A stretch of 64,000 bases of DNA, from positions 1 to 64,000 of the forward strand of contig JADZEB010000044.1 in assembly GCA_020850755.1 (NCBI GenBank), read 5' to 3'. The notes below the pieces were generated by a model, which saw nothing but the letters and a program-made list of their open reading frames with translations, had not been told where the DNA came from and made no database searches. Shown piece by piece: positions 1-64,000 of this stretch. Position numbers and translations under genes: made by a program. Source of the stretch: Alphaproteobacteria bacterium. Its GTDB lineage: Bacteria > Pseudomonadota > Alphaproteobacteria > Acetobacterales > Acetobacteraceae. Within the stretch, counting starts at the first letter, position 1. Every line of letters begins with the position of its first letter.

Positions 1-256
1 AGAGCGCGGCCGCGCCCGCGCCTATCCCGCCTTCGAGCACATGCTCGCCGGCGCGCGCCGGCACGAAGGCGGCCAGCAGCACCGGGTCGATCGCGGCGCG
101 GTAGCCTCGCACGGGCTGGCGCAACACGACGCGCCCGCCGAGCAGCCGGTCCTCGCTGAGCGGTCCGAGCGCGTCGATTGCGGCCGAATCGGGGAGCGGT
201 GGGGCGTCGGCCGCGGCGCGCTTCGGCGCCCGGTGGGTGGCGGGGCGCTTGCTCAT
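1..256 (-). CDS. tRNA1(Val) adenine-N6 methyltransferase-like protein, N-terminal part
   Basis: The frame opens at ATG 256-254 and stays open to the window edge, giving 85 codons. After a basic, Ala/Pro-rich leader of about 30 residues it reads RQPVRGYRAAIDPVLLAA followed by VLEGGIGAGAAAL. That matches the start of the COG4123 (TrmN6) family and its S-adenosylmethionine-binding glycine loop, where VLDxGxGxG is usual; here Glu replaces Asp. Family members N6-methylate adenine 37 of tRNA1(Val). The start overlaps the stop of the upstream DUF2007 gene in an ATGA, so the two are translationally coupled. The catalytic NPPY-type motif lies outside the window, so substrate is inferred from family only. 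Confidence 0.75.
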   Translation of the reverse strand, partial: MSKRPATHRAPKRAAADAPPLPDSAAIDALGPLSEDRLLGGRVVLRQPVRGYRAAIDPVLLAAFVPARAGEHVLEGGIGAGAAAL

Positions 257-492
257 CGCGCCGCGGCGCCGGGCGCGGTGTCGGGCGGCAGTTCGCCCGC
301 CTCGACCAGGATGCGCCGTGCGGCGGCGGCATCCTCGCTCGCCACCGCCAGCCGGCGCGGGATCGCCAGTCCCGACCCTTCCAGGATGCTGGTATGAGTG
401 TCCAGCACCAGCGCCTCGATCCCGCCATCGCGCAACAGCGCGACCAGGAAGGAGAGACGCACCGGATCATTGTCGCGTAGCAGCTCTTCCAT
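253..492 (-). CDS. DUF2007 domain protein (putative signal-transducing protein)
   Basis: A 79-residue protein beginning MEELLRDNDPVRLSFL with the DUF2007 pattern: a first strand naming a position, a helix LVALLRDGGIEALVLD, a central TSILEGSGLAIPRRLAV segment and a closing helix DAAAARRILVEAGE. These small ferredoxin-like domains are annotated as putative signal transducers, but no biochemical role is established. AAGGG lies seven bases before the ATG. It is divergent from the polyprenyl synthetase and overlaps the methyltransferase start by four bases. The same trio order is common in alphaproteobacteria. Confidence 0.85.
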   Translation of the reverse strand: MEELLRDNDPVRLSFLVALLRDGGIEALVLDTHTSILEGSGLAIPRRLAVASEDAAAARRILVEAGELPPDTAPGAAAR

Positions 493-638
493 GCCGCGCC
501 CTTTCTGTCGGCCACCGCGCCATTTGCGGGGCGGCTTGATCCATGTCGCCCGTAACCCTGTCCTGCCTTGACCCTGTTTCGCGGCGGCTCATATGCTCCG
601 GCGGCGCGGCGTTTCGCGTCAAGCTCCAGGAGGGGCGC

Positions 639-1658
639 GTGGGAGTTGTTGTCAGCTTCGAGGAAGGCCGGGAAGACCCGGAAGCCGCGCTTTCGACGCT
701 GATCGGGCTGGTGCGCGAGGATCTCGACGCGGTCAACCAGGTGATCGTGCGGCGCATGCACAGCCCGGTGGCGCTGATCCCGCAGCTTGCCGCGCACATC
801 GTGGCCGCCGGCGGCAAGCGGCTGCGCCCGGTGATGACGCTGGCGGCGGCGCGGCTCTGCGGCTATCGCGGCCAGCGCCATGTCAGCCTGGCCGCCTGTG
901 TCGAGTTCATCCACACCGCCACGCTGCTGCACGATGATGTGGTGGACGAGAGCATGCTGCGCCGGGGCCTGGCCTCGGCCAATGCCGTGTTCGGCAACAA
1001 GGCGAGCGTGCTGGTGGGCGATTTCCTGTTCAGCCGCGCCTTCGAGCTGATGGTCGAGGACGGCTCGCTTTCCGTCCTGGCGATCCTGTCGCGGGCAAGC
1101 TCGGTGATCGCCGAGGGCGAGGTGCTGCAGCTCACCACCTCGAACGACACCACCACGAGCGAGGATTCCTACCTCGAGGTGATCCGCTGCAAGACCGCCG
1201 CCCTGTTCGCCGCCGCCGCGCGCGTCGGCGCCGTGGTGGCCGAGCGTCCGCGCGCCGAGGAGGAGGCGCTGGAAAGCTATGGCCTCAATCTCGGCATCGC
1301 CTTCCAGCTGATCGACGACGTGCTCGACTATGCGGCGAACCAGCAGAAGCTCGGCAAGGCGGTGGGCGATGATTTCCGCGAGGGCAAGATCACGCTGCCG
1401 CTCCTGCTCGCCTTCCGCCGCGGCGATGCCGAGGAGCGCGCCTTCTGGAAGCGCACGGTCGAGGAACTCGACCAGCGCGAGGAGGATCTGGCAGAGGCCA
1501 TGCGCCTGATCGAGAAGCATGGCGCGCTGCGCGACACGGTGGGCCGCGCACGGCACTATGGCGCGGTGGCACGCGACGCCTTGGCGATCTTCCCCGACGG
1601 GCCGGAGAAGCGCGCGCTGCTCGGCGTGATCGATTTCTGCATCGCCCGCGCCCGATAG
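639..1658 (+). CDS. ispB: Polyprenyl (octaprenyl/decaprenyl) diphosphate synthase
   Basis: A trans-isoprenyl diphosphate synthase, 339 residues, which elongates farnesyl diphosphate with isopentenyl diphosphate to make the ubiquinone side chain. Visible motifs are GGKRLRP (58-64, substrate and phosphate binding), the first aspartate-rich motif DDVVD (99-103) and the second DDVLD (226-230). Small residues (T94, A93) precede the first motif, as expected for long-chain products. I chose GTG at 639 because AGGAGGGG (628-635) precedes it; an in-frame ATG at 543 would add 32 residues unlike the family. Chain length (C40 or C50) cannot be read from sequence; Q10 is usual in this order. It is divergent from DUF2007. 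Confidence 0.92.
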   Translation: MGVVVSFEEGREDPEAALSTLIGLVREDLDAVNQVIVRRMHSPVALIPQLAAHIVAAGGKRLRPVMTLAAARLCGYRGQRHVSLAACVEFIHTATLLHDDVVDESMLRRGLASANAVFGNKASVLVGDFLFSRAFELMVEDGSLSVLAILSRASSVIAEGEVLQLTTSNDTTTSEDSYLEVIRCKTAALFAAAARVGAVVAERPRAEEEALESYGLNLGIAFQLIDDVLDYAANQQKLGKAVGDDFREGKITLPLLLAFRRGDAEERAFWKRTVEELDQREEDLAEAMRLIEKHGALRDTVGRARHYGAVARDALAIFPDGPEKRALLGVIDFCIARAR

Positions 1659-1742
1659 GGCGCCAAGGAAAGCCCGCGCGCGTTAGCGCGCCAAGAAACA
1701 CCAGCGCGCGCAAGCGGGCGCAGGAACACCGCCGCGCGCTGG
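1659..1742. repeat. Three imperfect 27-29 bp tandem units behind the polyprenyl synthase
   Basis: Immediately after the stop codon three units follow one another (about 1659-1685, 1686-1713, 1714-1742). Each has a GCGCCAAGRAA-like head (GCGCAGGAA in the third) and a GCGCGCG tail. The array fills most of the spacer to the convergent gene. No spacer or dyad structure suggests CRISPR. Slippage duplication is the simplest reading. Confidence 0.6.
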
Positions 1743-1780
1743 CGCGCGAGGCCGAGGCGGCGCGGCCCGCCCTCGCTTCC

Positions 1781-2752
1781 TCAGCTCTCGCCCACCGACC
1801 CGAACAGTTCCTCTGGCGTCATGTCGTGCGCGGCGATGCCCTGCTCGCGCGCATAGCGGATCAGGGTCGCAACCGCATGCCCGCCGCCCTTGAGCCCGTA
1901 GGGCCACCAGTCGGCGCCGAGCGCGGCGCGCGTTTCCTCGACGTGGTGATACATCCAGGGCAGCATCACCGGCAGGATGCCCTCCTCGTGGCCGAAGCCT
2001 TCCTCGGCCAGCGCCTTGGCGGCGCAGAAGGCATCGTAGAGGCGCCTCGGCAGGGTGGGATCGGCCTGCACGTGGCGGCGGCGGATGCCGATGATGTGCA
2101 TCGGCGGGATGAAACCCCACTTCCTCGCATAGTCGGTCTCGACCCGCTTCCAGTCGGGCCAGAGGCGGGCCACCGGCGCGCCGGGGGGCATGTCCAGCGG
2201 CAGTTCGGGCGTGAAGATCGCATCGACATCGCCGGCCAGAAGCGCCGATTTGAGCGTGGCCCCCTCGGCCAGCGGCGCGACCTCGATGCCGCCCGGCAGG
2301 TCAAGGGCGAGGCGGTCGCGCCGGCCGGGCTTGTTGGTGCCGCCGGTGCGCCAGCGGATGGTGGAAAGATCGACGCCCCAGTCATCGGCCAGCATGCCGC
2401 GTGTCCAGAGCGCCGCGGTCTGCTGGTATTCCGGCACGCCGACCGTCCGCCCGTCCAGGTCCTGGGGCGCCTTGATGCCGCGGTCGGTGCGCACCCAGAT
2501 CGCGTTGTGGCGGAAGGCGCGGCTGACGAAGACGGGCAGGCCCACCCAATCGCAGTTGTTGCGCGAACTCGCCAGCAGGAACGAGGCGAAGGAGAGTTCC
2601 GAGACGTCGTACTCGCCGCTCTGGAAGGCGCGCGGGAACGTCACGCCCGGCATCTGCACGCGATAATCGAGCGTGACGCCGGGCACCTTCACCCGGCCGT
2701 CGAGCAGCGCGGCGGTGCGGTCGTAGAGCGCGCAGGCGAAGTCCAGACGCAT
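1781..2752 (-). CDS. 4,5-dihydroxyphthalate decarboxylase-like protein
   Basis: A 323-residue soluble protein beginning MRLDFACALYDRTAALLDG, with VGVPEYQQTAALWTRGML near residue 105 and a C-terminal MTPEELFG. It resembles proteins annotated as 4,5-dihydroxyphthalate decarboxylase (Pht5), which have a type 2 periplasmic-binding-protein fold but no signal peptide; none is present here. GGAG lies six bases before the ATG. It follows a 72-residue gene by 48 bp and probably shares its transcript. Many homologues sit beside Bug receptors, as here. Whether it decarboxylates or simply binds an aromatic or amidine ligand is open. The family call is fairly safe, the reaction is not. Confidence 0.7.
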   Translation of the reverse strand: MRLDFACALYDRTAALLDGRVKVPGVTLDYRVQMPGVTFPRAFQSGEYDVSELSFASFLLASSRNNCDWVGLPVFVSRAFRHNAIWVRTDRGIKAPQDLDGRTVGVPEYQQTAALWTRGMLADDWGVDLSTIRWRTGGTNKPGRRDRLALDLPGGIEVAPLAEGATLKSALLAGDVDAIFTPELPLDMPPGAPVARLWPDWKRVETDYARKWGFIPPMHIIGIRRRHVQADPTLPRRLYDAFCAAKALAEEGFGHEEGILPVMLPWMYHHVEETRAALGADWWPYGLKGGGHAVATLIRYAREQGIAAHDMTPEELFGSVGES

Positions 2753-2800
2753 CGGAAGCTCCGTGTCGTGATGTCCGGGCGCGGGGAGCTGTGCGGGGCC

Positions 2801-3019
2801 TCAGCCGGCGGCGGTCCAGGCCGCGCCGCCGCGCCCCGGCTTGGCGCTGCCGAGCGTGCGGCCGGTGGCCATCATCGCCACCTCCACCGAGGCGACGCCC
2901 TTCCCGGCGGCCAGGTCGCAGGCCAGCCGCTGCACCTCGGCCATGTTGGCGCAGAAATGGCGCAGGCTTTCCGCCCGTCCGCCATCCTTGCGGCGCACAG
3001 TGAACACATAGCCCTTCAT
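2801..3019 (-). CDS. Small hypothetical protein, 72 residues
   Basis: The frame has a clear GGAGG about nine bases before its ATG. The protein has no signal or membrane segment. It has an N-terminal MKGYVFTVRRKDGG strand pattern, a helix SLRHFCANMAEVQRLACDLA and a Gly/Ala-rich tail. I do not recognise the family; the layout (strand, then a residue-counting helix) faintly recalls small DUF6894-type proteins, but this is a guess. It is the first gene of a likely two-gene unit with the decarboxylase-like gene and lies downstream of the Bug receptor hairpin. Confidence 0.55.
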   Translation of the reverse strand: MKGYVFTVRRKDGGRAESLRHFCANMAEVQRLACDLAAGKGVASVEVAMMATGRTLGSAKPGRGGAAWTAAG

Positions 3020-3071
3020 TGCCGATAACCCCTCCGAGGTCGATGCCGTGTTGGCGGATCCCGAGATCAGA

Positions 3072-3099
3072 CGGGGCGCGCCGTTGCTGGCGCGCCCCG
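3072..3099 (-). terminator. Hairpin behind the Bug receptor gene
   Basis: A perfect 11-bp inverted repeat CGGGGCGCGCC / GGCGCGCCCCG with a 6-base loop lies 35 bases past the receptor stop on the minus strand. There is no T run, so it is a factor-independent terminator only in the loose GC-rich sense; it could also stabilise the transcript end. Confidence 0.5.
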
Positions 3100-3133
3100 C
3101 CCGGATCCGTTCAGGAAATCCCGGTCGGCCCGA

Positions 3134-4210
3134 TCAGGGCTGCCAGTTGAAGCGCTCGCGCAGCCAGTTGAGGATCCAGGTCTTGGCCTCGGCCGGCGGC
3201 TTGATCATCTGGCTGAACTGGCGGTCGGCGTCCTGGCCCACGAACTGGGTGTAGGCGCCAAGCTCCTCGGCGGCCTTCTGGCGGAACTCGGCGTTGTTCA
3301 CGGTCGCGCGCACCGCCTCGCTCCAGGCAGCGACGATCGGCGCCGGCGTGCGCGCCGGCAGCAGCAGGTACTTCTGCACGCCGAAGCCGGCCGAGTAGAA
3401 GGCGCGCCACGCGTCCCACCGTGCGCCCGACGGGTCGCGCCCGTTCATCTGGCGATAGACTTCCAGGAACGAGGGCAGCTCGGGGAAGGTGGGGTCGCGC
3501 ACCAGATTGCCGCTGGCATCGAGCGCGCCCCAGGAGAACAGCTCGACCGAGCGGCCGGCCTGCACCAGCGGGCGCACCTGGCGGATATAGGCCGAGGTGG
3601 TCTGGTAGTCGATCTGAAGCTCGCCGCGCTCGAAGCCGAGCCGCGCCTGGCCGCGGCCCTGCATGCCGAACACCGCATCGACCTTGAGGCCGAGCATGTC
3701 GAAGGAGAGCATCGGCAGGAGGTCGAGCGAGGACTGGCCCTGGCTGCCATACTTCATCTCGCGCCCGCGCAGGGTGGCGAGCTGGTTCACGCCGGTGATG
3801 CCCATGTCGGGGCGGATATGCACGACGCCGCCAGTGGGCGAGCCGAGCACGGCGGTCCAGTCCTCCATCTTGCAGCGCACGCGCCGGTCGCCCAGCAGAT
3901 AGGCGAAGTGGATCGAGCCCGAGGAGGCGAACACCTGCAACCCGTCGGGACGGGCGCGCTGCTCGAACTGGTTGCAGCCGGTGATCTGGCCGCCGCCCGG
4001 AACGTTGTTGATCACGACGGTGGGCTTGCCCGGCAGCGCCTCGGACAGATAGGGCGCGAGGAAGCGGGCCCAGACGTCGGTGCCGCCGCCCGGGGGCGTG
4101 GGCACCATGATCTCGATGCGCTGGCCGGCGAAGTTCACCTGCGCGGCGGCGGGCGATGCGGCCACGGCGCCGGCGGCAAGGGCGGCGAGCAGCAGGCAAC
4201 GGCGGTTCAT
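3134..4210 (-). CDS. Bug-family tripartite tricarboxylate transporter substrate-binding protein
   Basis: A 358-residue periplasmic receptor. The signal peptide is MNRRCLLLAALAAGAVAAS with cleavage expected after SPAAA. The mature protein opens with the Bug signature IEIMVPTPPGGGTDVWARFLA and later VVINNVPGGGQITG, the loops that clamp a carboxylate ligand through water. Bug proteins feed TctA/TctB-type permeases, but no permease genes are near, as is typical of orphan Bug receptors in Acetobacteraceae and Burkholderiales. A much longer in-frame extension upstream is spurious; the ATG at 4210 directly precedes the signal. Its ligand is unknown; the aminotransferase and decarboxylase-like neighbours suggest an organic acid or amino compound. 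Confidence 0.9.
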   Translation of the reverse strand: MNRRCLLLAALAAGAVAASPAAAQVNFAGQRIEIMVPTPPGGGTDVWARFLAPYLSEALPGKPTVVINNVPGGGQITGCNQFEQRARPDGLQVFASSGSIHFAYLLGDRRVRCKMEDWTAVLGSPTGGVVHIRPDMGITGVNQLATLRGREMKYGSQGQSSLDLLPMLSFDMLGLKVDAVFGMQGRGQARLGFERGELQIDYQTTSAYIRQVRPLVQAGRSVELFSWGALDASGNLVRDPTFPELPSFLEVYRQMNGRDPSGARWDAWRAFYSAGFGVQKYLLLPARTPAPIVAAWSEAVRATVNNAEFRQKAAEELGAYTQFVGQDADRQFSQMIKPPAEAKTWILNWLRERFNWQP

Positions 4211-4428
4211 TCGGCGATCCTCCCCTAGAGGTGTGTTGTTCTGGGACAAGCGGCGAGCGGAGCGATTGCCCCTGCCCTGCCGCCTCCTTGGCCGCACCAT
4301 AGCGAAAACGGTGCGTGGCGCAAACATAGAGACGCGCCCGCAGCGGACAAGAACCCGGCCGCGCGGAATGCCTTCCAGCGCTGCGGCTGGCGGTGCCCAG
4401 CCCGGCCGGGTGCGGCCCGCGCGCGCGT

Positions 4429-5829
4429 TCAGCCCACCACGATCGAGATGCGGTCGCGGCGGAGCTGGTTGGACAGATCGTCGAGCGCGCCGGCGAAGCG
4501 ATCGAGCATCTCGTCGGTCTCGGTCTCGGTGATGACGAGCGGGGGCGAGAAGGCGATCGTGTCGACGAGCGCGCGGCAGATCAGCCCCTGCGCCTCGCAG
4601 CACTTCACCAGCCTGGCGCCGATCTTCTCCTTGGCGTCGAAGGGCTCCTTCGTCTCCTTGTTCTTCACCAGCTCCACCGCGGCGACCATGCCCACGCCGC
4701 GCACCTCGCCCACCAGATGGTGGTTGGCGAAGCGCCGGCGCAGCCCCTCCTGCATGTGCGGGCCGATGCGGCGGACATGGTCGAGGATGTTGGTCTCCTC
4801 GTAGATCTTCAGCGTCTCCACCGCCACCGCCGCCGGCACCGGATGGCCGGAATAGGTGAAGCCGTGGCTGAACATGCCGATCTCGTGGCTCTGGTCGGCC
4901 ATCGGCTGGAAGACGCGGTCGTTGACCATCACCGCCGAGATCGGCAGATAGGCCGAGGACAGCGCCTTGGCGCAGGTGATGATGTCGGGCTTGAGGTCGT
5001 AGGTCTGGCTGCCCCACATGTTGCCGGTGCGCCCGAAGCCGCAGATCACCTCGTCGGCGACGAACAGGATGTCGTATTTCTGCAGGATCGGCTGGATCTT
5101 GTCGAAATAGGTGCGCGGGGGCGGGATCGCGCCGCCCGCACCCATCACCGGCTCGGCGAAGAAGGCGGCGATGGTGTCCGGCCCTTCCTTGAGGATCAGC
5201 GCCTCCAGGCTCTCGGCGCAGCGCGAGGCGAACTGCTCCTCGCTCTCGCCCGGCTTGCCGAAGCGGTAATAGTGCGGGCAGTCCGTGTGCAGGATGCCGG
5301 CGATCGGCAGGTCGAAGGCACGGTGGTAGTTGGGCAGGCCGGTGAGCGAGCCCGAGGCCACCGTCACGCCGTGATAGCCCTTGATGCGGCTGATGATCTT
5401 CTTCTTCTTCGGCCGCCCCATGGCGTTGTTGTAGTACCAGATCATCTTGACCGCGCTGTCGTTCGCCTCGGAACCCGAATTGGCGAAGAACACCTTGCTC
5501 ATCGGCACGGGCGCCATGCGCACCAGCCGCTCGGCCAGCTCGATCAGGGGCTCGTTGGCCTTGGCCGAGAAGGCATGGTAGTAGGGCAGCTTGCGCAGCT
5601 GCGCCGTGGCCGCGCCCACCAGCCGCTCGTTCTCGAAGCCGAGCGAGGCGCACCACAGGCCGGCCATGGTCTCGATGAAGTCGCGCCCCTGGTCGTCCCA
5701 CACGCGCACGCCCTTGCCGCGCGTGATCACCATCGGGCCGGTCTTCTCGGCGGTGCGCAGGTCGGTGATCGGCTGGAGCAGGTAGGCGGCACCCCGGGCC
5801 TGGGCGGAATTGGCGAGCGGAGGGGACAT
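4429..5829 (-). CDS. Class III aminotransferase (omega-amino acid/pyruvate type)
   Basis: A PLP-dependent, 466-residue aminotransferase. It shows NSGSEAN (117-123, phosphate binding), YHGVT (152-156), the DE pair at 259-260 with FVADEVICGFGRTG and the Schiff-base lysine K288 in TCAKALSSAYLPISAVM. The length and the WCASLG region match omega-amino acid:pyruvate or putrescine/beta-alanine transaminases. These move amino groups from diamines, beta-alanine or taurine-like compounds to pyruvate in the cytoplasm. AAGGAG lies six bases before the ATG at 5829; an upstream in-frame ATG at 5889 lacks such a site. The exact amine donor cannot be told. It is followed at 218 bp by the Bug receptor on the same strand. 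Confidence 0.9.
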   Translation of the reverse strand: MSPPLANSAQARGAAYLLQPITDLRTAEKTGPMVITRGKGVRVWDDQGRDFIETMAGLWCASLGFENERLVGAATAQLRKLPYYHAFSAKANEPLIELAERLVRMAPVPMSKVFFANSGSEANDSAVKMIWYYNNAMGRPKKKKIISRIKGYHGVTVASGSLTGLPNYHRAFDLPIAGILHTDCPHYYRFGKPGESEEQFASRCAESLEALILKEGPDTIAAFFAEPVMGAGGAIPPPRTYFDKIQPILQKYDILFVADEVICGFGRTGNMWGSQTYDLKPDIITCAKALSSAYLPISAVMVNDRVFQPMADQSHEIGMFSHGFTYSGHPVPAAVAVETLKIYEETNILDHVRRIGPHMQEGLRRRFANHHLVGEVRGVGMVAAVELVKNKETKEPFDAKEKIGARLVKCCEAQGLICRALVDTIAFSPPLVITETETDEMLDRFAGALDDLSNQLRRDRISIVVG

Positions 5830-5986
5830 GGCACGCTCCTTGTTGCTTGCCGGCGCGGGCGTAGGGCCGGATGGCTGCCTGGCCGGCATGGCGGCGATGC
5901 GAACGCCAGTATAGGCCAGTGCCGCGCTACCCCGTAACCCCCGAACGCGCGCGCCGCGCGGCGCGCAGGACGCCGAGGGGATAGGA

Positions 5987-6035
5987 CAGTTGGGGGCTAG
6001 GACAGGGGGGGCGCCAGGGCAGTGGGGGCTAGGAC
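5987..6035. repeat. Near-duplicate copies spanning a stop codon
   Basis: CAGTTGGGGGCTAGGAC (5987-6003) recurs as CAGTGGGGGCTAGGAC (6020-6035). The second copy holds the TAG stop of the thioredoxin/NHL gene (6031-6029 read on the minus strand), so the spacer carries a degenerate second copy of the gene's last bases. Confidence 0.6.
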
Positions 6036-7537
6036 GCCCAGGTGCGATAGCTGCGCCGCGCCGGGAAGATCTCCAGCACGCGGTGGCTGTTGGTATCGCT
6101 CATCAGGATGCGGGGGTCGGCGGGCGACGCCTCGCGGTCGGCCCACACGCCGGCCGGCTCGCCCGCCATCGGCAGGCAGACGGGATCTAGGCAGGTGAAG
6201 CCGTCATCGAGGTCGCGCACCCGCCGCTCGGCCAGGTCGACCAGGCGCAGGCGGTGATTGTAGCTGTCGGCCAGCAGGAGGCGCTGCTCGTCCAGCACAC
6301 CGACGCCAAGCGGGTGCTGCAACAGCGCGGCATCGAAGGTGCCGTCGCGGTGGCCGAAATCGAACAGGCCGGTGCCGATCAGCGTTTCCACGCGCGCCGC
6401 CCGGTCGCCTGGCTGGCGCAGCACGCGCAGGGCCGAGGTCTCGCTGTCGGCGAAGTAGAGCGCGGCGCCATCGTCGGACAAAGCGAGGCCCGAGGGCTGG
6501 GCGAGCTGCGCCTGCTCGGCCGGCCCGTCGATGATGTCCTCCCCGCCCGAGCCGGCCAGGCACCAGACCGCGCCCTTGCGCAGGTCGAGCGCGCCGAGCT
6601 GGTGCGTGCCGGCATTGGCGAAGTAGAGCGTGCTGCCCTGCACCGTGCAGTCCCAGGGGCTGGCGAGCGCGGTGTCGTCGCCCGAGGCGGGGCCGGCCAA
6701 TGGGCGGCCGCGCCTGCCGGTGCCGGCCAGAGTCTCCACCCGGCGCGTGGCGCGGTCGTAGCGGCGCAGCATGTGGTTGGCGGTATCCGCGATGTAGATC
6801 GCGTTCTCGTCCGCGGCGAGGCCCTGCGGGCTGTTGAAGCTCGCCGCCTCGGCCAGCCCATCCGTGCGGCCGGGCTCGCCCGAGCCGATGCGCATCAGTT
6901 CCGCCCCGCTATCGTCGAGGATGACGATCTGGTGGTGCCCGGCATCGGCCAGCGCCCAGCGCCGCCCGCTTTCGCCCGCGCGCGCGGGCAGGGGCTTGAT
7001 CTTGCCGGGAAAGGAGAGCCGACCGCCCGGCGCCGGGGTGGCGGCCAGCGGCAGGGGCCGGGGCAGCACCGCGCCCTTCATGCGGTAATCGTCGAGCACG
7101 TTCGAGACCAGCTCGATCAGCTTGCGCGGATCGGGCTCGCCCGAGGTGGCGCCGAGCACATAGCCGTTCGGATCGACGAAGACGAGGGTGGGCCAGGCGC
7201 GCACCGCATAGTGCCGCCAGAGCTGCATGTCGGGATCGTGGATCACCGGGTGGCGGATATCGTAGCGCGCCACCGCCGCGCGCACGCCGTCGAGCCCGCG
7301 CTCGTGGGCGAATTTCGGCGAATGGACGCCGATCACCGCCACCTCGTCGGGGAAGGCATCCTCGATCCGACGCAGCGTCGGCAGGACGTGGATGCAGTTG
7401 ATGCAGCAGAAGGTCCAGAAATCGAGCATCACGAGCTTGCCGCGCAGTGACCGGATCGGCAGCGGCTCGGCCACGTTCAGCCAATGCACGCCCTCGATCG
7501 CGAGCTCGGGTGCCCGCACCGCCTGCATCTCCGCCAT
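6029..7537 (-). CDS. Thioredoxin-fold / NHL-repeat protein
   Basis: A 502-residue two-domain protein. The first ~165 residues form a TlpA-like thioredoxin fold with VMLDFWTFCCINCIHVLPTL; the redox pair is C45-x-x-C48, preceded by an extra C44. From about 195 onward NHL/beta-propeller blades repeat, for example GLAADENAIYIADTANHMLR and GVLDEQRLLLADSYNHRLR, ending in ILMSDTNSHRVLE. This matches the NHLRC2-like bacterial architecture. There is no signal peptide, so it is probably cytoplasmic. AGGAG precedes the ATG by eight bases. NHLRC2-type proteins are linked to redox handling without a defined reaction. It is divergent from the molybdoenzyme. Confidence 0.88.
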   Translation of the reverse strand: MAEMQAVRAPELAIEGVHWLNVAEPLPIRSLRGKLVMLDFWTFCCINCIHVLPTLRRIEDAFPDEVAVIGVHSPKFAHERGLDGVRAAVARYDIRHPVIHDPDMQLWRHYAVRAWPTLVFVDPNGYVLGATSGEPDPRKLIELVSNVLDDYRMKGAVLPRPLPLAATPAPGGRLSFPGKIKPLPARAGESGRRWALADAGHHQIVILDDSGAELMRIGSGEPGRTDGLAEAASFNSPQGLAADENAIYIADTANHMLRRYDRATRRVETLAGTGRRGRPLAGPASGDDTALASPWDCTVQGSTLYFANAGTHQLGALDLRKGAVWCLAGSGGEDIIDGPAEQAQLAQPSGLALSDDGAALYFADSETSALRVLRQPGDRAARVETLIGTGLFDFGHRDGTFDAALLQHPLGVGVLDEQRLLLADSYNHRLRLVDLAERRVRDLDDGFTCLDPVCLPMAGEPAGVWADREASPADPRILMSDTNSHRVLEIFPARRSYRTWAS

Positions 7538-7661
7538 GATCCGTCTCCTCCCGCTCCCGTCTGCGCGCCCTGCGTCCCCGGGAGCGGGCCAGAGCCTGCA
7601 CCCGCCGCCCCCCGCTTGCCAAGGCCCGCGTGCGCGATCATGCGCGCCATTCCGTGCTTGT

Positions 7662-7752
7662 GCGGCATGCGCCGGTTCGTCGCTCTTGCGGCATGCGCCG
7701 GTTCGTCGCTCTTGCGGCTTGCGCCGGTTCGTCGCTCTTGCGGCTTGCGCCG
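7662..7752. repeat. 26-bp tandem repeat, three full copies plus a part
   Basis: The unit begins GCGGCATGCGCCGGTTCG and ends TCGCTCTT. It starts at 7662, 7688 and 7714, and a fourth partial copy starts at 7740. The last two copies carry CTTGCG in place of CATGCG. The array lies in the divergent spacer between the thioredoxin/NHL gene and the molybdoenzyme, ending about 60 bp before the molybdoenzyme start. The unit is not a multiple of three and carries no gene. Confidence 0.8.
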
Positions 7753-7814
7753 CGGGTGCCCCCTCTGCATGGTAAGGGCGCCGCCGGCCCGGCCACGCCA
7801 AGGAGCGCCCCGCC

Positions 7815-10142
7815 ATGACCATCCAGCATGTCCGCCACAGCTCGCATTGGGGTGCCTTCAGCGCCGCCGTGCAGGACGGCAAGGTGGTGGGCGTGCGCCC
7901 GTTCGAGCGCGACCCCCATCCCGGCTATCTCGCCGAGAGCGTGCCGGACGCGGTGCATTCGCCGACGCGCATCGACCGGCCCTATATCCGCAAGGGCTGG
8001 CTGGAGCGCGGTCCCACCGGCCACGACACGCAGCGCGGGCGCGAGCCCTTCGTCGCCGTGCCGTGGGACGAGGCGCTCGACCTCGTCGCGCGCGAGGTCA
8101 AGCGCGTGCGCGACCAGCACGGCCCGACCAGCATCTTCGGCGGCTCCTATGGCTGGTCCTCGGCCGGGCGGTTCCATCATGCGCGCACGCATCTGCACCG
8201 TTTCCTCGGCGCGGCGGGCGGCTTCACCAGCCAGGTGACCAACTATTCTTACGCCGCCGGCATGACCATCCTGCCGCACCTCCTCGGCGGCAACGAGGCG
8301 GTGGCCGGCCCGGTCAGCTCCTGGGCGACGATCTGCCGGCATGCGAAGATCGTGGTCGCCTTCGGCGGGCTCGCGCTCAAGAACGGGCAGGTGGTCTCGG
8401 GCGGCTTCGGCGAGCACGCCTATGAGCGGTGGCTGCGCGAGGCGGCCAAGGCGGGCCTGCGCATCGTCAATATCAGCCCGCTGCGCCAGGACTGCCCCGA
8501 CTTCCTCAACGCCGAGTGGATCCCGATCCGCCCGCATGGCGACATGCCGATGATGCTGGCGATGGCGCATGTGCTGATCAGCGAGGGCCGCGCCGATCAC
8601 GCCTTCCTCGACCGCTACACCTCGGGCTATCCGCGCTTGCGCGCCTACATCCTGGGCGAGAGCGACGGCGTGGCGAAATCGCCGGCCTGGGCCGCGCCGC
8701 TCGCCGGCATCAGCGCCGAGACGATCCGCGATCTCGCCCGCGACATCGCCGCCAACCCGACCATGCTCACCGCCGCCTGGTCGATCCAGCGCGCCGAGCA
8801 TGGCGAGCAGCCCTACTGGATGCTGATCGCGCTCGCCGCGATGCTCGGCCAGATCGGCCTGCCGGGCACCGGCTTCGGCTTCGGCTACGGCTCGATCAAC
8901 GGCATGGGCAACAACAAGATCGAGGGCACGCCCGCGATCAGCCTTTCCTCCGGCAAGAACCCGACCGGGCTGTTCCTGCCGGTGGCGCGCATCACCGACA
9001 TGCTGGAGAGCCCCGGCGGGGGCTGCAACTACAACGGCAAGTGGGTGCCCTACCCGGACGTGCGCATGATCTACTGGGCGGGCGGCAATCCGTTCCACCA
9101 TCACCAGGACCTCAACCGCCTGCTGCGCGCCTGGGCCAAGCCCGAGACGGTGATCGTGCACGAGCCCTGGTGGACGGCGGTCGCGCGCTTCGCCGACATC
9201 GTGCTGCCAGCCACCACCACGCTCGAACGCAACGACATCGGCTCGACCAGCCGCGACCGCTTCATGATGGCGATGCACAAGGCGGTGGAGCCGCAAGGCG
9301 AGGCACGCGACGATTTCGCGATCTTCACCGCCGTGGCCGAGCGGCTCGGCTGCGCCGCCGCCTACACCGAAGGCCGCGACGAGATGGGCTGGCTCCGCCA
9401 TCTCTACGACATCGCGCGCCAGCAGGTCGCGCGCCTCGGCCTGACCATGCCCGACTTCGACACCTTCTGGGCGCAGGGCTATGTCGAGTTCCCCGAGCCC
9501 GCGCCGGGCCAGGAATATGTCCTGCTGTCCGAGTTCCGCGCCGACCCCGAGCAGAACCGCCTGCGCACGGCCTCGGGCAGGATCGAGCTCTATTCGGAGC
9601 GGATCGCCGGCTTCAACTACGCCGATTGCCCCGGCCACCCGACCTGGTTCGAGCCCAAGGAGTGGCTCGGCTCGCCCGAGGCGGCCCGCTATCCGCTGCA
9701 TCTCCTGTCGTTCCAGCCGGCCACGCGGCTGCACAGCCAGCTCGACCAGGGCCGTGTCAGCAAGGCCTCCAAGGTGCAGGGGCGCGAGCCGATCCTGCTC
9801 CATCCGGCCGATGCCGCCCCGCGCGGGATCAAGGATGGCGATGTGGTGCGCGTGTTCAACGATCGCGGCCAGTGCCTGGCCGGCGTGCGCCTGTCGGATG
9901 CGCAGCGGCCGGGCGTGGTGGCGATGGCCACCGGCGCCTGGATCGACTATGCGGTGCCGGGCGAGCCGGGCAGCCTTGATGTGCACGGCAACCCCAACAT
10001 CCTCACGCGCGATGTCGGCACCTCGCAACTCGGCCAGGGGCCGGTGGCGCAAAGCTGCCTCGTCGAGATCGAGCGCTGGCAGGGTGCGCTGCCGCCGATC
10101 ACCTGCCACGCCCCGCCGCCGGTGGTGGAGCGGCAGCGGTAG
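7815..10142 (+). CDS. Molybdopterin-dependent oxidoreductase, BisC/TorA/DMSO reductase type
   Basis: A 775-residue bis-MGD molybdoenzyme of the DMSO reductase family. Residues 108-121 read FGGSYGWSSAGRFH, the region where DMSO/TMAO/biotin sulfoxide reductases place the Mo-ligating serine; here that is most likely S116. There is no N-terminal iron-sulfur cysteine set and no Tat signal, which points to a cytoplasmic BisC-like enzyme reducing S- or N-oxides rather than a periplasmic terminal reductase. A C-terminal molydopterin dinucleotide-binding domain starts near 650 with HLLSFQPATRLHSQLDQG. AAGGAG precedes the ATG. The natural substrate is not readable; methionine or biotin sulfoxide is the family expectation. 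Confidence 0.9.
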   Translation: MTIQHVRHSSHWGAFSAAVQDGKVVGVRPFERDPHPGYLAESVPDAVHSPTRIDRPYIRKGWLERGPTGHDTQRGREPFVAVPWDEALDLVAREVKRVRDQHGPTSIFGGSYGWSSAGRFHHARTHLHRFLGAAGGFTSQVTNYSYAAGMTILPHLLGGNEAVAGPVSSWATICRHAKIVVAFGGLALKNGQVVSGGFGEHAYERWLREAAKAGLRIVNISPLRQDCPDFLNAEWIPIRPHGDMPMMLAMAHVLISEGRADHAFLDRYTSGYPRLRAYILGESDGVAKSPAWAAPLAGISAETIRDLARDIAANPTMLTAAWSIQRAEHGEQPYWMLIALAAMLGQIGLPGTGFGFGYGSINGMGNNKIEGTPAISLSSGKNPTGLFLPVARITDMLESPGGGCNYNGKWVPYPDVRMIYWAGGNPFHHHQDLNRLLRAWAKPETVIVHEPWWTAVARFADIVLPATTTLERNDIGSTSRDRFMMAMHKAVEPQGEARDDFAIFTAVAERLGCAAAYTEGRDEMGWLRHLYDIARQQVARLGLTMPDFDTFWAQGYVEFPEPAPGQEYVLLSEFRADPEQNRLRTASGRIELYSERIAGFNYADCPGHPTWFEPKEWLGSPEAARYPLHLLSFQPATRLHSQLDQGRVSKASKVQGREPILLHPADAAPRGIKDGDVVRVFNDRGQCLAGVRLSDAQRPGVVAMATGAWIDYAVPGEPGSLDVHGNPNILTRDVGTSQLGQGPVAQSCLVEIERWQGALPPITCHAPPPVVERQR

Positions 10143-10312
10143 CGCGATAGCGCCACGCCCTTGCCTCGGCCGGCCGCGGCCCCAGATTGCGGGGAGAGGC
10201 AGGCCGCACGCGTGGCGTGATCGACACGCGCGCCGGGCCTTGTGTGCGCCGGCGCCCGCGCCGCGCCATCTCACCTCCGGCCAGGATGGCCCGCTCCAGA
10301 GGGAGGCACGGA

Positions 10313-12331
10313 ATGAGCGAAACCCACCGCGACAATCCAGGCAAGGCCGGGCAAGACAAGTCTGGGCAAGACAAGTCTGGGCAAGACAAGTCTGGGCAAG
10401 ACAAGTCTGGGCAAGACAAGTCTGGGCAAGGCAACGCCACGCGCGCCCGTGCCGGCACGGAGGGCGGTGCGCGGCCATGCGCGCGGCGCGCGCTGCTCCT
10501 GGGTGGCGCGGCGATCGCGGCGATGGCTGCGGGCGGGCGCGCCCTGGCGCAGTCGAGCCTCGGCGCCCCCGGCCAGGCACCTGGCCGCCCGCTGCCGGCC
10601 GCACCGCGCGCGCAGGCGAGGCCCGGCGGTGCCGGCCCCGGCGTGCCGCTCGATGACCGCGTGGCGGAGGGGCTGCGGCGCGAAGTGCTGGTGCGCTGGG
10701 GCGATGGCGTCACCTACGATGCGCCGAACTGGCGACCTGGCATCGCCGATGCCGAGGCCCAAGCGCGCCAGTTCGGCTGGGACGCGCATCTGGCCGCGAT
10801 CCTGCCCGCGCCGCTTGCCGCCGACGGCATCCCGCGCGCGGTCGCGGTGTTCGCCCATCCCACCACCCGCCCGGCGCTGATGTTCGACCTCAGCGATGGC
10901 GGCACCGGCCTGCGCGAGCGCATCGGCGCCGAGATCGCCGCGCATGGCGCCAGCGTGCTCGATCTTGTCTGGCGCGGGGATCGCTGGATCGTGGTCGAAG
11001 GCGGCTTCCGCAGCCGGCGCATCACCGGCGCCTCGCCATGCCGCCTGACGGGCCCGGCTGCCGGCCATGCCGCCATGCGCACCGCCGCCGATGCCGAGGG
11101 TGTCGCGCCGGTGGGCCTGCTCGCGGTTGCCGCCGGCTGCGCGACACCCTGGGGCACGGTGCTGCTGGCCGAGGGCAATGCGCCCGCCCTGTTCGCGCGC
11201 GCGGGCCATGTCGATACCTCGCTCTGGGGGCCCGATCCCGCGCCGGACGCGATGCGCGCCTGGGCCAGCCTCGACGATCGCTTCGACCCCGCCCGCGCAC
11301 CGAACGAGCCCAACCGCTTCGGCTGGATCGCCGAGCTTGATCCGAACGAGCCGGAACTGGCGCCGGCCAAGCGCAGCGCGCTCGGCCGCGGCGCGCATGG
11401 CGGGGTGCTGGCGGCTGCCTCCCCCGATCGGCGCGCGGTGGTGTATCTCGCCGAGCGCCGGCCGGGCGGGTTCCTCTATCGCTTCGTCTCCTCGGCGCAT
11501 ATCGACGCACTCGACCGCGCCACCAACGCGACGCTCCTCGATACCGGCACGCTGTCGGTCGCGCGCATCGCCGGCGGGCGGGTGGTGTGGACGCCGCTCG
11601 CCCTGCCGGCCGAAGCGGAGGAGGCCGGCCGGATGCTGGTCGAGCGCACGCGCCGCGCGCTTGGCGCCGGGGCGACCGGGCTCGATCGCCCGGCCGGGCT
11701 CGCGCTCTGCCCGCAGACGGGGCGGGTCTATCTGGCGCTCGCGGGCGGGGCAGGCGGCGCGGCGGCGCCGGGCGATGCCGGGCGCATCGTCGCCCTGGTG
11801 CCGCCGGGTGCGGGAAGCGGCAGGGGGGCCAGCGGCGGAGGGAGCGGCGGCGGCGCAGGCGCAGGCGCCGATCATGCGGCCGATGCGATGGAGATGGCCG
11901 AGATCCTGCGCGCCGGCACCGGGCTCGCTGGCGCCGAAGGCGCCGCTCTCGCCGCGCCCGACGCGCTCGCCTGCGACGCGGACGGGCGGCTCTGGATCGC
12001 CTCGCGCGGGGCGCCCACGATGGAGGCTGCCTCGGGCGGGCGCGGCCCGGCGCGGCCGGCCGTCGCCGCCGCGCTGTTCGTGATGGACCAGCCGGGGAGC
12101 GGGGCGGGGCTGCGCCGGATCTACGGGGCGCCGCGCGATGCGGCGATGGGCGGGATCGGCTTCATGCCCGGCGGGCAGGTGGCGGTTGCCGCGGTGCGCC
12201 ATCCCGGCGCTGGGGCGGGTGCCAATTACGGCGGGCCCTCGACGCGCTGGCCGAATTTCGATCCGCCCGAGCCGCCGCGCACGACGGTGATCACGCTCGC
12301 GCGCCTCGGCGGCGGCGCGCCGGGGCGATAG
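10313..12331 (+). CDS. PhoX-like DUF839 secreted protein with a repeated N-terminal extension
   Basis: A 672-residue protein of the DUF839/PhoX group. Some members are Tat-exported calcium-dependent alkaline phosphatases. An RR pair in CARRALLLGGAAIAAMAAGG followed by ALAQ looks like a Tat signal, but it lies about 55 residues in. Before it come five copies of GQDKS. No ATG, GTG or TTG occurs in frame between the start at 10313 and the signal, and AGGGAGG precedes 10313, so the extension seems truly translated. The mature part shows LVRWGDGVTYDAPNW and DPNEPELAPAKRSALGRG, typical of the family. Low-complexity Gly/Ala loops occur near 510-525. Phosphatase activity is unproven. Confidence 0.8.
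   Translation: MSETHRDNPGKAGQDKSGQDKSGQDKSGQDKSGQDKSGQGNATRARAGTEGGARPCARRALLLGGAAIAAMAAGGRALAQSSLGAPGQAPGRPLPAAPRAQARPGGAGPGVPLDDRVAEGLRREVLVRWGDGVTYDAPNWRPGIADAEAQARQFGWDAHLAAILPAPLAADGIPRAVAVFAHPTTRPALMFDLSDGGTGLRERIGAEIAAHGASVLDLVWRGDRWIVVEGGFRSRRITGASPCRLTGPAAGHAAMRTAADAEGVAPVGLLAVAAGCATPWGTVLLAEGNAPALFARAGHVDTSLWGPDPAPDAMRAWASLDDRFDPARAPNEPNRFGWIAELDPNEPELAPAKRSALGRGAHGGVLAAASPDRRAVVYLAERRPGGFLYRFVSSAHIDALDRATNATLLDTGTLSVARIAGGRVVWTPLALPAEAEEAGRMLVERTRRALGAGATGLDRPAGLALCPQTGRVYLALAGGAGGAAAPGDAGRIVALVPPGAGSGRGASGGGSGGGAGAGADHAADAMEMAEILRAGTGLAGAEGAALAAPDALACDADGRLWIASRGAPTMEAASGGRGPARPAVAAALFVMDQPGSGAGLRRIYGAPRDAAMGGIGFMPGGQVAVAAVRHPGAGAGANYGGPSTRWPNFDPPEPPRTTVITLARLGGGAPGR
10349..10423 (+). 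repeat. Five perfect 15-bp tandem copies coding (GQDKS)5
   Basis: GGGCAAGACAAGTCT occurs five times end to end (10349, 10364, 10379, 10394, 10409), followed by a broken sixth copy GGGCAAGGCAACG. In frame it adds a charged Gly-Gln-Asp-Lys-Ser ladder before the Tat signal. The core CAAGTCTGG also makes up the repeat at 51603-51660. Confidence 0.9.
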
Positions 12332-12364
12332 TTGGCGCTGCGCGCCGGGGCGATAGTTGGCGCT
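12315..12364. repeat. Perfect 25-bp tandem duplication across a stop codon
   Basis: The 25 bases 12315-12339 (GCGCGCCGGGGCGATAG then TTGGCGCT) are repeated exactly at 12340-12364. The first copy contains the TAG stop of the PhoX-like gene (12329-12331), and the second carries a silent duplicate stop. Confidence 0.9.
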
Positions 12365-12396
12365 AGCTGGCGCCGCGCGCCGGGGGCGCCGGGGCG

Positions 12397-13344
12397 CTAG
12401 CCCGCGCGCTGGTCAGCCCTAGGGTCGAAGGCGTCGGCCAGCCCGTCGCCCAGGAAGTTGCACGCGATCACGGTGGCGAAGATCGCCAGGCCCGGCCACA
12501 GCGCGAGCAGGGGGGCCGAGAAGATCAGCTCCTGCGCGTTGGTCAGCATGTTGCCCCAGCTCGGCAAGGGCGGGTGGATGCCGAGGCCGAGGAAGCTCAG
12601 CACGCTTTCGAGCAGGATCACATTGCCCACGGCAAGTGTGGTCGCCACCGCCACCGGCCCGACCAGGTTCGCCAACAGGTGCGTGCGCATGATATGCGCC
12701 GGGCTCGCGCCCATCGCGCGCGCGGCGCGCACGAAGTCGCGCCGGATCAGCGACAGCGCGGCTGCCCGCGCGAGGCGCGCCACCGTCACCCAGCCGAAGG
12801 CGGCGATGATGACGATGATGCGCACGAGGTCGAATGCCGCCGCCTCGCGCGGCAGGCCGAGCTTGGCGGGGTCGATCGCGGCGAGCACGATCAGCAGCGG
12901 CAGCAGCGGCAGCGACAGCATGATGTCGGCCAGCCGCATCAGCGCGGCGTCGATCAGCCCGCCATGCCAGGCGGCCAGGAGCCCGATCAGCGTGCCGAGC
13001 AGCGCCGCCGTGAGCGCGGCGGCAAGCCCCACCGCGAGCGAGACGCGCGCGCCATAGAGCAGGCGCAACAGCACGTCGCGGCCCAGTTCGTCGGTGCCGA
13101 GCGGATGGGCGGCCGAAGGTGCGGCGTAGCGCGCGAACAGATCGACCGCGTAGGGGTCGTGGCCGAACGCGGCCTCGGCCAGCGGCGCGCCGAGCGCGGC
13201 CAGCGCGATCAGCCCGAGCAGGACCGCCGAGGCCATCGCCGCGCGATGGGCGCGGAAGCGCCGCCAGCGCCGCTGCCCCGGTGTCAAATGGCGCGCGGGC
13301 GCCTGCGCCGCGGCCGCGGTGCCGCTGCTGCCCGGGGCGCTCAT
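12397..13344 (-). CDS. ABC transporter permease, DppC/OppC type
   Basis: A 315-residue inner-membrane permease. It starts with a cytoplasmic tail ending TPGQRRWRRFRAHRAAMASA, the OppC_N pattern, then HPLGTDELGRDVLLRLLYGA, the hallmark loop of DppC/OppC proteins. About six hydrophobic segments follow. The EAA-type cytoplasmic loop is ARAMGASPAHIMRTHLLANL. It is the third gene of a set receptor-DppB-DppC, overlapping DppB by an ATGA. No DppD/DppF ATPase gene follows; the next gene is on the other strand, so the ATPases must come from elsewhere. Confidence 0.92.
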   Translation of the reverse strand: MSAPGSSGTAAAAQAPARHLTPGQRRWRRFRAHRAAMASAVLLGLIALAALGAPLAEAAFGHDPYAVDLFARYAAPSAAHPLGTDELGRDVLLRLLYGARVSLAVGLAAALTAALLGTLIGLLAAWHGGLIDAALMRLADIMLSLPLLPLLIVLAAIDPAKLGLPREAAAFDLVRIIVIIAAFGWVTVARLARAAALSLIRRDFVRAARAMGASPAHIMRTHLLANLVGPVAVATTLAVGNVILLESVLSFLGLGIHPPLPSWGNMLTNAQELIFSAPLLALWPGLAIFATVIACNFLGDGLADAFDPRADQRAG

Positions 13345-14309
13345 GGCTCAGCCGCCTCGCCCAGCCGCACGCGCGGATCGAGCAGCGCCTGGGCGATGTC
13401 GGCCAGGATGTTGGCCGCCAGCGTCACCGCGGCGGCGAGCAGCAGGGCAAGCAGGGCAAGGTTGTAGTCGTTGCCCATGATCGCCTCGTAGATCAGCTTG
13501 CCCATGCCGGGCCAGGCGAAGATCGTCTCGGTGATCAGCGCGCCCGAGAACAGGGTGCCGAGATCGAGTGCGGCGAGCGTGATCACCGGCATCGCCGCGT
13601 TGGGCAGGGCGTGGGCCAGCAATACGCGGCGGGTGGAGCAGCCCTTGGCGCGCGCGGTGCGGATATAGGTCTCCTCCAGCACCTCGAGCATCGCCCCGCG
13701 CATGTAGCGCGCATAGGCCGCGATGTGCGCCACGCACAATGTCGCCACCGGCAGCAGCATGTGGCGCAGCATCGCCGCCGCACCGCCCTGGTCAGGCGGC
13801 GGGGCGCCGCCCGCCGGCAGCCAGCCGAGCGTCACCGCGAACAGGATGATCAGCAGCAGCCCGAGCCAGAAGGCGGGCAGCGAGATGCCGGCGAAGGCGG
13901 CGAGGTTGATCGCATAGTCGGTGCGCGAGCGCGCCCGCCGTGCCGCCAGGATGCCGAGCGCGATGCCGCAGCAGAGCGCCAGCGCCAGCGCGACACTGAG
14001 GAGGCGCAGCGTGTTCAGGAGCGCCGGCCAGAGCGCGCTCGCGGCCGGCCGGGCGAACAGGCGCGAATAGCCGAAATCGCCGGACAGGGCGCCCCCGGCC
14101 CAGGCGAGGTAGCGCTCGACCAGCGGCCGGTCGAGGCCGTAGAGCGCGCGCAGCCGCGCCGCATCCTCGCTGGTCAGGCGCGGGTCGCCCGCCACCATCA
14201 CGTCGATCGGATCGCCCGGCATCAGCCCGATCAGCGCGAAGACGAGGAAGGACAAGAGCGCCAGCGTCGCCGCTGCCTGCACCACGCGCCCGAGCAGGAA
14301 GCGCGTCAT
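13341..14309 (-). CDS. ABC transporter permease, DppB/OppB type
   Basis: A 322-residue inner-membrane permease with the DppB start MTRFLLGRVVQAAATLALLSFLV, then LMPGDPIDVM (29-38), standard for OppB_N. The coupling loop reads RTARAKGCSTRRVLLAHALPN with the conserved Gly. FSGALITETIFAWPGMGKLI near 240 is the second family signature. It starts 28 bases after the receptor gene stop and overlaps DppC by four bases, giving one transcript. Confidence 0.93.
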   Translation of the reverse strand: MTRFLLGRVVQAAATLALLSFLVFALIGLMPGDPIDVMVAGDPRLTSEDAARLRALYGLDRPLVERYLAWAGGALSGDFGYSRLFARPAASALWPALLNTLRLLSVALALALCCGIALGILAARRARSRTDYAINLAAFAGISLPAFWLGLLLIILFAVTLGWLPAGGAPPPDQGGAAAMLRHMLLPVATLCVAHIAAYARYMRGAMLEVLEETYIRTARAKGCSTRRVLLAHALPNAAMPVITLAALDLGTLFSGALITETIFAWPGMGKLIYEAIMGNDYNLALLALLLAAAVTLAANILADIAQALLDPRVRLGEAAEP

Positions 14310-14337
14310 GGCCCGCGCCTCCCTCGCACGCGCGCGC

Positions 14338-16032
14338 TCAGTTGCCGACGCGCCACTGCTCGACCCAGAGCGTCGAGGCGAACTGGTGCCCGGTCGGCAC
14401 CAGCCCTTGCAGCCAGCGCGGTGTCACGAAGGTATCGGCGCGGAAGAACAAGGGCAGCACCGGCAGCTCGGTGGCGTAGATCGCCTGGATGCGCGACCAC
14501 AGCGCGCGGCGCTTGTCGCGGTCGAGCTCGATCTCCACCGCCTCGATCAGCGCGTCCATCTCGGCCGAACGGAAGCCGGTATAGTTCTGCCCCGACCAGT
14601 TGTTCCCGGCCGTGGGGATCTGCGTGCTGTGCAGCGTGGTGCGCGGCACGTTCTCGGGGCTGGAGAGCCAGGCGAACAGGGCCATGCCCTGGAAGCGCCG
14701 GCGCGAGACGGTCTCGCTGAAGAAGACGCGCGGGGGCTCGTTGCGGATGCGGACCTCCACCCCCACGGCGCGCCATTGCGCCTGCAACACCTGCTGCACC
14801 AGTTCGCGCGAGCGGTTGCCGGCGGTGCTCATCAGCTCGAAGGAAAGCCGCGCGCCGGCCTCGTTGCGGCGGATGCCGTCCGGGCCCGGGCGCCAGCCTG
14901 CCTCCTCGAGCAGGGCGCGCGCGCGCGCAGCATCGTGCGCCCAGGCAGGCGTGGCCGGATCATGCACCCAGTCGAGCGGGTTGACGAAGCTTCCCGCCAC
15001 CGGCTGGCGGTTCTCGAACAGGCGGGCGACGATCTGGGCGCGGTCGAGCGCCAGCAGCAGCGCCTGGCGCACGCGGCGGTCCTGCAAGGCCGGGTTGTCG
15101 AGGTTGAGGTCGATATGCTCGTAGACCAGGCCCGGCTTGAACGCGACGCGGAAGCGCGCGCCGTGGCGCTTCTCGAAGGCGATGCCCTGGTCGAGCGACA
15201 GGCCGAGCTCGCCCGCGATCATGTCGATGCCGCCCGAGAGCAGGTTCGCCTCCAGCGCCGCCGTGTTCTCGATCGCGCGCACGATGATGCGGTTGAAATG
15301 CGGGCGTGCGCCCCACCAGTGCGGATTGCGCTCGAGCACGACATGGCTGCCGGTGGCGACCGAGGCGATGCGGTAGGGTCCGAACCAGAGGCCGGGATGG
15401 GCGGTCTCGGTATCGTAGCGGGTGCGGTTGCGGTAGCCGCGCGGGTCCTGCTCGAAGGCGGCGCGCTCCAGGTGCTCGGGCAGGATCGGCAGGTCGTTGA
15501 GCGCGTTGTACTGGAAGGTGAGCTTGTCGGCATGCACGGTGAAGCTGCGCGGATCCTCGACCGTGATGCGGTGGATCGTGCGGTAGAGCTCGGACGGGCC
15601 GAAGCCCGATTGCGGATGCCGCCCCGCCTCCCAGGCGAACAGGATGTCGCGCGCGGTGATCGGCGTGCCGTCGCCCCAGCGCGCCTCGGGCGGCAGGCGA
15701 TAGGTCACGCGCACGCCCGGCCGGCCATTGGGCGCGATTTCCGGCACGGCATCGCCATTCTCGATCGTCGGCAGGCGCACGCACATCATGCATGTCAGCG
15801 CCCAGTCCGGCCCGTAGGTGGTGATCGGCCGGCGCGCCATCGCCAGGATGTAGCTTTTCGCCGCCATGCTCTCGATGGCGGGATGGAAGGTCGAGGGGAA
15901 CTGGGTGATGCCGATGGTCAGCGTCTCGCGCGGCGCGGCCTGTGCGCGCGCGGGCGAGGCGGGCGCGGTGCCGCCAGCCATCAGGGCCGCGAACAGAAGC
16001 GCGGCAAGGGCGCGCGAACCGGCACGGATCAT
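14338..16032 (-). CDS. ABC transporter substrate-binding protein, peptide/nickel family (SBP_bac_5)
   Basis: A 564-residue periplasmic receptor. The signal peptide is MIRAGSRALAALLFAALMAGG with cleavage near ARAQA. The mature start RETLTIGITQFPSTFHPAIE and the RWGDGTPITARDILFAWE motif are those of DppA/OppA-like receptors. It heads the operon with the two permeases. The ligand is unknown: members bind peptides, glutathione, nickel, opines or sugars. The length is usual. Confidence 0.92.
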   Translation of the reverse strand: MIRAGSRALAALLFAALMAGGTAPASPARAQAAPRETLTIGITQFPSTFHPAIESMAAKSYILAMARRPITTYGPDWALTCMMCVRLPTIENGDAVPEIAPNGRPGVRVTYRLPPEARWGDGTPITARDILFAWEAGRHPQSGFGPSELYRTIHRITVEDPRSFTVHADKLTFQYNALNDLPILPEHLERAAFEQDPRGYRNRTRYDTETAHPGLWFGPYRIASVATGSHVVLERNPHWWGARPHFNRIIVRAIENTAALEANLLSGGIDMIAGELGLSLDQGIAFEKRHGARFRVAFKPGLVYEHIDLNLDNPALQDRRVRQALLLALDRAQIVARLFENRQPVAGSFVNPLDWVHDPATPAWAHDAARARALLEEAGWRPGPDGIRRNEAGARLSFELMSTAGNRSRELVQQVLQAQWRAVGVEVRIRNEPPRVFFSETVSRRRFQGMALFAWLSSPENVPRTTLHSTQIPTAGNNWSGQNYTGFRSAEMDALIEAVEIELDRDKRRALWSRIQAIYATELPVLPLFFRADTFVTPRWLQGLVPTGHQFASTLWVEQWRVGN

Positions 16033-16156
16033 GGATCGCTCCCGCGAGGGGCCGGCCCGGCGCGGGCGCGGCCTGCCTTTCCGGTAGCGATCATGCCGGG
16101 GCCGGGGCGGGTGCCGTCAAGCGTTGGCGCCCGCGCCCGCACCGCGAGGCTGGCGG

Positions 16157-16873
16157 CTACTCGGCGGTGGGCTTGGCGGCGGCCAGACTGCCGATGCCGC
16201 CATGCTTCTCCGACCAGCTCACCGGATCGTCGAGGAAGCGGCGCACCTCGGCCAGGGCCTCCTCGCTGAAATAGGGGCGCTCCTTGCACACTTCCAGCAC
16301 GTCCCACCAGGTGGCGAGCTGGTGCAGCGCGATGTCCATCTGCTTCAAGGTCTCGAAGCTGCCGGGGAAGACGCCGTAGTAGAACACGACGAAGGTGTGG
16401 TTGACGATCGCGCCCGCCTCGCGCAGCGCCTCGCAGAAGCGGATCTTGCTCTGCCCATCGGTGGTGAGGTCCTCGACCAGCAGGGTGCGCATCCCTTCGG
16501 GCAGGTCGCCCTCGATCTGCGCGCCGCGGCCGAAACCCTTGGGCTTCTTGCGCACATAGACCATGGGGGTGAGGAGGTGGTCGGCCATCCAGGCGGCGAA
16601 GGGGATGCCGGCGGTCTCGCCGCCTGCCACCGCATCGAAGGTCTCGTAGCCGACGCGCCGGCCGATCATCTCGACGCCGAGCTCGATGATCTTGCGCCGG
16701 GCGCGCGGGAAAAAGATGATCTTGCGGCAGTCGATATAGACCGGGCTCTTCCAGCCCGAGGTGAAGGTGAAGGGTTGCTCGGGGCGGAAGTTGATGGCCT
16801 TGATCTCGAGCAGGATGCGCGCGGTGATCAGCGCCGCCTCGCGGTCGGCGGCGGAGAGGTGGGAGGCGGACAT
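16157..16873 (-). CDS. pyrE: Orotate phosphoribosyltransferase
   Basis: A 238-residue type I phosphoribosyltransferase that joins orotate to PRPP to form OMP in pyrimidine synthesis. It shows [19 protein letters not shown] at 35-53 (orotate/phosphate contacts), [17 protein letters not shown] (flexible loop lysines) and the PRPP motif [14 protein letters not shown] near 149-162. The C-terminal ~60 residues extend beyond the compact E. coli enzyme, as in the longer alphaproteobacterial form. It stands alone between the ABC operon (124 bp downstream) and the divergent ELM1 gene. Confidence 0.93.
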
Positions 16874-16914
16874 GGGGCGCGGACTCCGGTTGCGGCGGGT
16901 AGGGGTTCTGGCGC

Positions 16915-18021
16915 TTGTCTAGCCGCAACCCGGGCGAGTCTCAACAGCGCGCGCATGGCGGCGTGCAAAAGGCGGCCCCGGCGGGGGCGGTCTGGGTGCT
17001 GGCCGACCCGCGCGCCGGCACCGCCGCCCAGGCGCTCGGCATCGCCGAGGCGCTCGGCTTTCCCTTCGCGGTCAAGCCGCTGGCCTGGACCCGCCTCGCA
17101 CGCCTGCCCAATCTCCGCCCCGCCGGCTCGCTGGTCGGGCTCGCCCGGCCGGCGCGCGCCGCGCTCGTCCCGCCCTGGCCGCGCCTGGTCATCGCGGCGG
17201 GCAGGCGCTCGGCCTCGGTCGCGCTCTGGGTGCGCCGCCAGGCCGAGAAGGCGGGCGGGCGCTGCCGGCTGGTGCAGGTGATGCACCCCGGCCACCTCGC
17301 CGCCCGCTTCGACCTCCTGGTGCTGCCGCGCCACGACGGGGCCAGGCCGGCCGCCAACGTGATCGAGATCATCGGTGCCACGCACCGCTTCTCCCCGGCG
17401 CGGCTGGCGGCGGAGGCGGCGCATTGGCGCCCGCGGCTGGAAGGCTCGGGCCTGTCGCGGCCCTGGATCGCGCTCCTGGTGGGCGGGGCGGCGGGCGGCA
17501 CCCGCTTCGATGCGGGCATGGCCGGCGCGCTCGGCCGGCAGGTCGCGGCGCTGGCGCAAGGATCGGGTGGCAGCGTGCTCGCCACCACCAGCCGGCGCAC
17601 CGGCCCCGCGCCGACGGCGGCCTTGGCCGAGGCGCTCGGCACCGCCCTGCCCGAGCGTGGCCCGCGCGCGGGAGGGGAGCCCACCAGCGCCGGGGCGGGG
17701 TTCTGGCTCTATCGCGCCGGCCTCGATGCGGCCGAGGACAACCCCTATGGCGGGTTCCTGGCGCTCGCCGACGCCGTGGTGGTGACGGGCGATTCGGTCT
17801 CGATGCTGTCGGAAGCCTGCGCCACGGCCGCGCCGGTGTTCCTCTACGCGCCCGAGGGGATCGCCCATGCCCGCCACCGCCGCCTGCACGAGGCGCTGCT
17901 CGCGGCCGGGCATGTCCGCCCGCTCGGGGCCGATCTCGCGCCCTGGCCGCGCGCGCCCCTGGCGGAATCGGCGCGCGTGGCGGCTGAGATCCGCGCCCGC
18001 TTCCCCGAGGCGCTCGGCTAG
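16915..18021 (+). CDS. ELM1-family protein (DUF1022, putative nucleotide-sugar-like transferase)
   Basis: About 368 residues. After a leader it reads [23 protein letters not shown], the N-terminal pattern of the mitochondrial fission ELM1/DUF1022 family, and later [17 protein letters not shown] and PVFLYAPEG, resembling the nucleotide-binding half of GT-B glycosyltransferases. In bacteria these genes often sit near envelope-lipid genes; function is not established. The start is uncertain: TTG 16915 has AGGGG nine bases upstream, while GTG 16963 would remove 16 residues but lacks a site. It is divergent from pyrE and its stop faces the FAH gene 20 bp away. Confidence 0.8.
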
Positions 18022-18040
18022 CAAAACGGGCGGTGGCGCT

Positions 18041-18886
18041 TCAGTCCGCCACCATGGTGATGCGCTGACGGCCGAGCTTGTCGATCTCGCACTCGACCAC
18101 GTCGCCCGCGCGCAAGTAGGCGCTGCCATCCTTGATGCCGAGCGCGACCCCCGCCGGCGTGCCGGTGGAGATCACGTCGCCCGGATCGAGGCCCATGAAG
18201 TGCGACAGATGCGAGACCAGATGCGCGACACCGAAGATCAGCTCGCGCGTGTGCCCGTTCTGGCGCTGCCGGCCGTTGACGAAGGTGCGCACGCCGAGCG
18301 CGCCGGGATCGCCCACCTCCTCGGCCGTCACCAGCCAGGGCCCCAAGGGGGCGAAGCCGTCGCAGCTTTTCCCCTTGCTGGTGGTGCCGCCGCGATGGAG
18401 CTGGAAGTCGCGCTCGGAGACATCGTTCATCACGCAATAGCCGGCGACATGGGCCATCGCCTCGGCCTCGCTGACATAGGCGGCACGCGTGCCGATCACC
18501 ACCGCAAGTTCGCACTCGTAATCGGTCTTGGTCGAGCCGCGCGGGATCGCCACCGTGTCGAACGGGCCGTTCAGGGTGGAAAGCGGCTTGAGGAACATCA
18601 TCGGCTCGGGCGGCAGGGCCATGTTCGCTTCCGCCGCATGGTCCTTGTAGTTCAGCCCGATGCAGATGATCTTGCCCGGCGCGGCCAGGCAGGGGCCGAG
18701 GCGCACGCCCTCGGGCACCAGCGGCAGCGCGGCGGGATCGAGCGCGGCGAGTGCCGCCAGCCGCGCCGGCGCGAGGGTGGCGCCATCCACGTCGCCCAGA
18801 TGCGCCGACAGGTCGCGCACGCGGCCCGCCGCATCGACCAGCCCCGGCTTCTCGCTGCCCTTGCCGCCCCAGCGCACCAGCTTCAT
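18041..18886 (-). CDS. Fumarylacetoacetate hydrolase family protein
   Basis: A 281-residue FAH-fold hydrolase or decarboxylase. The pattern CIGLNYKDHAAEANMALPPEP, TDYECELAVVIG (metal-binding acidic cluster), VMNDVSERDFQ and ISTGTPAGVALG is standard for the 2-keto-3-deoxy-L-fuconate/ acylpyruvase branch. It acts in the cytoplasm on 2,4-dioxo acids or ring-cleavage products with Mg2+. AGGAG precedes ATG 18886; a longer frame up to 18985 has no reason to be used. It is divergent from tartrate dehydrogenase, and the two could share a control region and a sugar-acid or aromatic route. Confidence 0.9.
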   Translation of the reverse strand: MKLVRWGGKGSEKPGLVDAAGRVRDLSAHLGDVDGATLAPARLAALAALDPAALPLVPEGVRLGPCLAAPGKIICIGLNYKDHAAEANMALPPEPMMFLKPLSTLNGPFDTVAIPRGSTKTDYECELAVVIGTRAAYVSEAEAMAHVAGYCVMNDVSERDFQLHRGGTTSKGKSCDGFAPLGPWLVTAEEVGDPGALGVRTFVNGRQRQNGHTRELIFGVAHLVSHLSHFMGLDPGDVISTGTPAGVALGIKDGSAYLRAGDVVECEIDKLGRQRITMVAD

Positions 18887-19002
18887 CGCCCGTTCTCCTG
18901 TTCGCTTCGCCGCTATCGCGGCCACGCGGCGGTTGACTTGCGTCCCGCCCGCCGCCACTTTGCCGCGCGCTTTCGCATCCGGCAATCCAGGGGGAGCCCG
19001 CC

Positions 19003-20088
19003 ATGGCCGCAGCCGCCGCCCGTCCCAGCTATCGCATCGCCGTCATCCCGGGCGATGGCATCGGCAAGGAAGTCGTGCCCGAGGGCCTGCGCGTGCTCGA
19101 TGCCGCCGCGCGCCGCTTCGGCTTCGACCTCAAGCTCGTCAACTACGACTGGAGCTGCGAGACCTACAAGGCCACCGGCAGCATGATGCCGGCCGACGGG
19201 CTCGACCAGCTCAGGGAGAGCGATTCGATCTTCCTCGGCGCGGTGGGCTTCCCCGGCGTGCCCGACCATATCTCGCTCTGGGGCCTGTTGATCCCGATCC
19301 GGCGCAGCTTCGACCAGTATGTGAACCTCCGCCCGTGCCGGATGGTCAAGGGCATGAGCACGCCCTTGGCCAACCGCACGCCGGCCGACATCGATTTCTG
19401 GGTCGTGCGCGAGAATACCGAGGGCGAGTATTCCAACATGGGCGGGCGCATCTTCGCCGGCACCGAGCGCGAGATGGCGATGCAGGAGAGCGTGTTCACG
19501 CGCCACGGCACCGACCGCATCCTGCGCTTCGCCTTCGAGCTGGCGCGCACGCGCCCGCGCAGGCTGCTCACCTCGGCCACCAAGTCGAACGGCATCTCGA
19601 TCACCATGCCGTTCTGGGACGACCGCTTCAAGGCGGTGGCGGCCGACTATCCGGACGTGAACACCAACCAGTTCCACATCGACATTCTGTGCGCGCATTT
19701 CGTGCAGCACCCGGACTGGTTCGACGTGGTGGTGGGCTCGAACCTGTTCGGCGACATCCTTTCCGATCTCGGCCCGGCGGTGGCCGGCTCGATCGGCATC
19801 GCGCCCTCGGCCAACATCAACCCAGAGCGCGCCTTCCCCTCCATGTTCGAGCCGGTGCACGGCTCGGCCCCCGACATTGCCGGGCGCGGCATCGCCAACC
19901 CGATCGGACAGATCTGGTCGGGGGCGATGATGCTCGAGCATCTCGGCCAGGCGGCGGCGGCGAAGGCGATCGTCGATGCGATCGAGACGGTGCTGGGCGA
20001 TGGCGGCCCGCGCACGCGCGACATTGGCGGGCAGGCCAACACGATCGAGGTGGGCCGGGCCATCGCCGAGGTGGTGGCTCGGGGCTGA
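19003..20088 (+). CDS. ttuC: Tartrate dehydrogenase / D-malate dehydrogenase (decarboxylating)
   Basis: A 361-residue member of the isocitrate/isopropylmalate dehydrogenase family. RIAVIPGDGIGKEVVPEGLRVL at the N terminus, VVRENTEGEYSNMGGR near 133-148 and SNLFGDILSDLGPAVAGSIG near 247 (metal and NAD site) match the TtuC/YeaU branch, where VRENTEGEYS replaces the LeuB substrate loop. It oxidises tartrate or D-malate with NAD+ and Mn2+. GGGGAG precedes the ATG. Isopropylmalate dehydrogenase is less likely because of the 'WGLLIPIRRSFDQYVNLRPC' segment typical of TDH. Confidence 0.9.
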   Translation: MAAAAARPSYRIAVIPGDGIGKEVVPEGLRVLDAAARRFGFDLKLVNYDWSCETYKATGSMMPADGLDQLRESDSIFLGAVGFPGVPDHISLWGLLIPIRRSFDQYVNLRPCRMVKGMSTPLANRTPADIDFWVVRENTEGEYSNMGGRIFAGTEREMAMQESVFTRHGTDRILRFAFELARTRPRRLLTSATKSNGISITMPFWDDRFKAVAADYPDVNTNQFHIDILCAHFVQHPDWFDVVVGSNLFGDILSDLGPAVAGSIGIAPSANINPERAFPSMFEPVHGSAPDIAGRGIANPIGQIWSGAMMLEHLGQAAAAKAIVDAIETVLGDGGPRTRDIGGQANTIEVGRAIAEVVARG

Positions 20089-20116
20089 GGGGCGCGCCGG
20101 AAGGGCACGGCTTCGG

Positions 20117-20136
20117 GGGCGGCCTGCGGGCCGCCC
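20117..20136 (+). terminator. Hairpin behind tartrate dehydrogenase
   Basis: GGGCGGCC / GGCCGCCC with a 4-base loop lies 29 bases past the stop, followed by CTTCGCGTTT... without a clean T run. It separates ttuC from the promoter of the 79-residue gene. Confidence 0.55.
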
Positions 20137-20180
20137 TTCGCGTTTGCGGCCCTGCGGCATGCGCCGCCCGCCCGCGACAC

Positions 20181-20196
20181 TTGAACGGCCGTTCAA
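20181..20196. promoter_or_regulatory. Perfect 16-bp palindrome covering a -35 element
   Basis: TTGAACGGCCGTTCAA is fully self-complementary. Its first half supplies the -35 hexamer of the promoter at 20181-20209, so a bound dimer would block RNA polymerase. The form GAAC-N4-GTTC is shared by several TetR-family operators and by the Gram-positive LexA box; alphaproteobacterial LexA uses a different box. The binding protein is unknown and not encoded nearby. Confidence 0.6.
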
Positions 20197-20209
20197 ATGT
20201 CGCTATAAA
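20181..20209 (+). promoter_or_regulatory. Sigma-70 type promoter of the 79-residue gene
   Basis: TTGAAC (20181-20186) and TATAAA (20204-20209) are separated by exactly 17 bases, close to consensus and rare in this GC-rich sequence. Transcription would begin near 20216, giving a leader of about 50 bases that contains the Fur-like box. Confidence 0.65.
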
Positions 20210-20220
20210 GGCGCACAGGA

Positions 20221-20239
20221 GTTGCGAGTGATTCGCAAC
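20221..20239 (+). promoter_or_regulatory. Fur-type operator candidate 1
   Basis: GTTGCGAGTGATTCGCAAC has perfect 7-base arms around five bases. The same TTGCGA-N5-TCGCAA form occurs before the iron permease gene, and the TGCGA-N5-TCGCA core before the iron receptor gene. The site begins 12 bases after the -10 hexamer. The match to known iron regulators is inference from sequence form and from the two iron-uptake sites. Confidence 0.65.
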
Positions 20240-20267
20240 TGGCTCGCAAGCGGAGGCGGGGCCCCTG

Positions 20268-20507
20268 ATGGGACGCGAGGTTTCGCTGATCGCGCGGCGC
20301 TGCGAACGGGCGGTCGTGACCGCCTATCGCGAGCTGCGCCAGCATGGCACGGCCGACCTGGCCGCGTTCCAGGCCTGCACCGTGCTCTATCGCATCCACC
20401 ACCCCGAGGCCTCGCAGGCCGAGGCGCGGCGGCTGGTGGCGGAATGGATCGACCATCATGTGGTGCGCGGATCGAGCGCGCCGACGCCGGGCTGCGCTTG
20501 CGGCTGA
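20268..20507 (+). CDS. Small Cys/His-containing protein, probably iron-regulated
   Basis: 79 residues, unrecognised. It appears largely helical (SLIARRCERAVVTAYRELRQ, then DLAAFQACTVLYRIHHPEA, then AEARRLVAEWIDHHVV) with an unstructured tail ending GCACG. Potential metal ligands are C12, C37, C76 and C78 plus the pairs H44-H45 and H63-H64. No signal or membrane segment is seen. GGAGG lies 11 bases before the ATG. Its promoter carries a near-consensus -35/-10 pair, a 16-bp palindrome and a Fur-type box, so it is likely made under iron limitation. A following hairpin ends a one-gene transcript. A role in iron handling is inferred only from control and composition. Confidence 0.7.
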   Translation: MGREVSLIARRCERAVVTAYRELRQHGTADLAAFQACTVLYRIHHPEASQAEARRLVAEWIDHHVVRGSSAPTPGCACG

Positions 20508-20534
20508 GCGGCGGGGGCCAGGGGAACCAACGCA

Positions 20535-20560
20535 GAAGGGGCGCCGCGCGGCGCCCCTTC
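20535..20560. terminator. Hairpin between convergent genes
   Basis: GAAGGGGCGCC / GGCGCCCCTTC, perfect 11-bp arms with a GCGC loop, lies between the stop of the 79-residue gene and the stop of the minus-strand orphan. It could serve both directions; no T run follows either arm. Confidence 0.6.
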
Positions 20561-20577
20561 GTCGTTGCGGAGTCGGA

Positions 20578-21219
20578 TCAAGTCCAGCCGGATAGCGCCA
20601 CTTTCTGGTGTCGATCCTTTTTCGTCTCCGGTAACCAGACTTCCCCAGTTCCCGGGAGAATCCATGTCCCCTTTAGATCGACTGCGGGTTTCTTGGGGAG
20701 AGGCACAGCGAGGCCAGAGGGGTCGTCGCTTTGATCCTGCCAGTAGCGCACCCAGCGGGGCGCACATAGGACCGGCGGGGCTCCCCTGACCAGCAGCGCC
20801 CAGTCGTCGTGCATCCACAGCTTGCTGTCCGGACCACGCAATGATCGCTCATGCCGCGTCCAATCGCTGCCGGGACAGCGTGACTGGAGGATCGGGATGA
20901 GCGCATCCACTGCGCCTCGGTTGAACGCGATTCCGTTCTCGACGCCCAAGTAGTATTGGGCGCGATATCCGGAACGGCCGTGGAAAAACTGATCGAACAA
21001 TGGGAGCGAGACCGGGATCACAGCCCATGACCGAGACAACCCCTTATTGTCGCGTGCTGGCTCCCAACAAAACGAAATTGTTCCGACACACGCGGCGAGA
21101 CGGCACTCCTCCACGAGGCGGCCGAGAACCTCCTCGGACGAGGGTGGATGAAGCAGCCGGTCGCGGCGACCTGGATCGCTAAGACCGTCGAGCTGCCATT
21201 CCTCCTCGGAAACAAACAC
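20578..21219 (-). CDS. Low-GC orphan protein, about 213 residues
   Basis: A frame read from GTG 21219, 14 bases after the racemase stop on the same strand. It has a visibly lower GC content and more A/T third positions than its neighbours. The protein is soluble, Trp/Pro-rich, with SEEEWQLDGLSDPGRRDRLL at the start, VENGIAFNRGAVDALIPILQ in the middle and WVRYWQDQSDD near the end. I recognise no family. Composition suggests recent acquisition. Other starts are possible, and the coding status rests on the long open frame and ordinary amino-acid composition. Confidence 0.5.
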   Translation of the reverse strand: MFVSEEEWQLDGLSDPGRRDRLLHPPSSEEVLGRLVEECRLAACVGTISFCWEPARDNKGLSRSWAVIPVSLPLFDQFFHGRSGYRAQYYLGVENGIAFNRGAVDALIPILQSRCPGSDWTRHERSLRGPDSKLWMHDDWALLVRGAPPVLCAPRWVRYWQDQSDDPSGLAVPLPKKPAVDLKGTWILPGTGEVWLPETKKDRHQKVALSGWT

Positions 21220-21232
21220 GGCGCCGCCGCGC

Positions 21233-21970
21233 CTACTCGGCCGCCCTGGCGACCCGCAGCTCGCCCTTGGCCCAGGCGATGGCGGCGCGCGCATGCGCCT
21301 CCACCGTGTCCACCACCGGCACCCCGAACGCCGCGCGGTCGCCCGCCTGCGCCGCGAGCGGCAGCTCGGTGCAGCCCAGCACCACGGCCGCCGCGCCGCG
21401 ATCCTTGAGGAGCTTCACCGCCGCCACCAGCGGCGCGAAGGAGCCGGCCAGGTCGTTGCGCTTGACGCACTTGATCGAGGGGGTGGAGGTGGCCGCCATC
21501 TCGGCATCGTCGAGCGAGAGGGGCGCATAGCCGCGCGCCGCCAGGCGCTGGTGGTAGAGGCCGCTTTTCACCGTCGCCGTGGTGCCGAGGATACCCACCC
21601 TGGCGCCTGCCGCGATGCCCTGGCGGGCGAGGTCGGAGGCCGCCGCATCGACGATGTGCAGGATCGGCGTCTTGATCGCCGCCTGGATCTCGTCGAACCA
21701 GAGATGGGCGGTGTTGCAGGCGATGCAGATCATGCCCGCCCCCGCCTGCTCCAACACGCGCAGGCCGTGGATCATGCCGGGCGCGGGGCTCGGGCCGCCA
21801 TCGAACATCGCCGCCGGGCGGTCGGGGATGGTGGGGTCGGACCACAGCACGGCGCGGACATGGTCCTGGTCGCGCGTGGCCGGGCAAAGCAGGGTGAGCT
21901 GGCGCAGGAACTCCGCCCCCGCGAGCGGGCCCATGCCGCCCAGGATGCCGACGATCGGTTGTGCGCTCAT
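21233..21970 (-). CDS. Aspartate/glutamate racemase family protein
   Basis: A 245-residue Asp/Glu racemase superfamily member. VGILGGMGPLAGAEFLRQL starts it. The two catalytic cysteine regions are MICIACNTAHLWF and AAVVLGCTELPL, as in cofactor-independent aspartate racemases that use a Cys pair for proton transfer. A longer in-frame start exists, but MSAQPIVGILGGMGP at 21970 fits the family. The gene lies 82 bases behind a TauE/SafE permease on the same strand and probably shares its transcript. Amino-acid specificity is not readable. Confidence 0.9.
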   Translation of the reverse strand: MSAQPIVGILGGMGPLAGAEFLRQLTLLCPATRDQDHVRAVLWSDPTIPDRPAAMFDGGPSPAPGMIHGLRVLEQAGAGMICIACNTAHLWFDEIQAAIKTPILHIVDAAASDLARQGIAAGARVGILGTTATVKSGLYHQRLAARGYAPLSLDDAEMAATSTPSIKCVKRNDLAGSFAPLVAAVKLLKDRGAAAVVLGCTELPLAAQAGDRAAFGVPVVDTVEAHARAAIAWAKGELRVARAAE

Positions 21971-22052
21971 GGCCCGGGTTCCTTGCCCCTGATCCTTTGC
22001 CGCCTTGGCAGGTCGGGCGCAGTCTCGCGCCGGGGCGCGGGCCTTGCAAGCC

Positions 22053-22826
22053 TCAGCCGCCAAGGCGCGCGGCGAGCACGTCCCAGCAGAGCTTGGCCCC
22101 GGTGGTGAACAGCAGCACATAGGCGAGGCGGTAGAACAGGGCGTCGCTCATCCGCTGCTGCAGCCAAAGGCCCGTATACATGCCCGCCGGCGCGCATGGC
22201 AGCAGCAGCAGCGACATCATCAGGTTGGTCGCCGTGAACTGCCCGATCAGCGCATAGGGGATCAGCTTGACGTAGTTGACCAGGAAGAAGAATACCACCG
22301 TCGTCGCCACCAGGGTCTGGCGCGGCAGGCGCTGGGGCAGCATGTAGATCATCAGGGGCGTGCCGCCGGCATGGGCGATGGTCGAGGTGAAGCCCGAGCC
22401 GGCCGACCAGAACAGCCCCTTGCCCCAGCTCCGCGGCGCGGGCTCGGGCTGCGGGCGGGCGAGCCACTGGCGGATCCAGTGGTTGGTGCTGAACCACACC
22501 GCCAGCACGCCGACCATCAGCTTGACCGCGTCGGCGGTCATGTAGCTGAAGGCGAGAGCGCCAAGCGCGATGCCGATCAGTGCGCCGGGCGCCAGGATGA
22601 CCATCTGCCTCGGGTCCCAGTCGCGGCGATAGGCCCAGATGCCGACCAGATCCATCGCGCACAGGATCGGCAGCGTGATCGCCGCCGCCTGCTGCGGCGC
22701 GACCAGGAGCGACAGGGCAGGCACCGACAGGTTGCCCGCGCCCGAGCCGAAGCCGCCCTTGGAGATGCCGGTGATGAGCAGCGCCGGGATGGCAAGCAGG
22801 TAGAACAGCGGGTCGGTGATCACCAT
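22053..22826 (-). CDS. TauE/SafE family permease (copy 1)
   Basis: A 257-residue membrane protein with about eight hydrophobic segments. The family hallmark GISKGGFGSGAGNLSVPALS appears near residue 20, and its counterpart GFTSTIAHAGGTPLMIYML starts the second half. TauE/SafE proteins are proposed exporters of sulfite, sulfoacetate or other small organic acids. No sulfonate genes are adjacent; the racemase follows. The ATG at 22826 begins MVITDPLFYLLAIPALLI; the much longer upstream frame is low-complexity spacer. Confidence 0.9.
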   Translation of the reverse strand: MVITDPLFYLLAIPALLITGISKGGFGSGAGNLSVPALSLLVAPQQAAAITLPILCAMDLVGIWAYRRDWDPRQMVILAPGALIGIALGALAFSYMTADAVKLMVGVLAVWFSTNHWIRQWLARPQPEPAPRSWGKGLFWSAGSGFTSTIAHAGGTPLMIYMLPQRLPRQTLVATTVVFFFLVNYVKLIPYALIGQFTATNLMMSLLLLPCAPAGMYTGLWLQQRMSDALFYRLAYVLLFTTGAKLCWDVLAARLGG

Positions 22827-22833
22827 CGCCGCC

Positions 22834-22869
22834 GCCCGCGTTGCCGCCCGCGTTGCAGCCCGCGTTGCC
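22834..22869. repeat. 12-bp tandem repeat, three copies
   Basis: GCCCGCGTTGCC, GCCCGCGTTGCA and GCCCGCGTTGCC run end to end just upstream of the permease ATG at 22826, so they fall in its 5-prime leader. Confidence 0.8.
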
Positions 22870-23067
22870 GCAACGGGCGCTGGCCACGGCGCAGCCCGGC
22901 GCCGCGGCCGGGATGCGGGGCGTCGATTCCCGAACGCCCTACGCGCGCGCGGATGCCGCACCGTTCCCGACCGCGCCCCGCCGGGCGGGCACGGGGGCCG
23001 TGGTGCGGGGCGCTGGCTGGCGCGCGCCGGTCGGGCACGTGGATGCTGCGCGGCCCTCGAACACGCA

Positions 23068-23203
23068 GCGCAGTGCCGGCGCGGCGCGCGGGAAGCGGCC
23101 GCGGCGCGTCCACCCTGGCCGCGGCGATGCTCCCGCGTCGCACGGCGATACCGCGCCGCCGGGGCAACCGCGGCGCAGTGCCGGCGCGGCGCGCGGGAAG
23201 CGG
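23068..23203. repeat. 31-bp direct repeat, two exact copies
   Basis: The 31 bases 23068-23098 (starting GCGCAGTGCCGGCGCGGCGC, ending GGGAAGCGG) recur without change at 23173-23203. The bases between are not repeated. Confidence 0.85.
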
Positions 23204-23362
23204 GCGAAGGCGGGGCGGCGCGATGGGCAATGCGGCAACCGCGCAAGGGATGACGGGGCCGGCGGCAGGGTGTAGGAGAATGGACCGGCGCGGTGGCAGA
23301 CTCGGCTCTGCCCTTCCGCCCGCCAAGCCTACACCGCCCGCCGCGCTTGCCCCAGGCCCCGC

Positions 23363-24193
23363 ATGTTCCACATCCCCGATCCGACCTATGTCGCGCTGCT
23401 GGCGGTTGCCATGGCGGGAACCGGCCTTTTCTCGGGCGTGCTGGCCGGCCTGCTTGGCGTCGGCGGGGGCATCGTCATCGTGCCGGTGCTGTTCAACATC
23501 TTCCCCTTCTTCGACATCGCGCCGGCTGTGATGATGCATCTCGCGGTCGGCACCTCGCTCGCGACCATCATTCCGACCTCGATCATCTCGGCCCGCAACC
23601 ACTACCGCAAGGGTGCGATGGATGTCGGGCTCTTGCGCGCGCTGTGGCCCTCGATCGTCGCGGGCGTGGTGGCGGGCACGGTGCTGGCGGTGATGGTGCG
23701 CGGGCCGGTGCTGTCGGCCGTGTTCGGCGTGATCGCGCTCCTGGTGGCGCTGAACATGGGCTTCACCGGGGTGGACTTCAAACTGCGCGACAGCCTGCCG
23801 GGCGGCGCGGCGCGGCAGGGCATCGGCGGCTTCATCGGTGCGATCTCGGCGATGATGGGCATCGGCGGGGGCACGGTCGGCGTGCCGATCCTGTCGGCCT
23901 TCGGGCTCCAGATCCGCCAGGCGGTGGCCACCGCCTCGGCCTTCGGCATCATCATCTCGATCCCGGCGACGGTGGGCTTCGTCTATTCCGGCTGGGGCAA
24001 CCCGCTGCTGCCGCCCTTCTCGCTCGGCTATGCCAACCTGATCGGCTTCGCCCTGATCGTGCCATCCTCGATCATCGCCACGCCCTGGGGCGTGAAGCTT
24101 GCCCACACCATCCCGCCCTTGTGGCTCAAGCGCGCCTTCGCGGTGTTCCTGGCGATCACGGCGGTGCGCATGCTGGGCTCCCTGGTGCTGTGA
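23363..24193 (+). CDS. TauE/SafE family permease (copy 2)
   Basis: 276 residues, about eight membrane segments. GVLAGLLGVGGGIVIVPVLF (25-44) and GAISAMMGIGGGTVGVPIL (near 165) are the two internal-repeat signatures of the family. LAVGTSLATIIPTSIISARNHY is also typical. This copy belongs to the classical GVGGG branch, unlike copies 1, 3 and 4, which have a GFGSG or GFGAG motif. It is followed three bases later by the glycerophosphodiesterase gene. Substrate unknown. Confidence 0.92.
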   Translation: MFHIPDPTYVALLAVAMAGTGLFSGVLAGLLGVGGGIVIVPVLFNIFPFFDIAPAVMMHLAVGTSLATIIPTSIISARNHYRKGAMDVGLLRALWPSIVAGVVAGTVLAVMVRGPVLSAVFGVIALLVALNMGFTGVDFKLRDSLPGGAARQGIGGFIGAISAMMGIGGGTVGVPILSAFGLQIRQAVATASAFGIIISIPATVGFVYSGWGNPLLPPFSLGYANLIGFALIVPSSIIATPWGVKLAHTIPPLWLKRAFAVFLAITAVRMLGSLVL

Positions 24194-24195
24194 GC

Positions 24196-25221
24196 ATGGC
24201 GCGCCGGGCAACCCGGCGCCCTCCGGCGGGCTGGTTGCGGGCCGCGCTCGGCGCAGCGATCCTGGTCCTGACCCTGAGCGGAGAGCGTGTCATGACGCAA
24301 CCCTTCGACCTGCACGGCCATCGCGGCGCGCGTGGCCTTGCGCCCGAGAACACGCTGCCCGGCTTCGCTCTGGCGCTCAGGCTCGGCGTCTCGACGCTGG
24401 AGATGGACGCGGCGGTGACGGCCGATGGGGCGGTGGTGATCAGCCACGACCCGATCCTCAACCCCGCCATCACGCGCGGGCCGGACGGGCAGTTCCTGGC
24501 CGCGCCGGGACCGGCGATCCGCAGCCTGACGCTGGCCGAGCTTCGCCGCTACGATGTCGGGCGGCTGCAGCCGGGCACGCGCTATGCGGCGCAGTTCCCC
24601 GACCAGCAGCCGGCCGATGGCACGCGCATCCCCACCCTGGTCGAGGTGGTGCAGATGACCAGGCGCGCCGGCGCCGACAGGGTCTGGTTCAACATCGAGA
24701 CCAAGGTCTTTCCCGACCGCCCCGACATCACCGTGGCGCCCGAGGCGATGGCCGCCGCGCTGGTGCGCGTGATCGAGGCCGAGGGCATCGCCGCGCGCAC
24801 CATGATCCAGAGCTTCGATTGGCGCACGCTGGCCTGGGTACAGGCGAACGCCCCGCACATCGCCACCAGCTACCTGACCGAACCGAACACGGTGCGTCCG
24901 CGCCCCGACGGCCGTCCCTCGGCCTGGCTTGCCGGTCAGGATCCGGCGGCGCATGGGGGCTCGATCCCGCGCACCGTGGCGGCGGCGGGCGGGCGCATCT
25001 GGTCGCCGCACTACCGCATGATCGACGCGGCCCAGGTGGCCGAGGCGAAAATGCTCGGGGTGCGCGTCGTGCCCTGGACAGTGAACGATCCGGCCGAGAT
25101 GGCCGGCGTGATCGCGCTTGGCGTCGATGGCCTGATCACCGACCGGCCCGATCTTCTGCGCCGAGTGATGGAGGAGCGTGGCTTGGCGTTGCCAGCGCCG
25201 CTCCCCGCCGCCGCGCCCTGA
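24196..25221 (+). CDS. Glycerophosphodiester phosphodiesterase
   Basis: A 341-residue GDPD. LHGHRGARGLAPENTLPGF holds the first catalytic histidine and the metal-binding Glu; EMDAAVTADGAVVISHDP holds the second. It splits glycerophosphodiesters into sn-glycerol 3-phosphate and an alcohol, and an NIETKVFPD segment is typical. The start is a choice: ATG 24196 gives a hydrophobic leader WLRAALGAAILVLTLSG suited to export, while ATG 24292 (MTQPFDLHGHRG), with GGAGAG upstream, gives a cytoplasmic form. I favour 24196 because GlpQ-like enzymes of this length are periplasmic. It follows the permease by three bases. Confidence 0.9.
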   Translation: MARRATRRPPAGWLRAALGAAILVLTLSGERVMTQPFDLHGHRGARGLAPENTLPGFALALRLGVSTLEMDAAVTADGAVVISHDPILNPAITRGPDGQFLAAPGPAIRSLTLAELRRYDVGRLQPGTRYAAQFPDQQPADGTRIPTLVEVVQMTRRAGADRVWFNIETKVFPDRPDITVAPEAMAAALVRVIEAEGIAARTMIQSFDWRTLAWVQANAPHIATSYLTEPNTVRPRPDGRPSAWLAGQDPAAHGGSIPRTVAAAGGRIWSPHYRMIDAAQVAEAKMLGVRVVPWTVNDPAEMAGVIALGVDGLITDRPDLLRRVMEERGLALPAPLPAAAP

Positions 25222-25300
25222 TCGGGCACGCCGGGCAGTGTTGCGGCGGCGACGCCCTGACCGCGCCGCCGCCGCAAGCTCCTGTCCCTCCAAGGTCGGG

Positions 25301-25930
25301 TCAGGGCAGCCGCAGGAAGTTCGCGGCCACCGTGATGCGCGACATCAGGTCCGTCATGCCCTGGTCCCGAAAGCCGTTATCGGCGATCAGCTGGTCCACG
25401 GGGCAGAAGAACTCGTGCGCATGCGGCACCAGCACCTCGGCGAAGGTGCGGTAGTGCTTGTCGCGCAGGGCGTAAAGGACGCGCACATCGCGCACCGGAA
25501 GGACCAGCGGCCCGTCCGGTTCGCGCTGTGCCACGCCGATCTGCCGCCAGCGCGGCACGGCCTCGCCCGGCGGCACCGCACGCAGCCAGGTGGCGGGGCA
25601 GACCGCCAGCATGGACTGCGTCGAGGCCGCGAAGCGCGACCGCTTGTCGAGGAAGTTCGCGTAGTTCCAGCAGGCTTCGATTGCGAGGATATCGACGAAC
25701 GGCTCCGTGGCGTCGCCGGAGAACATCAGCCACAGCCCGTCTGGTAGTGTCTTCAGGTGGTTCGATCCCGGATATTTCAGGAACGGTTGCGCGATCTCCG
25801 GGTTATCGCCTGGTCTCCCCCTCAGCCATACCCCGCGATGTCCCGGACGGTGCCACAATCCTTGCGGGTGTTGTGGCCACTTGCGCAACTGCCGCCGCAC
25901 CTGGGCGTCAAGGTTGCTATAGTCCGGCAT
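25301..25930 (-). CDS. Unrecognised soluble protein with a DKRSRF motif, 209 residues
   Basis: The frame starts at ATG 25930. It has no signal or membrane segment. The central block ACWNYANFLDKRSRFAAST followed by VLPVRDVRVLYALRDKHYRTF and PHAHEFFCPVDQL looks like a conserved core I have seen only in proteins labelled hypothetical in alphaproteobacteria; I cannot name a fold. GC is lower than in the surroundings, falling further in the leader upstream. It lies alone between the GDPD gene and a RidA-like gene. Horizontal acquisition is likely; function unknown. Confidence 0.6.
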   Translation of the reverse strand: MPDYSNLDAQVRRQLRKWPQHPQGLWHRPGHRGVWLRGRPGDNPEIAQPFLKYPGSNHLKTLPDGLWLMFSGDATEPFVDILAIEACWNYANFLDKRSRFAASTQSMLAVCPATWLRAVPPGEAVPRWRQIGVAQREPDGPLVLPVRDVRVLYALRDKHYRTFAEVLVPHAHEFFCPVDQLIADNGFRDQGMTDLMSRITVAANFLRLP

Positions 25931-26092
25931 GGTGCTTATGCACTCCCGATTGCAGAAACCCTCCTCGACACAAATGCAATCGAATTATGTTTCCAGGCGC
26001 AAGTAGCCATGACGCGTGCTGCATGATTTTCCTGGACCGATTACGAATATTCAGGGTTTGTTCCAAGAATCGATCAGCCGCATCATCGCAAT

Positions 26093-26124
26093 ACACCTGT
26101 CGCGTAACTCGATGCGACAGGTGT
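26093..26124. terminator. Perfect 11-bp inverted repeat in an AT-richer spacer
   Basis: ACACCTGTCGC and GCGACAGGTGT flank a 10-base loop in the 230-bp spacer between the orphan at 25301-25930 and the RidA-like gene. TTTT follows at 26130-26133 on the plus strand. It may end RidA transcription on the other strand or be an operator for the orphan. The rest of the spacer (25931-26160) shows no gene. Confidence 0.45.
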
Positions 26125-26160
26125 CGCGCGTTTTGAGATGCATCGAACGGTTGTAACCGC

Positions 26161-26547
26161 TCAGGGAGCAGCAGCGATGCCCTCGATCTCAACCAGGAAG
26201 GCAGGGTTGGCGAGAGCCACCACAACCACCAGGGTGCTGGCCACGGTGTGGCTGCCCAGGATCTCCTCGCGCAGGCGGCGGGCGGCGGGGATGTCCTCGG
26301 TTCGGGTGCAATAGACCACCAGCTTGACCAGGTCAGCCACGGCGAAGCCGCCATCGCGCAGGATGGCGAAGATGTTCTGGAACACTTGGCGGTATTGCGC
26401 CTCGAATTCGGTCGGGATGGTGCCGTCGGGCCGCGCGCCCACCTGGCCCGAGAATTCCAGTCGCCGCCAGCCACCGGGAATGGCGGCGCCGTGCCAGTAG
26501 CGGCTGCCGGGCTTGGCGACGTCGGGCGGGTTGAAGAAGCGGGTCAT
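26161..26547 (-). CDS. RidA family protein lacking the catalytic arginine
   Basis: A 128-residue YjgF/YER057c/UK114 fold protein: RRLEFSGQVGARPDGTIP, the middle helix EFEAQYRQVFQNIFAIL, AVADLVKLVVYCTRTEDI and FLVEIEGIAAAP. Canonical RidA deaminates 2-aminoacrylate using an arginine in the strand before the terminal VEIE; here the equivalent stretch reads VVVALANPAFLVEIEG, with Leu where Arg is expected. It thus belongs to a Rid subgroup that probably lacks imine deaminase activity. It follows two TauE/SafE genes on the same strand and likely shares their transcript. Confidence 0.88.
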   Translation of the reverse strand: MTRFFNPPDVAKPGSRYWHGAAIPGGWRRLEFSGQVGARPDGTIPTEFEAQYRQVFQNIFAILRDGGFAVADLVKLVVYCTRTEDIPAARRLREEILGSHTVASTLVVVVALANPAFLVEIEGIAAAP

Positions 26548-26607
26548 GGCGTTCCTCCCTTGCGTGGCGCGCGGGTGGCCCGGACGCGGGCGGTGCCGGC
26601 GCGCACG

Positions 26608-27366
26608 CTAGAGGATAGAGCGGATCGCGCGGATGAAGAACCACAGGCCGCAGGCGATCAGCACGATCTCCATCAGGATCGTGTGCAGCCTGATCCCCAG
26701 CCGGTTGACGATGAAGCGCGCCACCCAGGCGCCCGGTAGCATGCACAGGCCGAGCAGCATCGCCGCCATGAACAGTTCGGTGTTCATCAGCCCGTGCCAG
26801 GCGAAGGTGGCGGTCTTGACGGTGGCGAGCGCGGTGGAGATCACCGCATCGGCGCCGACCAGCCCGCCGCCGCGCACGCCGGCCCACAGCAGCGCGGTGA
26901 TCAGCACCGGCCCCATGCCCGGCATGGTGCCGGTCAACACGCCGTAGAAGATGCCGAAGATGGTCAGGCCGCGCGGTGTCAGCACGATGCCGCGCGCATG
27001 CAGCACGCGGCGCAGCACCACGCCTGAACAGAGCACGATGCCGAGCAGCCAATCCACCGCCTCGGGCGGCAGGGCGGCAAAGATGGTCGCCCCCACCACC
27101 GCGCCGGGGAGAGCCGGCAGCAGCACGCGCCAGGCCGCCCACATCGGCAGCTCGCGCCGGTAGACGATCACGCGCGAGGACAGCCCAAGGATCATCGCCG
27201 CCGAGACGATCGGCACCACCGCCCGGCTGCCGACGATCGGGGCAAGGAAGGCTATGATGATCAGCCCGGCGCCGAAGCCGCTCATGGCGCCGACCAGCGA
27301 GGCGAGAACGGCCACGCCGCCGATCATCGCCAGCTGGACCGGTTCGAGGCTCTCCAGGCCGAGCAT
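26608..27366 (-). CDS. TauE/SafE family permease (copy 3)
   Basis: 252 residues, about eight membrane segments. SLVGAMSGFGAGLIIIAFLAP near residue 24 is the first-half signature; GIFYGVLTGTMPGMGPVLI starts the second half. It is the second gene of a TauE-TauE-RidA unit, 41 bases behind copy 4, to which it is clearly paralogous (VGAMSGFGAGLIIIAFLAPI against MGAMSGFGSGLIVIAFLAPI). Two such half-similar permeases may act together or on related substrates; none is known. Confidence 0.88.
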   Translation of the reverse strand: MLGLESLEPVQLAMIGGVAVLASLVGAMSGFGAGLIIIAFLAPIVGSRAVVPIVSAAMILGLSSRVIVYRRELPMWAAWRVLLPALPGAVVGATIFAALPPEAVDWLLGIVLCSGVVLRRVLHARGIVLTPRGLTIFGIFYGVLTGTMPGMGPVLITALLWAGVRGGGLVGADAVISTALATVKTATFAWHGLMNTELFMAAMLLGLCMLPGAWVARFIVNRLGIRLHTILMEIVLIACGLWFFIRAIRSIL

Positions 27367-27407
27367 GGGGCGCGCGCGTCTCCTTCCTGCCTGGCCGGGG
27401 GGGCGGC

Positions 27408-28181
27408 CTAGCTGCCGAAGCTCGCCTGCAGCGCGCGCCCGACGAACCAGATGCCGCACACCACCAGCAGCCCCTCCATCAGCAGGGTATGCATGCGCAG
27501 GCCCAGCCGCAGCACGATCAGCCGCGCCGCATAGGCGCCCGGGATGGTGCATAGCCCGATCAGCATGCCGGCGATGGTCAGCTCGGTGTCGAGCAGGCCG
27601 GCCTGGCTGAAGAACACCGCCTTGGTCAGGTTCACGCCCATCGCGGCGATGCCGTCCGTGCCGATCAGGCCGGGTCCGCGCAGCCCCGCCCACATCAGGA
27701 TCGAGACCAGCAGGGGGCCCATGCCGGGCGTGGCGCCGGCGAACAGGCCGAAGCCCGCGCCGAATGCCGCCAGCCCGCGCGAGCCGATCTCGTAGCGATG
27801 CCGGTGCAGGAAGCGGCGCAAGGGCACGCTGATCGAGAGCACGATGCCGATCAGCCAGTCCACCCCGCGCCCGGAGAGCGTCGAGTAGAAATAGGCGCCC
27901 ACCACGGCGAAGGGCACCGCCGGCACCATCATGTAGAGCGCCACGCGCCAGTCGATCTCGCGGCGGTTGAACCAGATGCGGCTGAAGTTGGAAAAGACCA
28001 TTGCCACCGAGGTGACCGGGATGGTCGCCTTCGAGCCGATGATCGGGGCGAGGAAGGCGATCACGATCAGGCCCGAGCCGAAGCCGCTCATCGCCCCCAT
28101 CATCGAGGCGATGAAGGCGACGATCGCGATGCCGGCATAGTGCATCCAGGTCAGGTCGCTGATCGCGAGGACGTCTTGCAT
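27408..28181 (-). CDS. TauE/SafE family permease (copy 4)
   Basis: 257 residues, about eight membrane segments, first gene of the TauE-TauE-RidA unit. MGAMSGFGSGLIVIAFLAPI and GLFAGATPGMGPLLVSILMW mark the two halves. It is closest in the window to copy 3, so a local duplication is likely. The gene starts 280 bases downstream of the citrate synthase stop, past a terminator-like hairpin, so it has its own promoter. Confidence 0.88.
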   Translation of the reverse strand: MQDVLAISDLTWMHYAGIAIVAFIASMMGAMSGFGSGLIVIAFLAPIIGSKATIPVTSVAMVFSNFSRIWFNRREIDWRVALYMMVPAVPFAVVGAYFYSTLSGRGVDWLIGIVLSISVPLRRFLHRHRYEIGSRGLAAFGAGFGLFAGATPGMGPLLVSILMWAGLRGPGLIGTDGIAAMGVNLTKAVFFSQAGLLDTELTIAGMLIGLCTIPGAYAARLIVLRLGLRMHTLLMEGLLVVCGIWFVGRALQASFGS

Positions 28182-28377
28182 CGTGGCAGGGGGCGCGTGC
28201 GCTCTGGTTGGGTGGGACTCGGCGCGGGCGGGCCTGGGCGAATCGCGCGCGCCGGAGGGCGCAACTCTAGGTCAGCGGGCCGGCGGGGGCGAGACGCCAT
28301 GCGCGCATGGCTGGACAGCGGGCGGCAGGAGGCTCGGGTGCTGCGCGCCCGTCGCGGGCTACATCGCGACAATGCAA

Positions 28378-28411
28378 ACGGGGCGGACCGCGCCCGGCGA
28401 TACCGCCCCGT
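28378..28411 (-). terminator. Terminator of citrate synthase
   Basis: ACGGGGCGG / CCGCCCCGT with a 16-base loop lies about 50 bases past the gltA stop. Read on the minus strand the stem is followed by TTTGCATT, a weak T tract. Confidence 0.6.
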
Positions 28412-28460
28412 GCTTCCATGCGCGCCAAGCGGCCGCCCCGGCTGGCGCGGCCGCGCGTGA

Positions 28461-29768
28461 TCAGGCGCGCTTGCCCACCGGCACATAGTCGCGCTGCGTC
28501 GGGCCCGTATAGATCTGGCGCGGGCGGCCCAGGCGCTGCGAGGGATCCTCGATCATCTCCTTCCACTGGCTGACCCAGCCCACCGTGCGCGCGACCGCGA
28601 ACAGGACCGTGAACATGGGCGTCGGGATGCCCATCGCCTTGAGGATGATGCCCGAGTAGAAATCGACGTTCGGATACAGGCGGCGCTGGACGAAATACTC
28701 GTCCTCGAGCGCGATGCGCTCCAGCTCGACGGCGAGGTCGAGCAACGGCTCGTTCTTGATGCCGAGTTCGTTCAGCACCTCGTGGCAGGTCTTCTGCATG
28801 ATCTTCGCGCGCGGATCGTAGTTCTTGTAGACGCGATGCCCGAACCCCATCAGCCGCACGCTGCTGTTCTTGTCCTTCACCTTGCGGATGAACTCGGGGA
28901 TATTCTTCTTGTTGCCGATCTCGGCCAGCATCTTCAGCACGGCCTCGTTGGCGCCGCCATGCGCCGGTCCCCACAGCGCGGCGATGCCGGCGGCGATGCA
29001 GGCGAAGGGGTTCGCGCCGGTGGAGCCGGCCAGGCGCACGGTCGAGGTCGAGGCGTTCTGCTCATGGTCGGCGTGCAGGATGAACAGCCGGTCCATCGCC
29101 TTGGCCAGGACGGGGCTGAGCTTGTAGTCCTCGCACGGCACCGCCTGCATCATGTAGAGGAAGTTCTCGGCATAGCCGAGGTCGTTGCGCGGATAGATGA
29201 AGGGCTGGCCGATCGAGTACTTGTAGGCCCAGGCGGCGATGGTGGGCACCTTGGCGATCAGGCGGAAGGCGGCGATGCGCCGGTGCTCCTCGTTCGTGAT
29301 GTCGACGCTGTCGTGGTAGAAGGCGGCCATCGCGCCGACCACGCCGCACATCACCGCCATCGGGTGGGCGTCGCGGCGGAAGCCGTCCCAGAAGCGCCTG
29401 ATCTGCTCGTGCAGCATGGTGTGGCGCATCACGCCGCGATTGAACTCGTCGCGCTGCGTGGCGTTCGGCAGATCGCCGTTCAGCAGCAGGTAGCAGATCT
29501 CCAGGAAGTCGGAATGCTCGGCCAGCTGCTCGATCGGGTAGCCGCGGTAAAGCAGCACGCCGGCGTCGCCGTCGATATAGGTGATCTTGCTCTCGCAGCT
29601 CGCGGTGGCGCCGAAGCCGGGATCGTAGGTGAACACGCCGAGCGTGTCGTAGAGCTTGCGAATGTCGAGCACCGTCGGCCCGATCGAGGCATCCAGCATC
29701 GGCAGGGAAAGCGACTTGTTGCTGCCCGCGAGGGTGAGCGTGGCGGCCGGCTTGGTGCTGTCGGTCAT
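28461..29768 (-). CDS. gltA: Citrate synthase
   Basis: A 435-residue type I hexameric citrate synthase, condensing acetyl-CoA and oxaloacetate. It shows the N-terminal [21 protein letters not shown] block, [16 protein letters not shown] (active-site His), [19 protein letters not shown] (second His and Arg) and a C-terminal [14 protein letters not shown] (CoA/active site). The N-terminal beta domain marks the NADH-sensitive Gram-negative form. It is transcribed as a single gene after the SNase gene on the same strand with a 168-bp leader. Confidence 0.97.
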
Positions 29769-29936
29769 CGAAGATCATCCCCTGACAGGGCCGCGACAGA
29801 GCCGCATACCCCTGCGTTGCGATATGGCGCGGGAGGATAGAAGCCGGCTCCGCCCTTGGCAATCCTTCGCAGGCGCAGCATTCCGCTTCGTTAATGGCAA
29901 CGTCGAGCGGTATCGCGGTGCACGGCCAGGGGGTGC

Positions 29937-30548
29937 CTAGCCGGATTGCTGGCGGCGCCACGCTTCCGGCAGGGTGCAGCGCCCCGCATAGAGGCCGCGC
30001 CCGCCCGCCCGCGCCAGCAGGCCCTGTGCGGTATAGTCGAGCCCGGCATAGCGGTTGGGGAAGGCCCAGCCCCCCTCGACCATGGCACGGCCGACATCCT
30101 GGCCGTGGGCCTCGCAGCGCGCGACGGTGCGGCCATAGCGGTCGCGCTCCATCACCGTGCACAGGATTTCGCGGGAAAGCGTAAGGGAAACAAGGGTTTC
30201 CGCCGCGCGCCGGCCGGCATCGAAGGGCTGGCCCTTCTCGTCCTCGCAGGGCTGCCCGCGCTCCGGCGCGTCGATGCCGGCAAGACGGATGGTGACATTG
30301 CGGATACGCAGCGTGTCGCCATCGATGATGAGCAGCGCGTCCTCTCCGGCGCGGGCGGCGATCTGGGTGCCGACCAGCGGGGTGTTGCGCGCCACCACGG
30401 GAGCGCCGTCGGTGCCGAATCCCATCCAGACGCCAAGCGCCGCAAGCCCGGTGCCGAGCGCGATGCCAAGCGTGCGCACGCCCCGGCGCATGGCCGATGG
30501 CCGAGCCCGGTTATGCCCACCCCGACTGAAGCGGCGGCGAGTGCGCAT
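29937..30548 (-). CDS. Thermonuclease (SNase) family protein, membrane-anchored or secreted
   Basis: A staphylococcal-nuclease-fold protein. The core reads LLIIDGDTLRIRNVTIRLAGIDAPERGQPC, with the Asp pair and Arg of the active site, and later MERDRYGRTVARCEAHGQDV (catalytic Glu is replaced in part by the MERDRYGR motif typical of the family). An N-terminal hydrophobic stretch TLGIALGTGLAALGVWMGF acts as signal or anchor. Start: ATG 30548 has GGAGGAGG 12 bases upstream; ATG 30491, directly at the hydrophobic stretch, has none. Both keep the domain intact. It is likely a periplasmic Ca2+-dependent nuclease. Confidence 0.85.
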   Translation of the reverse strand: MRTRRRFSRGGHNRARPSAMRRGVRTLGIALGTGLAALGVWMGFGTDGAPVVARNTPLVGTQIAARAGEDALLIIDGDTLRIRNVTIRLAGIDAPERGQPCEDEKGQPFDAGRRAAETLVSLTLSREILCTVMERDRYGRTVARCEAHGQDVGRAMVEGGWAFPNRYAGLDYTAQGLLARAGGRGLYAGRCTLPEAWRRQQSG

Positions 30549-30619
30549 GGCGGAAACGATCCTCCTCCAGCCCCGCGAACGCGGTCCGTTGCCGCTTCCA
30601 TAGCGCTTGGCCATGCTGG

Positions 30620-31642
30620 ATGGCAAGCGTCGGCCGGTTCGGCGCGCCCGAAAGGAAGCCGCCGTTGCCCGCGCCCCACACCGCCCGCACGCCCGATCCC
30701 GCGCCGCGTCCCGCACATGCGGGCAACCTTGCCGGCATGGCCTGGATGCTCGGCTCGGCGGCGATGTTCTCGGCGATGACGGCGCTGATGAAGGAGCTTG
30801 TCGCCGGCATGCCGCCGGCCGTGGTGGTGCTGTTCCGCTCGCTCTTCTTCGTGCTCGTCGCGGTGCCCTGGGCGATGCGTGCGGGCGGCCTGCACCTTCT
30901 GCGCACGCGCGCCTTCGGCCAGCAGGTCAAGCGCGCGACCTATGCGGTGGCCTCGATCCTGACGCTGGCGATCGCGCTCAAGCATCTGGCGCTGGCCGAC
31001 ACGGTGGCGCTTGCCTTCACCCGCCCGCTCTGGATGGTGGTGGTATCGGTGGTGATGCTGGCCGAGCGCGTGGGGCCGCGGCGCATCGGTGCGACGCTGT
31101 TCGGCTTCCTCGGCGTTCTGGTGATCGTGCGCCCGGGCGGGCTCGCGCAGCTTCTCGGCGCGGCGGGCGGCGCTGCCGGCGCCGGCCCCTTCATCGATCC
31201 CTGGATGCTGGTGGCGCTGTCCTCGGCGCTGCTGTCGGCGATCAACATGGCGCATCTGAAGATCCTCACGCGCACCGACACGCCCTTGCAGGTGCAGTTC
31301 TGGTTCGGCCTGATCGGCGCGGCCGAGATGCTGCCGCTCGCGCTGCTGGAGTGGGTGCATCCGACCTGGCGCGACATGCTCGTGCTGCTCGGCGCCTCGA
31401 TCGCCGGCACGGGCGGCAACTACTGCGTCATCCGCGCCACTGCCGCGGGCGATACCACCGCGATCGCCCCGCTCGATTTCTGCCAGTTGCCGATCGCCGC
31501 GCTGATCGGGCTCGCCTTCTTCGCCGAGGTGCCGGACCTGCTCACGCTCGCGGGCAGCGCGATCATCCTTGCCGCCGTGCTGTACATGGCGCGGCGCGAG
31601 GCGCGGCCGAGGCCCGGCGCTGCTTCTGGCCGGAGGGACTAG
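30620..31642 (+). CDS. DMT superfamily (EamA) transporter
   Basis: A 340-residue inner-membrane protein with ten expected helices in two EamA repeats: first GNLAGMAWMLGSAAMFSAMT, second starting near IDPWMLVALSSALLSAIN. SILTLAIALKHLALADTVAL and GDTTAIAPLDFCQLPIAALI are typical repeat ends. Such proteins export metabolites or amino acids; substrate unknown. A 35-residue Pro-rich leader precedes the first helix, and a start at a later codon is possible. Its stop overlaps that of the convergent CHAD gene by four bases (CTAG). Confidence 0.9.
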   Translation: MASVGRFGAPERKPPLPAPHTARTPDPAPRPAHAGNLAGMAWMLGSAAMFSAMTALMKELVAGMPPAVVVLFRSLFFVLVAVPWAMRAGGLHLLRTRAFGQQVKRATYAVASILTLAIALKHLALADTVALAFTRPLWMVVVSVVMLAERVGPRRIGATLFGFLGVLVIVRPGGLAQLLGAAGGAAGAGPFIDPWMLVALSSALLSAINMAHLKILTRTDTPLQVQFWFGLIGAAEMLPLALLEWVHPTWRDMLVLLGASIAGTGGNYCVIRATAAGDTTAIAPLDFCQLPIAALIGLAFFAEVPDLLTLAGSAIILAAVLYMARREARPRPGAASGRRD

Positions 31643-32829
31643 CGCCAGAAGGGGTCGCGGGCGCGGAACGCGTCCCAGGCGGCGCGGGCGAATTCGCGCG
31701 CCCCGCGCCCGGCCAGGAAGCCGCGCACCGCGCCGAGCGCCCAGTGCATGTCGCGCTCGCGCGCACTGGCCGCGATCGTGGCCAGCAGCGCCTCGGCGGT
31801 GGCGGCGTCCTGCATGTGGCCGAGCGCGTCCTGCAGCGCGGCGATGCGCCGCAGGAACTTGCGCGGGGCGTGGTCGGGGAACAAGGGGGCGAAGAACTCG
31901 GCGGCGTAGCGCAGGCGCTTGGCGCGCAGGCGCAACAGGTGCAGCTCCTCGATGCGGCGCTCGTCGAACTTCCGGCCGAGCTTGCGCACGCGCTTGAGCC
32001 GCCCGTCCAGCGTATCGAGCGCGAAGCTCGCCAGTGGCGCATCGAGCAGCGCCAGCCCCTCGCCTTGCAGGTGGCGGCGCCAGGGCCGGCGTTCGCCGGC
32101 GCCCTTCAGCGCGCCGAGTAGGCGCGCCGCGCGCCGCCCCGTCAGTGCGGCACGCGCGCGGCGATAGGCGGCCTTGCGTGCCGCCTCGGCCGGGGCATGC
32201 AGTCGCTCCAGGCGCGGATCATGCTCGAGCGCGGCCTGCACGGCCGGCAGGGTCTCGGTCACGAATACGTCCCAGTCGCGCGCGGGGCCCAGGCTCGCGG
32301 CGAGCCACTTCAGCTCGGCGCGCAGGCGCGCGACGCTGTCCGGGCCGAGCGCGTTGGCGAACAAGGCGAGTGCCGAGCGCAGGCGGCGGATCGCCACGCG
32401 CGTCTGGTGGATGCCTTCGGGGCGCGTGCCGTCCAGCGCGGCGGGGATGTTGGCCTCGATCGCGCGGACCATGCCGGCGGCGATGCGCACGAAGCCTTCC
32501 TCGACCGTGATGCCCTGCGGCAGGTCGGGAAGCTGGACCCGCCGCACGGCGGGCGCTCGGGCGTGCGCCGGCGCAGGTGCGGGCGCAGGAGCGGGAGCGC
32601 GGGCCGGCGCGGCCCGCGGCGTGCCATCGGGCGCCGTATCCGACGCGGCGTCCGGCGCGGTGCCCGGGCCGGCGGTCGGCGTGGCATCAGGCGGCAGTGG
32701 CGGGGCATCGGGCGCCGGCGCTGGCTCGGGCGGCGGCTCCACGGCGCCGGCAGCGCCATCCTCCGGCAGGGGCGCAGGCGAGGCGCGACGGCGCGGCCTC
32801 CCCTTGGCCCTGTCCGGCGGCGCGCTCAT
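31639..32829 (-). CDS. CHAD domain protein
   Basis: A 396-residue protein. Residues 1-100 are a Pro/Ala/Asp-rich, probably disordered leader with repeated AP pairs. From about 105 the CHAD helical-bundle domain begins: GFVRIAAGMVRAIEANIPAA, then EGIHQTRVAIRRLRSALALF with the conserved His and Arg/Lys rows, DWDVFVTETL and LHLLRLRAKRLRYAAEFFAP. CHAD domains bind polyphosphate and are found on polyphosphate granules. It overlaps the upstream phosphohistidine phosphatase by an ATGA, so the pair is made together. Confidence 0.92.
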   Translation of the reverse strand: MSAPPDRAKGRPRRRASPAPLPEDGAAGAVEPPPEPAPAPDAPPLPPDATPTAGPGTAPDAASDTAPDGTPRAAPARAPAPAPAPAPAHARAPAVRRVQLPDLPQGITVEEGFVRIAAGMVRAIEANIPAALDGTRPEGIHQTRVAIRRLRSALALFANALGPDSVARLRAELKWLAASLGPARDWDVFVTETLPAVQAALEHDPRLERLHAPAEAARKAAYRRARAALTGRRAARLLGALKGAGERRPWRRHLQGEGLALLDAPLASFALDTLDGRLKRVRKLGRKFDERRIEELHLLRLRAKRLRYAAEFFAPLFPDHAPRKFLRRIAALQDALGHMQDAATAEALLATIAASARERDMHWALGAVRGFLAGRGAREFARAAWDAFRARDPFWR

Positions 32830-33359
32830 CCTGCCGTCTCCGGCAGGTCGCGCGGCACGATGAAGCGCACGAGCCGCGCCACCCCCGGCCCGAGCCCGGC
32901 CCAGCTTCCAGCGATGGCGAATTCGGCCAGGGCGCCAGTCGGGTATTTCTCGGCCAACCGCATCGCATGCGCATTGCCGCGCGCCATGGCGGCCGGGCCG
33001 GTGAGCGAGAGCGCCAGATCGTGCAGGCCGGGATTGTGCGCGATCACCATCACGCTGCGCACGGTTTCCGGCACGGCGCGGATCGCGTCCAGAAGCTGCT
33101 CGGCGTCGGCGAGGTAGAGCCCATCCTCGGGCAGGATCACCGGCGCGTCGGGCAGTGGTTCGAGCGCGGCCAGCGTCTCCTGCGTCCGCCTTGCGGTGGA
33201 GACGAGCACATAGTCGGGCGCAAGGCCGAGCGCGCGCATCGCCTGGCCGATCTGGACGGCATTGCGCCGCCCGCGCGCGTTCAGCGGGCGCGCATGGTCG
33301 GTCTGGTCGGCCTCGTCCCAGCTCGACTTGGCATGACGCAAGAGAAGAAGCTGCTTCAT
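32826..33359 (-). CDS. sixA: Histidine phosphatase, SixA type
   Basis: A 177-residue histidine-phosphatase-superfamily protein. LLLLRHAKSSWDE carries the phospho-accepting H9 with R8; DYVLVSTARRTQETLAAL supplies the second Arg and VMVIAHNPGLHDLAL the second His. The short length and the RHAKSSW form match SixA, which removes phosphate from phosphohistidine of phosphorelay proteins. Coupling to a CHAD protein is recurrent in alphaproteobacteria and suggests polyphosphate or phosphate control, but no experiment is known to me. Confidence 0.88.
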   Translation of the reverse strand: MKQLLLLRHAKSSWDEADQTDHARPLNARGRRNAVQIGQAMRALGLAPDYVLVSTARRTQETLAALEPLPDAPVILPEDGLYLADAEQLLDAIRAVPETVRSVMVIAHNPGLHDLALSLTGPAAMARGNAHAMRLAEKYPTGALAEFAIAGSWAGLGPGVARLVRFIVPRDLPETAG

Positions 33360-33490
33360 GCGGCCAGCGGCCCTTGCGGGCGCGCTCTTTCCTCGTTCCC
33401 GGTTCGTCTCCCGCGGGCTGGCCTGGCGGTGCCCGCGTGCGGACGATGGCACAACTCGGCGCCGCTGTCTTGCGCGGGCGGGCCGGCCGG

Positions 33491-34954
33491 TCACGCGCCC
33501 TTGCCGATGCGCGCGAAGGCCGCCAGCGCCCGCGCCCGCGCCCCGCCATGCTCGACGATCGGGGCGGGATAATCGCGCCCGAGCCGCAGCCCCGCTTCCG
33601 CCAGCACGAGCGGCGGCGCGGTCCAGGGCTTGTGGACCAGCCCGGCGGGCAGGCGCGCGAGCGCGGGCACGAAGCGGCGCACATAGGCCCCGTCGGGATC
33701 GAATTTCTCGCCCTGCAGGATCGGATTGAAGATGCGGAAATAGGGCGCGGCATCGGCGCCTGAGCCCGCCACCCACTGCCAGGAGGCGGCATTGCTGGCG
33801 AGATCGGCGTCAACCAGCGTGTCCCAGAACCAGGCCTCGCCCGCCTGCCAGGGGATCAGCAGGTGCTTGACCAGGAACGAGGCCACGATCATGCGTACGC
33901 GGTTGTGCATCCAGCCGGTGGTCCACAATTCGCGCATGCCGGCATCGACGATCGGATAGCCGGTGCGCCCGCGTTGCCAGGCGCGCAACGCCGCCTTGTC
34001 ATCGGCCCAGGGGAAGCGGGCGAATTCGACGCGCAGCGGCGCCTCGGGCATCTCGGGGCGGTGGACCAGCAGGTGCGCGGAGAATTCGCGCCACAGCAGT
34101 TCCTTCAGGAACACCTCGCCCGCGCGCTCGGCGCCGCTGCGCGCGATCGCCGCCTGTGCCGCGTGCCAGACCGCGCCGGGCGAGATCTCGCCGAAATGCA
34201 GATGCGGCGAAAGCCGCGATGTGCCGGCGCTGCCGGGCAGGTCGCGCGCGCGGTCGTAGGCGGCAAGCGCGCCGTCGAGGAATTCGGCAAGCCGCGCCGC
34301 CGCGCCCGCTTCGCCCGGCTGCCAGCTCACGCGCAGCCCGCCGGACCAGTCCGGCGCCGAGGGTTGCAGGCGCCACTCGGCCAGGACATCCGAGTGCGGC
34401 AGGCGATCGGCGGGCAGGGCCGGGATGCGCGCCGGTGCGGGCAGCGGCGCGGGCGGGGCGGGGGCGGCCATGCAGGCGCGCGCGAAGGGCATATAGACGC
34501 CGTAGCTGCCGCCCGACTGGGTGCGGATCGCCTCGGGCTCGTGCAGGAGGGCGCCCGGGAACAGGCGGAAGGCGACATTCCCCGTTGCCAGCTTCCGCCC
34601 GATCTCGGCGTCGCGCGCGGCGTGAAAGGGCTCGTAGAGGCGCGAGGCGAACAAGGCGGTGGCGCCGCTCTCGGCGACGAGGCGCGGCACCTCCACGCGC
34701 GCATCGCCGCGGCGCAGGATCAGCGGCGCGCCGCGGCCCGCGAGCGCGCGGCCAATGGCGGCGAGGCTCTCGTGCAGCCACCAGCGGCTCGCCCCGCCCA
34801 TCGCCCAGCGTCCCGGCGTGGCATCGTCGAGCACATAGACGGGCAGCACCGGCGCGCCGCTGGCGATGGCGGCGGCAAGCGCCCGGTGGTCGGCAAGGCG
34901 GAGATCCTGGCGGAACCACAGGATCACGGGGCGGGGCGAGGTGGGTGCGGTCAT
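33491..34954 (-). CDS. phrB: Deoxyribodipyrimidine photolyase (cryptochrome/photolyase family)
   Basis: A 487-residue class I photolyase. The N-terminal antenna domain starts PVILWFRQDLRLADHRAL. The C-terminal FAD domain has FLKELLWREFSAHLLVHRP, GRTGYPIVDAGMRELWTTG, WMHNRVRMIVASFLVKHLLI and SNAASWQWVAGSGADAAPYF, the last including the Trp of the electron chain. It repairs cyclobutane pyrimidine dimers in light. Start ATG 34954 opens MTAPTSPRPVILWF; the longer upstream frame is spacer. It is divergent from the fasciclin gene, with which it shares a spacer bearing a symmetrical inverted repeat. Confidence 0.95.
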   Translation of the reverse strand: MTAPTSPRPVILWFRQDLRLADHRALAAAIASGAPVLPVYVLDDATPGRWAMGGASRWWLHESLAAIGRALAGRGAPLILRRGDARVEVPRLVAESGATALFASRLYEPFHAARDAEIGRKLATGNVAFRLFPGALLHEPEAIRTQSGGSYGVYMPFARACMAAPAPPAPLPAPARIPALPADRLPHSDVLAEWRLQPSAPDWSGGLRVSWQPGEAGAAARLAEFLDGALAAYDRARDLPGSAGTSRLSPHLHFGEISPGAVWHAAQAAIARSGAERAGEVFLKELLWREFSAHLLVHRPEMPEAPLRVEFARFPWADDKAALRAWQRGRTGYPIVDAGMRELWTTGWMHNRVRMIVASFLVKHLLIPWQAGEAWFWDTLVDADLASNAASWQWVAGSGADAAPYFRIFNPILQGEKFDPDGAYVRRFVPALARLPAGLVHKPWTAPPLVLAEAGLRLGRDYPAPIVEHGGARARALAAFARIGKGA

Positions 34955-34967
34955 CGGGTGCGGCAGT

Positions 34968-35071
34968 TGCGACAAGGCTGTGGCAATCGCATATGGCGCG
35001 GTGTGATCATTGTGCAACCGCGCGGTGATCGCCATTGACGGCGGTTCATCGCGACGGCGAGCCTTGTCGCA
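34968..35071. promoter_or_regulatory. 12-bp inverted repeat placed symmetrically in a divergent spacer
   Basis: TGCGACAAGGCT (34968-34979) and AGCCTTGTCGCA (35060-35071) are exact reverse complements, 80 bp apart, lying 13 and 23 bases from the starts of the photolyase and fasciclin genes. Each copy therefore sits at the same place in each leader, which suggests one protein or antisense rule for both genes. Between them GCGGTGTGATCA and GCGGTGATCGCC form a partial direct repeat. Confidence 0.5.
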
Positions 35072-35094
35072 GCAGCACATTGTGGAGGAGAGCC

Positions 35095-35703
35095 ATGAAC
35101 TCGCTCGACACTTGCTTTGCGGTTGGCGCCCTGGGGCGGCGCGGAGTTCTTGCGGCCGCGCCGGCCCTTCTGGCCCTGCTCGCCGGCGGCTGCGGCGCGG
35201 ACATGAGCGGGGCGCAGCGCGCCGCCCAGCCTCCGCCCGACCTGGTGCGCGCGATCGGCTCCGATTCCGGCATGGACCGCTTCGCCGGCATGCTGGCGCG
35301 TGCCAACCTGCTCGACGGGCTGCGCGCGCCCGGCCCCTTCACCGTGTTCGGGCCAAGCAATGGCGCGATCAACTGGCTGCCGGGCGGCCTGCAGCAGGAC
35401 CTGCTCGGCCAGGGCGGCAGCTCGCCCGACATGGCGCGGCTGCAAGCCTTCCTGAACAACCACATCGTCGAGGGCAACTTCCCGCCCGACAGCTTCGCCG
35501 GCAAGGTCACCGAACTGCGCACGAGGAACGGCACCAATCTGCGCGTCGATGGCCGCACGCCCGGTCGGATCGCCGTGCAATCCACGGGCGGGCGCGGCCT
35601 TGGCGCCGGAGGGGTGAGCGCCATGCCCGACGGGCGGGTGGAGCAGGGCGTTGCCGCCTCCAACGGCTACCTCTACCGCGTCAGCTGGCCCTTGATGCCC
35701 TAG
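35095..35703 (+). CDS. Fasciclin domain lipoprotein candidate
   Basis: A 202-residue exported protein. The leader MNSLDTCFAVGALGRRGVLA then ALLALLAGGCGAD has a twin-arginine pair and a lipobox-like AGGC, so it may be Tat-exported and lipidated at Cys40. The rest is one fasciclin domain: MDRFAGMLARANLLDGLRAPGPFTVFGPSNGAI (H1 box-like) and LQAFLNNHIVEGNF (H2-like). Such proteins mediate adhesion or sit in light-stress regulons next to photolyases. GAGGAG precedes the ATG. The end overlaps the convergent pdeM gene by 23 bases. Confidence 0.88.
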   Translation: MNSLDTCFAVGALGRRGVLAAAPALLALLAGGCGADMSGAQRAAQPPPDLVRAIGSDSGMDRFAGMLARANLLDGLRAPGPFTVFGPSNGAINWLPGGLQQDLLGQGGSSPDMARLQAFLNNHIVEGNFPPDSFAGKVTELRTRNGTNLRVDGRTPGRIAVQSTGGRGLGAGGVSAMPDGRVEQGVAASNGYLYRVSWPLMP

Positions 35704-36424
35704 GCGCGCGCCGCGCCGGGGCCGGGTCCGCGCCGGTCTCGGCCGGGCTGCCAAGCTGGGCCAGCGCGAAACTGTAGAGCCGCGCCTCGCCCAGCAGGAA
35801 GGCGCGCGCATGGCGGCGGACGAACAGGCCGGCGATGGCCGGGTCTCGCACATCGAGCCCGCCGGTATAGGCGCCGAAGGCGGGCAGCATCAGCCGCCGC
35901 CCGTCGGTGACGAAACAGGGCCGCGCGATGCGCCTAGCCTCGGTGGCGATCGCCGCGCGCGGATGATGGTGCCCGCAGATCTCGCCTGCTGGCGCACCCG
36001 GCAGGGCCTCGTGGCGGAAGGTGAAGGGGGTGATGCGCAGCGCCTCGTGCGCCGCGCCGCCAAGACCCGCGGGCGGGGCGGGGTCGTGGTTGCCGAGCAC
36101 CCAGTGCCATTCGGTCGCGGCCACCAGGGCGGCGAGCTGCGCGCGCTCGGCGCGGGGCAGGCGGGCGGCGCCCTCGGCATCGTGGAAGGAATCGCCGAGC
36201 GCCACCACGCGTGCGGGGCGATGGCGGCGGATCAGGCGTGCGAGCCGGGCGATGGTCGCGGCCGAATCATAGGGCGGCAGCAGCCGCCCGCGCGCCGCCG
36301 CCGCCGAACCCTTCTCCAGATGCAGGTCCGCCACCGCCAGCAGGCCTTGCGCCGGCCAGAGCAGCACGCCCGAGGGATCAAGCATCAGCCGCTCCCCGCC
36401 CATGTGCAGCGGTGCCGCGCTCAT
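35681..36424 (-). CDS. pdeM: Ligase-associated DNA damage response endonuclease PdeM
   Basis: A 247-residue metallophosphoesterase. All motifs are present: VADLHLEKGS (D33, H35), VVALGDSFHD, WVLGNHDPAPP and GEICGHHHPRA, binding two metal ions. PdeM is a member of the ligase-associated repair set. It overlaps the helicase gene by an ATGA and the fasciclin gene end-to-end by 23 bp. Its role is inferred as DNA-end processing; activity of homologues is little studied. Confidence 0.92.
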   Translation of the reverse strand: MSAAPLHMGGERLMLDPSGVLLWPAQGLLAVADLHLEKGSAAAARGRLLPPYDSAATIARLARLIRRHRPARVVALGDSFHDAEGAARLPRAERAQLAALVAATEWHWVLGNHDPAPPAGLGGAAHEALRITPFTFRHEALPGAPAGEICGHHHPRAAIATEARRIARPCFVTDGRRLMLPAFGAYTGGLDVRDPAIAGLFVRRHARAFLLGEARLYSFALAQLGSPAETGADPAPARRAPRASRAS

Positions 36425-38991
36425 CTCCGCCGCCTGCCCGCTGGCGCGGGCGTGGATGCGGGTGTGGGTGCGGGTGCGGGCGCCAGTCCTTGCGCGGCGG
36501 CAAGCAGCGGCGGCAGGTCCGCCTCGGGCCCCGTGGCCTCGGCGATCAGGGCGGCGGCATCGGCCTCGGCTGCGGCGAGCAGCGCCTCCTCGGCGGCGCC
36601 GGCGGCCACCTGCTCGCGCCCGATCTCGATCAGCACCGGCACGGCAAGCGGGCTCACGCGCGAGAGCGCCATGTGCCGGATGCGCCCCTTGACGCGGGCG
36701 AGGAACGCCGCAAGCCGGCCGATATCGGTCAACCCCCGCGCCGCATCGGCGCGCGTGGCGCGCAGCAGCACATGGTCGGGCTCGTGCTTGCGCAAGACGT
36801 CGTAGATCAGGTCGGAATTCACCGTCACCTGGCGGCGCGATTTCTCGGCGCTGCCCGGATGGTGGCGCTCGATCAGCCCGGCGATCACCGCGACATTGCG
36901 AAAAGTGCGGCGCAGGAGCGAGCTTTCCGCCATCCACTCCTCAAGATCGTCGCCAAGAAGGTCCTCGCTGAACAGGGCGGCGATGTTGAAGGCGGGCCGC
37001 ACGCTCCAGATGCCGAGCACATAGTCGGAGGCGACGAAGCCGAGCGGGGCGTAGCCCGCGCGCTCCATCCGGCGCGTGAGCAGCATGCCGAGCGTCTGGT
37101 GCGCGTTGCGCCCCTCGAAGCAATAGGCGAGCAGATACCACCGCCCGCCGCGCGGGAATGTCTCCACCAGGAGGTCGCGCGGATTGGGCAGGCGCGAGCG
37201 GGCGCGTTGCAGGCGAAGCCATTCCTGCACCTCGCCCGGCAGGTCGGCGAAGCCCTGCGGCGCGGCCAGGATCGCGCGCACGCGGAGGGCCAGCTCGGTC
37301 GTCAGCGGCAGGCGCCCGCCGGCATAGACCGGCACCTTGGGCTCGGCCGAGGGGGGCGCGCGGCTCGCCTCGGCGAAGGTCTCGCGCAGCCGCTCGAAGC
37401 GCAGCATCTGGCCGGCGAACATGAAGGTGTCGCCGGGCACGAGGCCTTGCACGAAATACTCCTCGACCTCGCCCAGCACCGGCCCCATCGCACCCAGCCG
37501 CACCTTCAGCGTCGGCTCCTGCACGATCGTGCCGATATTGAGCCGGTGCTGGCGCGCGACGCGGGCATTGCGCACATGCACGAGGCCGGCGCTGTCCTGG
37601 AACAGCCGGCGATAGCGTTCATAGGCGGCGAGAGCGTAGCCGCCATCGGCGACGAAGCGCAGCGTGTCGTCGAAATCCTGGCGCGAGAGATCGGCGTAAG
37701 GAGCGGCGCGGCGCACCTCGGCGAACATCGCGTCGGGGTGGAAGGGCGCGGCCGAGGCCATGCCGAGCAGGTGCTGGGCGAGCACGTCGAGCCCGCCCGG
37801 GCGCGGCGCATCGCCATCGAGCGCGCCATCGGCGATCGCCCCGATCGCGGCGCGGCATTCCAGCACCTCGAAGCGGTTGGCCGGCACCAGCACGGCGCGC
37901 GAGGGCTCGTTCCAGCGATGGTTCGCCCGCCCGATGCGCTGCAGCAGGCGCGACGCGCCCTTGGGCGCGCCCACCTGGATGACGAGATCGACCCCGCCCC
38001 AGTCGATGCCGAGATCGAGCGAGGAGGTGGCCACCACCGCGCGCAGGCGGCCCTCGGCCATCGCCGCCTCGACCTTGCGCCGCTGCTCGACCGCGAGCGA
38101 GCCGTGATGCAGCGCGATCGGCAGGTTGGCCTCGTTCAGCCGCCACAAGGCCTGGAACATCAGCTCGGCCTGGGCGCGGGTGTTGACGAAGACGATGCTC
38201 GTGCGCGCGCCCGCGATCAGCGCGAAAACCTCCGGCGCGGCCATCAGCCCCATATGGCCCGACCAGGGCATGCGCCCGGCCGGGATCAGCACCGAGATGT
38301 CCGGCGCCGCACCCGCCGGCGCCTCGATCAGCGCCACATCGCCGCCATCGGCGCGACCCGTGGACGAGAGATAGGCGAGCAAGGGCGCGCGATGCGCGAC
38401 CGTGGCCGAGAGCCCCACCCGGCGCGAGGCGGGCGCAAGGCTCGCCAGCCGCGCCATGCAAAGCGCGAGCTGGTCGCCGCGCTTGGTGCCGGCAAGCGCG
38501 TGGATCTCATCGACGATGACGCAGGCAAGCCCGGCCAGCATCGCGCCTGCATCCGGCATCGACAGCATCACCGAAAGGCTCTCCGGCGTGGTCAGCAGGA
38601 TGTGCGGCGGGCGTTCGCGCTGGCGGCGGCGGCGGTCCTGCGGCGTGTCGCCGGTGCGCGTCTCGATGGCGATGGCAAGACCCATCTCTTCGACCGGGGC
38701 GCGCAGGTTGCGCGCGATGTCCACGGCGAGGGCCTTGAGCGGCGAGACATAGAGCGTGTGCAGGCGCGGGGCGGGATCGGCGGCCAGCGCCACGAGCGAG
38801 GGCAGGAAGCCCGCCAGCGTCTTGCCCGCACCGGTGGGCGCGACCAGCAGCGCCGAGCGCCCCGCCCGTGCCGCGGCCAGGAGGGCGAGCTGGTGCGGGA
38901 AGGGCCGCCAGCCGCGCGCGGCGAACCAGCCCGCGAAGGCGGGGGGCAGCGCGGCATCCGGCTCGGCGTCCTGCTTCGGCATCGACGGCAT
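36421..38991 (-). CDS. Ligase-associated DNA damage response DEXH helicase (Lhr-like)
   Basis: An 856-residue superfamily 2 helicase. Walker A APTGAGKT (51-58), TYVSPLKALA-like motif Ia (LYVSPLKALA), LLTTPESL, the DEIH box (161-164), SATV motif III and QRIGRANH (motif VI form) are visible. The long C-terminal part with VYAGGRLPLTTELALRVRAIL belongs to the Lhr winged-helix/core extension. Lhr-type helicases unwind DNA:RNA and DNA duplexes 3'-to-5'. The start is either M at 38991 or three residues later at 38982; neither has a clear ribosome site. It is divergent from the exonuclease with 64 bp between. Confidence 0.94.
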   Translation of the reverse strand: MPSMPKQDAEPDAALPPAFAGWFAARGWRPFPHQLALLAAARAGRSALLVAPTGAGKTLAGFLPSLVALAADPAPRLHTLYVSPLKALAVDIARNLRAPVEEMGLAIAIETRTGDTPQDRRRRQRERPPHILLTTPESLSVMLSMPDAGAMLAGLACVIVDEIHALAGTKRGDQLALCMARLASLAPASRRVGLSATVAHRAPLLAYLSSTGRADGGDVALIEAPAGAAPDISVLIPAGRMPWSGHMGLMAAPEVFALIAGARTSIVFVNTRAQAELMFQALWRLNEANLPIALHHGSLAVEQRRKVEAAMAEGRLRAVVATSSLDLGIDWGGVDLVIQVGAPKGASRLLQRIGRANHRWNEPSRAVLVPANRFEVLECRAAIGAIADGALDGDAPRPGGLDVLAQHLLGMASAAPFHPDAMFAEVRRAAPYADLSRQDFDDTLRFVADGGYALAAYERYRRLFQDSAGLVHVRNARVARQHRLNIGTIVQEPTLKVRLGAMGPVLGEVEEYFVQGLVPGDTFMFAGQMLRFERLRETFAEASRAPPSAEPKVPVYAGGRLPLTTELALRVRAILAAPQGFADLPGEVQEWLRLQRARSRLPNPRDLLVETFPRGGRWYLLAYCFEGRNAHQTLGMLLTRRMERAGYAPLGFVASDYVLGIWSVRPAFNIAALFSEDLLGDDLEEWMAESSLLRRTFRNVAVIAGLIERHHPGSAEKSRRQVTVNSDLIYDVLRKHEPDHVLLRATRADAARGLTDIGRLAAFLARVKGRIRHMALSRVSPLAVPVLIEIGREQVAAGAAEEALLAAAEADAAALIAEATGPEADLPPLLAAAQGLAPAPAPTPASTPAPAGRRRR

Positions 38992-39055
38992 GATCGGCGA
39001 ACATGGCCGCAGCCCTCGCGCCCCGCAAGCACGCCGTGGCATATCTTGCCCCGGC

Positions 39056-40147
39056 ATGACCCACGCGCGCATGACACCGCATCCGGAGACCTGGCTCCGC
39101 GTCACCCCGGCGGGGCTCTACTGCGTGCCGGGCGATTTCCATATCGACCCCGCGCGCGCGGTGGCGCGCGCCGTCATCACCCACGCCCATTCCGACCATG
39201 CCCGCCCCGGCCATGGCGCGGTGCTGGCCTCGGCCGAGACGCTGATGCTGATGCGCGCGCGCCTCGGCGCGGAGGGGGCCGGGCGCAGCCAGCGCGCGCT
39301 CGCCTGGCACGAGCCCTTGCAGGTGGGCGATGTGCGCCTGGCGCTGGTGCCATCGGGCCATGTGTTCGGCGCCGCGCAGATCGTGCTCGATCATGCCGGC
39401 AGCCGCGTCGTCGTCTCGGGCGACTACAAGCCGCGCGCCGATCCGACCTGCCTGCCGTTCGAGCCGGTGCCTTGCGACCTGTTCGTGACCGAGGCGACCT
39501 TCGCCCTGCCGGTATTCCGCCACCCGCCCGCGGCGGGCGAGATCGCGCGCCTGTTGGCAAGCCTGCGGCTCTTTCCCGATCGCACCCACCTGGTCGGCTG
39601 CTACGCGCTCGGCAAGTGCCAGCGGCTGATCGGGCTGTTGCGCCAGGCGGGCTATGACGCGCCGATCTACCTGCATGGCGCGCTTCTGCCGCTGACCGCG
39701 ATCTACGAGCAGGCGGGCGTGTTCATGGGCGCGATCCGCCCCGCCACCGCGGCCGACAAGGCGACGCTCAAGGGCGCGCTGGTGCTCGCGCCGCCGAGCG
39801 CGATCGAGGATCGCTGGGCACGGCGCCTGACCGATCCGGTGCTGGCCCTCGCCTCGGGCTGGATGCGGGTGCGCCAGCAGGCCAAGCGGCGCGGTGTCGA
39901 GCTGCCGCTGGTGATCTCGGATCATGCCGACTGGGACGAGCTGCTGGCCACGCCGGGGACGCTCGGCTGCGGCGAGGTGTGGGTCACGCATGGGCGCGAG
40001 GAGGCGCTGATCCACGCGCTCGGCTTGCGCGGGATACGCGGCCGCGCCCTGTCGCTGATCGGGCGGGCCGAGGAGGATGGCGGCGAGGCGGCGGAGACGA
40101 TGGCAGCGGGGGCGGCGACAGCGCCTTCCAAGGACCCGCCGCCATGA
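39056..40147 (+). CDS. Ligase-associated DNA exonuclease, metallo-beta-lactamase fold
   Basis: A 363-residue beta-lactamase/beta-CASP nuclease. The metal site ITHAHSDHARPGH supplies H43, H45, D47 and H48; VPSGHVFGAAQIVLDH and VVVSGDYKPRADPT follow the SNM1/CPSF order; VISDHADWDEL is the beta-CASP His. In this set the protein trims DNA ends before sealing. The alternative start is 39071 (MTPHPETW). Its stop overlaps the ligase start (ATGA), so the two are produced together. Confidence 0.93.
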   Translation: MTHARMTPHPETWLRVTPAGLYCVPGDFHIDPARAVARAVITHAHSDHARPGHGAVLASAETLMLMRARLGAEGAGRSQRALAWHEPLQVGDVRLALVPSGHVFGAAQIVLDHAGSRVVVSGDYKPRADPTCLPFEPVPCDLFVTEATFALPVFRHPPAAGEIARLLASLRLFPDRTHLVGCYALGKCQRLIGLLRQAGYDAPIYLHGALLPLTAIYEQAGVFMGAIRPATAADKATLKGALVLAPPSAIEDRWARRLTDPVLALASGWMRVRQQAKRRGVELPLVISDHADWDELLATPGTLGCGEVWVTHGREEALIHALGLRGIRGRALSLIGRAEEDGGEAAETMAAGAATAPSKDPPP

Positions 40148-41775
40148 GGGCCTTCGCCCTCCTGCTGGAACGGCTGTTGTTCGCGCCGGCGCGCGGGGCG
40201 AAGCTCGCCCTGCTCGAAGCCTGGTTCCGCGACCAGCCCGACCCCGAGCGCGGGCTCGGCCTCGCCGCCATCACCGGCGAGCTGGTGTTCCCGGCGGCCA
40301 AGGCCGGCATGGTGCGCGCACTTGCCGCCGAGCGCACCGACCCGACGCTGTTCGCGCTCTCCTATGATTTCGTGGGCGACCTGGCGGAAACCGTGGCGCT
40401 GATGTGGCCCGAGCCGCCGCCCGGCCGCACCCCGAACGCGCCCCCGCCCACGCTCGCCGCCGTGATCGCGGCGCTGGCCGGGACGCCGAAAGCGGCGCTG
40501 CCCGCGCTCCTGGCCGGCTGGCTCGACACGCTCGATGCCTCGGCGCGGCTCGCGCTGCTGAAGCTCGTCACCGGGGGATTGCGCGTCGGCGTCTCGGCGC
40601 GGCTGGCCAAGACCGCTCTCGCCGGCTGGTCGGGCGTGCCGCTCGATGCGATCGAGGAAGCCTGGCATGGCGAGCGCCCGCCCTATGCCGCGCTGTTCGC
40701 CTGGCTGGAGGGGCGCGGGCCGCGGCCCGATGCTGCCGGGGCGCCCCTGGTCCGTCCGCTGATGCTGGCCAACGCGCTGGAGGAGGGCGATCTCGCCACC
40801 CTCGATCCGGCGCGGTATCGCGCCGAGTGGAAGTGGGACGGCATCCGCGTGCAGCTTGTCGCCGGCCCCGGCGGGCGGGCGATCTATTCGCGCGGCGCCG
40901 AGGAGATCGGCGCTGCCTTCCCGGAAATGATCGCGGCGCTGGCCGGCATCGACGCCGTGCTCGATGGCGAATTGCTGGTGATGCGCGAGGGGCGCGTCGC
41001 CCCCTTCGCCGATCTGCAGCAGCGGTTGAACCGCAAGACCGTCTCGGCGCGGATGCTGCGCGACTTCCCGGTTGGCGTGCGCCTCTACGACATGCTGTTC
41101 GAGGGCGGGCAGGACCTGCGCGCGCTGCCCTTCGATGCGCGTCGCGCCCGGCTGGAAGACTGGTTCGCGCGCGCAAGCCCGCCGCGCATGGACCTCTCGC
41201 CGCTGATCCCCTTCGCGCGCTGGGAGGAGCTGGCCGCGCTGCGTGCCGCGGCGCGCAACGCGGCGATCGAGGGGCTGATGCTCAAGCGCGCCGACGCGCC
41301 CTACCTGTCCGGCCGGCCGAAGGGGCCGTGGTTCAAGTGGAAGCGCGATCCGCTGAAGATCGACGCCGTGCTGATGTATGCCGAGCGCGGCCACGGCAAG
41401 CGCTCGGGGCTTTATTCCGATTTCACCTTCGGCCTCTGGCGCGACAAGCCGGGCACGGGCACGGGCGGGAGCGTGGGCGAGCAGGAGCTCGTGCCCGTGG
41501 GCAAGGCCTATTTCGGCTTCACCGATGCCGAGCTTGCCTGGCTCGATCGCTGGATCAACGCCAACACCACCGAGCGCTTCGGCCCGGTGCGCGCTGTGGC
41601 GCCGCTTCTGGTGCTGGAGATCGCCTTCGATGGCGTGCAGCGCTCGGCGCGGCACCGCTCGGGCGTGGCGCTGCGTTTCCCGCGCATCGCGCGGCTGCGC
41701 ACCGACAAGCCGGCAGCCGAGGCCGACCGGCTCGAAACGCTCGAACGACTGGTCCCCGTTGCCTCGCCGGATTGA
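40144..41775 (+). CDS. ATP-dependent DNA ligase (cisplatin-type, ligase-associated set)
   Basis: A 543-residue ATP-dependent ligase. An N-terminal DNA-binding domain (1-200) is followed by the adenylation domain with the nucleotidyl lysine K230 in AEWKWDGIRVQLV; further VLDGELLVM (motif III), EGLMLKRADAPYLSGR (IV) and FKWKRDPLKIDAVLMYAERG (V). The C-terminal OB domain ends VLEIAFDGVQRSARHRSG. It seals nicks using ATP, unlike the essential NAD-dependent LigA. Coupled to the exonuclease by a 4-bp overlap. The set is not a Ku/LigD pathway; no Ku gene is near. Confidence 0.95.
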   Translation: MRAFALLLERLLFAPARGAKLALLEAWFRDQPDPERGLGLAAITGELVFPAAKAGMVRALAAERTDPTLFALSYDFVGDLAETVALMWPEPPPGRTPNAPPPTLAAVIAALAGTPKAALPALLAGWLDTLDASARLALLKLVTGGLRVGVSARLAKTALAGWSGVPLDAIEEAWHGERPPYAALFAWLEGRGPRPDAAGAPLVRPLMLANALEEGDLATLDPARYRAEWKWDGIRVQLVAGPGGRAIYSRGAEEIGAAFPEMIAALAGIDAVLDGELLVMREGRVAPFADLQQRLNRKTVSARMLRDFPVGVRLYDMLFEGGQDLRALPFDARRARLEDWFARASPPRMDLSPLIPFARWEELAALRAAARNAAIEGLMLKRADAPYLSGRPKGPWFKWKRDPLKIDAVLMYAERGHGKRSGLYSDFTFGLWRDKPGTGTGGSVGEQELVPVGKAYFGFTDAELAWLDRWINANTTERFGPVRAVAPLLVLEIAFDGVQRSARHRSGVALRFPRIARLRTDKPAAEADRLETLERLVPVASPD

Positions 41776-41868
41776 CCGATTCCGGGGCGCATGGTGTCAT
41801 CGTGCGCGGCACGCGCCTCCGCGGCGCCATCCGGTCATCATCGGTCATCACAGGCAAAGGAAACATCC

Positions 41869-42660
41869 ATGTCGGCCATTCCGAACTACGCCAAGGAGCG
41901 CCTGCGCAAGGGCGAACTCGCGCTCGGCTTCGGCGTCTCCTCGAGCCGGAGCGTGGCTATCGCCAAGATGGCGAAGGTGTCGGGCTTCGACTGGCTGTTC
42001 ATCGACATGGAGCATGCCGCCTTCGGCATGGACCAGGCGACGCAGATCTGCCTCGCCGCGCTCGATGCCGGCGTGACGCCGATCGTCCGCGCCTCGGGGC
42101 ACGACCATTTCCATGCCTCGCGCGTGCTGGACAATGGCGCGATGGGCGTGGTGGTGCCGCATGTCTCGACCGTCAAGGAAGCCAAGCGCGTCGTGACGCA
42201 GACCAAGTTCCCGCCGATCGGCCATCGCAGCGTGGGCGGGGCGGCGGCGCAGCTTTCCTACGCCAAGATGCCGGTGGGCGAACTGACCAAGACGTTGAAC
42301 GAGACGCTGCTCACCGTGGTGATGATCGAAAGCCCCGAAGGCGTGAAGAATTGCGAGCGCATCGCCGCGCTCAAGGGCGTCGATGTGCTGCTGATCGGCA
42401 CCAACGACATGTGCGCCGAGATGGGCATTCCCGGCCAGTTCGGCCACAAGCGCGTCGAGGATGCCTACCGCAAGGTGATCGCCGCCTGCCGCAAGCATGG
42501 CAAGTGGGCCGGTATGGGCGGCATCTACGACCAGGAGATCGCCTCGCGCTACATCAACATGGGCGCGCAGTTCCTGCTCTCGGGCAACGACACCAGCTTC
42601 ATCATGCAGGCCGGGTCCGCGCGGGCGAACTTCCTGCGCGGCCTGCAGAAGAAGAAGTAG
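41869..42660 (+). CDS. HpcH/HpaI aldolase family protein (copy 1)
   Basis: A 263-residue class II pyruvate aldolase fold. GFDWLFIDMEHAAFGMD, VGVTPIVRASGHDHFHASRV-like segment, NGAMGVVVPHVSTVKEAKR, VVMIESPEGVKN (metal Glu) and VDVLLIGTNDMCAEMGIPG are the family blocks. Members cleave 4-hydroxy-2-oxo acids to pyruvate plus an aldehyde using a divalent metal. It follows the ligase by 93 bases but belongs in function to the catabolic genes downstream. It is paralogous to the gene at 54708-55496, sharing the C-terminal 'AACRKHGK' segment. Confidence 0.9.
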   Translation: MSAIPNYAKERLRKGELALGFGVSSSRSVAIAKMAKVSGFDWLFIDMEHAAFGMDQATQICLAALDAGVTPIVRASGHDHFHASRVLDNGAMGVVVPHVSTVKEAKRVVTQTKFPPIGHRSVGGAAAQLSYAKMPVGELTKTLNETLLTVVMIESPEGVKNCERIAALKGVDVLLIGTNDMCAEMGIPGQFGHKRVEDAYRKVIAACRKHGKWAGMGGIYDQEIASRYINMGAQFLLSGNDTSFIMQAGSARANFLRGLQKKK

Positions 42661-42758
42661 CCCCCCGCCACGCGCCGCACAGGCGCGGCCGGATCGCGGC
42701 GGCCGTCCCGGCCCTCTCGGGGGCGGGGGCGGCCGCTCGTGTTCCGCGTGCGCCCCGC

Positions 42759-43616
42759 CTAGTCGGGGAAGCCGTAGAGGCGCGCCGGATTTCCGGCCAG
42801 GATCGCGTTGCGCGTGCCCTCCTCCGCGATCCAGTCGCCGAGCAGGTCGAAGTCGCGCACATCGTCGGGCTTGGCGTCGGCGGGGAAGCCCGGATGCGGC
42901 CAGTTCGCCGCCCACACCAGCCGGTCGGGCCGCGCCCGCACCGCCGCCTGCACGCGCGCCTTGGCATCCGCATAGGGATAGGCGCCGCCGGCCTGCGAGT
43001 AGTAGAAGGCCGAGAGCTTCATCCACAGCCGCCCCGTCTCCATGAAGCGCAGCATGGCGACGAAGGAGGGGTTGTTGACCCCGCCGGCAAGCGGCGTGCG
43101 CCCGACATGGTCGGTGACGATCTGCACGTTCTCGGGCAGCCGGTAGAGATAGGGCAGCCAGGCGAGGAAATCGGCCTCGGCATCCTGGATCTGCACATGC
43201 CAGCCGAGCGGCGCGATGCGCGCGGCCATCGGCAGGAGCTGGCCGAGCGAGAGGCCCGGCGCGGCGAGGAAGAAGCGCAGTCCCCGCGCCCCGGCCGCGT
43301 GGAGGCGGCGGAATTCGGCATCCGGTTGTGTCGGGTGGACCACCACCACGGCGCGGGCGCGGGCCAGCCCCATGCTCGCCACCGCGTCCATGGTGGCGCG
43401 ATTGTCGAACAGATAGGCCGAAGGCTGCACGATCACGCCGCGCTCGACGCCGAGCGAGGCAAGCATCGCCTCGTACATGGCGGTGGTGGCCGGCGGCTCG
43501 CCATGCACGCCCTCGGGGTAGGGGAAGCGGGCCGGATCGTAGACATGGCTGTGCGTCTCGCAGGCCCCGGGCGGGGCGAGCAGCCTGGCCTTGCGCTGGG
43601 CGGGATCGATCGGCAT
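42759..43616 (-). CDS. Amidohydrolase, 2-pyrone-4,6-dicarboxylate lactonase-like (copy 1)
   Basis: A 285-residue TIM-barrel metal-dependent hydrolase. CETHSHVYDPARFPYPEGV carries the HxH metal motif, IVTDHVGRTPLAGG the barrel-closing Asp/His and WAANWPHPGFP the C-terminal segment of PDC lactonases (LigI). LigI opens the pyrone in aromatic degradation without bound metal; these relatives act on lactones or aromatic acids. It is divergent from hyuA with 135 bp between. Two more members lie at 51886 and 53010. Confidence 0.88.
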   Translation of the reverse strand: MPIDPAQRKARLLAPPGACETHSHVYDPARFPYPEGVHGEPPATTAMYEAMLASLGVERGVIVQPSAYLFDNRATMDAVASMGLARARAVVVVHPTQPDAEFRRLHAAGARGLRFFLAAPGLSLGQLLPMAARIAPLGWHVQIQDAEADFLAWLPYLYRLPENVQIVTDHVGRTPLAGGVNNPSFVAMLRFMETGRLWMKLSAFYYSQAGGAYPYADAKARVQAAVRARPDRLVWAANWPHPGFPADAKPDDVRDFDLLGDWIAEEGTRNAILAGNPARLYGFPD

Positions 43617-43751
43617 GGCATCTGTCCTTGGCGGGTGGGGCGGGTCCTGGGCCGAGCCTAGCGTTCTGCACTCGGCCGCGCCAAGGCGGCTTGACGCTGC
43701 GGCCGGTGCGGTTTGTGATCGCGCCCGCCATTCAACAGGGGAATTGCAACC

Positions 43752-45836
43752 GTGCCCGCATACGCGCTTGGCATCGATATCGGCGGCACCTTCACCGATA
43801 TCGTCGTCTACGACCAGGAAACCGGCCGCCACTTCAACCGCAAGGTGCTGACCACCCATGCCGACCCCTCGCAAGGGACGCTTGCTGGCATCCGCCTGCT
43901 GATCGAGGAGGACAAGCTCCGCCCCGAGCATTTCGTGCGCGTGGTGCATGCCACCACCCTGTTCACCAACGCGCTGATCGAGCGCAAGGGCGCGGTGACG
44001 GGCCTGATCACGACCGAGGGCTTCCGCGACACGCTGGAGATCGGGCGCGAGCGCAAGTTCGATCTCTACGACCTCAACATCGCCAAGCCGGAGCCCTTGG
44101 TGCCGCGCAACCTGCGCCTCGAGGTGCCCGAGCGGCTGCGCCCCGATGGCAGCGTGCGCATCTCGCTCGACGAGGCGGCGGTGGCGGCGGCGGCCGACAG
44201 GCTGGTGGCGGCGGGCTGCACCTCGATCGCGGTGCTGTTCCTGCACAGCTACATCAACCCCGCGCACGAGGATCGCGCGCTCGAGATCATCGCCGCGCGC
44301 CATCCTGGCGTCGCGCTGACGGCGAGCCACGATGTCGCCCCCGAGATTCGCGAGTTCGAGCGTTCCTCGACCACGGTCTGCAACGCCTACATCAAGCCGA
44401 TGGCCGGCGTTTACCTGGAGCGGCTGGCAACCGAGATCGCGCGTATGGGCATCAAGGCGCCCCTGTTCCTGATGCTGTCCTCGGGCGGGTTGACCAATGT
44501 CGAGGAAGCCAAGCGCACGCCGGTGCGGCTTCTGGAAAGCGGGCCGGCGGCGGGCGCGCTCGCCGGCGCCTTCTTCGGCGGCATGGAGGGCGAGAACCGC
44601 GTGCTCGCCTTCGACATGGGCGGCACGACCGCCAAGCTCGCCGTGGTCGATGACGGCGAGCCGCTGGTCGCCTATGCCTTCGAGGCCGCGCGCCAGCGCC
44701 GCTTCATCGAGGGTTCGGGCCTGCCGGTCAAGATCAGCACCATCGAGCTGATCGAGATCGGCGCCGGCGGCGGCTCGATCGCCGCACCGGACGAGATCGG
44801 CCTGCTGAAAGTGGGGCCGCGCTCGGCCGGGTCCGAGCCGGGTCCGGCGGCCTATGGCCGCGGCGGGATGCATTTCACCGTCACCGACAGCGATTTCATG
44901 CTGGGCTACCTCAACCCCGGCTTCTTCGCCGGTGGCACGGTGCCGGTGCACATGGACAAGGTCGAGGCGGCGGCCACGGCAACCGCCAAGGCGGCCGCGC
45001 TTGCCCCGGTGCAGCTCGGCTGGGGCGTGCACGACATCGTCAACGAGAACATGGCCGGCGCGGCGCGCGTGCATATCGCCGAGCGCGGACGCGATCCGCG
45101 CACCTACACGCTGCTGCCAACGGGCGGGGCCGGGCCGGTGCATGCCTACTATGTCGCGAAGAAGCTCGGCATCCGGCGCATCGTCGCCCCGCAGGCGGCC
45201 GGTGTCGCCTCGGCGCTTGGCCTGTTGATGGCGCCGGCCAAGGTCGATCGCGTCGGCAGCGTCAATGCGCGGCTCGACGAGCTGCCCTGGGCCGAGTTCG
45301 AGGCCTCCTATGCCCGGCTGGAAGGCGAGTGCCGCGCCGTCATCGCCGAGACCGGGCTCGATCCGCGTCGGGCCGAGGTGCGGCGGCTGGCCGACCTGCG
45401 CTGCGTCGGCCAGGCCTTCGAGGTGGTGGCGGTGCTGCCGCCCGGCCCCTATGCCGACGCCAAGGCGGCCGCGGGCATCCACGAGGCTTTCGCCGCCGCC
45501 TACCGCACCAAGTACACGCGCCCGCCGCCCAACGTGCCGCTGGAAGTGGTGAACATCCGCGTCTCGGTCTCCTGCCCGGTGACGGAGAAGCGGATGGCGC
45601 TCGCCGCCGGCGCCCCGCCCGTGGGCGGCAAGGCGCAAAAGGGCACGCGGCGCATGTACTGGCTGGAACTCAAGGACTATGCCGAGACGCCGGTGTGGGA
45701 CCGCTACAGCATGCGCGCGGGCGACAAGGTGAACGGCCCCGCCGTGATCGAGGAACGTGAATCAACCCTGGTCGTCGGGCCCGGTGCCTTTGCCGAGGTA
45801 TCGGCCGCCGGCAATCTCGTCGTCACGCTGCCCTGA
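43752..45836 (+). CDS. hyuA: Hydantoinase/oxoprolinase subunit A (ATP-binding)
   Basis: A 694-residue HyuA/AcxA-type subunit. The actin-like ATPase starts ALGIDIGGTFTDIVVYDQET, with VVHATTLFTNALIERKGA, then GAGGGSIAAPDEIGLLKVGP and RSAGSEPGPAAYGRGG; FDMGGTTAKLAVV is the second phosphate loop. Together with HyuB it hydrolyses a cyclic amide or carboxylates a ketone with ATP. Start GTG 43752 has AGGGG upstream. It is 14 bases ahead of hyuB, so one operon. Substrate (hydantoin, 5-oxoproline, acetophenone type) cannot be told; no carboxylase gamma subunit follows. Confidence 0.93.
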   Translation: MPAYALGIDIGGTFTDIVVYDQETGRHFNRKVLTTHADPSQGTLAGIRLLIEEDKLRPEHFVRVVHATTLFTNALIERKGAVTGLITTEGFRDTLEIGRERKFDLYDLNIAKPEPLVPRNLRLEVPERLRPDGSVRISLDEAAVAAAADRLVAAGCTSIAVLFLHSYINPAHEDRALEIIAARHPGVALTASHDVAPEIREFERSSTTVCNAYIKPMAGVYLERLATEIARMGIKAPLFLMLSSGGLTNVEEAKRTPVRLLESGPAAGALAGAFFGGMEGENRVLAFDMGGTTAKLAVVDDGEPLVAYAFEAARQRRFIEGSGLPVKISTIELIEIGAGGGSIAAPDEIGLLKVGPRSAGSEPGPAAYGRGGMHFTVTDSDFMLGYLNPGFFAGGTVPVHMDKVEAAATATAKAAALAPVQLGWGVHDIVNENMAGAARVHIAERGRDPRTYTLLPTGGAGPVHAYYVAKKLGIRRIVAPQAAGVASALGLLMAPAKVDRVGSVNARLDELPWAEFEASYARLEGECRAVIAETGLDPRRAEVRRLADLRCVGQAFEVVAVLPPGPYADAKAAAGIHEAFAAAYRTKYTRPPPNVPLEVVNIRVSVSCPVTEKRMALAAGAPPVGGKAQKGTRRMYWLELKDYAETPVWDRYSMRAGDKVNGPAVIEERESTLVVGPGAFAEVSAAGNLVVTLP

Positions 45837-45850
45837 AGGACGCCGCACCC

Positions 45851-47503
45851 ATGAGCAACAAAGCCGGCACCGCCGCGCCCTCGCCCGCTCCCGCCGCCAC
45901 CCCTGCCTTCGATGCCGTCACGCTCGAAGTGCTGTGGACGCGCCTGATCTCGATCGTCGACGAGGCGGCGAAGGCGTTGGCGCGCACCGCCTTCTCCACC
46001 CTCTCGAACGAGGCCAACGACTTCGCCTGCGTGCTCACCGACGAGCGCGGCTTTCTGGTGGCGCAGAACACGGGCTCGATCCCGTCCTTCATCGCCACCC
46101 TGCCGAGCACGGTGAAGCACGTCCTGGCCGAGATCCCGCCGGCGGAGATGAAGCAGGGCGACATCTACTGCACCAACAATCCCTGGCAGGGCACGGGACA
46201 CCTGCCGGATGTGTGCGTGGTCAAGCCGATCTTCCATGCCGGCCGGGTGGTTGGCTTCGCCGCCTCGACCAGCCATGTGCCCGACATCGGCGGCAAGATC
46301 CGCTCGGTCGAGCCGCGCGAGGTGTTCGAGGAGGGCTTCCACATCCCGATCATGCCGATCGTGCGCGAAGGGCGGCCGGATAGCGGCTTCTGGAAGCTCC
46401 TGCGCACCAATGTGCGCACGCCCGAGCAGACGGTGGGCGACATCGAGGCGCAGATCACGGCGCTCAACCTGATCGAGCACCACACCGGCACGCTCCTGTC
46501 CGATTACGGGCTGCCGCGGCTGACGGAACTCTCGGACGAGCTGTCCGGGCGCTGCGAGGGCGCGATGCGCGCCGCGCTCGCCACCATCCCGGACGGCACC
46601 TACAGCTACAGCATGAATACCGACGGGCTGTCGCGCGAGGCGCCCTTCACGCTGCAGGTGAAGCTGACCAAGAAGGGCGGGGCGATCCATGCCGACTGGT
46701 CGGGATCGAGCCCGCAGCAGGCGCGCGCGATCAACTGCCCCTACTGCTACACCTTCGCCATGACCGCCTATGCGCTGAAATGCGCGCTCCTGCCCGACCT
46801 GCCGAACAATGAGGGCGTGTTCAAGCCGATCACGGTCGAGGCGCCGGAACGCTCGATCCTCAACCCGATCTTCCCCGCACCCGTGGGCGGACGCTCCAAC
46901 ACCGGCCACTATCTGCCGGTGGTGATGTTCGGCGCCCTGGTGCAGGCGATCCCCGACAAGGTGATGGCGGCCACCGGCAGCCCGCTCTGGAACGTGACGC
47001 AGTCGGGCGTGCGCCCGGACGGGCGCCCCTACGCCAACAACCTGTTCTTCAATGGCGGCATGGGCGCCACCCCGGTCAAGGATGGCGAGTGCACGACCAG
47101 CTGGCCCTCGAACATCTCCTCGACCCCGGTCGAGGTGGCCGAGCGCATCAGCCCGTTCTACATCGCCTACAAGCGCCTGCGCGAGGGCTCGGGCGGGGAC
47201 GGGGCGCATCGCGGCGGGCTGGGCCAGGACGCGCTCCTGGTCTCGGAGAGCGAATCCCCGATCGCGGTCGTGTTTCTGGCCGAGCGCACGCGCATCCCGC
47301 CGCCCGGCATGCAGGGCGGCAAGGAAGGGACGGTCGGCGCGATCGTGATCCGCGGCGAGAACATGGATACGCGCTTCCAGTACGTCCTCAACAAGGGCGA
47401 CACGCTTCTGGTGCGCACGCCGGGGGGCGCGGGCTATGGCGACCCGGCCAGGCGCGATGCGGCCGCGCGCGCGCGCGACAAGGAAATGGGCTACACGGCC
47501 TGA
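45851..47503 (+). CDS. hyuB: Hydantoinase/oxoprolinase subunit B
   Basis: A 550-residue HyuB-type subunit. FDAVTLEVLWTRLISIVDEA starts it; FSTLSNEANDFACVLTDERG, DIYCTNNPWQGTGHLPDV and SGGDGAHRGGLGQD are family blocks; the end reads TPGGAGYGDPARRD. It is the catalytic partner of HyuA. A terminator with T5 follows 70 bases after the stop, so the hyuAB transcript ends here. The operon lacks an N-carbamoyl hydrolase, which the second module does have. Confidence 0.95.
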   Translation: MSNKAGTAAPSPAPAATPAFDAVTLEVLWTRLISIVDEAAKALARTAFSTLSNEANDFACVLTDERGFLVAQNTGSIPSFIATLPSTVKHVLAEIPPAEMKQGDIYCTNNPWQGTGHLPDVCVVKPIFHAGRVVGFAASTSHVPDIGGKIRSVEPREVFEEGFHIPIMPIVREGRPDSGFWKLLRTNVRTPEQTVGDIEAQITALNLIEHHTGTLLSDYGLPRLTELSDELSGRCEGAMRAALATIPDGTYSYSMNTDGLSREAPFTLQVKLTKKGGAIHADWSGSSPQQARAINCPYCYTFAMTAYALKCALLPDLPNNEGVFKPITVEAPERSILNPIFPAPVGGRSNTGHYLPVVMFGALVQAIPDKVMAATGSPLWNVTQSGVRPDGRPYANNLFFNGGMGATPVKDGECTTSWPSNISSTPVEVAERISPFYIAYKRLREGSGGDGAHRGGLGQDALLVSESESPIAVVFLAERTRIPPPGMQGGKEGTVGAIVIRGENMDTRFQYVLNKGDTLLVRTPGGAGYGDPARRDAAARARDKEMGYTA

Positions 47504-47573
47504 GCGCCGGTCCCGGCACGGGCGGCTGGCAGGCCCGCCGGGGGTCGCGACAAGCACAGCCAGGCGGGGGGCG

Positions 47574-47602
47574 GGGGCGCGGAGGCGCCTTCGCCCCTTT
47601 TT
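47574..47602 (+). terminator. Rho-independent terminator of hyuAB
   Basis: GGGGCG and CGCCCC enclose an inner AGGCGCCT dyad and are followed by TTTTT (47598-47602). It is the clearest T-run terminator in the window. Confidence 0.75.
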
Positions 47603-47708
47603 CGTTCATGCTGTTGATAAGGCGCGGTTTTCGGCGGTCAAGGCTACGCGGCCAATGCTACGCGGCCAGGAATCGCTTGCCAGGATCGGCGCCGCGCTAT
47701 AGCTTGCA

Positions 47709-47727
47709 AATGCGAATTACTCGCAAC
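47709..47727 (+). promoter_or_regulatory. Fur-type operator candidate 2, before the iron receptor
   Basis: AATGCGAATTACTCGCAAC contains TGCGA-ATTAC-TCGCA (47711-47725). It lies 18 bases before the receptor ATG and just behind TATAGC (47698-47703), with TTGCCA at 47677-47682 as a possible -35 (spacing 15). The placement relative to the -10 matches candidate 1. Confidence 0.65.
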
Positions 47728-47744
47728 AACTGGAGAGCCAAGCA

Positions 47745-48782
47745 ATGTCCGTCCGCTCCGTCGGCGCAGCCCGCCTTCTCACCCTCGCCGCCGCCCTCGG
47801 CATCGCCGCCGCGCCGATCGCGGCAGAGGCGCAGGAGGTGAACCTCTATTCCGCGCGCCACTACGACACCGACCGCGAGCTCTACGATGCCTTCACCCGC
47901 GCCACCGGCACCCGGGTGCGGCTGATCGAGGGCGATGCCGACCAATTGATCGAGCGCATCCGCAACGAGGGCGCCAACAGCCCGGCCGATGTGCTGATCA
48001 CGGTCGATGCGGCGCGGCTCTGGCGCGCGCAGCAGGCCGGCATCCTGGCGCCGCTCCGCTCGCAGGTGCTGGAAAGCCGGGTCCCGGCCGCCTTCCGCGA
48101 CCCGGAGGGCCACTGGTTCGGCTTCTCCAAGCGTGCGCGCGTGATCATGTACGACAAGAGCCGCGGCCTGCCGCAGGGCCTGGCCCGCTACGAGGATCTG
48201 GCCGGCGAGTCGTTGCGGCGGACGATCTGCGTGCGCGCGGCCAATCAGGTCTACAACATTTCGCTCGCGGGAGCGATGCTGGCGGCCAACGGGCCGGCAG
48301 CGACCGAGTCCTGGGCGCGCGGCCTGGTCGCCAACATGGCCCGCCCGCCCCAGGGCGGGGACACGCCGCAGATCCAGGCGGTGGCGGCGGGACAGTGCCG
48401 CATCGCGATCGCCAACACCTATTATCTCGCGCGGCTGGCGGCATCGTCGAATGCGGCCGAGCGCGCGGTGGCCGAGAAGATCGGCGTGCTGTTCCCGAAC
48501 CAGGGCGATCGCGGCACGCATGTGAACATCTCGGGCGCCGGGATCGTGCGCACCGCGCCGAACCGCGCCGCGGCGCTTGCCTTCCTCGAATATCTCGCCT
48601 CGCCCGCGGCGCAGGCTTTGTTCGCCAACGGCAATTTCGAGTATCCGGTGGTGGCGGGCGTGGCGATCCATCCCGCGCTGGCCGCCTATGGCCAGTTCAA
48701 GGAGGATCAGCTCAACGCCGCGACCTATGGCGCCAACGGCCCGCAGGCCTTGCAGATCATGCAGCGCGCGGGGTGGCGCTGA
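47745..48782 (+). CDS. fbpA: Ferric-iron ABC transporter substrate-binding protein
   Basis: A 345-residue periplasmic ferric-binding protein. The signal peptide runs to AEA, with cleavage before [17 protein letters not shown], the classic FbpA/FutA start. The tyrosine pair in [11 protein letters not shown] (Y226-Y227) and Y35/H39 are the iron ligands expected in the family. [19 protein letters not shown] is also typical. It binds Fe3+ for the FbpB permease. A Fur-type box precedes it, so it should be made under iron limitation. The permease is 0.9 kb away on the other strand and no ATPase is in the window. Confidence 0.94.
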
Positions 48783-48843
48783 TACGAGTGGCGCCCGCCC
48801 CAGCGGGCGCGGCGCGGCTCCGGGCCGGCTTGGGCGGTTGCGC

Positions 48844-49629
48844 TCAGGCCGGCTTGGGCAGCTTCTGCATCCAGCGCGCCTTCTCGATCGCGCCGTCCAT
48901 CAGGTCGCGCACCTCGAGCGGGGTGAGCTGCTCGGACACATCGACCCCCGGCACGGCGGCAAGCGCGGCGCAAAGCTGTTCGAAGACGATGTTGTAGAGG
49001 TTCTGGGCGTTGTTCTTGTCGCGCCCGGCATCCAGACGCTGCTTCGCCTTCTCGAGCTGGGCGGCGGGGAAATAGACGCCGACGACCTTGGCGATGCTGA
49101 ACAGCGTGGCCAGCCGGTCGCGGTCGGAGAAGGTCTGGCCCTTGGCCTCGAAGAACTTGCGGTTCAGCAGGGTCTTCTTCTTCATCGCCTTCTCGATCGA
49201 CCCGGCCGACTGGTTCGGCCCCGATTTCACCGGCATGGCGCGGACGAATCCCACCTCGCCCTCGTAGGCGGCGGTTTCGGGATAGAGGTGATCGACATTC
49301 ATGCCGGCAAGGTCGGCCGGAGTGCAGGTGGCACCATAGCGGGCAAGGCAGAAATTCATCCACGCCCTGGTATAGGTGCCGGCGCCCTTCTCCTTGTCCT
49401 CGGTTCTGACCCAGCATTCGGGCTTGTTCTTGTCGTCGAGCCAGACGAAGGCCTCGTCCTCGGCGAAGCCGAGCAGCGCCTCGCGCCGGCCGCCGAAGCG
49501 GCCGCGGATATCGTCGAGGTCCTTGTGCGTGCGTGCGCCGATCCAGCAGTTGCGCGGATCCTCGACGAACTGCTGGAGGATGCGTGCGCGCTGGAGGTCG
49601 AGCACGGTCTGGAACTTCATCGAGGGCAT
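48844..49629 (-). CDS. Unrecognised protein behind the iron permease, 261 residues
   Basis: The protein starts MPSMKFQTVLDLQRARILQQ and is soluble with many Lys/Arg. A possible nuclease-like stretch reads MNVDHLYPETA, then GPNQSAGSIEKAMKKKTLLN. The D-H pair followed by an Asn about 25 residues later vaguely recalls an HNH layout, but the Cys/His set of that fold is missing, so I do not assign it. It lies 73 bases behind fbpB on the same strand with no hairpin between and so is probably co-transcribed and iron-controlled. It ends convergently with fbpA. A second ATG at 49620 is possible. Confidence 0.65.
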   Translation of the reverse strand: MPSMKFQTVLDLQRARILQQFVEDPRNCWIGARTHKDLDDIRGRFGGRREALLGFAEDEAFVWLDDKNKPECWVRTEDKEKGAGTYTRAWMNFCLARYGATCTPADLAGMNVDHLYPETAAYEGEVGFVRAMPVKSGPNQSAGSIEKAMKKKTLLNRKFFEAKGQTFSDRDRLATLFSIAKVVGVYFPAAQLEKAKQRLDAGRDKNNAQNLYNIVFEQLCAALAAVPGVDVSEQLTPLEVRDLMDGAIEKARWMQKLPKPA

Positions 49630-49702
49630 GGCCGGCTTGCGCTTTCGCTCCTTGCGGTTCCCTTCGTGCCTGCTGAACGCCCGGCCGCGGCCGAGGGTTC
49701 CA

Positions 49703-51469
49703 TCAGCGCGACCGGACCGGCGTGCTGCGGCGCATGGCGCGCGACAGCACCACCACCGGGATCAGCCCCACCAGGACGATCGTCAGCGCCGCCGGCGCCG
49801 CCTGGGCCAGCTTCTCGTCCGAGGCGAGCTGGTATACGCGCACCGCCAGCGTATCGAAATCGAACGGGCGTATGATCAGGGTTGCCGGCAGCTCCTTCAT
49901 CGTCTCGACGAAGACCAGCAGGCCGGCGGTGATCAGGCTGCCCGAGATCAGCGGGGCATGCACCTCGAACAGGGTCCGGCGCGGCCCGCGGCCGAGGGTG
50001 CGCGCGGCGCCATCGAGGCTCGGGCGCACCTTGGCGAGCCCCGCCTCCACCGTCACCAGCGCAACGGCCAGGAAGCGCACGAGATATCCGAACACCAGCG
50101 CGGCCATGCTGCCCGAGAGCAGGAGGCCGGTGGAGAAGCCGAGATGCGCCCGCGCCCAGGCATCGAGCGCATTGTCGAAGGCGCCGAAGGGCACCAGCAC
50201 GCCAACCGCGATGACCGAGCCGGGAATGGCGTAGCCCATGCCGGAAAGCCGCGTCGCCAGCCGCTGCGCACGCGAGGGATAGAGCCGCGCGCCATAGGCG
50301 AGCACGGTGGCGATCGCCACCGCCGCCACCGCGGTGGCGGCGGAGAGCGACAGGCTGTGCCAGGCATAGGGCAGCAGGCGGCGCAACTCGGTCAGGCTGA
50401 GGGAATCGATCGCATTCCAGAGCAGCGCCAGCGCCGGCACGCCGAAACCGAGCAGCACCGGCAGGGCGCAGGCGATGCAGGCGACAAGTCCGGCCAGCGT
50501 GCCGAGCCGCTGCGGCTCAAGCGGCTGGTGCCTGGTCGTGGTGCCGTGATAGGCGCGCCTGCCGCGCGTGATGCGCTCGATCGCCAGCATCAGCGCCACC
50601 GCCGCCAACAGCGCAGCGGCAAGCTGGCTCGCCGCGCCGCGATCGCCCATGCCGAACCAGGTCTCGTAGATGCCGGTGGTGAAGGTCTTGACCGCGAAAT
50701 GCTGCACGGCGCCGAAATCGTTCAGCGCCTCCATCACCGCCAGCGCGACGCCGCCGGCCATGGCCGGGCGCGCCAGCGGCAGCGCGACGCGACCGAGCCT
50801 GCCCCACGGCCCGCAGCCCAACGTGCGCGACACCTCCAGCAGGCACACCGACTGCTCCAGGAAGGCGGCGCGGCAGAGCATGTACACATAGGGGTAGAGC
50901 GTCAGGCCGAGGACGGCGATGGCGCCGGCCAGCGACCGCACCTCGGGGAACCAGTAGTCGCCATAGCCCCAGCCGAAGGCGGCGCGCAGCGCGCCTTGCA
51001 CCGGGCCGGTGAAGTCGAGCAGCTCGGTATAGACATAGGCCATCAGGTAGCCGGGCATGGCCAGCGGCAGCAAGAGCGCCCACATCAGCGTGTCGCGGCC
51101 GGGAAAGCGCGCGACCGTCACCAGCCAGGCGCAGATCACCCCGATCGACAGCGCAACGGCGCCGACGCCAAGCGCCAGCAGCGCACTGTTGAGCAGCAGT
51201 TCCAGAAGCCAGGTGTCAGCGAGATGCTGCCAGACCGCGCCGGCCGGGCGCAGCGCCGCCCACAGCACCGCCAGCACCGGGGCGGCCATGCAGGCGGCGT
51301 TGAGCAGGGCGAGCGCGGTCCAGCCCGGCGGCATACGCCGCCAGGCGCGCACGCCGAGCCCCGCCGGCGGCACCGGCTCCGGCGCGCCGTCGGGGACGCG
51401 GCCGAGCGGATCGCCGAGGGGGCGGCGCAGGCCGGGACCTGGCAGGGGAACGGCGGCGGGATGGGACAT
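49703..51469 (-). CDS. fbpB: Ferric-iron ABC transporter permease, fused two-domain form
   Basis: A 588-residue inner-membrane permease with about twelve helices in two binding-protein-dependent transport domains. Their cytoplasmic coupling loops are EVSRTLGCGPWGRLGRVALP and GAARTLGRGPRRTLFEVHAP. EALNDFGAVQHFAVKTFTTG is the FbpB/SfuB signature in the first half; FVETMKELPATLIIRPFDFD marks the second. It moves Fe3+ delivered by FbpA. A 40-residue Pro-rich cytoplasmic leader precedes helix 1. A Fur-type box lies 57 bases upstream of its ATG. The cognate ATPase (FbpC) is not in the window. Confidence 0.94.
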   Translation of the reverse strand: MSHPAAVPLPGPGLRRPLGDPLGRVPDGAPEPVPPAGLGVRAWRRMPPGWTALALLNAACMAAPVLAVLWAALRPAGAVWQHLADTWLLELLLNSALLALGVGAVALSIGVICAWLVTVARFPGRDTLMWALLLPLAMPGYLMAYVYTELLDFTGPVQGALRAAFGWGYGDYWFPEVRSLAGAIAVLGLTLYPYVYMLCRAAFLEQSVCLLEVSRTLGCGPWGRLGRVALPLARPAMAGGVALAVMEALNDFGAVQHFAVKTFTTGIYETWFGMGDRGAASQLAAALLAAVALMLAIERITRGRRAYHGTTTRHQPLEPQRLGTLAGLVACIACALPVLLGFGVPALALLWNAIDSLSLTELRRLLPYAWHSLSLSAATAVAAVAIATVLAYGARLYPSRAQRLATRLSGMGYAIPGSVIAVGVLVPFGAFDNALDAWARAHLGFSTGLLLSGSMAALVFGYLVRFLAVALVTVEAGLAKVRPSLDGAARTLGRGPRRTLFEVHAPLISGSLITAGLLVFVETMKELPATLIIRPFDFDTLAVRVYQLASDEKLAQAAPAALTIVLVGLIPVVVLSRAMRRSTPVRSR

Positions 51470-51525
51470 GAGGGGGCGGCGGCGGGTCCGGTCGGCTGGG
51501 CGTCAGGGTTTGCGATTGCATCGGC

Positions 51526-51544
51526 ATTGCGAGTCACTCGCAAC
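51526..51544 (-). promoter_or_regulatory. Fur-type operator candidate 3, before the iron permease
   Basis: ATTGCGAGTCACTCGCAAC contains perfect arms TTGCGA-N5-TCGCAA (51527-51543). On the minus strand CATAAG (51561-51556) would be the -10, 12 bases upstream of the box, matching the geometry of candidate 1. Confidence 0.65.
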
Positions 51545-51602
51545 TGCGGCCCGTCCTTATGGCACGCGCCGCGCTCCCAGGCCAGTGGTCGGTTCCTTCT
51601 CC

Positions 51603-51660
51603 CAAGTCTGGCCAAGTCTGGCCGCCCAAGTCTGGCCGCCCAAGTCTGGCCGCCCAAGTC
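51603..51660. repeat. 14-bp tandem repeat with CAAGTCTGG core
   Basis: Units CAAGTCTGGC (51603), then CAAGTCTGGCCGCC at 51613, 51627 and 51641, then a broken CAAGTCCGAC. They lie upstream of the fbpB promoter. The same nine-base core builds the translated repeat at 10349-10423. Confidence 0.85.
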
Positions 51661-51885
51661 CGACGGCTCGAACCCGCCCGCCCGGCTCCGGCCCGCCGGT
51701 TCGGCCTGCCGGGTTGGCCGCCCTCCGGGTCCGGGGCCTTCTCGCCGCCGCTCGGAACCCGTAGCGGCGGGCGGGGGTGCGCGCCGGGAGCAGGCGCCGC
51801 GTTCCGGCCTCTGTCGCCGGGTGGTGGACAGGGTCGCCACCGCGCCCGCGCTCCAGCGCGTGTCCGCCCCGTGCCTCGGCGCCTC

Positions 51886-52782
51886 TCAGAACCCGTAGAG
51901 GCGGGCGGGGTTGTCGGCCAGGATGCGGCGCCGGGTCTCGGCCTCTGGTGTCCAGGCGGTGAGCAGGTCGAGCAGCGTGCCCGTGTCCGGCATGGTCGCC
52001 TCCATGCGCGGGTGCGGCCAGTCCGTGCCCCAGACGAGCTGGTCCGGGTTGGCGCGCACCAGCGCCTCGTGGAAGGGCCGCGCCTCCGGATAGGCGGGGT
52101 AGCTGTCGCTGAGCCGGTAGGCGCCGGACAGTTTCACCCAGCAGCCGCCATCGCCGAGCCAGCGCAACAGCGTCTGGAAGCCCGGATGGTCGATGCCCGC
52201 GCTGGCGGGCAGCCGGCCCATATGGTCGACCACCACCGGCACGGCCAGGTGTCGCAGCCGGCCGATCACCTCGGGCAGGTCGCGCACATCCATCCACAAT
52301 TGCAGGTGCCAGCCGAGATCGGCCATGCGCCCGGCCAGCCGCTCGAACTCGTCGAGCCCGATCGTGCCGCGATAGGCGGGCTTGCCGTCGCGGAAGAAAT
52401 GGTTGAAGCGCAGGCCGCGCACGCCGCGCCGGTTCCAGTCGCGCAAGGTGGCATCGGCGATGGAGGCGCGCGCAACCGCAACGCCGCGCAGCCGCGCCGG
52501 CGCGCGGTCCAGCGCATCGAGCATGGCCGCATTGTCGGTGCCGTGCGCGCTGCCCTGCACCAGCACCCCGCGCGCGAGCCCGAGCGTATCGAGCATGGCG
52601 AGGTATCGCTCCAGCGGCGCATCGGGCGGGGTGTAGGAGCGGTCGGGCGCGTAGGGGAAGCGCGCCGCCGGGCCGAACACATGGGCGTGGCAGCAGGTGG
52701 CCCCGGGCGGGGGCGCGATGTCGGGCCGCTTCGGCGGCCAGACCGGAGCGGGGCAGACCGGTGGCGGGCAGGCGTCGGTCAT
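51886..52782 (-). CDS. Amidohydrolase, PDC lactonase-like (copy 2)
   Basis: A 298-residue TIM-barrel hydrolase. After a Pro-rich leader with VCPAPVWPPKRPDIAPPPG it has CCHAHVFGPAARFPYAPDRS (HxH), VVVDHMGRLPASAG (barrel Asp/His) and VWGTDWPHPRME. LERYLAMLDTLGLARGVLVQ is shared almost word for word in layout with copy 3. Together with copy 3 it forms the minus-strand part of the second catabolic module. Lactones or carboxylated pyrones are the family substrates; the true one is unknown. The start at 52782 is chosen because the frame upstream is spacer. Confidence 0.88.
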   Translation of the reverse strand: MTDACPPPVCPAPVWPPKRPDIAPPPGATCCHAHVFGPAARFPYAPDRSYTPPDAPLERYLAMLDTLGLARGVLVQGSAHGTDNAAMLDALDRAPARLRGVAVARASIADATLRDWNRRGVRGLRFNHFFRDGKPAYRGTIGLDEFERLAGRMADLGWHLQLWMDVRDLPEVIGRLRHLAVPVVVDHMGRLPASAGIDHPGFQTLLRWLGDGGCWVKLSGAYRLSDSYPAYPEARPFHEALVRANPDQLVWGTDWPHPRMEATMPDTGTLLDLLTAWTPEAETRRRILADNPARLYGF

Positions 52783-52892
52783 GGGCGGGCGCTTCCTCGC
52801 ATGCGTGTGCCTGGCGCCGATGCTGGCACGGGCGCGGGCGCAAGGGTAGCGCGGCGCAGGCGGCCGCCAGACGGTCGCGACGGATAGGGCAC

Positions 52893-53009
52893 GTTCCGTT
52901 CGGCTTGAATCAGCCGAACGGAACTCGTGCCCGAGAAACTTAAGGTTTGCGAGCAGCTTAGTCCGATCTGGTGGAACCGCCCTGCGATTCCACCAGATCG
53001 GACGCTGCT
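52893..53009. repeat. Composite palindromic element in a spacer
   Basis: Two hairpins lie side by side. The first has 13-bp arms GTTCCGTTCGGCT (52893-52905) and AGCCGAACGGAAC (52912-52924) with a TGAATC loop. The second has 16-bp arms GTCCGATCTGGTGGAA (52961-52976) and TTCCACCAGATCGGAC (52988-53003), extended by AGCAGC/GCTGCT outside (52952-52957, 53004-53009). The AT-richer link holds AAACTTAAGGTTT. The second hairpin starts at the stop codon of the amidohydrolase copy 3. It may act as terminator; it also has the look of a dispersed palindromic (REP-like) unit. Confidence 0.8.
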
Positions 53010-53918
53010 CTAGCCCGCGACGGGCGGAAAGCCGTAGAGCCGCTCCGGGTTCGCAACCAGCAGCGCGCGCTGTGTGGCCGGATCGGGAGCGAAAGCCGGG
53101 ATCATGTCCACCAGATCGCCCTCGTCGGGCATGTGGCGGACATTCGGGTGCGGCCAGTCCGTACCCCATAGGCAGCGGTCGGGCGCGGCGGCGATCAGGG
53201 CGCGTGCGAAAGGCACGGCATCGTCGTAGGGCGGCGCGCCGGTGGCGCCGATGCGCTCGGCGCCCGACACCTTCACCCAGGCGTTCGGCGCGCGCATGAG
53301 GTCGAGCAGAGCGCGGAAAGCCGGCTGGTCGAGCCCGTGCGCGGCGTTCACGCGCCCCATATGGTCGATGACGAAGGGCAGCGGCAGCGACAGGATCAGC
53401 TCGCGCTCGGCCGGGATGTCCTCGGCGTCGAGATGCAGCACGACATGCCAGCCCATCGGGCGGATCATGGCGACGATGCGGCGCAGGAAGCCGAGATCGG
53501 GCGCGCCGCCGAGATGGCGCACGAAGTTGAAGCGCACCGCGCGCACGCCGCCCTCGTGCAACAGGGTCAGGTGGCGTTCGGTGCAGCCTTCGTCCACCAC
53601 CGCGACGCCGCGGAAGCGCCCCTCGCTGCGCGCGATCGCATCCAGCATCGCCGCATTGTCGGCGCCGTGGCAGGAGGCCTGCACCAGCACCGCGCGCGAG
53701 AAGCCGAGATGCCGCTGCAATTCCCAGAACCGCTCCACCGGCGCGTCGGGGGGCGTGTAGCGGCGGCCGGGCGCGTAGGGAAAGCGCGCGGCGGGGCCGA
53801 AGATATGCATGTGCGCATCGATCGCGCCCGCCGGCGCCACGTAGCGCGGCCTGCGCGGATCGGGCACAGGCCCGGGGATCGGTCTCGGCGCGGGCGGCGT
53901 GGCGGCCTGCGTGACCAT
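53010..53918 (-). CDS. Amidohydrolase, PDC lactonase-like (copy 3)
   Basis: A 302-residue TIM-barrel hydrolase. IDAHMHIFGPAARFPYAPGR carries HxH; FVIDHMGRVNAAHG the next metal/substrate residues; LWGTDWPHPNVRH the C-terminal signature; the end LLVANPERLYGFPP is typical. It is closely related to copy 2, 0.2 kb downstream, and less to copy 1. Tandem duplication followed by divergence is likely. The preceding flavin reductase gene stops 45 bases upstream on the same strand. Confidence 0.88.
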   Translation of the reverse strand: MVTQAATPPAPRPIPGPVPDPRRPRYVAPAGAIDAHMHIFGPAARFPYAPGRRYTPPDAPVERFWELQRHLGFSRAVLVQASCHGADNAAMLDAIARSEGRFRGVAVVDEGCTERHLTLLHEGGVRAVRFNFVRHLGGAPDLGFLRRIVAMIRPMGWHVVLHLDAEDIPAERELILSLPLPFVIDHMGRVNAAHGLDQPAFRALLDLMRAPNAWVKVSGAERIGATGAPPYDDAVPFARALIAAAPDRCLWGTDWPHPNVRHMPDEGDLVDMIPAFAPDPATQRALLVANPERLYGFPPVAG

Positions 53919-53963
53919 CGGATGCGCCTCCTGTGCGGCGCCGGCGCGCCCAGCCCGATACTC

Positions 53964-54617
53964 TCAGCCCGGCGCGGGCGGGTTGCCGTGCTTCTTGGTC
54001 CATTCGCCGAGGTCGATGCGCTCCATCAGGAACCGGTCATTGGTGCGGGTGTACCAGCCGCGCCCGTGCATGCGCCCGACCAGGTTCAGCTTGGGCGTGT
54101 CGATATACATCTTGGCCGGGTCCTGCATGCAATCATCCTGGATGTAGAAGGCCACCACCTTGCCCACGGCGATGGCGCGGTCGGCCGAGATTTCCAGGAT
54201 GGCGATGCGCTCGCATTCCAGCGCTGCGCGCGCCTCCTTGATGCGCGGCGGCTTCACCACCGCCGAGGGCGCGGTGGACAGCCCGGCAAGCTTCAACTCG
54301 TCTACCCCATGCTCGAAGTCGATCGCGGTCAGGTTCATCTGCTCGGCCAGGTCCTCGGACACCAGGTTGACGACGAACTGGCCGTTGGCGCGGATGTTGA
54401 TGCCGGTATCCTTGATCGTCGACTTGGTCTTGGCGCCGATGCCGATCACCACCACCGGCGGATCGCCGGAGACGGCGTTGAAGAACGAGTAGGGCCCGCA
54501 ATTGACGATGCCTTCATCATCCACCGTCGTCACCCAGGCGATCGGGCGCGGCACCACCAGCGAGACGAGCAGCTTGTAGCCGTCCTGGTCGCGGATATCG
54601 GCGGTCTTGTAGATCAT
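53964..54617 (-). CDS. Flavin reductase-like FMN-binding split-barrel protein
   Basis: A 217-residue DIM6/NTAB-family protein. VVPRPIAWVTTVDDEGIVNCGPYSFFNAV is broken here by function: PRPIAWVTT and GPYSFFNAVSGDPPVVVIG bind FMN. KSTIKDTGINIRANGQFVVN follows the usual order. Such proteins supply reduced flavin to two-component monooxygenases or act as small flavoprotein oxidoreductases in aromatic or nicotinate breakdown. No monooxygenase subunit is in the window. The start MIYKTADIRDQDGYKLLVS at 54617 fits the family. Confidence 0.87.
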   Translation of the reverse strand: MIYKTADIRDQDGYKLLVSLVVPRPIAWVTTVDDEGIVNCGPYSFFNAVSGDPPVVVIGIGAKTKSTIKDTGINIRANGQFVVNLVSEDLAEQMNLTAIDFEHGVDELKLAGLSTAPSAVVKPPRIKEARAALECERIAILEISADRAIAVGKVVAFYIQDDCMQDPAKMYIDTPKLNLVGRMHGRGWYTRTNDRFLMERIDLGEWTKKHGNPPAPG

Positions 54618-54707
54618 GGGAGGCTCCGTTGCGGCGCGCGTGGGCGCCGATCGCGTTGCAGTGGAAAGGAGGTGGCGGGACGAGGATTCGCGGGCGTGCA
54701 CGCCGTT

Positions 54708-55496
54708 TCAGGCGAGCTTGAGGCCGCGGAACCAGCGCGAGCGGGTGGAGGCACCCGCCATCATGTAGCCGACATCGGTGCCGGTGGACATGAAACGCAT
54801 GCCCATGCCGACATATTTCTGCACCAGATCGTCGGCGTTGACCCCGCCGATGCCGGGGAACTTGCCGTGCTTGCGGCACGCGGCCACCACGGTGCGCACG
54901 GCCTCCTCCATGCGCGGATGGCCATACTGGCTCGGGATGCCCATGGCGAAGGAAAGGTCCGAGCCGCCGATCATCAGCACATCGACGCCCGGCACGGCGG
55001 CGATCTTCTCGGCATTGGCGATCGCCTGCTCGCTTTCCAGCATCACCGTGCAGGAGGTCTCGCGATTGAGCACCTTGGCGGCCTCCGGGAACGGGATCGC
55101 GCGCCAGCCGAAATGCGGGAAGCCGTTCGGCACGCTGCGATCGCCCTCGGGCCAGAAGCGGCAGGCCCTGGCGATGGTGGCCGCCTGCTCGGGCGTTTCC
55201 ACATGCGGGGCGATCACGCCGAGGAAGCCGTTGGTCAGCACCAGGCTGATCTCGGCCACCGAATGGCCGGACAAGCGGATCAGCGGCGTGATGCCGCAAT
55301 CGATCGCCGAGAGGGCCATCTGCATGCCGGTATCGAGCGTCACCACCGCATGTTCGAGGTCGAGCCAGATCCAGTCGAACCCGCTTTCCTTGAACATCTT
55401 CGGCACGTCCGAGGTGCGGCCCATGCGGATATAGGCGCCGAGCGCGAGTTCGCCCGCGCGCAGGCGCGCAAGCATGGTGTTGCGGGGTTCGGACAT
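54708..55496 (-). CDS. HpcH/HpaI aldolase family protein (copy 2)
   Basis: A 262-residue metal-dependent aldolase. FKESGFDWIWLDLEHAVVTLD, ITPLIRLSGHSVAEI, LGVIAPHVETPEQAA, CTVMLESEQAIANAEKI (metal Glu) and VDVLMIGGSDLSFAMGIPSQ are the family blocks, ending in GYMMAGASTRSRWFRGLKLA. It is paralogous to the copy at 41869. It heads the minus-strand unit aldolase - flavin reductase - two amidohydrolases and is divergent from the maleate-isomerase-like gene. Confidence 0.9.
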   Translation of the reverse strand: MSEPRNTMLARLRAGELALGAYIRMGRTSDVPKMFKESGFDWIWLDLEHAVVTLDTGMQMALSAIDCGITPLIRLSGHSVAEISLVLTNGFLGVIAPHVETPEQAATIARACRFWPEGDRSVPNGFPHFGWRAIPFPEAAKVLNRETSCTVMLESEQAIANAEKIAAVPGVDVLMIGGSDLSFAMGIPSQYGHPRMEEAVRTVVAACRKHGKFPGIGGVNADDLVQKYVGMGMRFMSTGTDVGYMMAGASTRSRWFRGLKLA

Positions 55497-55722
55497 GCTG
55501 GGGCTCTCCGCTGCCAGTATTGGGGCCGTGCCGGCGGCTGCCGGCGGCGGCGCCAAGATTGCCGCCCCCCGCGCGCCCGTCAATCCGGGCCGGGTGGTTG
55601 CTCGCGCGGTCTGCGTCCGGTTTGACGGGCCGGGCGCAGCGGTTCATAAGGATAGGAGCCCCGCGCCCCGCCCTGCCCATGTGCCGCCCGGCGCGCGCGG
55701 CCCCCTGTCCGGAGGTAGAGAG

Positions 55723-56538
55723 ATGAACACGCCCGTTCCCGCCAAGCCCGCCGCCGATACCAGCCAGCAGTCCGAGCCGACGCTGGCCAGCACCATCAAG
55801 CATGTCTCGCTGTACGATCCCTATGGCTGGATGGCGAAGATCGGGCTGATCATCCCCTCGACCAACACGGTCAACGAGTATGAATGGTACAAGATGGCGC
55901 CGCCGGGGATCTCGATCCACACCGCGCGCGCGCTCCTGACCGGCAAGGCAAGCCAGTCCTCCTACGACATCATGGCGCAGAACACGCGCAAGGCGGCCGA
56001 GGAGCTGGCCACCGCCGAGTGCGACATCGTCGCCTATGGCTGCACCTCGGGCAGCTTCCTCTGCTCGCGCGAGGAGATCACCCGCGACCTCGCGGCGATC
56101 TGCGGCTGCCCGGCCACCACCACCTCGGACAGCATCATCGCCGCCTTCCGCGCGCTCGGCGTCAAGCGGCTGGCGATGGGCACGCCCTATGTCGATTTCG
56201 TCAACCAGGGCGAGCTCAAGTTCCTGCGCGACGAGGGCATCGAGGTCGTGGCCTGGCACGGCATGGGCCTGGGCGAGACCCAGGCCGAGCGCCGCTCGAT
56301 CAACCGCGTGCCGCCGCAGAGCGTGTTCCGCATGGCGCGCCTGATCGACCGGCCCGAGGCCGATGCGATCTTCCTCTCCTGCACGGCGCTGCCGGCGGCG
56401 ATGCTGATCGCCGACCTGGAGGCCGAGATCGGCAAGCCGGTGATCACCTCGAACCAGGCGACCTTCTGGAACGTGCTGCGCACGCTCAAGCTCAACATGA
56501 AGGTGAAGGGCTTCGGCCGCCTGCTCGAGCAGCACTGA
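55723..56538 (+). CDS. Maleate cis-trans isomerase / arylmalonate decarboxylase family protein
   Basis: A 271-residue Asp/Glu racemase-superfamily protein. IGLIIPSTNTVNEYEWYKMAP is the maleate isomerase signature; the two catalytic cysteines are C107 (VAYGCTSGSF) and C220 (IFLSCTALPA). Having both favours maleate isomerase over arylmalonate decarboxylase, which keeps only the second. The enzyme would turn maleate into fumarate in nicotinate-type or related breakdown. GGAGG precedes the ATG. A perfect hairpin follows 37 bases after the stop. Confidence 0.88.
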   Translation: MNTPVPAKPAADTSQQSEPTLASTIKHVSLYDPYGWMAKIGLIIPSTNTVNEYEWYKMAPPGISIHTARALLTGKASQSSYDIMAQNTRKAAEELATAECDIVAYGCTSGSFLCSREEITRDLAAICGCPATTTSDSIIAAFRALGVKRLAMGTPYVDFVNQGELKFLRDEGIEVVAWHGMGLGETQAERRSINRVPPQSVFRMARLIDRPEADAIFLSCTALPAAMLIADLEAEIGKPVITSNQATFWNVLRTLKLNMKVKGFGRLLEQH

Positions 56539-56574
56539 GCCGCAACGCCCGCAGGCGCGGCGCGAGGGCGACGG

Positions 56575-56602
56575 AAGGGCGGGCCGGGCGCGGCCCGCCC
56601 TT
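56575..56602 (+). terminator. Hairpin behind the maleate isomerase-like gene
   Basis: AAGGGCGGGCC / GGCCCGCCCTT, perfect 11-bp arms with a 6-base loop, no T run beyond the stem's TT. It separates this gene from the permease gene. Confidence 0.55.
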
Positions 56603-56615
56603 CGCACATCCGTCT

Positions 56616-56661
56616 CCGTCGCGCCCTCCGTCGCACCCTCCGTCGCGCCCTCCGTCGCGCC
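56616..56661. repeat. 12-bp tandem repeat before the permease gene
   Basis: CCGTCGCGCCCT occurs at 56616 and 56640, with CCGTCGCACCCT at 56628 and a partial copy at 56652. The array ends about 20 bases before the permease ATG and so lies in its leader. Confidence 0.85.
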
Positions 56662-56682
56662 GGCCACGAGCATCCCGCCAGC

Positions 56683-58122
56683 ATGAGCACAAGCGCGCGT
56701 CCGGCTGCTGCCGCAACCCTGCCCGTCTCGGCGGCGCTGCTGGCGGTGATGATGGTGGCGGTGCTGGGCTACCAGGTGCTCGGGCTGGCGCCGGCCGGGC
56801 TGATCGCGCGGCTTTGCATCCTTGCCTACATCGTGCTGGAAGCCCGCCGCCTGCCGCGCGAGGGCTACATCATGGCGGCGGGCTTCGCCACCATCGGCGC
56901 GATCGCGCTGCCCTTCGCCAGCGACTGGTCCGCGGCCGTGCGCGCGGGGCTGGACAAGGCCGCGCTCTATGCCGGCTTCACCGCCGCGGTGGGCTTCCTG
57001 CGCGGCGCGGCGCAGACCTCGCCCCTGGTCGCGCGCTGCGGGGCGCATCTGCTCGCCCAGCCGCCCGGCCGGCGCTACGGCGCGCTGGCCTTCGGTGCGC
57101 ATCTCTACGGCGTCATCCTGACCTTCGGCGCGGTCGAGCTTCTCGGCGCGATGGTCAAGCGCGCCAACACGCTGGCGGCTGCCGGCGGCGATCCGGCCGT
57201 GCAGCGCCTGCGCGAGCGGCGCATGCTGAACGCGGTCTATCGCGGCTTCGTCACCACCACGCACTGGTCGCCGCTGACGGTGATGCTGGCGGTGGTGCTG
57301 GGCCAGCTGCCGATGCTGTCCTGGCGCGAGGTGGTGCCGCAGGGCTTCGCCTCGGCGATGGCGCTGACCCTGCTCGGCTGGGCGATCGACCGCGCCTCCG
57401 CCGCGCGGCGGGCGACCCGCGCCGGGCCGCGCCCGGAAAGCCCCGACCGCTGGACGGTGCACATCCCGGTCTTCTTCCTGGTGCTGGCGGTATTCGCGCT
57501 CGGGGCGGCGATCGAGCAGGCCCTGCGCGTCTCGATGGTGGTGGGCGTGATGATCGCGGTGCCGTCGGTCACGGCGGCCTGGCTGTTGCAGCAGGCGCGC
57601 GCCGAGGGCGGCGGGCCGGCGGCGGCGCTGGCGGCGACGGGGCGGCGCCTCGTGCGCCATGCGGTCGCGATCTTCCCGGCCCAGCGCATGGAGATCCTGG
57701 TCCTGGGCGGGGCGGGCTTCGTCGGCGCGCTGGTGGGGGCGGCGGTTTCTGCCGGTGCGGCCGCGCGCCTGGCCGGCAGCCTCGCCGCCGCGCCACTCGG
57801 CGTCGCGCTGGCGATCCCGTTCCTGGTCGCCGCCTTGGGCCAGGTGGCGGTGAACCCGATCCTGTCGGTGACGATGCTGGGCGCGGTGCTGGGCGATCCG
57901 CGCGCCTGGGGCCTCGATCCGCGCCAGCTCGCCTACGCCTACACCGCCGGCTGGTGCATGGCCACCAGCTCCTCGCCCTATGTGGCGGTGGCGGTGATCA
58001 TGGGCCGGCTGACCGGCACCTCGGCCTTCCGCGCCGCCTCGATCGGCAATGCCGGCTACACGCTGGCGGGCCTCGGCCTGGTCTCGGTGCTGGCGCTGCT
58101 GCTGAGCCTGCTCATACGCTAG
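56683..58122 (+). CDS. Unclassified multi-spanning permease
   Basis: A 479-residue membrane protein with about ten to twelve hydrophobic segments. Two conserved-looking re-entrant stretches stand out: VTTTHWSPLTVMLAVVLGQLP near 190-210 and GQVAVNPILSVTMLGAVLGD near 385-405, followed by GWCMATSSSPYVAVAVIMG. This symmetry recalls ion-transporter (IT) superfamily antiporters and dicarboxylate carriers, but I cannot assign a family. Placement between a maleate-isomerase-like gene and a hydroxyacid dehydrogenase suggests it carries a substrate or product of the module. Its stop overlaps the convergent dehydrogenase stop by four bases (CTAG). Confidence 0.75.
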   Translation: MSTSARPAAAATLPVSAALLAVMMVAVLGYQVLGLAPAGLIARLCILAYIVLEARRLPREGYIMAAGFATIGAIALPFASDWSAAVRAGLDKAALYAGFTAAVGFLRGAAQTSPLVARCGAHLLAQPPGRRYGALAFGAHLYGVILTFGAVELLGAMVKRANTLAAAGGDPAVQRLRERRMLNAVYRGFVTTTHWSPLTVMLAVVLGQLPMLSWREVVPQGFASAMALTLLGWAIDRASAARRATRAGPRPESPDRWTVHIPVFFLVLAVFALGAAIEQALRVSMVVGVMIAVPSVTAAWLLQQARAEGGGPAAALAATGRRLVRHAVAIFPAQRMEILVLGGAGFVGALVGAAVSAGAAARLAGSLAAAPLGVALAIPFLVAALGQVAVNPILSVTMLGAVLGDPRAWGLDPRQLAYAYTAGWCMATSSSPYVAVAVIMGRLTGTSAFRAASIGNAGYTLAGLGLVSVLALLLSLLIR

Positions 58123-59084
58123 GCGACGCGATCGCCCGGCGCGCGGCCGGCGAAGAAGGCATCGAGATTGTCGAGCGCGCGGAAGCCCATGCCGTTGCGG
58201 CTCTCGATCGTGGCGCTGCCGAGATGCGGCAGCAGGAAGGCGTTCTCGCACGACAGATAGCCGGGGTTGAGCCTGGGCTCGCCGTCATAGACATCGAGTC
58301 CGGCATAGGCGATGTGCCCGCTGCGCAGGGCCGCGATCAGCGCCGCGTCATCGACCAGGTTGCCGCGTCCGGCATTGGCCACGATCGCCCCGCGCGGCAG
58401 CCTGGCGATGCGCGCCGCATTCAGCCACTGGCGCAGATCGGCGCTGCCGGGCGCGTTGAGCGAGAGGATGTCGATCTGCCCGAGCATCGCCTCGGCATCG
58501 GCGTGATAGGTCGCGCCCTGTTCCTTGTCGGGCGGCAGGCGGGTGCGGTTGTGGTAGTGCACCTCCATCAGGAAGCCCTGCGCCATGCGCGCCAGCGCCT
58601 GGCCGATCCGCCCCATGCCGAGGATGCCGAGGCGCTTGCCGGTGACCTGCCGGCCCATCAGCTGCGTCGGCGCCCAGCCGCTCCACTGGCCGGCGCGCAG
58701 GATGCGCTCGCCTTCGCCGGCGCGCCGCGCCGCGCCCAGGATCAGCAGCATCGACAGCTCGGCGGTGGCTTCCGTCAGCACCTCGGGCGTGTTGGTGACG
58801 ATGATGCCGCGCGCCCTGGCCGCGGCGAGGTCGATATGGTCGGTGCCGACCGAGAAGGTGGCGATGATGCGCACGCTTTGCGGCAGCCGGGCGATGGTGT
58901 CGGCGTTGAGCGGATCGCCCGCCGCCACCAGGAGGCCCTGGCATCCTTCCGCGCGTGCGAGCAGGCCTGCCCCGTCCGCTACCGCGTCGGTGGGGTTGAG
59001 GCGGGCGTCATAGTCGCGGCTGGCGCGGGCCTCGACCGCCTCGGGCAGGCGGCGGGTGAGCAGGATGGTGGGCTTGGCGGCCAT
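58119..59084 (-). CDS. D-isomer specific 2-hydroxyacid dehydrogenase
   Basis: A 321-residue NAD(P)-dependent enzyme, GHPR/glyoxylate reductase-like. IIATFSVGTDHIDLAAARARG leads to the Rossmann loop LGILGMGRIGQALA; catalytic Arg lies in VANAGRGNLVD, the Glu in YDGEPRLNP and the His in FLLPHLGSAT. It interconverts 2-keto and D-2-hydroxy acids in the cytoplasm. Start MAAKPTILLTRRLPE at 59084. It is the only minus-strand gene amid the second module's plus-strand genes and divergent from the SDR gene with 208 bp between. Confidence 0.92.
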   Translation of the reverse strand: MAAKPTILLTRRLPEAVEARASRDYDARLNPTDAVADGAGLLARAEGCQGLLVAAGDPLNADTIARLPQSVRIIATFSVGTDHIDLAAARARGIIVTNTPEVLTEATAELSMLLILGAARRAGEGERILRAGQWSGWAPTQLMGRQVTGKRLGILGMGRIGQALARMAQGFLMEVHYHNRTRLPPDKEQGATYHADAEAMLGQIDILSLNAPGSADLRQWLNAARIARLPRGAIVANAGRGNLVDDAALIAALRSGHIAYAGLDVYDGEPRLNPGYLSCENAFLLPHLGSATIESRNGMGFRALDNLDAFFAGRAPGDRVA

Positions 59085-59292
59085 GGCATTCCCTCGGATC
59101 GTCGATCGTCCCTCTCTCGGCGCGGCGGATGATGGCGGAACTCTCATCCGCGCGCCACGGGGCAAGGCGGGTTCCGCAACGCGCCGCGCGCGGGCAGAGC
59201 CGGGCGAAACTGTGGCTTGCCGCCCCTGCCCCGGCCCGGCACGATACCCCGTTGGCCGCGGCATTCCCGCCGGCCGGGAAGGGAGACGGACG

Positions 59293-60081
59293 ATGGACCT
59301 CGGGCTCAAGGGCAAGCGCGCGCTGGTGATGGGCTCCTCGAAGGGGCTGGGGCGCGCCACCGCCGAGGCGCTGGCCGCCGAAGGCGCCAACCTCGTGATC
59401 AGCGGCCGCAACCTGACCGAACTCGAGGCGCAGGCGGGCCAGATGCGCGCCGCCTTCGGCACGCAGGTCTATGCGGTCGCGGCCGATGTCGGGCGCCTAG
59501 CCGAAATGGACCGGCTGGCGGACGCCGCCATGCAGGCGATGGACGGGGTCGATATCCTGGTGCTGAACCATGGCGGCCCGCCGGTCGGGCTTGCCGTCGA
59601 TCTCAAGGAGGAGCAGCTCGTCGAGCAGTTTCAGAAGATGGTGGTGGCGCCGATCCGCATCGCCAACCGGCTGCTCGGGCAGATGCGTGCGCGCAAATGG
59701 GGCCGCATCCTGACCGTGGGCAGCTCGGGCATGAAGCAGCCCTTGCCCAACATGGTGCTGTCGAACACGCTGCGCGCCGCGATCGTCGGCTGGAACAAGA
59801 CGCTGGCGACCGAGCTCGCGCCCGAGGGCGTCACCTGCAACATCCTCGCCCCCGGCTCGATCCGCACCGACCGCACGCTGGAAACGGCCGGTGCCGCGGC
59901 GAAGAAGCGCGGCGTGCCGATCGAGCAGATCTTCAAGGAGCGCGAGGCGGCGATCCCGATGGGCCGCTTCGGGCGGATCGAGGAATATGGCGCCGTTGCC
60001 GCCTTCCTGTGCAGCGAGAAGGCGAGCTACATCACCGGCTCGGTGGTGCGCTGCGACGGCGGCATCATCCGCGGCGTCTGA
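59293..60081 (+). CDS. SDR family oxidoreductase with atypical active site
   Basis: A 262-residue Rossmann protein. The cofactor loop GSSKGLG (14-20) and ILVLNHGGPPVG match SDRs, and the end YITGSVVRCDGGIIRG is standard. The usual Tyr-x-x-x-Lys is absent: the equivalent stretch reads PNMVLSNTLRAAIVGWNKTLA, with Leu/Ser for Tyr and Arg for Lys, while the SSG serine remains. This belongs to a known divergent SDR group with LSNxxRA; activity and substrate are unclear. It starts the four-gene plus-strand run SDR - M20 - M20 - HyuA. Confidence 0.88.
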   Translation: MDLGLKGKRALVMGSSKGLGRATAEALAAEGANLVISGRNLTELEAQAGQMRAAFGTQVYAVAADVGRLAEMDRLADAAMQAMDGVDILVLNHGGPPVGLAVDLKEEQLVEQFQKMVVAPIRIANRLLGQMRARKWGRILTVGSSGMKQPLPNMVLSNTLRAAIVGWNKTLATELAPEGVTCNILAPGSIRTDRTLETAGAAAKKRGVPIEQIFKEREAAIPMGRFGRIEEYGAVAAFLCSEKASYITGSVVRCDGGIIRGV

Positions 60082-60123
60082 CCCGCACCCATTCCGCCCG
60101 CGCCGCGCCAAGGAGGAACAACG

Positions 60124-61389
60124 ATGGACCCGGCCCGCGTTCCGCCCGATCTCCGCCTTGCCGCCACCCTGTTCGAGACGCTGCGCCGCGACAGCCTCGA
60201 TCCGCCCGGCCTGACGCGGGATGCCTATGGCCGGGGCGAGGAGAAGGCGCACGAGACCTGCCGCGCGGCGGCAAAGGATGCGGGCCTTCTGGTCTCCACC
60301 GACTTCGCCGGCAACAGCTACTTCACGCTGCCCGGCGCCGACCGGGGCGCCAAGTGGCTGATGATGGGCAGCCACCTCGACACCGTGAAGCATGGCGGCA
60401 ACTATGACGGCGCGGCCGGTGTGCTGGCCGGGCTCGCGGTGGCCTCGGGGCTCAGGCGAGCGGGCGTGGTGCCGCGCCGCGACATCGTGGTGATGGCCAC
60501 CCGCGCCGAGGAAACCGTGTGGTTCCCCTTCTCCTTCCCGTCCTCGAAGGCCGCGCTCGGCATCATGCCCGAGGGCGTCATCGACAGCGTGCGCCGCGCG
60601 GACACGGGTCGCAGTTTTGCCGAACACATGAAGGAGCTGGGCTACGACCCCGCCGCGATACGCAACGGCAAGCGCCATCTCGACCCCGCGCGCATCCTGG
60701 GCTGGATCGAGCCGCATATCGAGCAGGGCCCCGAGCTGATCGAGCGCGACCGCGCCTGCGCCGTCGTCAGCGCCATCTCGGGCGGGTTCCGCTTCCGCGA
60801 ATGCCAGATCAGCGGCGAATACGCCCATGTCGGCGGCGCGCCGCGGCGCGTGCGCAAGGATTGCGTCGCCGCGATCGCCGACATCGTGCATGCGATGAAC
60901 GCCGCCTGGGCCGAGATGGAAGCCCAGGGCCATTTCCTTCTGGTCACTTTCGGCGTCGTCTCCACCGACCCCTCCATGCATGCCTGGAGCAAGGTGCCGG
61001 GCAAGCTGCGCTTCACGCTCGATGTGCGCGGGGTGGACGAGGACGTCATCGAGGTGATGCGCCGGCGCTTCGCCGATATCATCGCCGAGGCCGAGCAGCG
61101 CCACGGCGTTGCGATCTCGCTCGGGCCGGATACCGGGCCGCAGATGGCACGCATGGACGGCGCGCTCTGCCATGCGCTGCACGATGCGGCCCGCCTGCGC
61201 GCCATTCCGGTGCACGAGATGCCCTCGGGCGGCGGGCATGACGCGCTCGCCTTCCACTATGCCGGGGTGCCTGCGGCGATGCTGTTCATCCGCAACCAGA
61301 ATGGCAGCCACAACCCCAACGAGGCGATGGAGTTCGAGGATTTTGCGCAAGCGGCGCGCATCCTTACCACCGTCGCCGCGACGATCTAG
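60124..61389 (+). CDS. M20 family N-carbamoyl-amino acid hydrolase/allantoate amidohydrolase-like (copy 1)
   Basis: A 421-residue binuclear zinc amidase. GSHLDTVKHGGNYDGAAGVL carries the first metal His and bridging Asp; ATRAEETVWFPF the Glu pair; HIEQGPELIE the next His; the end PSGGGHDALAFHYAGVPAAM the last His with dimer residues. Members remove the carbamoyl group from N-carbamoyl amino acids or allantoate. The Glu pair is followed by WFPF rather than the usual GSRF, hinting at a different pocket. 42 bases separate it from the SDR gene and 41 from copy 2. Confidence 0.9.
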   Translation: MDPARVPPDLRLAATLFETLRRDSLDPPGLTRDAYGRGEEKAHETCRAAAKDAGLLVSTDFAGNSYFTLPGADRGAKWLMMGSHLDTVKHGGNYDGAAGVLAGLAVASGLRRAGVVPRRDIVVMATRAEETVWFPFSFPSSKAALGIMPEGVIDSVRRADTGRSFAEHMKELGYDPAAIRNGKRHLDPARILGWIEPHIEQGPELIERDRACAVVSAISGGFRFRECQISGEYAHVGGAPRRVRKDCVAAIADIVHAMNAAWAEMEAQGHFLLVTFGVVSTDPSMHAWSKVPGKLRFTLDVRGVDEDVIEVMRRRFADIIAEAEQRHGVAISLGPDTGPQMARMDGALCHALHDAARLRAIPVHEMPSGGGHDALAFHYAGVPAAMLFIRNQNGSHNPNEAMEFEDFAQAARILTTVAATI

Positions 61390-61430
61390 CCGCCCCCGTT
61401 CTCCTTCAGTCTCTGCGCCAAGGACCCGTC

Positions 61431-62705
61431 ATGACGCTTGCCAATCTCGGCCCCGATGTCGCTGTCGCCACCCGCCTGTTCGACAGGCTGGCCCGGGAAA
61501 CCGCCGCCGCCGACGGACGCGGCGTCACGCGCGATGCCTTCGGGCCGGGCGAGCAGAAGGCGCACGACATGGTCGAGGCCGAGGGCCGCGCCCTCGGGCT
61601 CGAGATCGCCAAGGACCATGTCGGCAACATGTATCTCACGCTGCCGGGGGCCGACCGGGCGGCGAAGAAGATCGTGCTCGGCAGCCACCTCGACAGCGTG
61701 CGCAACGGCGGCAATTTCGACGGCGCGGCCGGCGTGCTGGCAGGGCTTGCCGCGGTGGCCGGCCTCAAGGCGGCGGGGTTCCGCCCGGCGCGCGACATCA
61801 CCGTGATGGCGATCCGCTCCGAGGAGGCGGGGGCCTGGTTCCCCTTCTCCTATGTCGGCAGCCGCGGCGCGCTCGGCACCCTGCCGGCCGAGGCGCTGGC
61901 GATCGCGCGTCAGGACAATGGCCGCCCGCTGCTGGATCACATGCAGGCGCTCGGCCTCGACCCCGAGGGCGTGCGCCAGGGGCGCAAGGTGCTCGGCCCG
62001 GACAATGTCGCGGGCTATCTCGAACTGCATATCGAGCAGGGGCCGGTGCTCGACATCGAGGAGATCCCGATCGGCATCGTCACTGGCATCCCGGGCAGCC
62101 GCCGCTTCCGCCAGGGCCGGATCGAGGGCGAGTACAACCATTCCGGCGCGGTGCCGCGCAAGTACCGCCGCGACGCGGCGATGGCGCTGGCCGAGTTCGC
62201 CTTCCGCATGGACGAGGCCTGGCAGGATCTGGAGCAGCGCGGCCATGCCATGGTCTGCACCTTCTGCCGCATGGGCACGACCGAGGGCGCAGGCTTCACC
62301 AAGATCCCGGGCGAGGCGATGTTCGAGCTCGACGTGCGCTCGGTCTCGATGGACAGCATCGCCGCCCTCTACCGTGCCGTGGACAGGATGATCCCCGAGA
62401 TCGAGGCCCGGCGCGGGGTGCGCTTCGTCATGGGGCCGGAAAGCGGCTCCACCCCGGCGCTGATGGACGCCGCCATCCAGGCCGGATTGGCGCGCGCCGC
62501 CGAGGCGCTGAAGGTCCCCTGCAAGGCGATGGCCTCGGGCGGCGGGCACGATGCCGCCGCCTTCGCCGCCGCCGGCGTGCCCTCGGCCATGCTGTTCGTG
62601 CGCAACCAGAATGGCAGCCACAACCCGGCCGAGGCCATGCGGGCAGAGGATTTCGCCCAGGCCTGCGCCGTGGTGACGCGCTGGGCGGCCGATACCGCCG
62701 GCTGA
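61431..62705 (+). CDS. M20 family N-carbamoyl-amino acid hydrolase-like (copy 2)
   Basis: A 424-residue binuclear zinc amidase. GSHLDSVRNGGNFDGAAGVLA, IRSEEAGAWFPFSYVGSRGAL, LHIEQGPVLDIEE and ASGGGHDAAAFAAAGVPSAM are the metal and dimer motifs. It is clearly paralogous to copy 1 along its length, both sharing the unusual WFPFS after the Glu pair. Together with HyuA downstream it forms the hydantoin-type pair of ring opening and carbamoyl removal. One transcript with its neighbours is likely. Confidence 0.9.
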   Translation: MTLANLGPDVAVATRLFDRLARETAAADGRGVTRDAFGPGEQKAHDMVEAEGRALGLEIAKDHVGNMYLTLPGADRAAKKIVLGSHLDSVRNGGNFDGAAGVLAGLAAVAGLKAAGFRPARDITVMAIRSEEAGAWFPFSYVGSRGALGTLPAEALAIARQDNGRPLLDHMQALGLDPEGVRQGRKVLGPDNVAGYLELHIEQGPVLDIEEIPIGIVTGIPGSRRFRQGRIEGEYNHSGAVPRKYRRDAAMALAEFAFRMDEAWQDLEQRGHAMVCTFCRMGTTEGAGFTKIPGEAMFELDVRSVSMDSIAALYRAVDRMIPEIEARRGVRFVMGPESGSTPALMDAAIQAGLARAAEALKVPCKAMASGGGHDAAAFAAAGVPSAMLFVRNQNGSHNPAEAMRAEDFAQACAVVTRWAADTAG

Positions 62706-62875
62706 CGGCCACCCGCAGCAGAGGCGCGGCGATCGGCTGGCGCGACCCTCGCCCCCATCCCCCTCTTGCCAAGCGGGCCCGGGACCGCCACAACACCCCC
62801 GGAATGCCGCGCCGGCCCGCCTTCTGGCCTTCTGGCGCCTCTCTGGGACCCCAGCAACGGGACACAGACGACGAC

Positions 62876-64000
62876 ATGAGCAAGACGAAAAGCGGAGCCG
62901 CGGCCCGGATGGCGGTCGATATCGGCGGTACCTTCACCGACGTGGCGCTGGAATTCGGCGGCAAGCGCGTGACCACCAAGGTGCTCACCACCTCCGCCGC
63001 GCCGGAGAAGGGCGTGATGGAGGGCGTGCAGGCCGCGCTCAAGCAGGCGGGCATCTCGCCGGCGGAGGTGGCGATCGTGATCCACGGCACGACGCTGGCC
63101 ACCAATGCGCTGATCGAGCGCAAGGGTGCCAGGACAGCGCTGATCACGACCGAGGGCTTTCGCGACGTGATCGCGATGGGCACGGAAAGCCGCTACGACC
63201 AGTACGACCTCAACATCGAGCTGCCCGAGCCCCTGGTGCCGCGCTGGCTGCGCCTGCCTATCCCGGAGCGGCTGGACAATACCGGCAAGGTGCTTCAGCC
63301 GCTCGACGAGGCGGCGGTGCGCGCGCTGCTGCCGGTGCTCGATGCCGAGAAGGTCGAAAGCGTCGCGATCGGGCTGATCCACTCCTTTGTCAATGCCGAG
63401 CACGAGAAGCGCGTGCGCGACATCCTGAAGGCCGAGCGGCCGAACCTGTGGGTGACGGTCTCGGCCGAAGTGTCGCCCGAGATGCGCGAATTCGAACGCT
63501 TCTGCACCGCCTGCGCCAACGCCTATGTCCAGCCGCTGATGGCGCGCTACCTGACCCAGCTCGAGAAGGACATGAAGGCCGCGGGCCTTGCCTGCCCCTT
63601 GTTCCTGATGCTCTCTGGCGGCGGCCTGACCACGGTCGAGACCGCCTGCCGCTTCCCGATCCGGCTGGTGGAAAGCGGTCCCGCCGGCGGGGCGATCTTC
63701 TCGGCCTATCTCGCCCGCCAGTGCGGCATCGAGAACGTGCTCTCCTTCGACATGGGCGGCACCACGGCCAAGATCTGCCTGATCGACCACTTCAAGCCGC
63801 AGACGAGCCGCGTGTTCGAAGTGGCGCGCGTCGGGCGCTTCAAGAAGGGCTCGGGCATTCCCTTGCGCATCCCCGTGATCGAGATGGTGGAGATCGGCGC
63901 CGGCGGCGGCTCGATCGCGCATATCGACACGCTCGGGCGCATCGCCGTCGGGCCCGAAAGCGCCGGCGCCGATCCGGGGCCGGCCTGCTACGGGCGCGGC
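62876..64000 (+). CDS. hyuA: Hydantoinase/oxoprolinase subunit A, N-terminal 375 residues (runs off right edge)
   Basis: The frame starts at ATG 62876 and remains open to the edge. RMAVDIGGTFTDVALEFGGK, VIHGTTLATNALIERKGART, FERFCTACANAYVQPLMARY, FDMGGTTAKICLI and IGAGGGSIAHIDTLGRI follow the HyuA order. It is a paralogue of the gene at 43752 but of a different sub-branch. A hyuB gene is expected just beyond the window. It is 170 bp behind the second M20 gene. Confidence 0.92.
   Translation, partial: MSKTKSGAAARMAVDIGGTFTDVALEFGGKRVTTKVLTTSAAPEKGVMEGVQAALKQAGISPAEVAIVIHGTTLATNALIERKGARTALITTEGFRDVIAMGTESRYDQYDLNIELPEPLVPRWLRLPIPERLDNTGKVLQPLDEAAVRALLPVLDAEKVESVAIGLIHSFVNAEHEKRVRDILKAERPNLWVTVSAEVSPEMREFERFCTACANAYVQPLMARYLTQLEKDMKAAGLACPLFLMLSGGGLTTVETACRFPIRLVESGPAGGAIFSAYLARQCGIENVLSFDMGGTTAKICLIDHFKPQTSRVFEVARVGRFKKGSGIPLRIPVIEMVEIGAGGGSIAHIDTLGRIAVGPESAGADPGPACYGRG

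Follow-up and report, generated by a model that had tools for sequence, protein, structure and literature searches.

A 64,000-nucleotide stretch of an Acetobacteraceae genome (the window) contains a small gene with two palindromes in its promoter region, which raises the question of what this gene encodes and which signals control it. The preliminary description had reported a TTGAAC-17-TATAAA promoter, a perfect 16-bp palindrome over the -35, a 19-bp Fur-type palindrome past the -10, and a 79-residue protein with C12, C37, two HH pairs and a terminal CxC, the whole closed by a hairpin. It had proposed a small protein made in iron starvation, answering to a second regulator as well and possibly serving as a metal-binding adaptor. 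The features of the locus, numbered as in the window, are as follows.

20175-20202: dyad CGACACTTGAAC-GGCC-GTTCAAATGTCG, overlapping the -35; candidate second operator
20181-20186, plus strand: -35 hexamer TTGAAC, read from the sequence
20204-20209, plus strand: -10 hexamer TATAAA, after a 17-base spacer
20220-20240 (17-bp core 20222-20238): Fur box AGTTGCGAGTGATTCGCAACT, just 3' of the -10
20244-20249, plus strand: extra half-site TCGCAA, 3' of the Fur box and present in several relatives too
20252-20256, plus strand: Shine-Dalgarno-like GGAGG, read from the sequence
20268-20507, plus strand: gene for a 79-aa protein of an unnamed family, with C12, C37, HHPE, DHH and GCxC and a predicted three-helix bundle
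about 20534-20561, plus strand: GC-rich hairpin 3' of the gene, without a long T run; weak candidate for a terminator

The promoter and the protein were as described. Both hexamers are present, the Fur-type palindrome GTTGCGAGTGATTCGCAAC occupies 20221-20239 and begins 12 bases past the -10, and the open reading frame encodes C12, C37, H44-H45, H63-H64 and C76-x-C78. The palindrome over the -35, TTGAACGGCCGTTCAA at 20181-20196, was also found, but its true extent is longer: it belongs to the 28-bp dyad, in which 11 of 12 arm positions are paired. The closing hairpin exists as well, but the label of terminator is weak, since it lacks a long T run and its stretch (-37 kcal/mol) folds only modestly better than shuffled sequences (z -1.35). 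Strict scans for sigma-70 promoters and terminators gave zero matches at the gene, in keeping with the TTGAAC form of its -35 and the hairpin's lack of a long T run. Among 93 distinct orthologue promoters a TTG precedes the Fur box at a near-constant distance of 36-44 bases. In about 20 Acetobacteraceae genomes the gene sits 3' of, and in the same orientation as, a tartrate/isopropylmalate-type dehydrogenase gene, and the position of the Fur-box promoter between the two suggests that the small gene forms its own transcription unit. Just 3' of it, on the minus strand, is an open reading frame of 238 aa (20578-21294).

Judged by sequence comparison, the 79-residue frame is a real gene. An orthologue was present in 54 of the 59 other Acetobacteraceae genomes searched, one in each and at 55-82% identity; 381 stretches encode a relative, including those of Roseococcus, Elioraea, Rhodovarius, Neoroseomonas and Rubritepida. 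A profile search found the family in 42 of 385 genomes of the class, and it is present in 55 of 59 Azospirillaceae genomes, often in several copies. One genome (G463; L337, L371-L374) has six family matches, two of them after mntP. The best Pfam match was to an unrelated RRM (E 0.047), below its cut-off, and NCBIfam gave zero matches; HemP and the other named small proteins were likewise not recovered, in that no curated family of either collection matched. Origins in phage or defence systems were considered and dropped, there being no significant match in PHROGs or PADLOC, respectively.

Conservation within the family divides the candidate metal ligands into two groups. Of 98 distant homologues, 94 have C12, 79 H44, 92 H45, 94 P46 and 94 W60, and most retain one or two N-terminal cysteines. 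C37, H63/H64 (the DHH motif) and the terminal GCxC are traits of the Acetobacteraceae; C37, where 94 of the 98 distant homologues have alanine, was rejected as a family-wide ligand, and 73 of the 98 end in a C-terminal histidine. The cysteines and histidines singled out by the preliminary description thus hold family-wide for C12, H44 and H45, but only in Acetobacteraceae for C37, H63/H64 and the CxC. AlphaFold2 predicted three helices (residues 2-25, 30-44 and 50-66; mean pLDDT 85, pTM 0.75), and from their order we deduce that antiparallel packing would place C12 close to H44/H45. A sequence search of the PDB gave no significant match; in fold comparison with the PDB the best Foldseek E was 1.9 and VIA-align Z scores reached 7.8, which is usual for helical bundles.

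The evidence for iron control comes from the Fur box. By a weight matrix derived with the window left out, the window site scored 28.1, against a maximum of 10.1 in shuffled windows; within the 64 kb two further loci, and no more, scored above 12. A significant Fur box (p<0.01 against shuffles) lies just 3' of the -10 in 41 of 55 orthologue promoters by a matrix derived from relatives, and a recognisable one is missing in the remaining 14. In a named-genome set of 80 loci, which overlaps the 55 promoters, 62 scored above 10. The genome encodes a Fur gene and has four Fur-box sites with no more than one mismatch, namely those at the small gene and before bfd-bfr, and two others in the window.

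47710-47726: Fur box of the same type, upstream of the gene for a FutA/FbpA-type ferric-binding protein (47745-48782, plus strand)
51527-51543: Fur box of the same type, upstream of an iron-type ABC permease gene (49703-51469, minus strand)

The FutA/FbpA-type protein matches the iron transport protein 2pt1 in the PDB (E 1.8e-114). In the window, strong Fur boxes occur only at the small gene, the FutA-type gene and the permease gene, each with its own separate box. The window gene is very probably under Fur control. Its box overlies the likely transcription start, a position that, from known Fur biology, fits repression by Fur-Fe(II): transcription would be blocked while iron is sufficient, and the gene would be derepressed on iron starvation. 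The half-site at 20244-20249 may possibly mark a second Fur dimer.

The Fur box before bfd-bfr raises one alternative for the product, namely a carrier of an Fe-S cluster or of heme, in the manner of bacterioferritin-associated ferredoxin (Bfd), that serves the release of iron from storage. Control by the same kind of box in the same genome would fit this, as would the four cysteines, GCxC included, and the position of one paralogue behind a fixX-like ferredoxin gene. Yet the protein gave no match to Fer2_BFD (PF04324) with the E limit set at 10, the genome has a separate Bfd-type gene with its own Fur box, and both C37 and GCxC are absent from distant homologues, so that we consider a cofactor carrier improbable.

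The second palindrome required a comparison across the relatives. TTGAACGGCCGTTCAA occurs once in the 4.5-Mb genome. When the 93 distinct orthologue promoters were aligned on the -35, the dyad arms paired at no fewer than 7 of 10 positions in 25 of them, while the 4-bp centre varied; in eight slid registers only 0-1 promoters reached this level. One could instead ascribe the palindrome to the -35 hexamer, as a by-product in a single slowly changing clade of promoters, with no operator at all. TTGAAC is after all the -35 itself, and the dyad is missing from most of the 93 promoters outside one clade, Elioraea variants apart. Moreover, right arms dealt at random among the promoters still gave a mean of 10.8 promoters (about 11) with at least 7 pairs, a high value that reflects the shared ancestry of the dyad clade. 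This ancestry inflates the permutation result, so the register test and coupled changes in the two arms carry more weight. Such changes were found as TTGAAT..ATTCA in L244 and L247 and as ACGATTGAAC..GTTGAATCGT in L208 (Elioraea). Against a by-product there are also the 25 promoters observed, where permutation reached at most 19, the persistence of the arms around a changing centre, and the recurrence of the dyad at mntP in this genome and in Azospirillaceae. We therefore regard a mere by-product as very unlikely, and a true second operator as highly likely.

The recurrence at mntP bears on the identity of the second signal. In the window genome the sole other copy of the dyad with at most one mismatch precedes mntP, identified by Pfam as a manganese exporter; a third candidate (C34:14226) had three mismatches and was set aside as within chance level. 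Only 3 of 16 dyad-bearing genomes have mntP, and the dyad is in all three mntP promoters, that of Rhodovarius included, with 11, 10 and 9 matches to the 12 core positions (p about 0, 0.015 and 0.13 against shuffles). In five Azospirillaceae genomes TTGAAC-(AGCT/ACCT)-GTTCAG stands immediately before the TTGACA of an operon with an mntP homologue. The dyad is missing from most other alphaproteobacterial mntP promoters and was rejected as a general mntP element. In the Azospirillaceae set, L369 has a manganese riboswitch that passes the Rfam threshold, whereas the matches in L127 and L370 stay under it.

Three other readings of the dyad were considered and rejected. A LexA site of the form GAAC-N4-GTTC would belong to a regulon with many copies in the genome, and two good ones exist. 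A terminator of ttuC is disfavoured by an earlier hairpin-like repeat that already lies 3' of ttuC and by the lack of a T run in the dyad. As for MntR, the DtxR-type C-terminal domain was not found in 9 of the 16 dyad genomes. In the window genome, a 96%-complete draft, this domain occurs only as a fusion to an ABC-3 permease, with no match to a stand-alone MntR; the fusion, a metal ABC-3 permease with the DtxR-type metal-binding domain at its C-terminus, is encoded at L294 367-1731 (contig C11). The dyad common to mntP suggests that genomes in which no stand-alone MntR was found have a so far undescribed regulator of manganese export.

Both regulatory claims of the preliminary description are well supported at the level of sequence. 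For the iron-starvation small protein there is a Fur box conserved at the orthologues and found again before iron genes; for the second regulator, a dyad conserved in register and common to mntP. Alignment of upstream regions in relatives showed both palindromes to be conserved (41/55 and 25/93 promoters, respectively), as was the frame itself (54/59 genomes).

The neighbours of the homologues connect the family with metal control more widely. At 20 of about 40 distant loci the gene begins 19-104 nt 3' of fur on the same strand. One such fur neighbour was tested and is of the Fur family (Pfam FUR, 3e-39; closest PDB chains Fur), and the remainder align to it at 50-80% identity. Among 73 places in Azospirillaceae, a set that counts at least one locus twice and partly overlaps the 20 distant fur loci, the gene lies directly after fur in 54 and after mntP in 7; five of these seven mntP-following loci carry the same dyad. 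Overall about 70 loci of alphaproteobacterial distant homologues, above all in Azospirillaceae, directly follow fur. Of the remaining Azospirillaceae places, eight adjoin a gene for a CsoR/RcnR-type repressor (PF02583), with a CDF exporter (PF01545) found in five stretches: in four loci (L379-L382) the homologue lies between repressor and exporter, and in four others (L377, L383, L386 and L397) it is divergent from the repressor. The copy in L119 is preceded at 19 nt (upstream of 4001) by an open reading frame that by eye resembles a thioredoxin-like [2Fe-2S] ferredoxin and has no Pfam match at 0.001.

This repeated pairing with fur, with mntP or with a CsoR/RcnR-type repressor and CDF exporter would also be expected of a protein modulator that binds and tunes Fur-family sensors or MntP/CDF exporters, as an anti-sensor or exporter inhibitor. 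Such an MntS-like modulator is the main rival of a metal buffer or chaperone, and it has a precedent in the small protein MntS, for which inhibition of MntP has been suggested (PMC4361602). However, the near-invariant C12 and H45-P46 are more readily explained by a metal site than by an interaction surface alone, and Fur, MntP and CDF proteins share no fold, which makes a single small protein contacting all of them the less simple explanation. We consider it unlikely, though less so than the cofactor carrier.

A Fur site, a site common to mntP, and relatives beside metal sensors and exporters together indicate that the gene probably encodes a small helper in metal balance. A role in metal homeostasis is likely on this evidence, and direct binding of metal has about an even chance. 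On balance we lean towards a small cytosolic metal-handling protein, a Fur-repressed, dyad-controlled metal buffer or chaperone, as the overall explanation. A divalent metal would sit between C12, at the beginning of helix 1, and H44/H45, which close helix 2; the GCxC tail may be a further ligand, in the place usually taken by the C-terminal histidine in distant homologues. The second regulator, acting at the dyad, would add a manganese-related or other metal signal. Iron limitation, sensed through Fur, and manganese excess, suggested by the linkage to the manganese riboswitch and mntP, both amount to a low iron-to-manganese ratio, and this favours a metal buffer or chaperone. By buffering metal or passing it to sensors and exporters, the protein may help the cell to cope with such a ratio; that particular mechanism is put forward tentatively. 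It is conceivable, at somewhat less than even chances, that the family has separate copies for iron (beside fur), manganese (beside mntP) and other divalent cations (beside CsoR/RcnR-CDF genes), with the window copy gated by Fur and the mntP-controlling regulator and expressed at a low iron-to-manganese ratio.

The earlier interpretation therefore holds in part: the iron link and the second regulator are supported by sequence, but C37, H63/H64 and the CxC are not general features of the family. The 'metal-binding adaptor' would now draw strength from C12, H44, H45 and P46 and from the fur, mntP and CsoR/RcnR-CDF neighbourhoods. Three things are new: the family itself, which has no name; its repeated association with metal sensors and exporters; and the operator in common with mntP. 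Almost every Acetobacteraceae or Azospirillaceae genome searched has a member of this family, which is tied to three kinds of metal-control gene and is unnamed in Pfam and NCBIfam; if it is a metal buffer or carrier, it would fill a gap in the account of how iron and manganese are kept separate in these bacteria.

Among known systems, the dmeRF-like CsoR/RcnR-CDF modules have homologues inside or beside them, whereas the window gene stands alone. To our knowledge, these modules have not been described with the small protein among their components. Bfd (PF04324) resembles the window protein in being small and cysteine-containing, and its gene here has a Fur box of the same type, but its cysteine pattern is different, and the window protein has the HHPE motif and a three-helix model. 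The Fur regulon of Gluconacetobacter diazotrophicus, also an Acetobacteraceae member, is described with a 19-bp palindromic Fur box, as here, and a single functional Fur; the small gene is not known to be identified in the main text of that study (PMC9368920). E. coli MntS is likewise a small protein of manganese and iron homeostasis tied to the MntP exporter, and it links MntP, manganese excess and Fur (PMC4361602). The window genome differs in giving no match to a stand-alone MntR in its 96%-complete draft. MntS is induced at low manganese, together with MntH (PMC4361602), whereas the window gene carries a Fur box and an mntP-type dyad.
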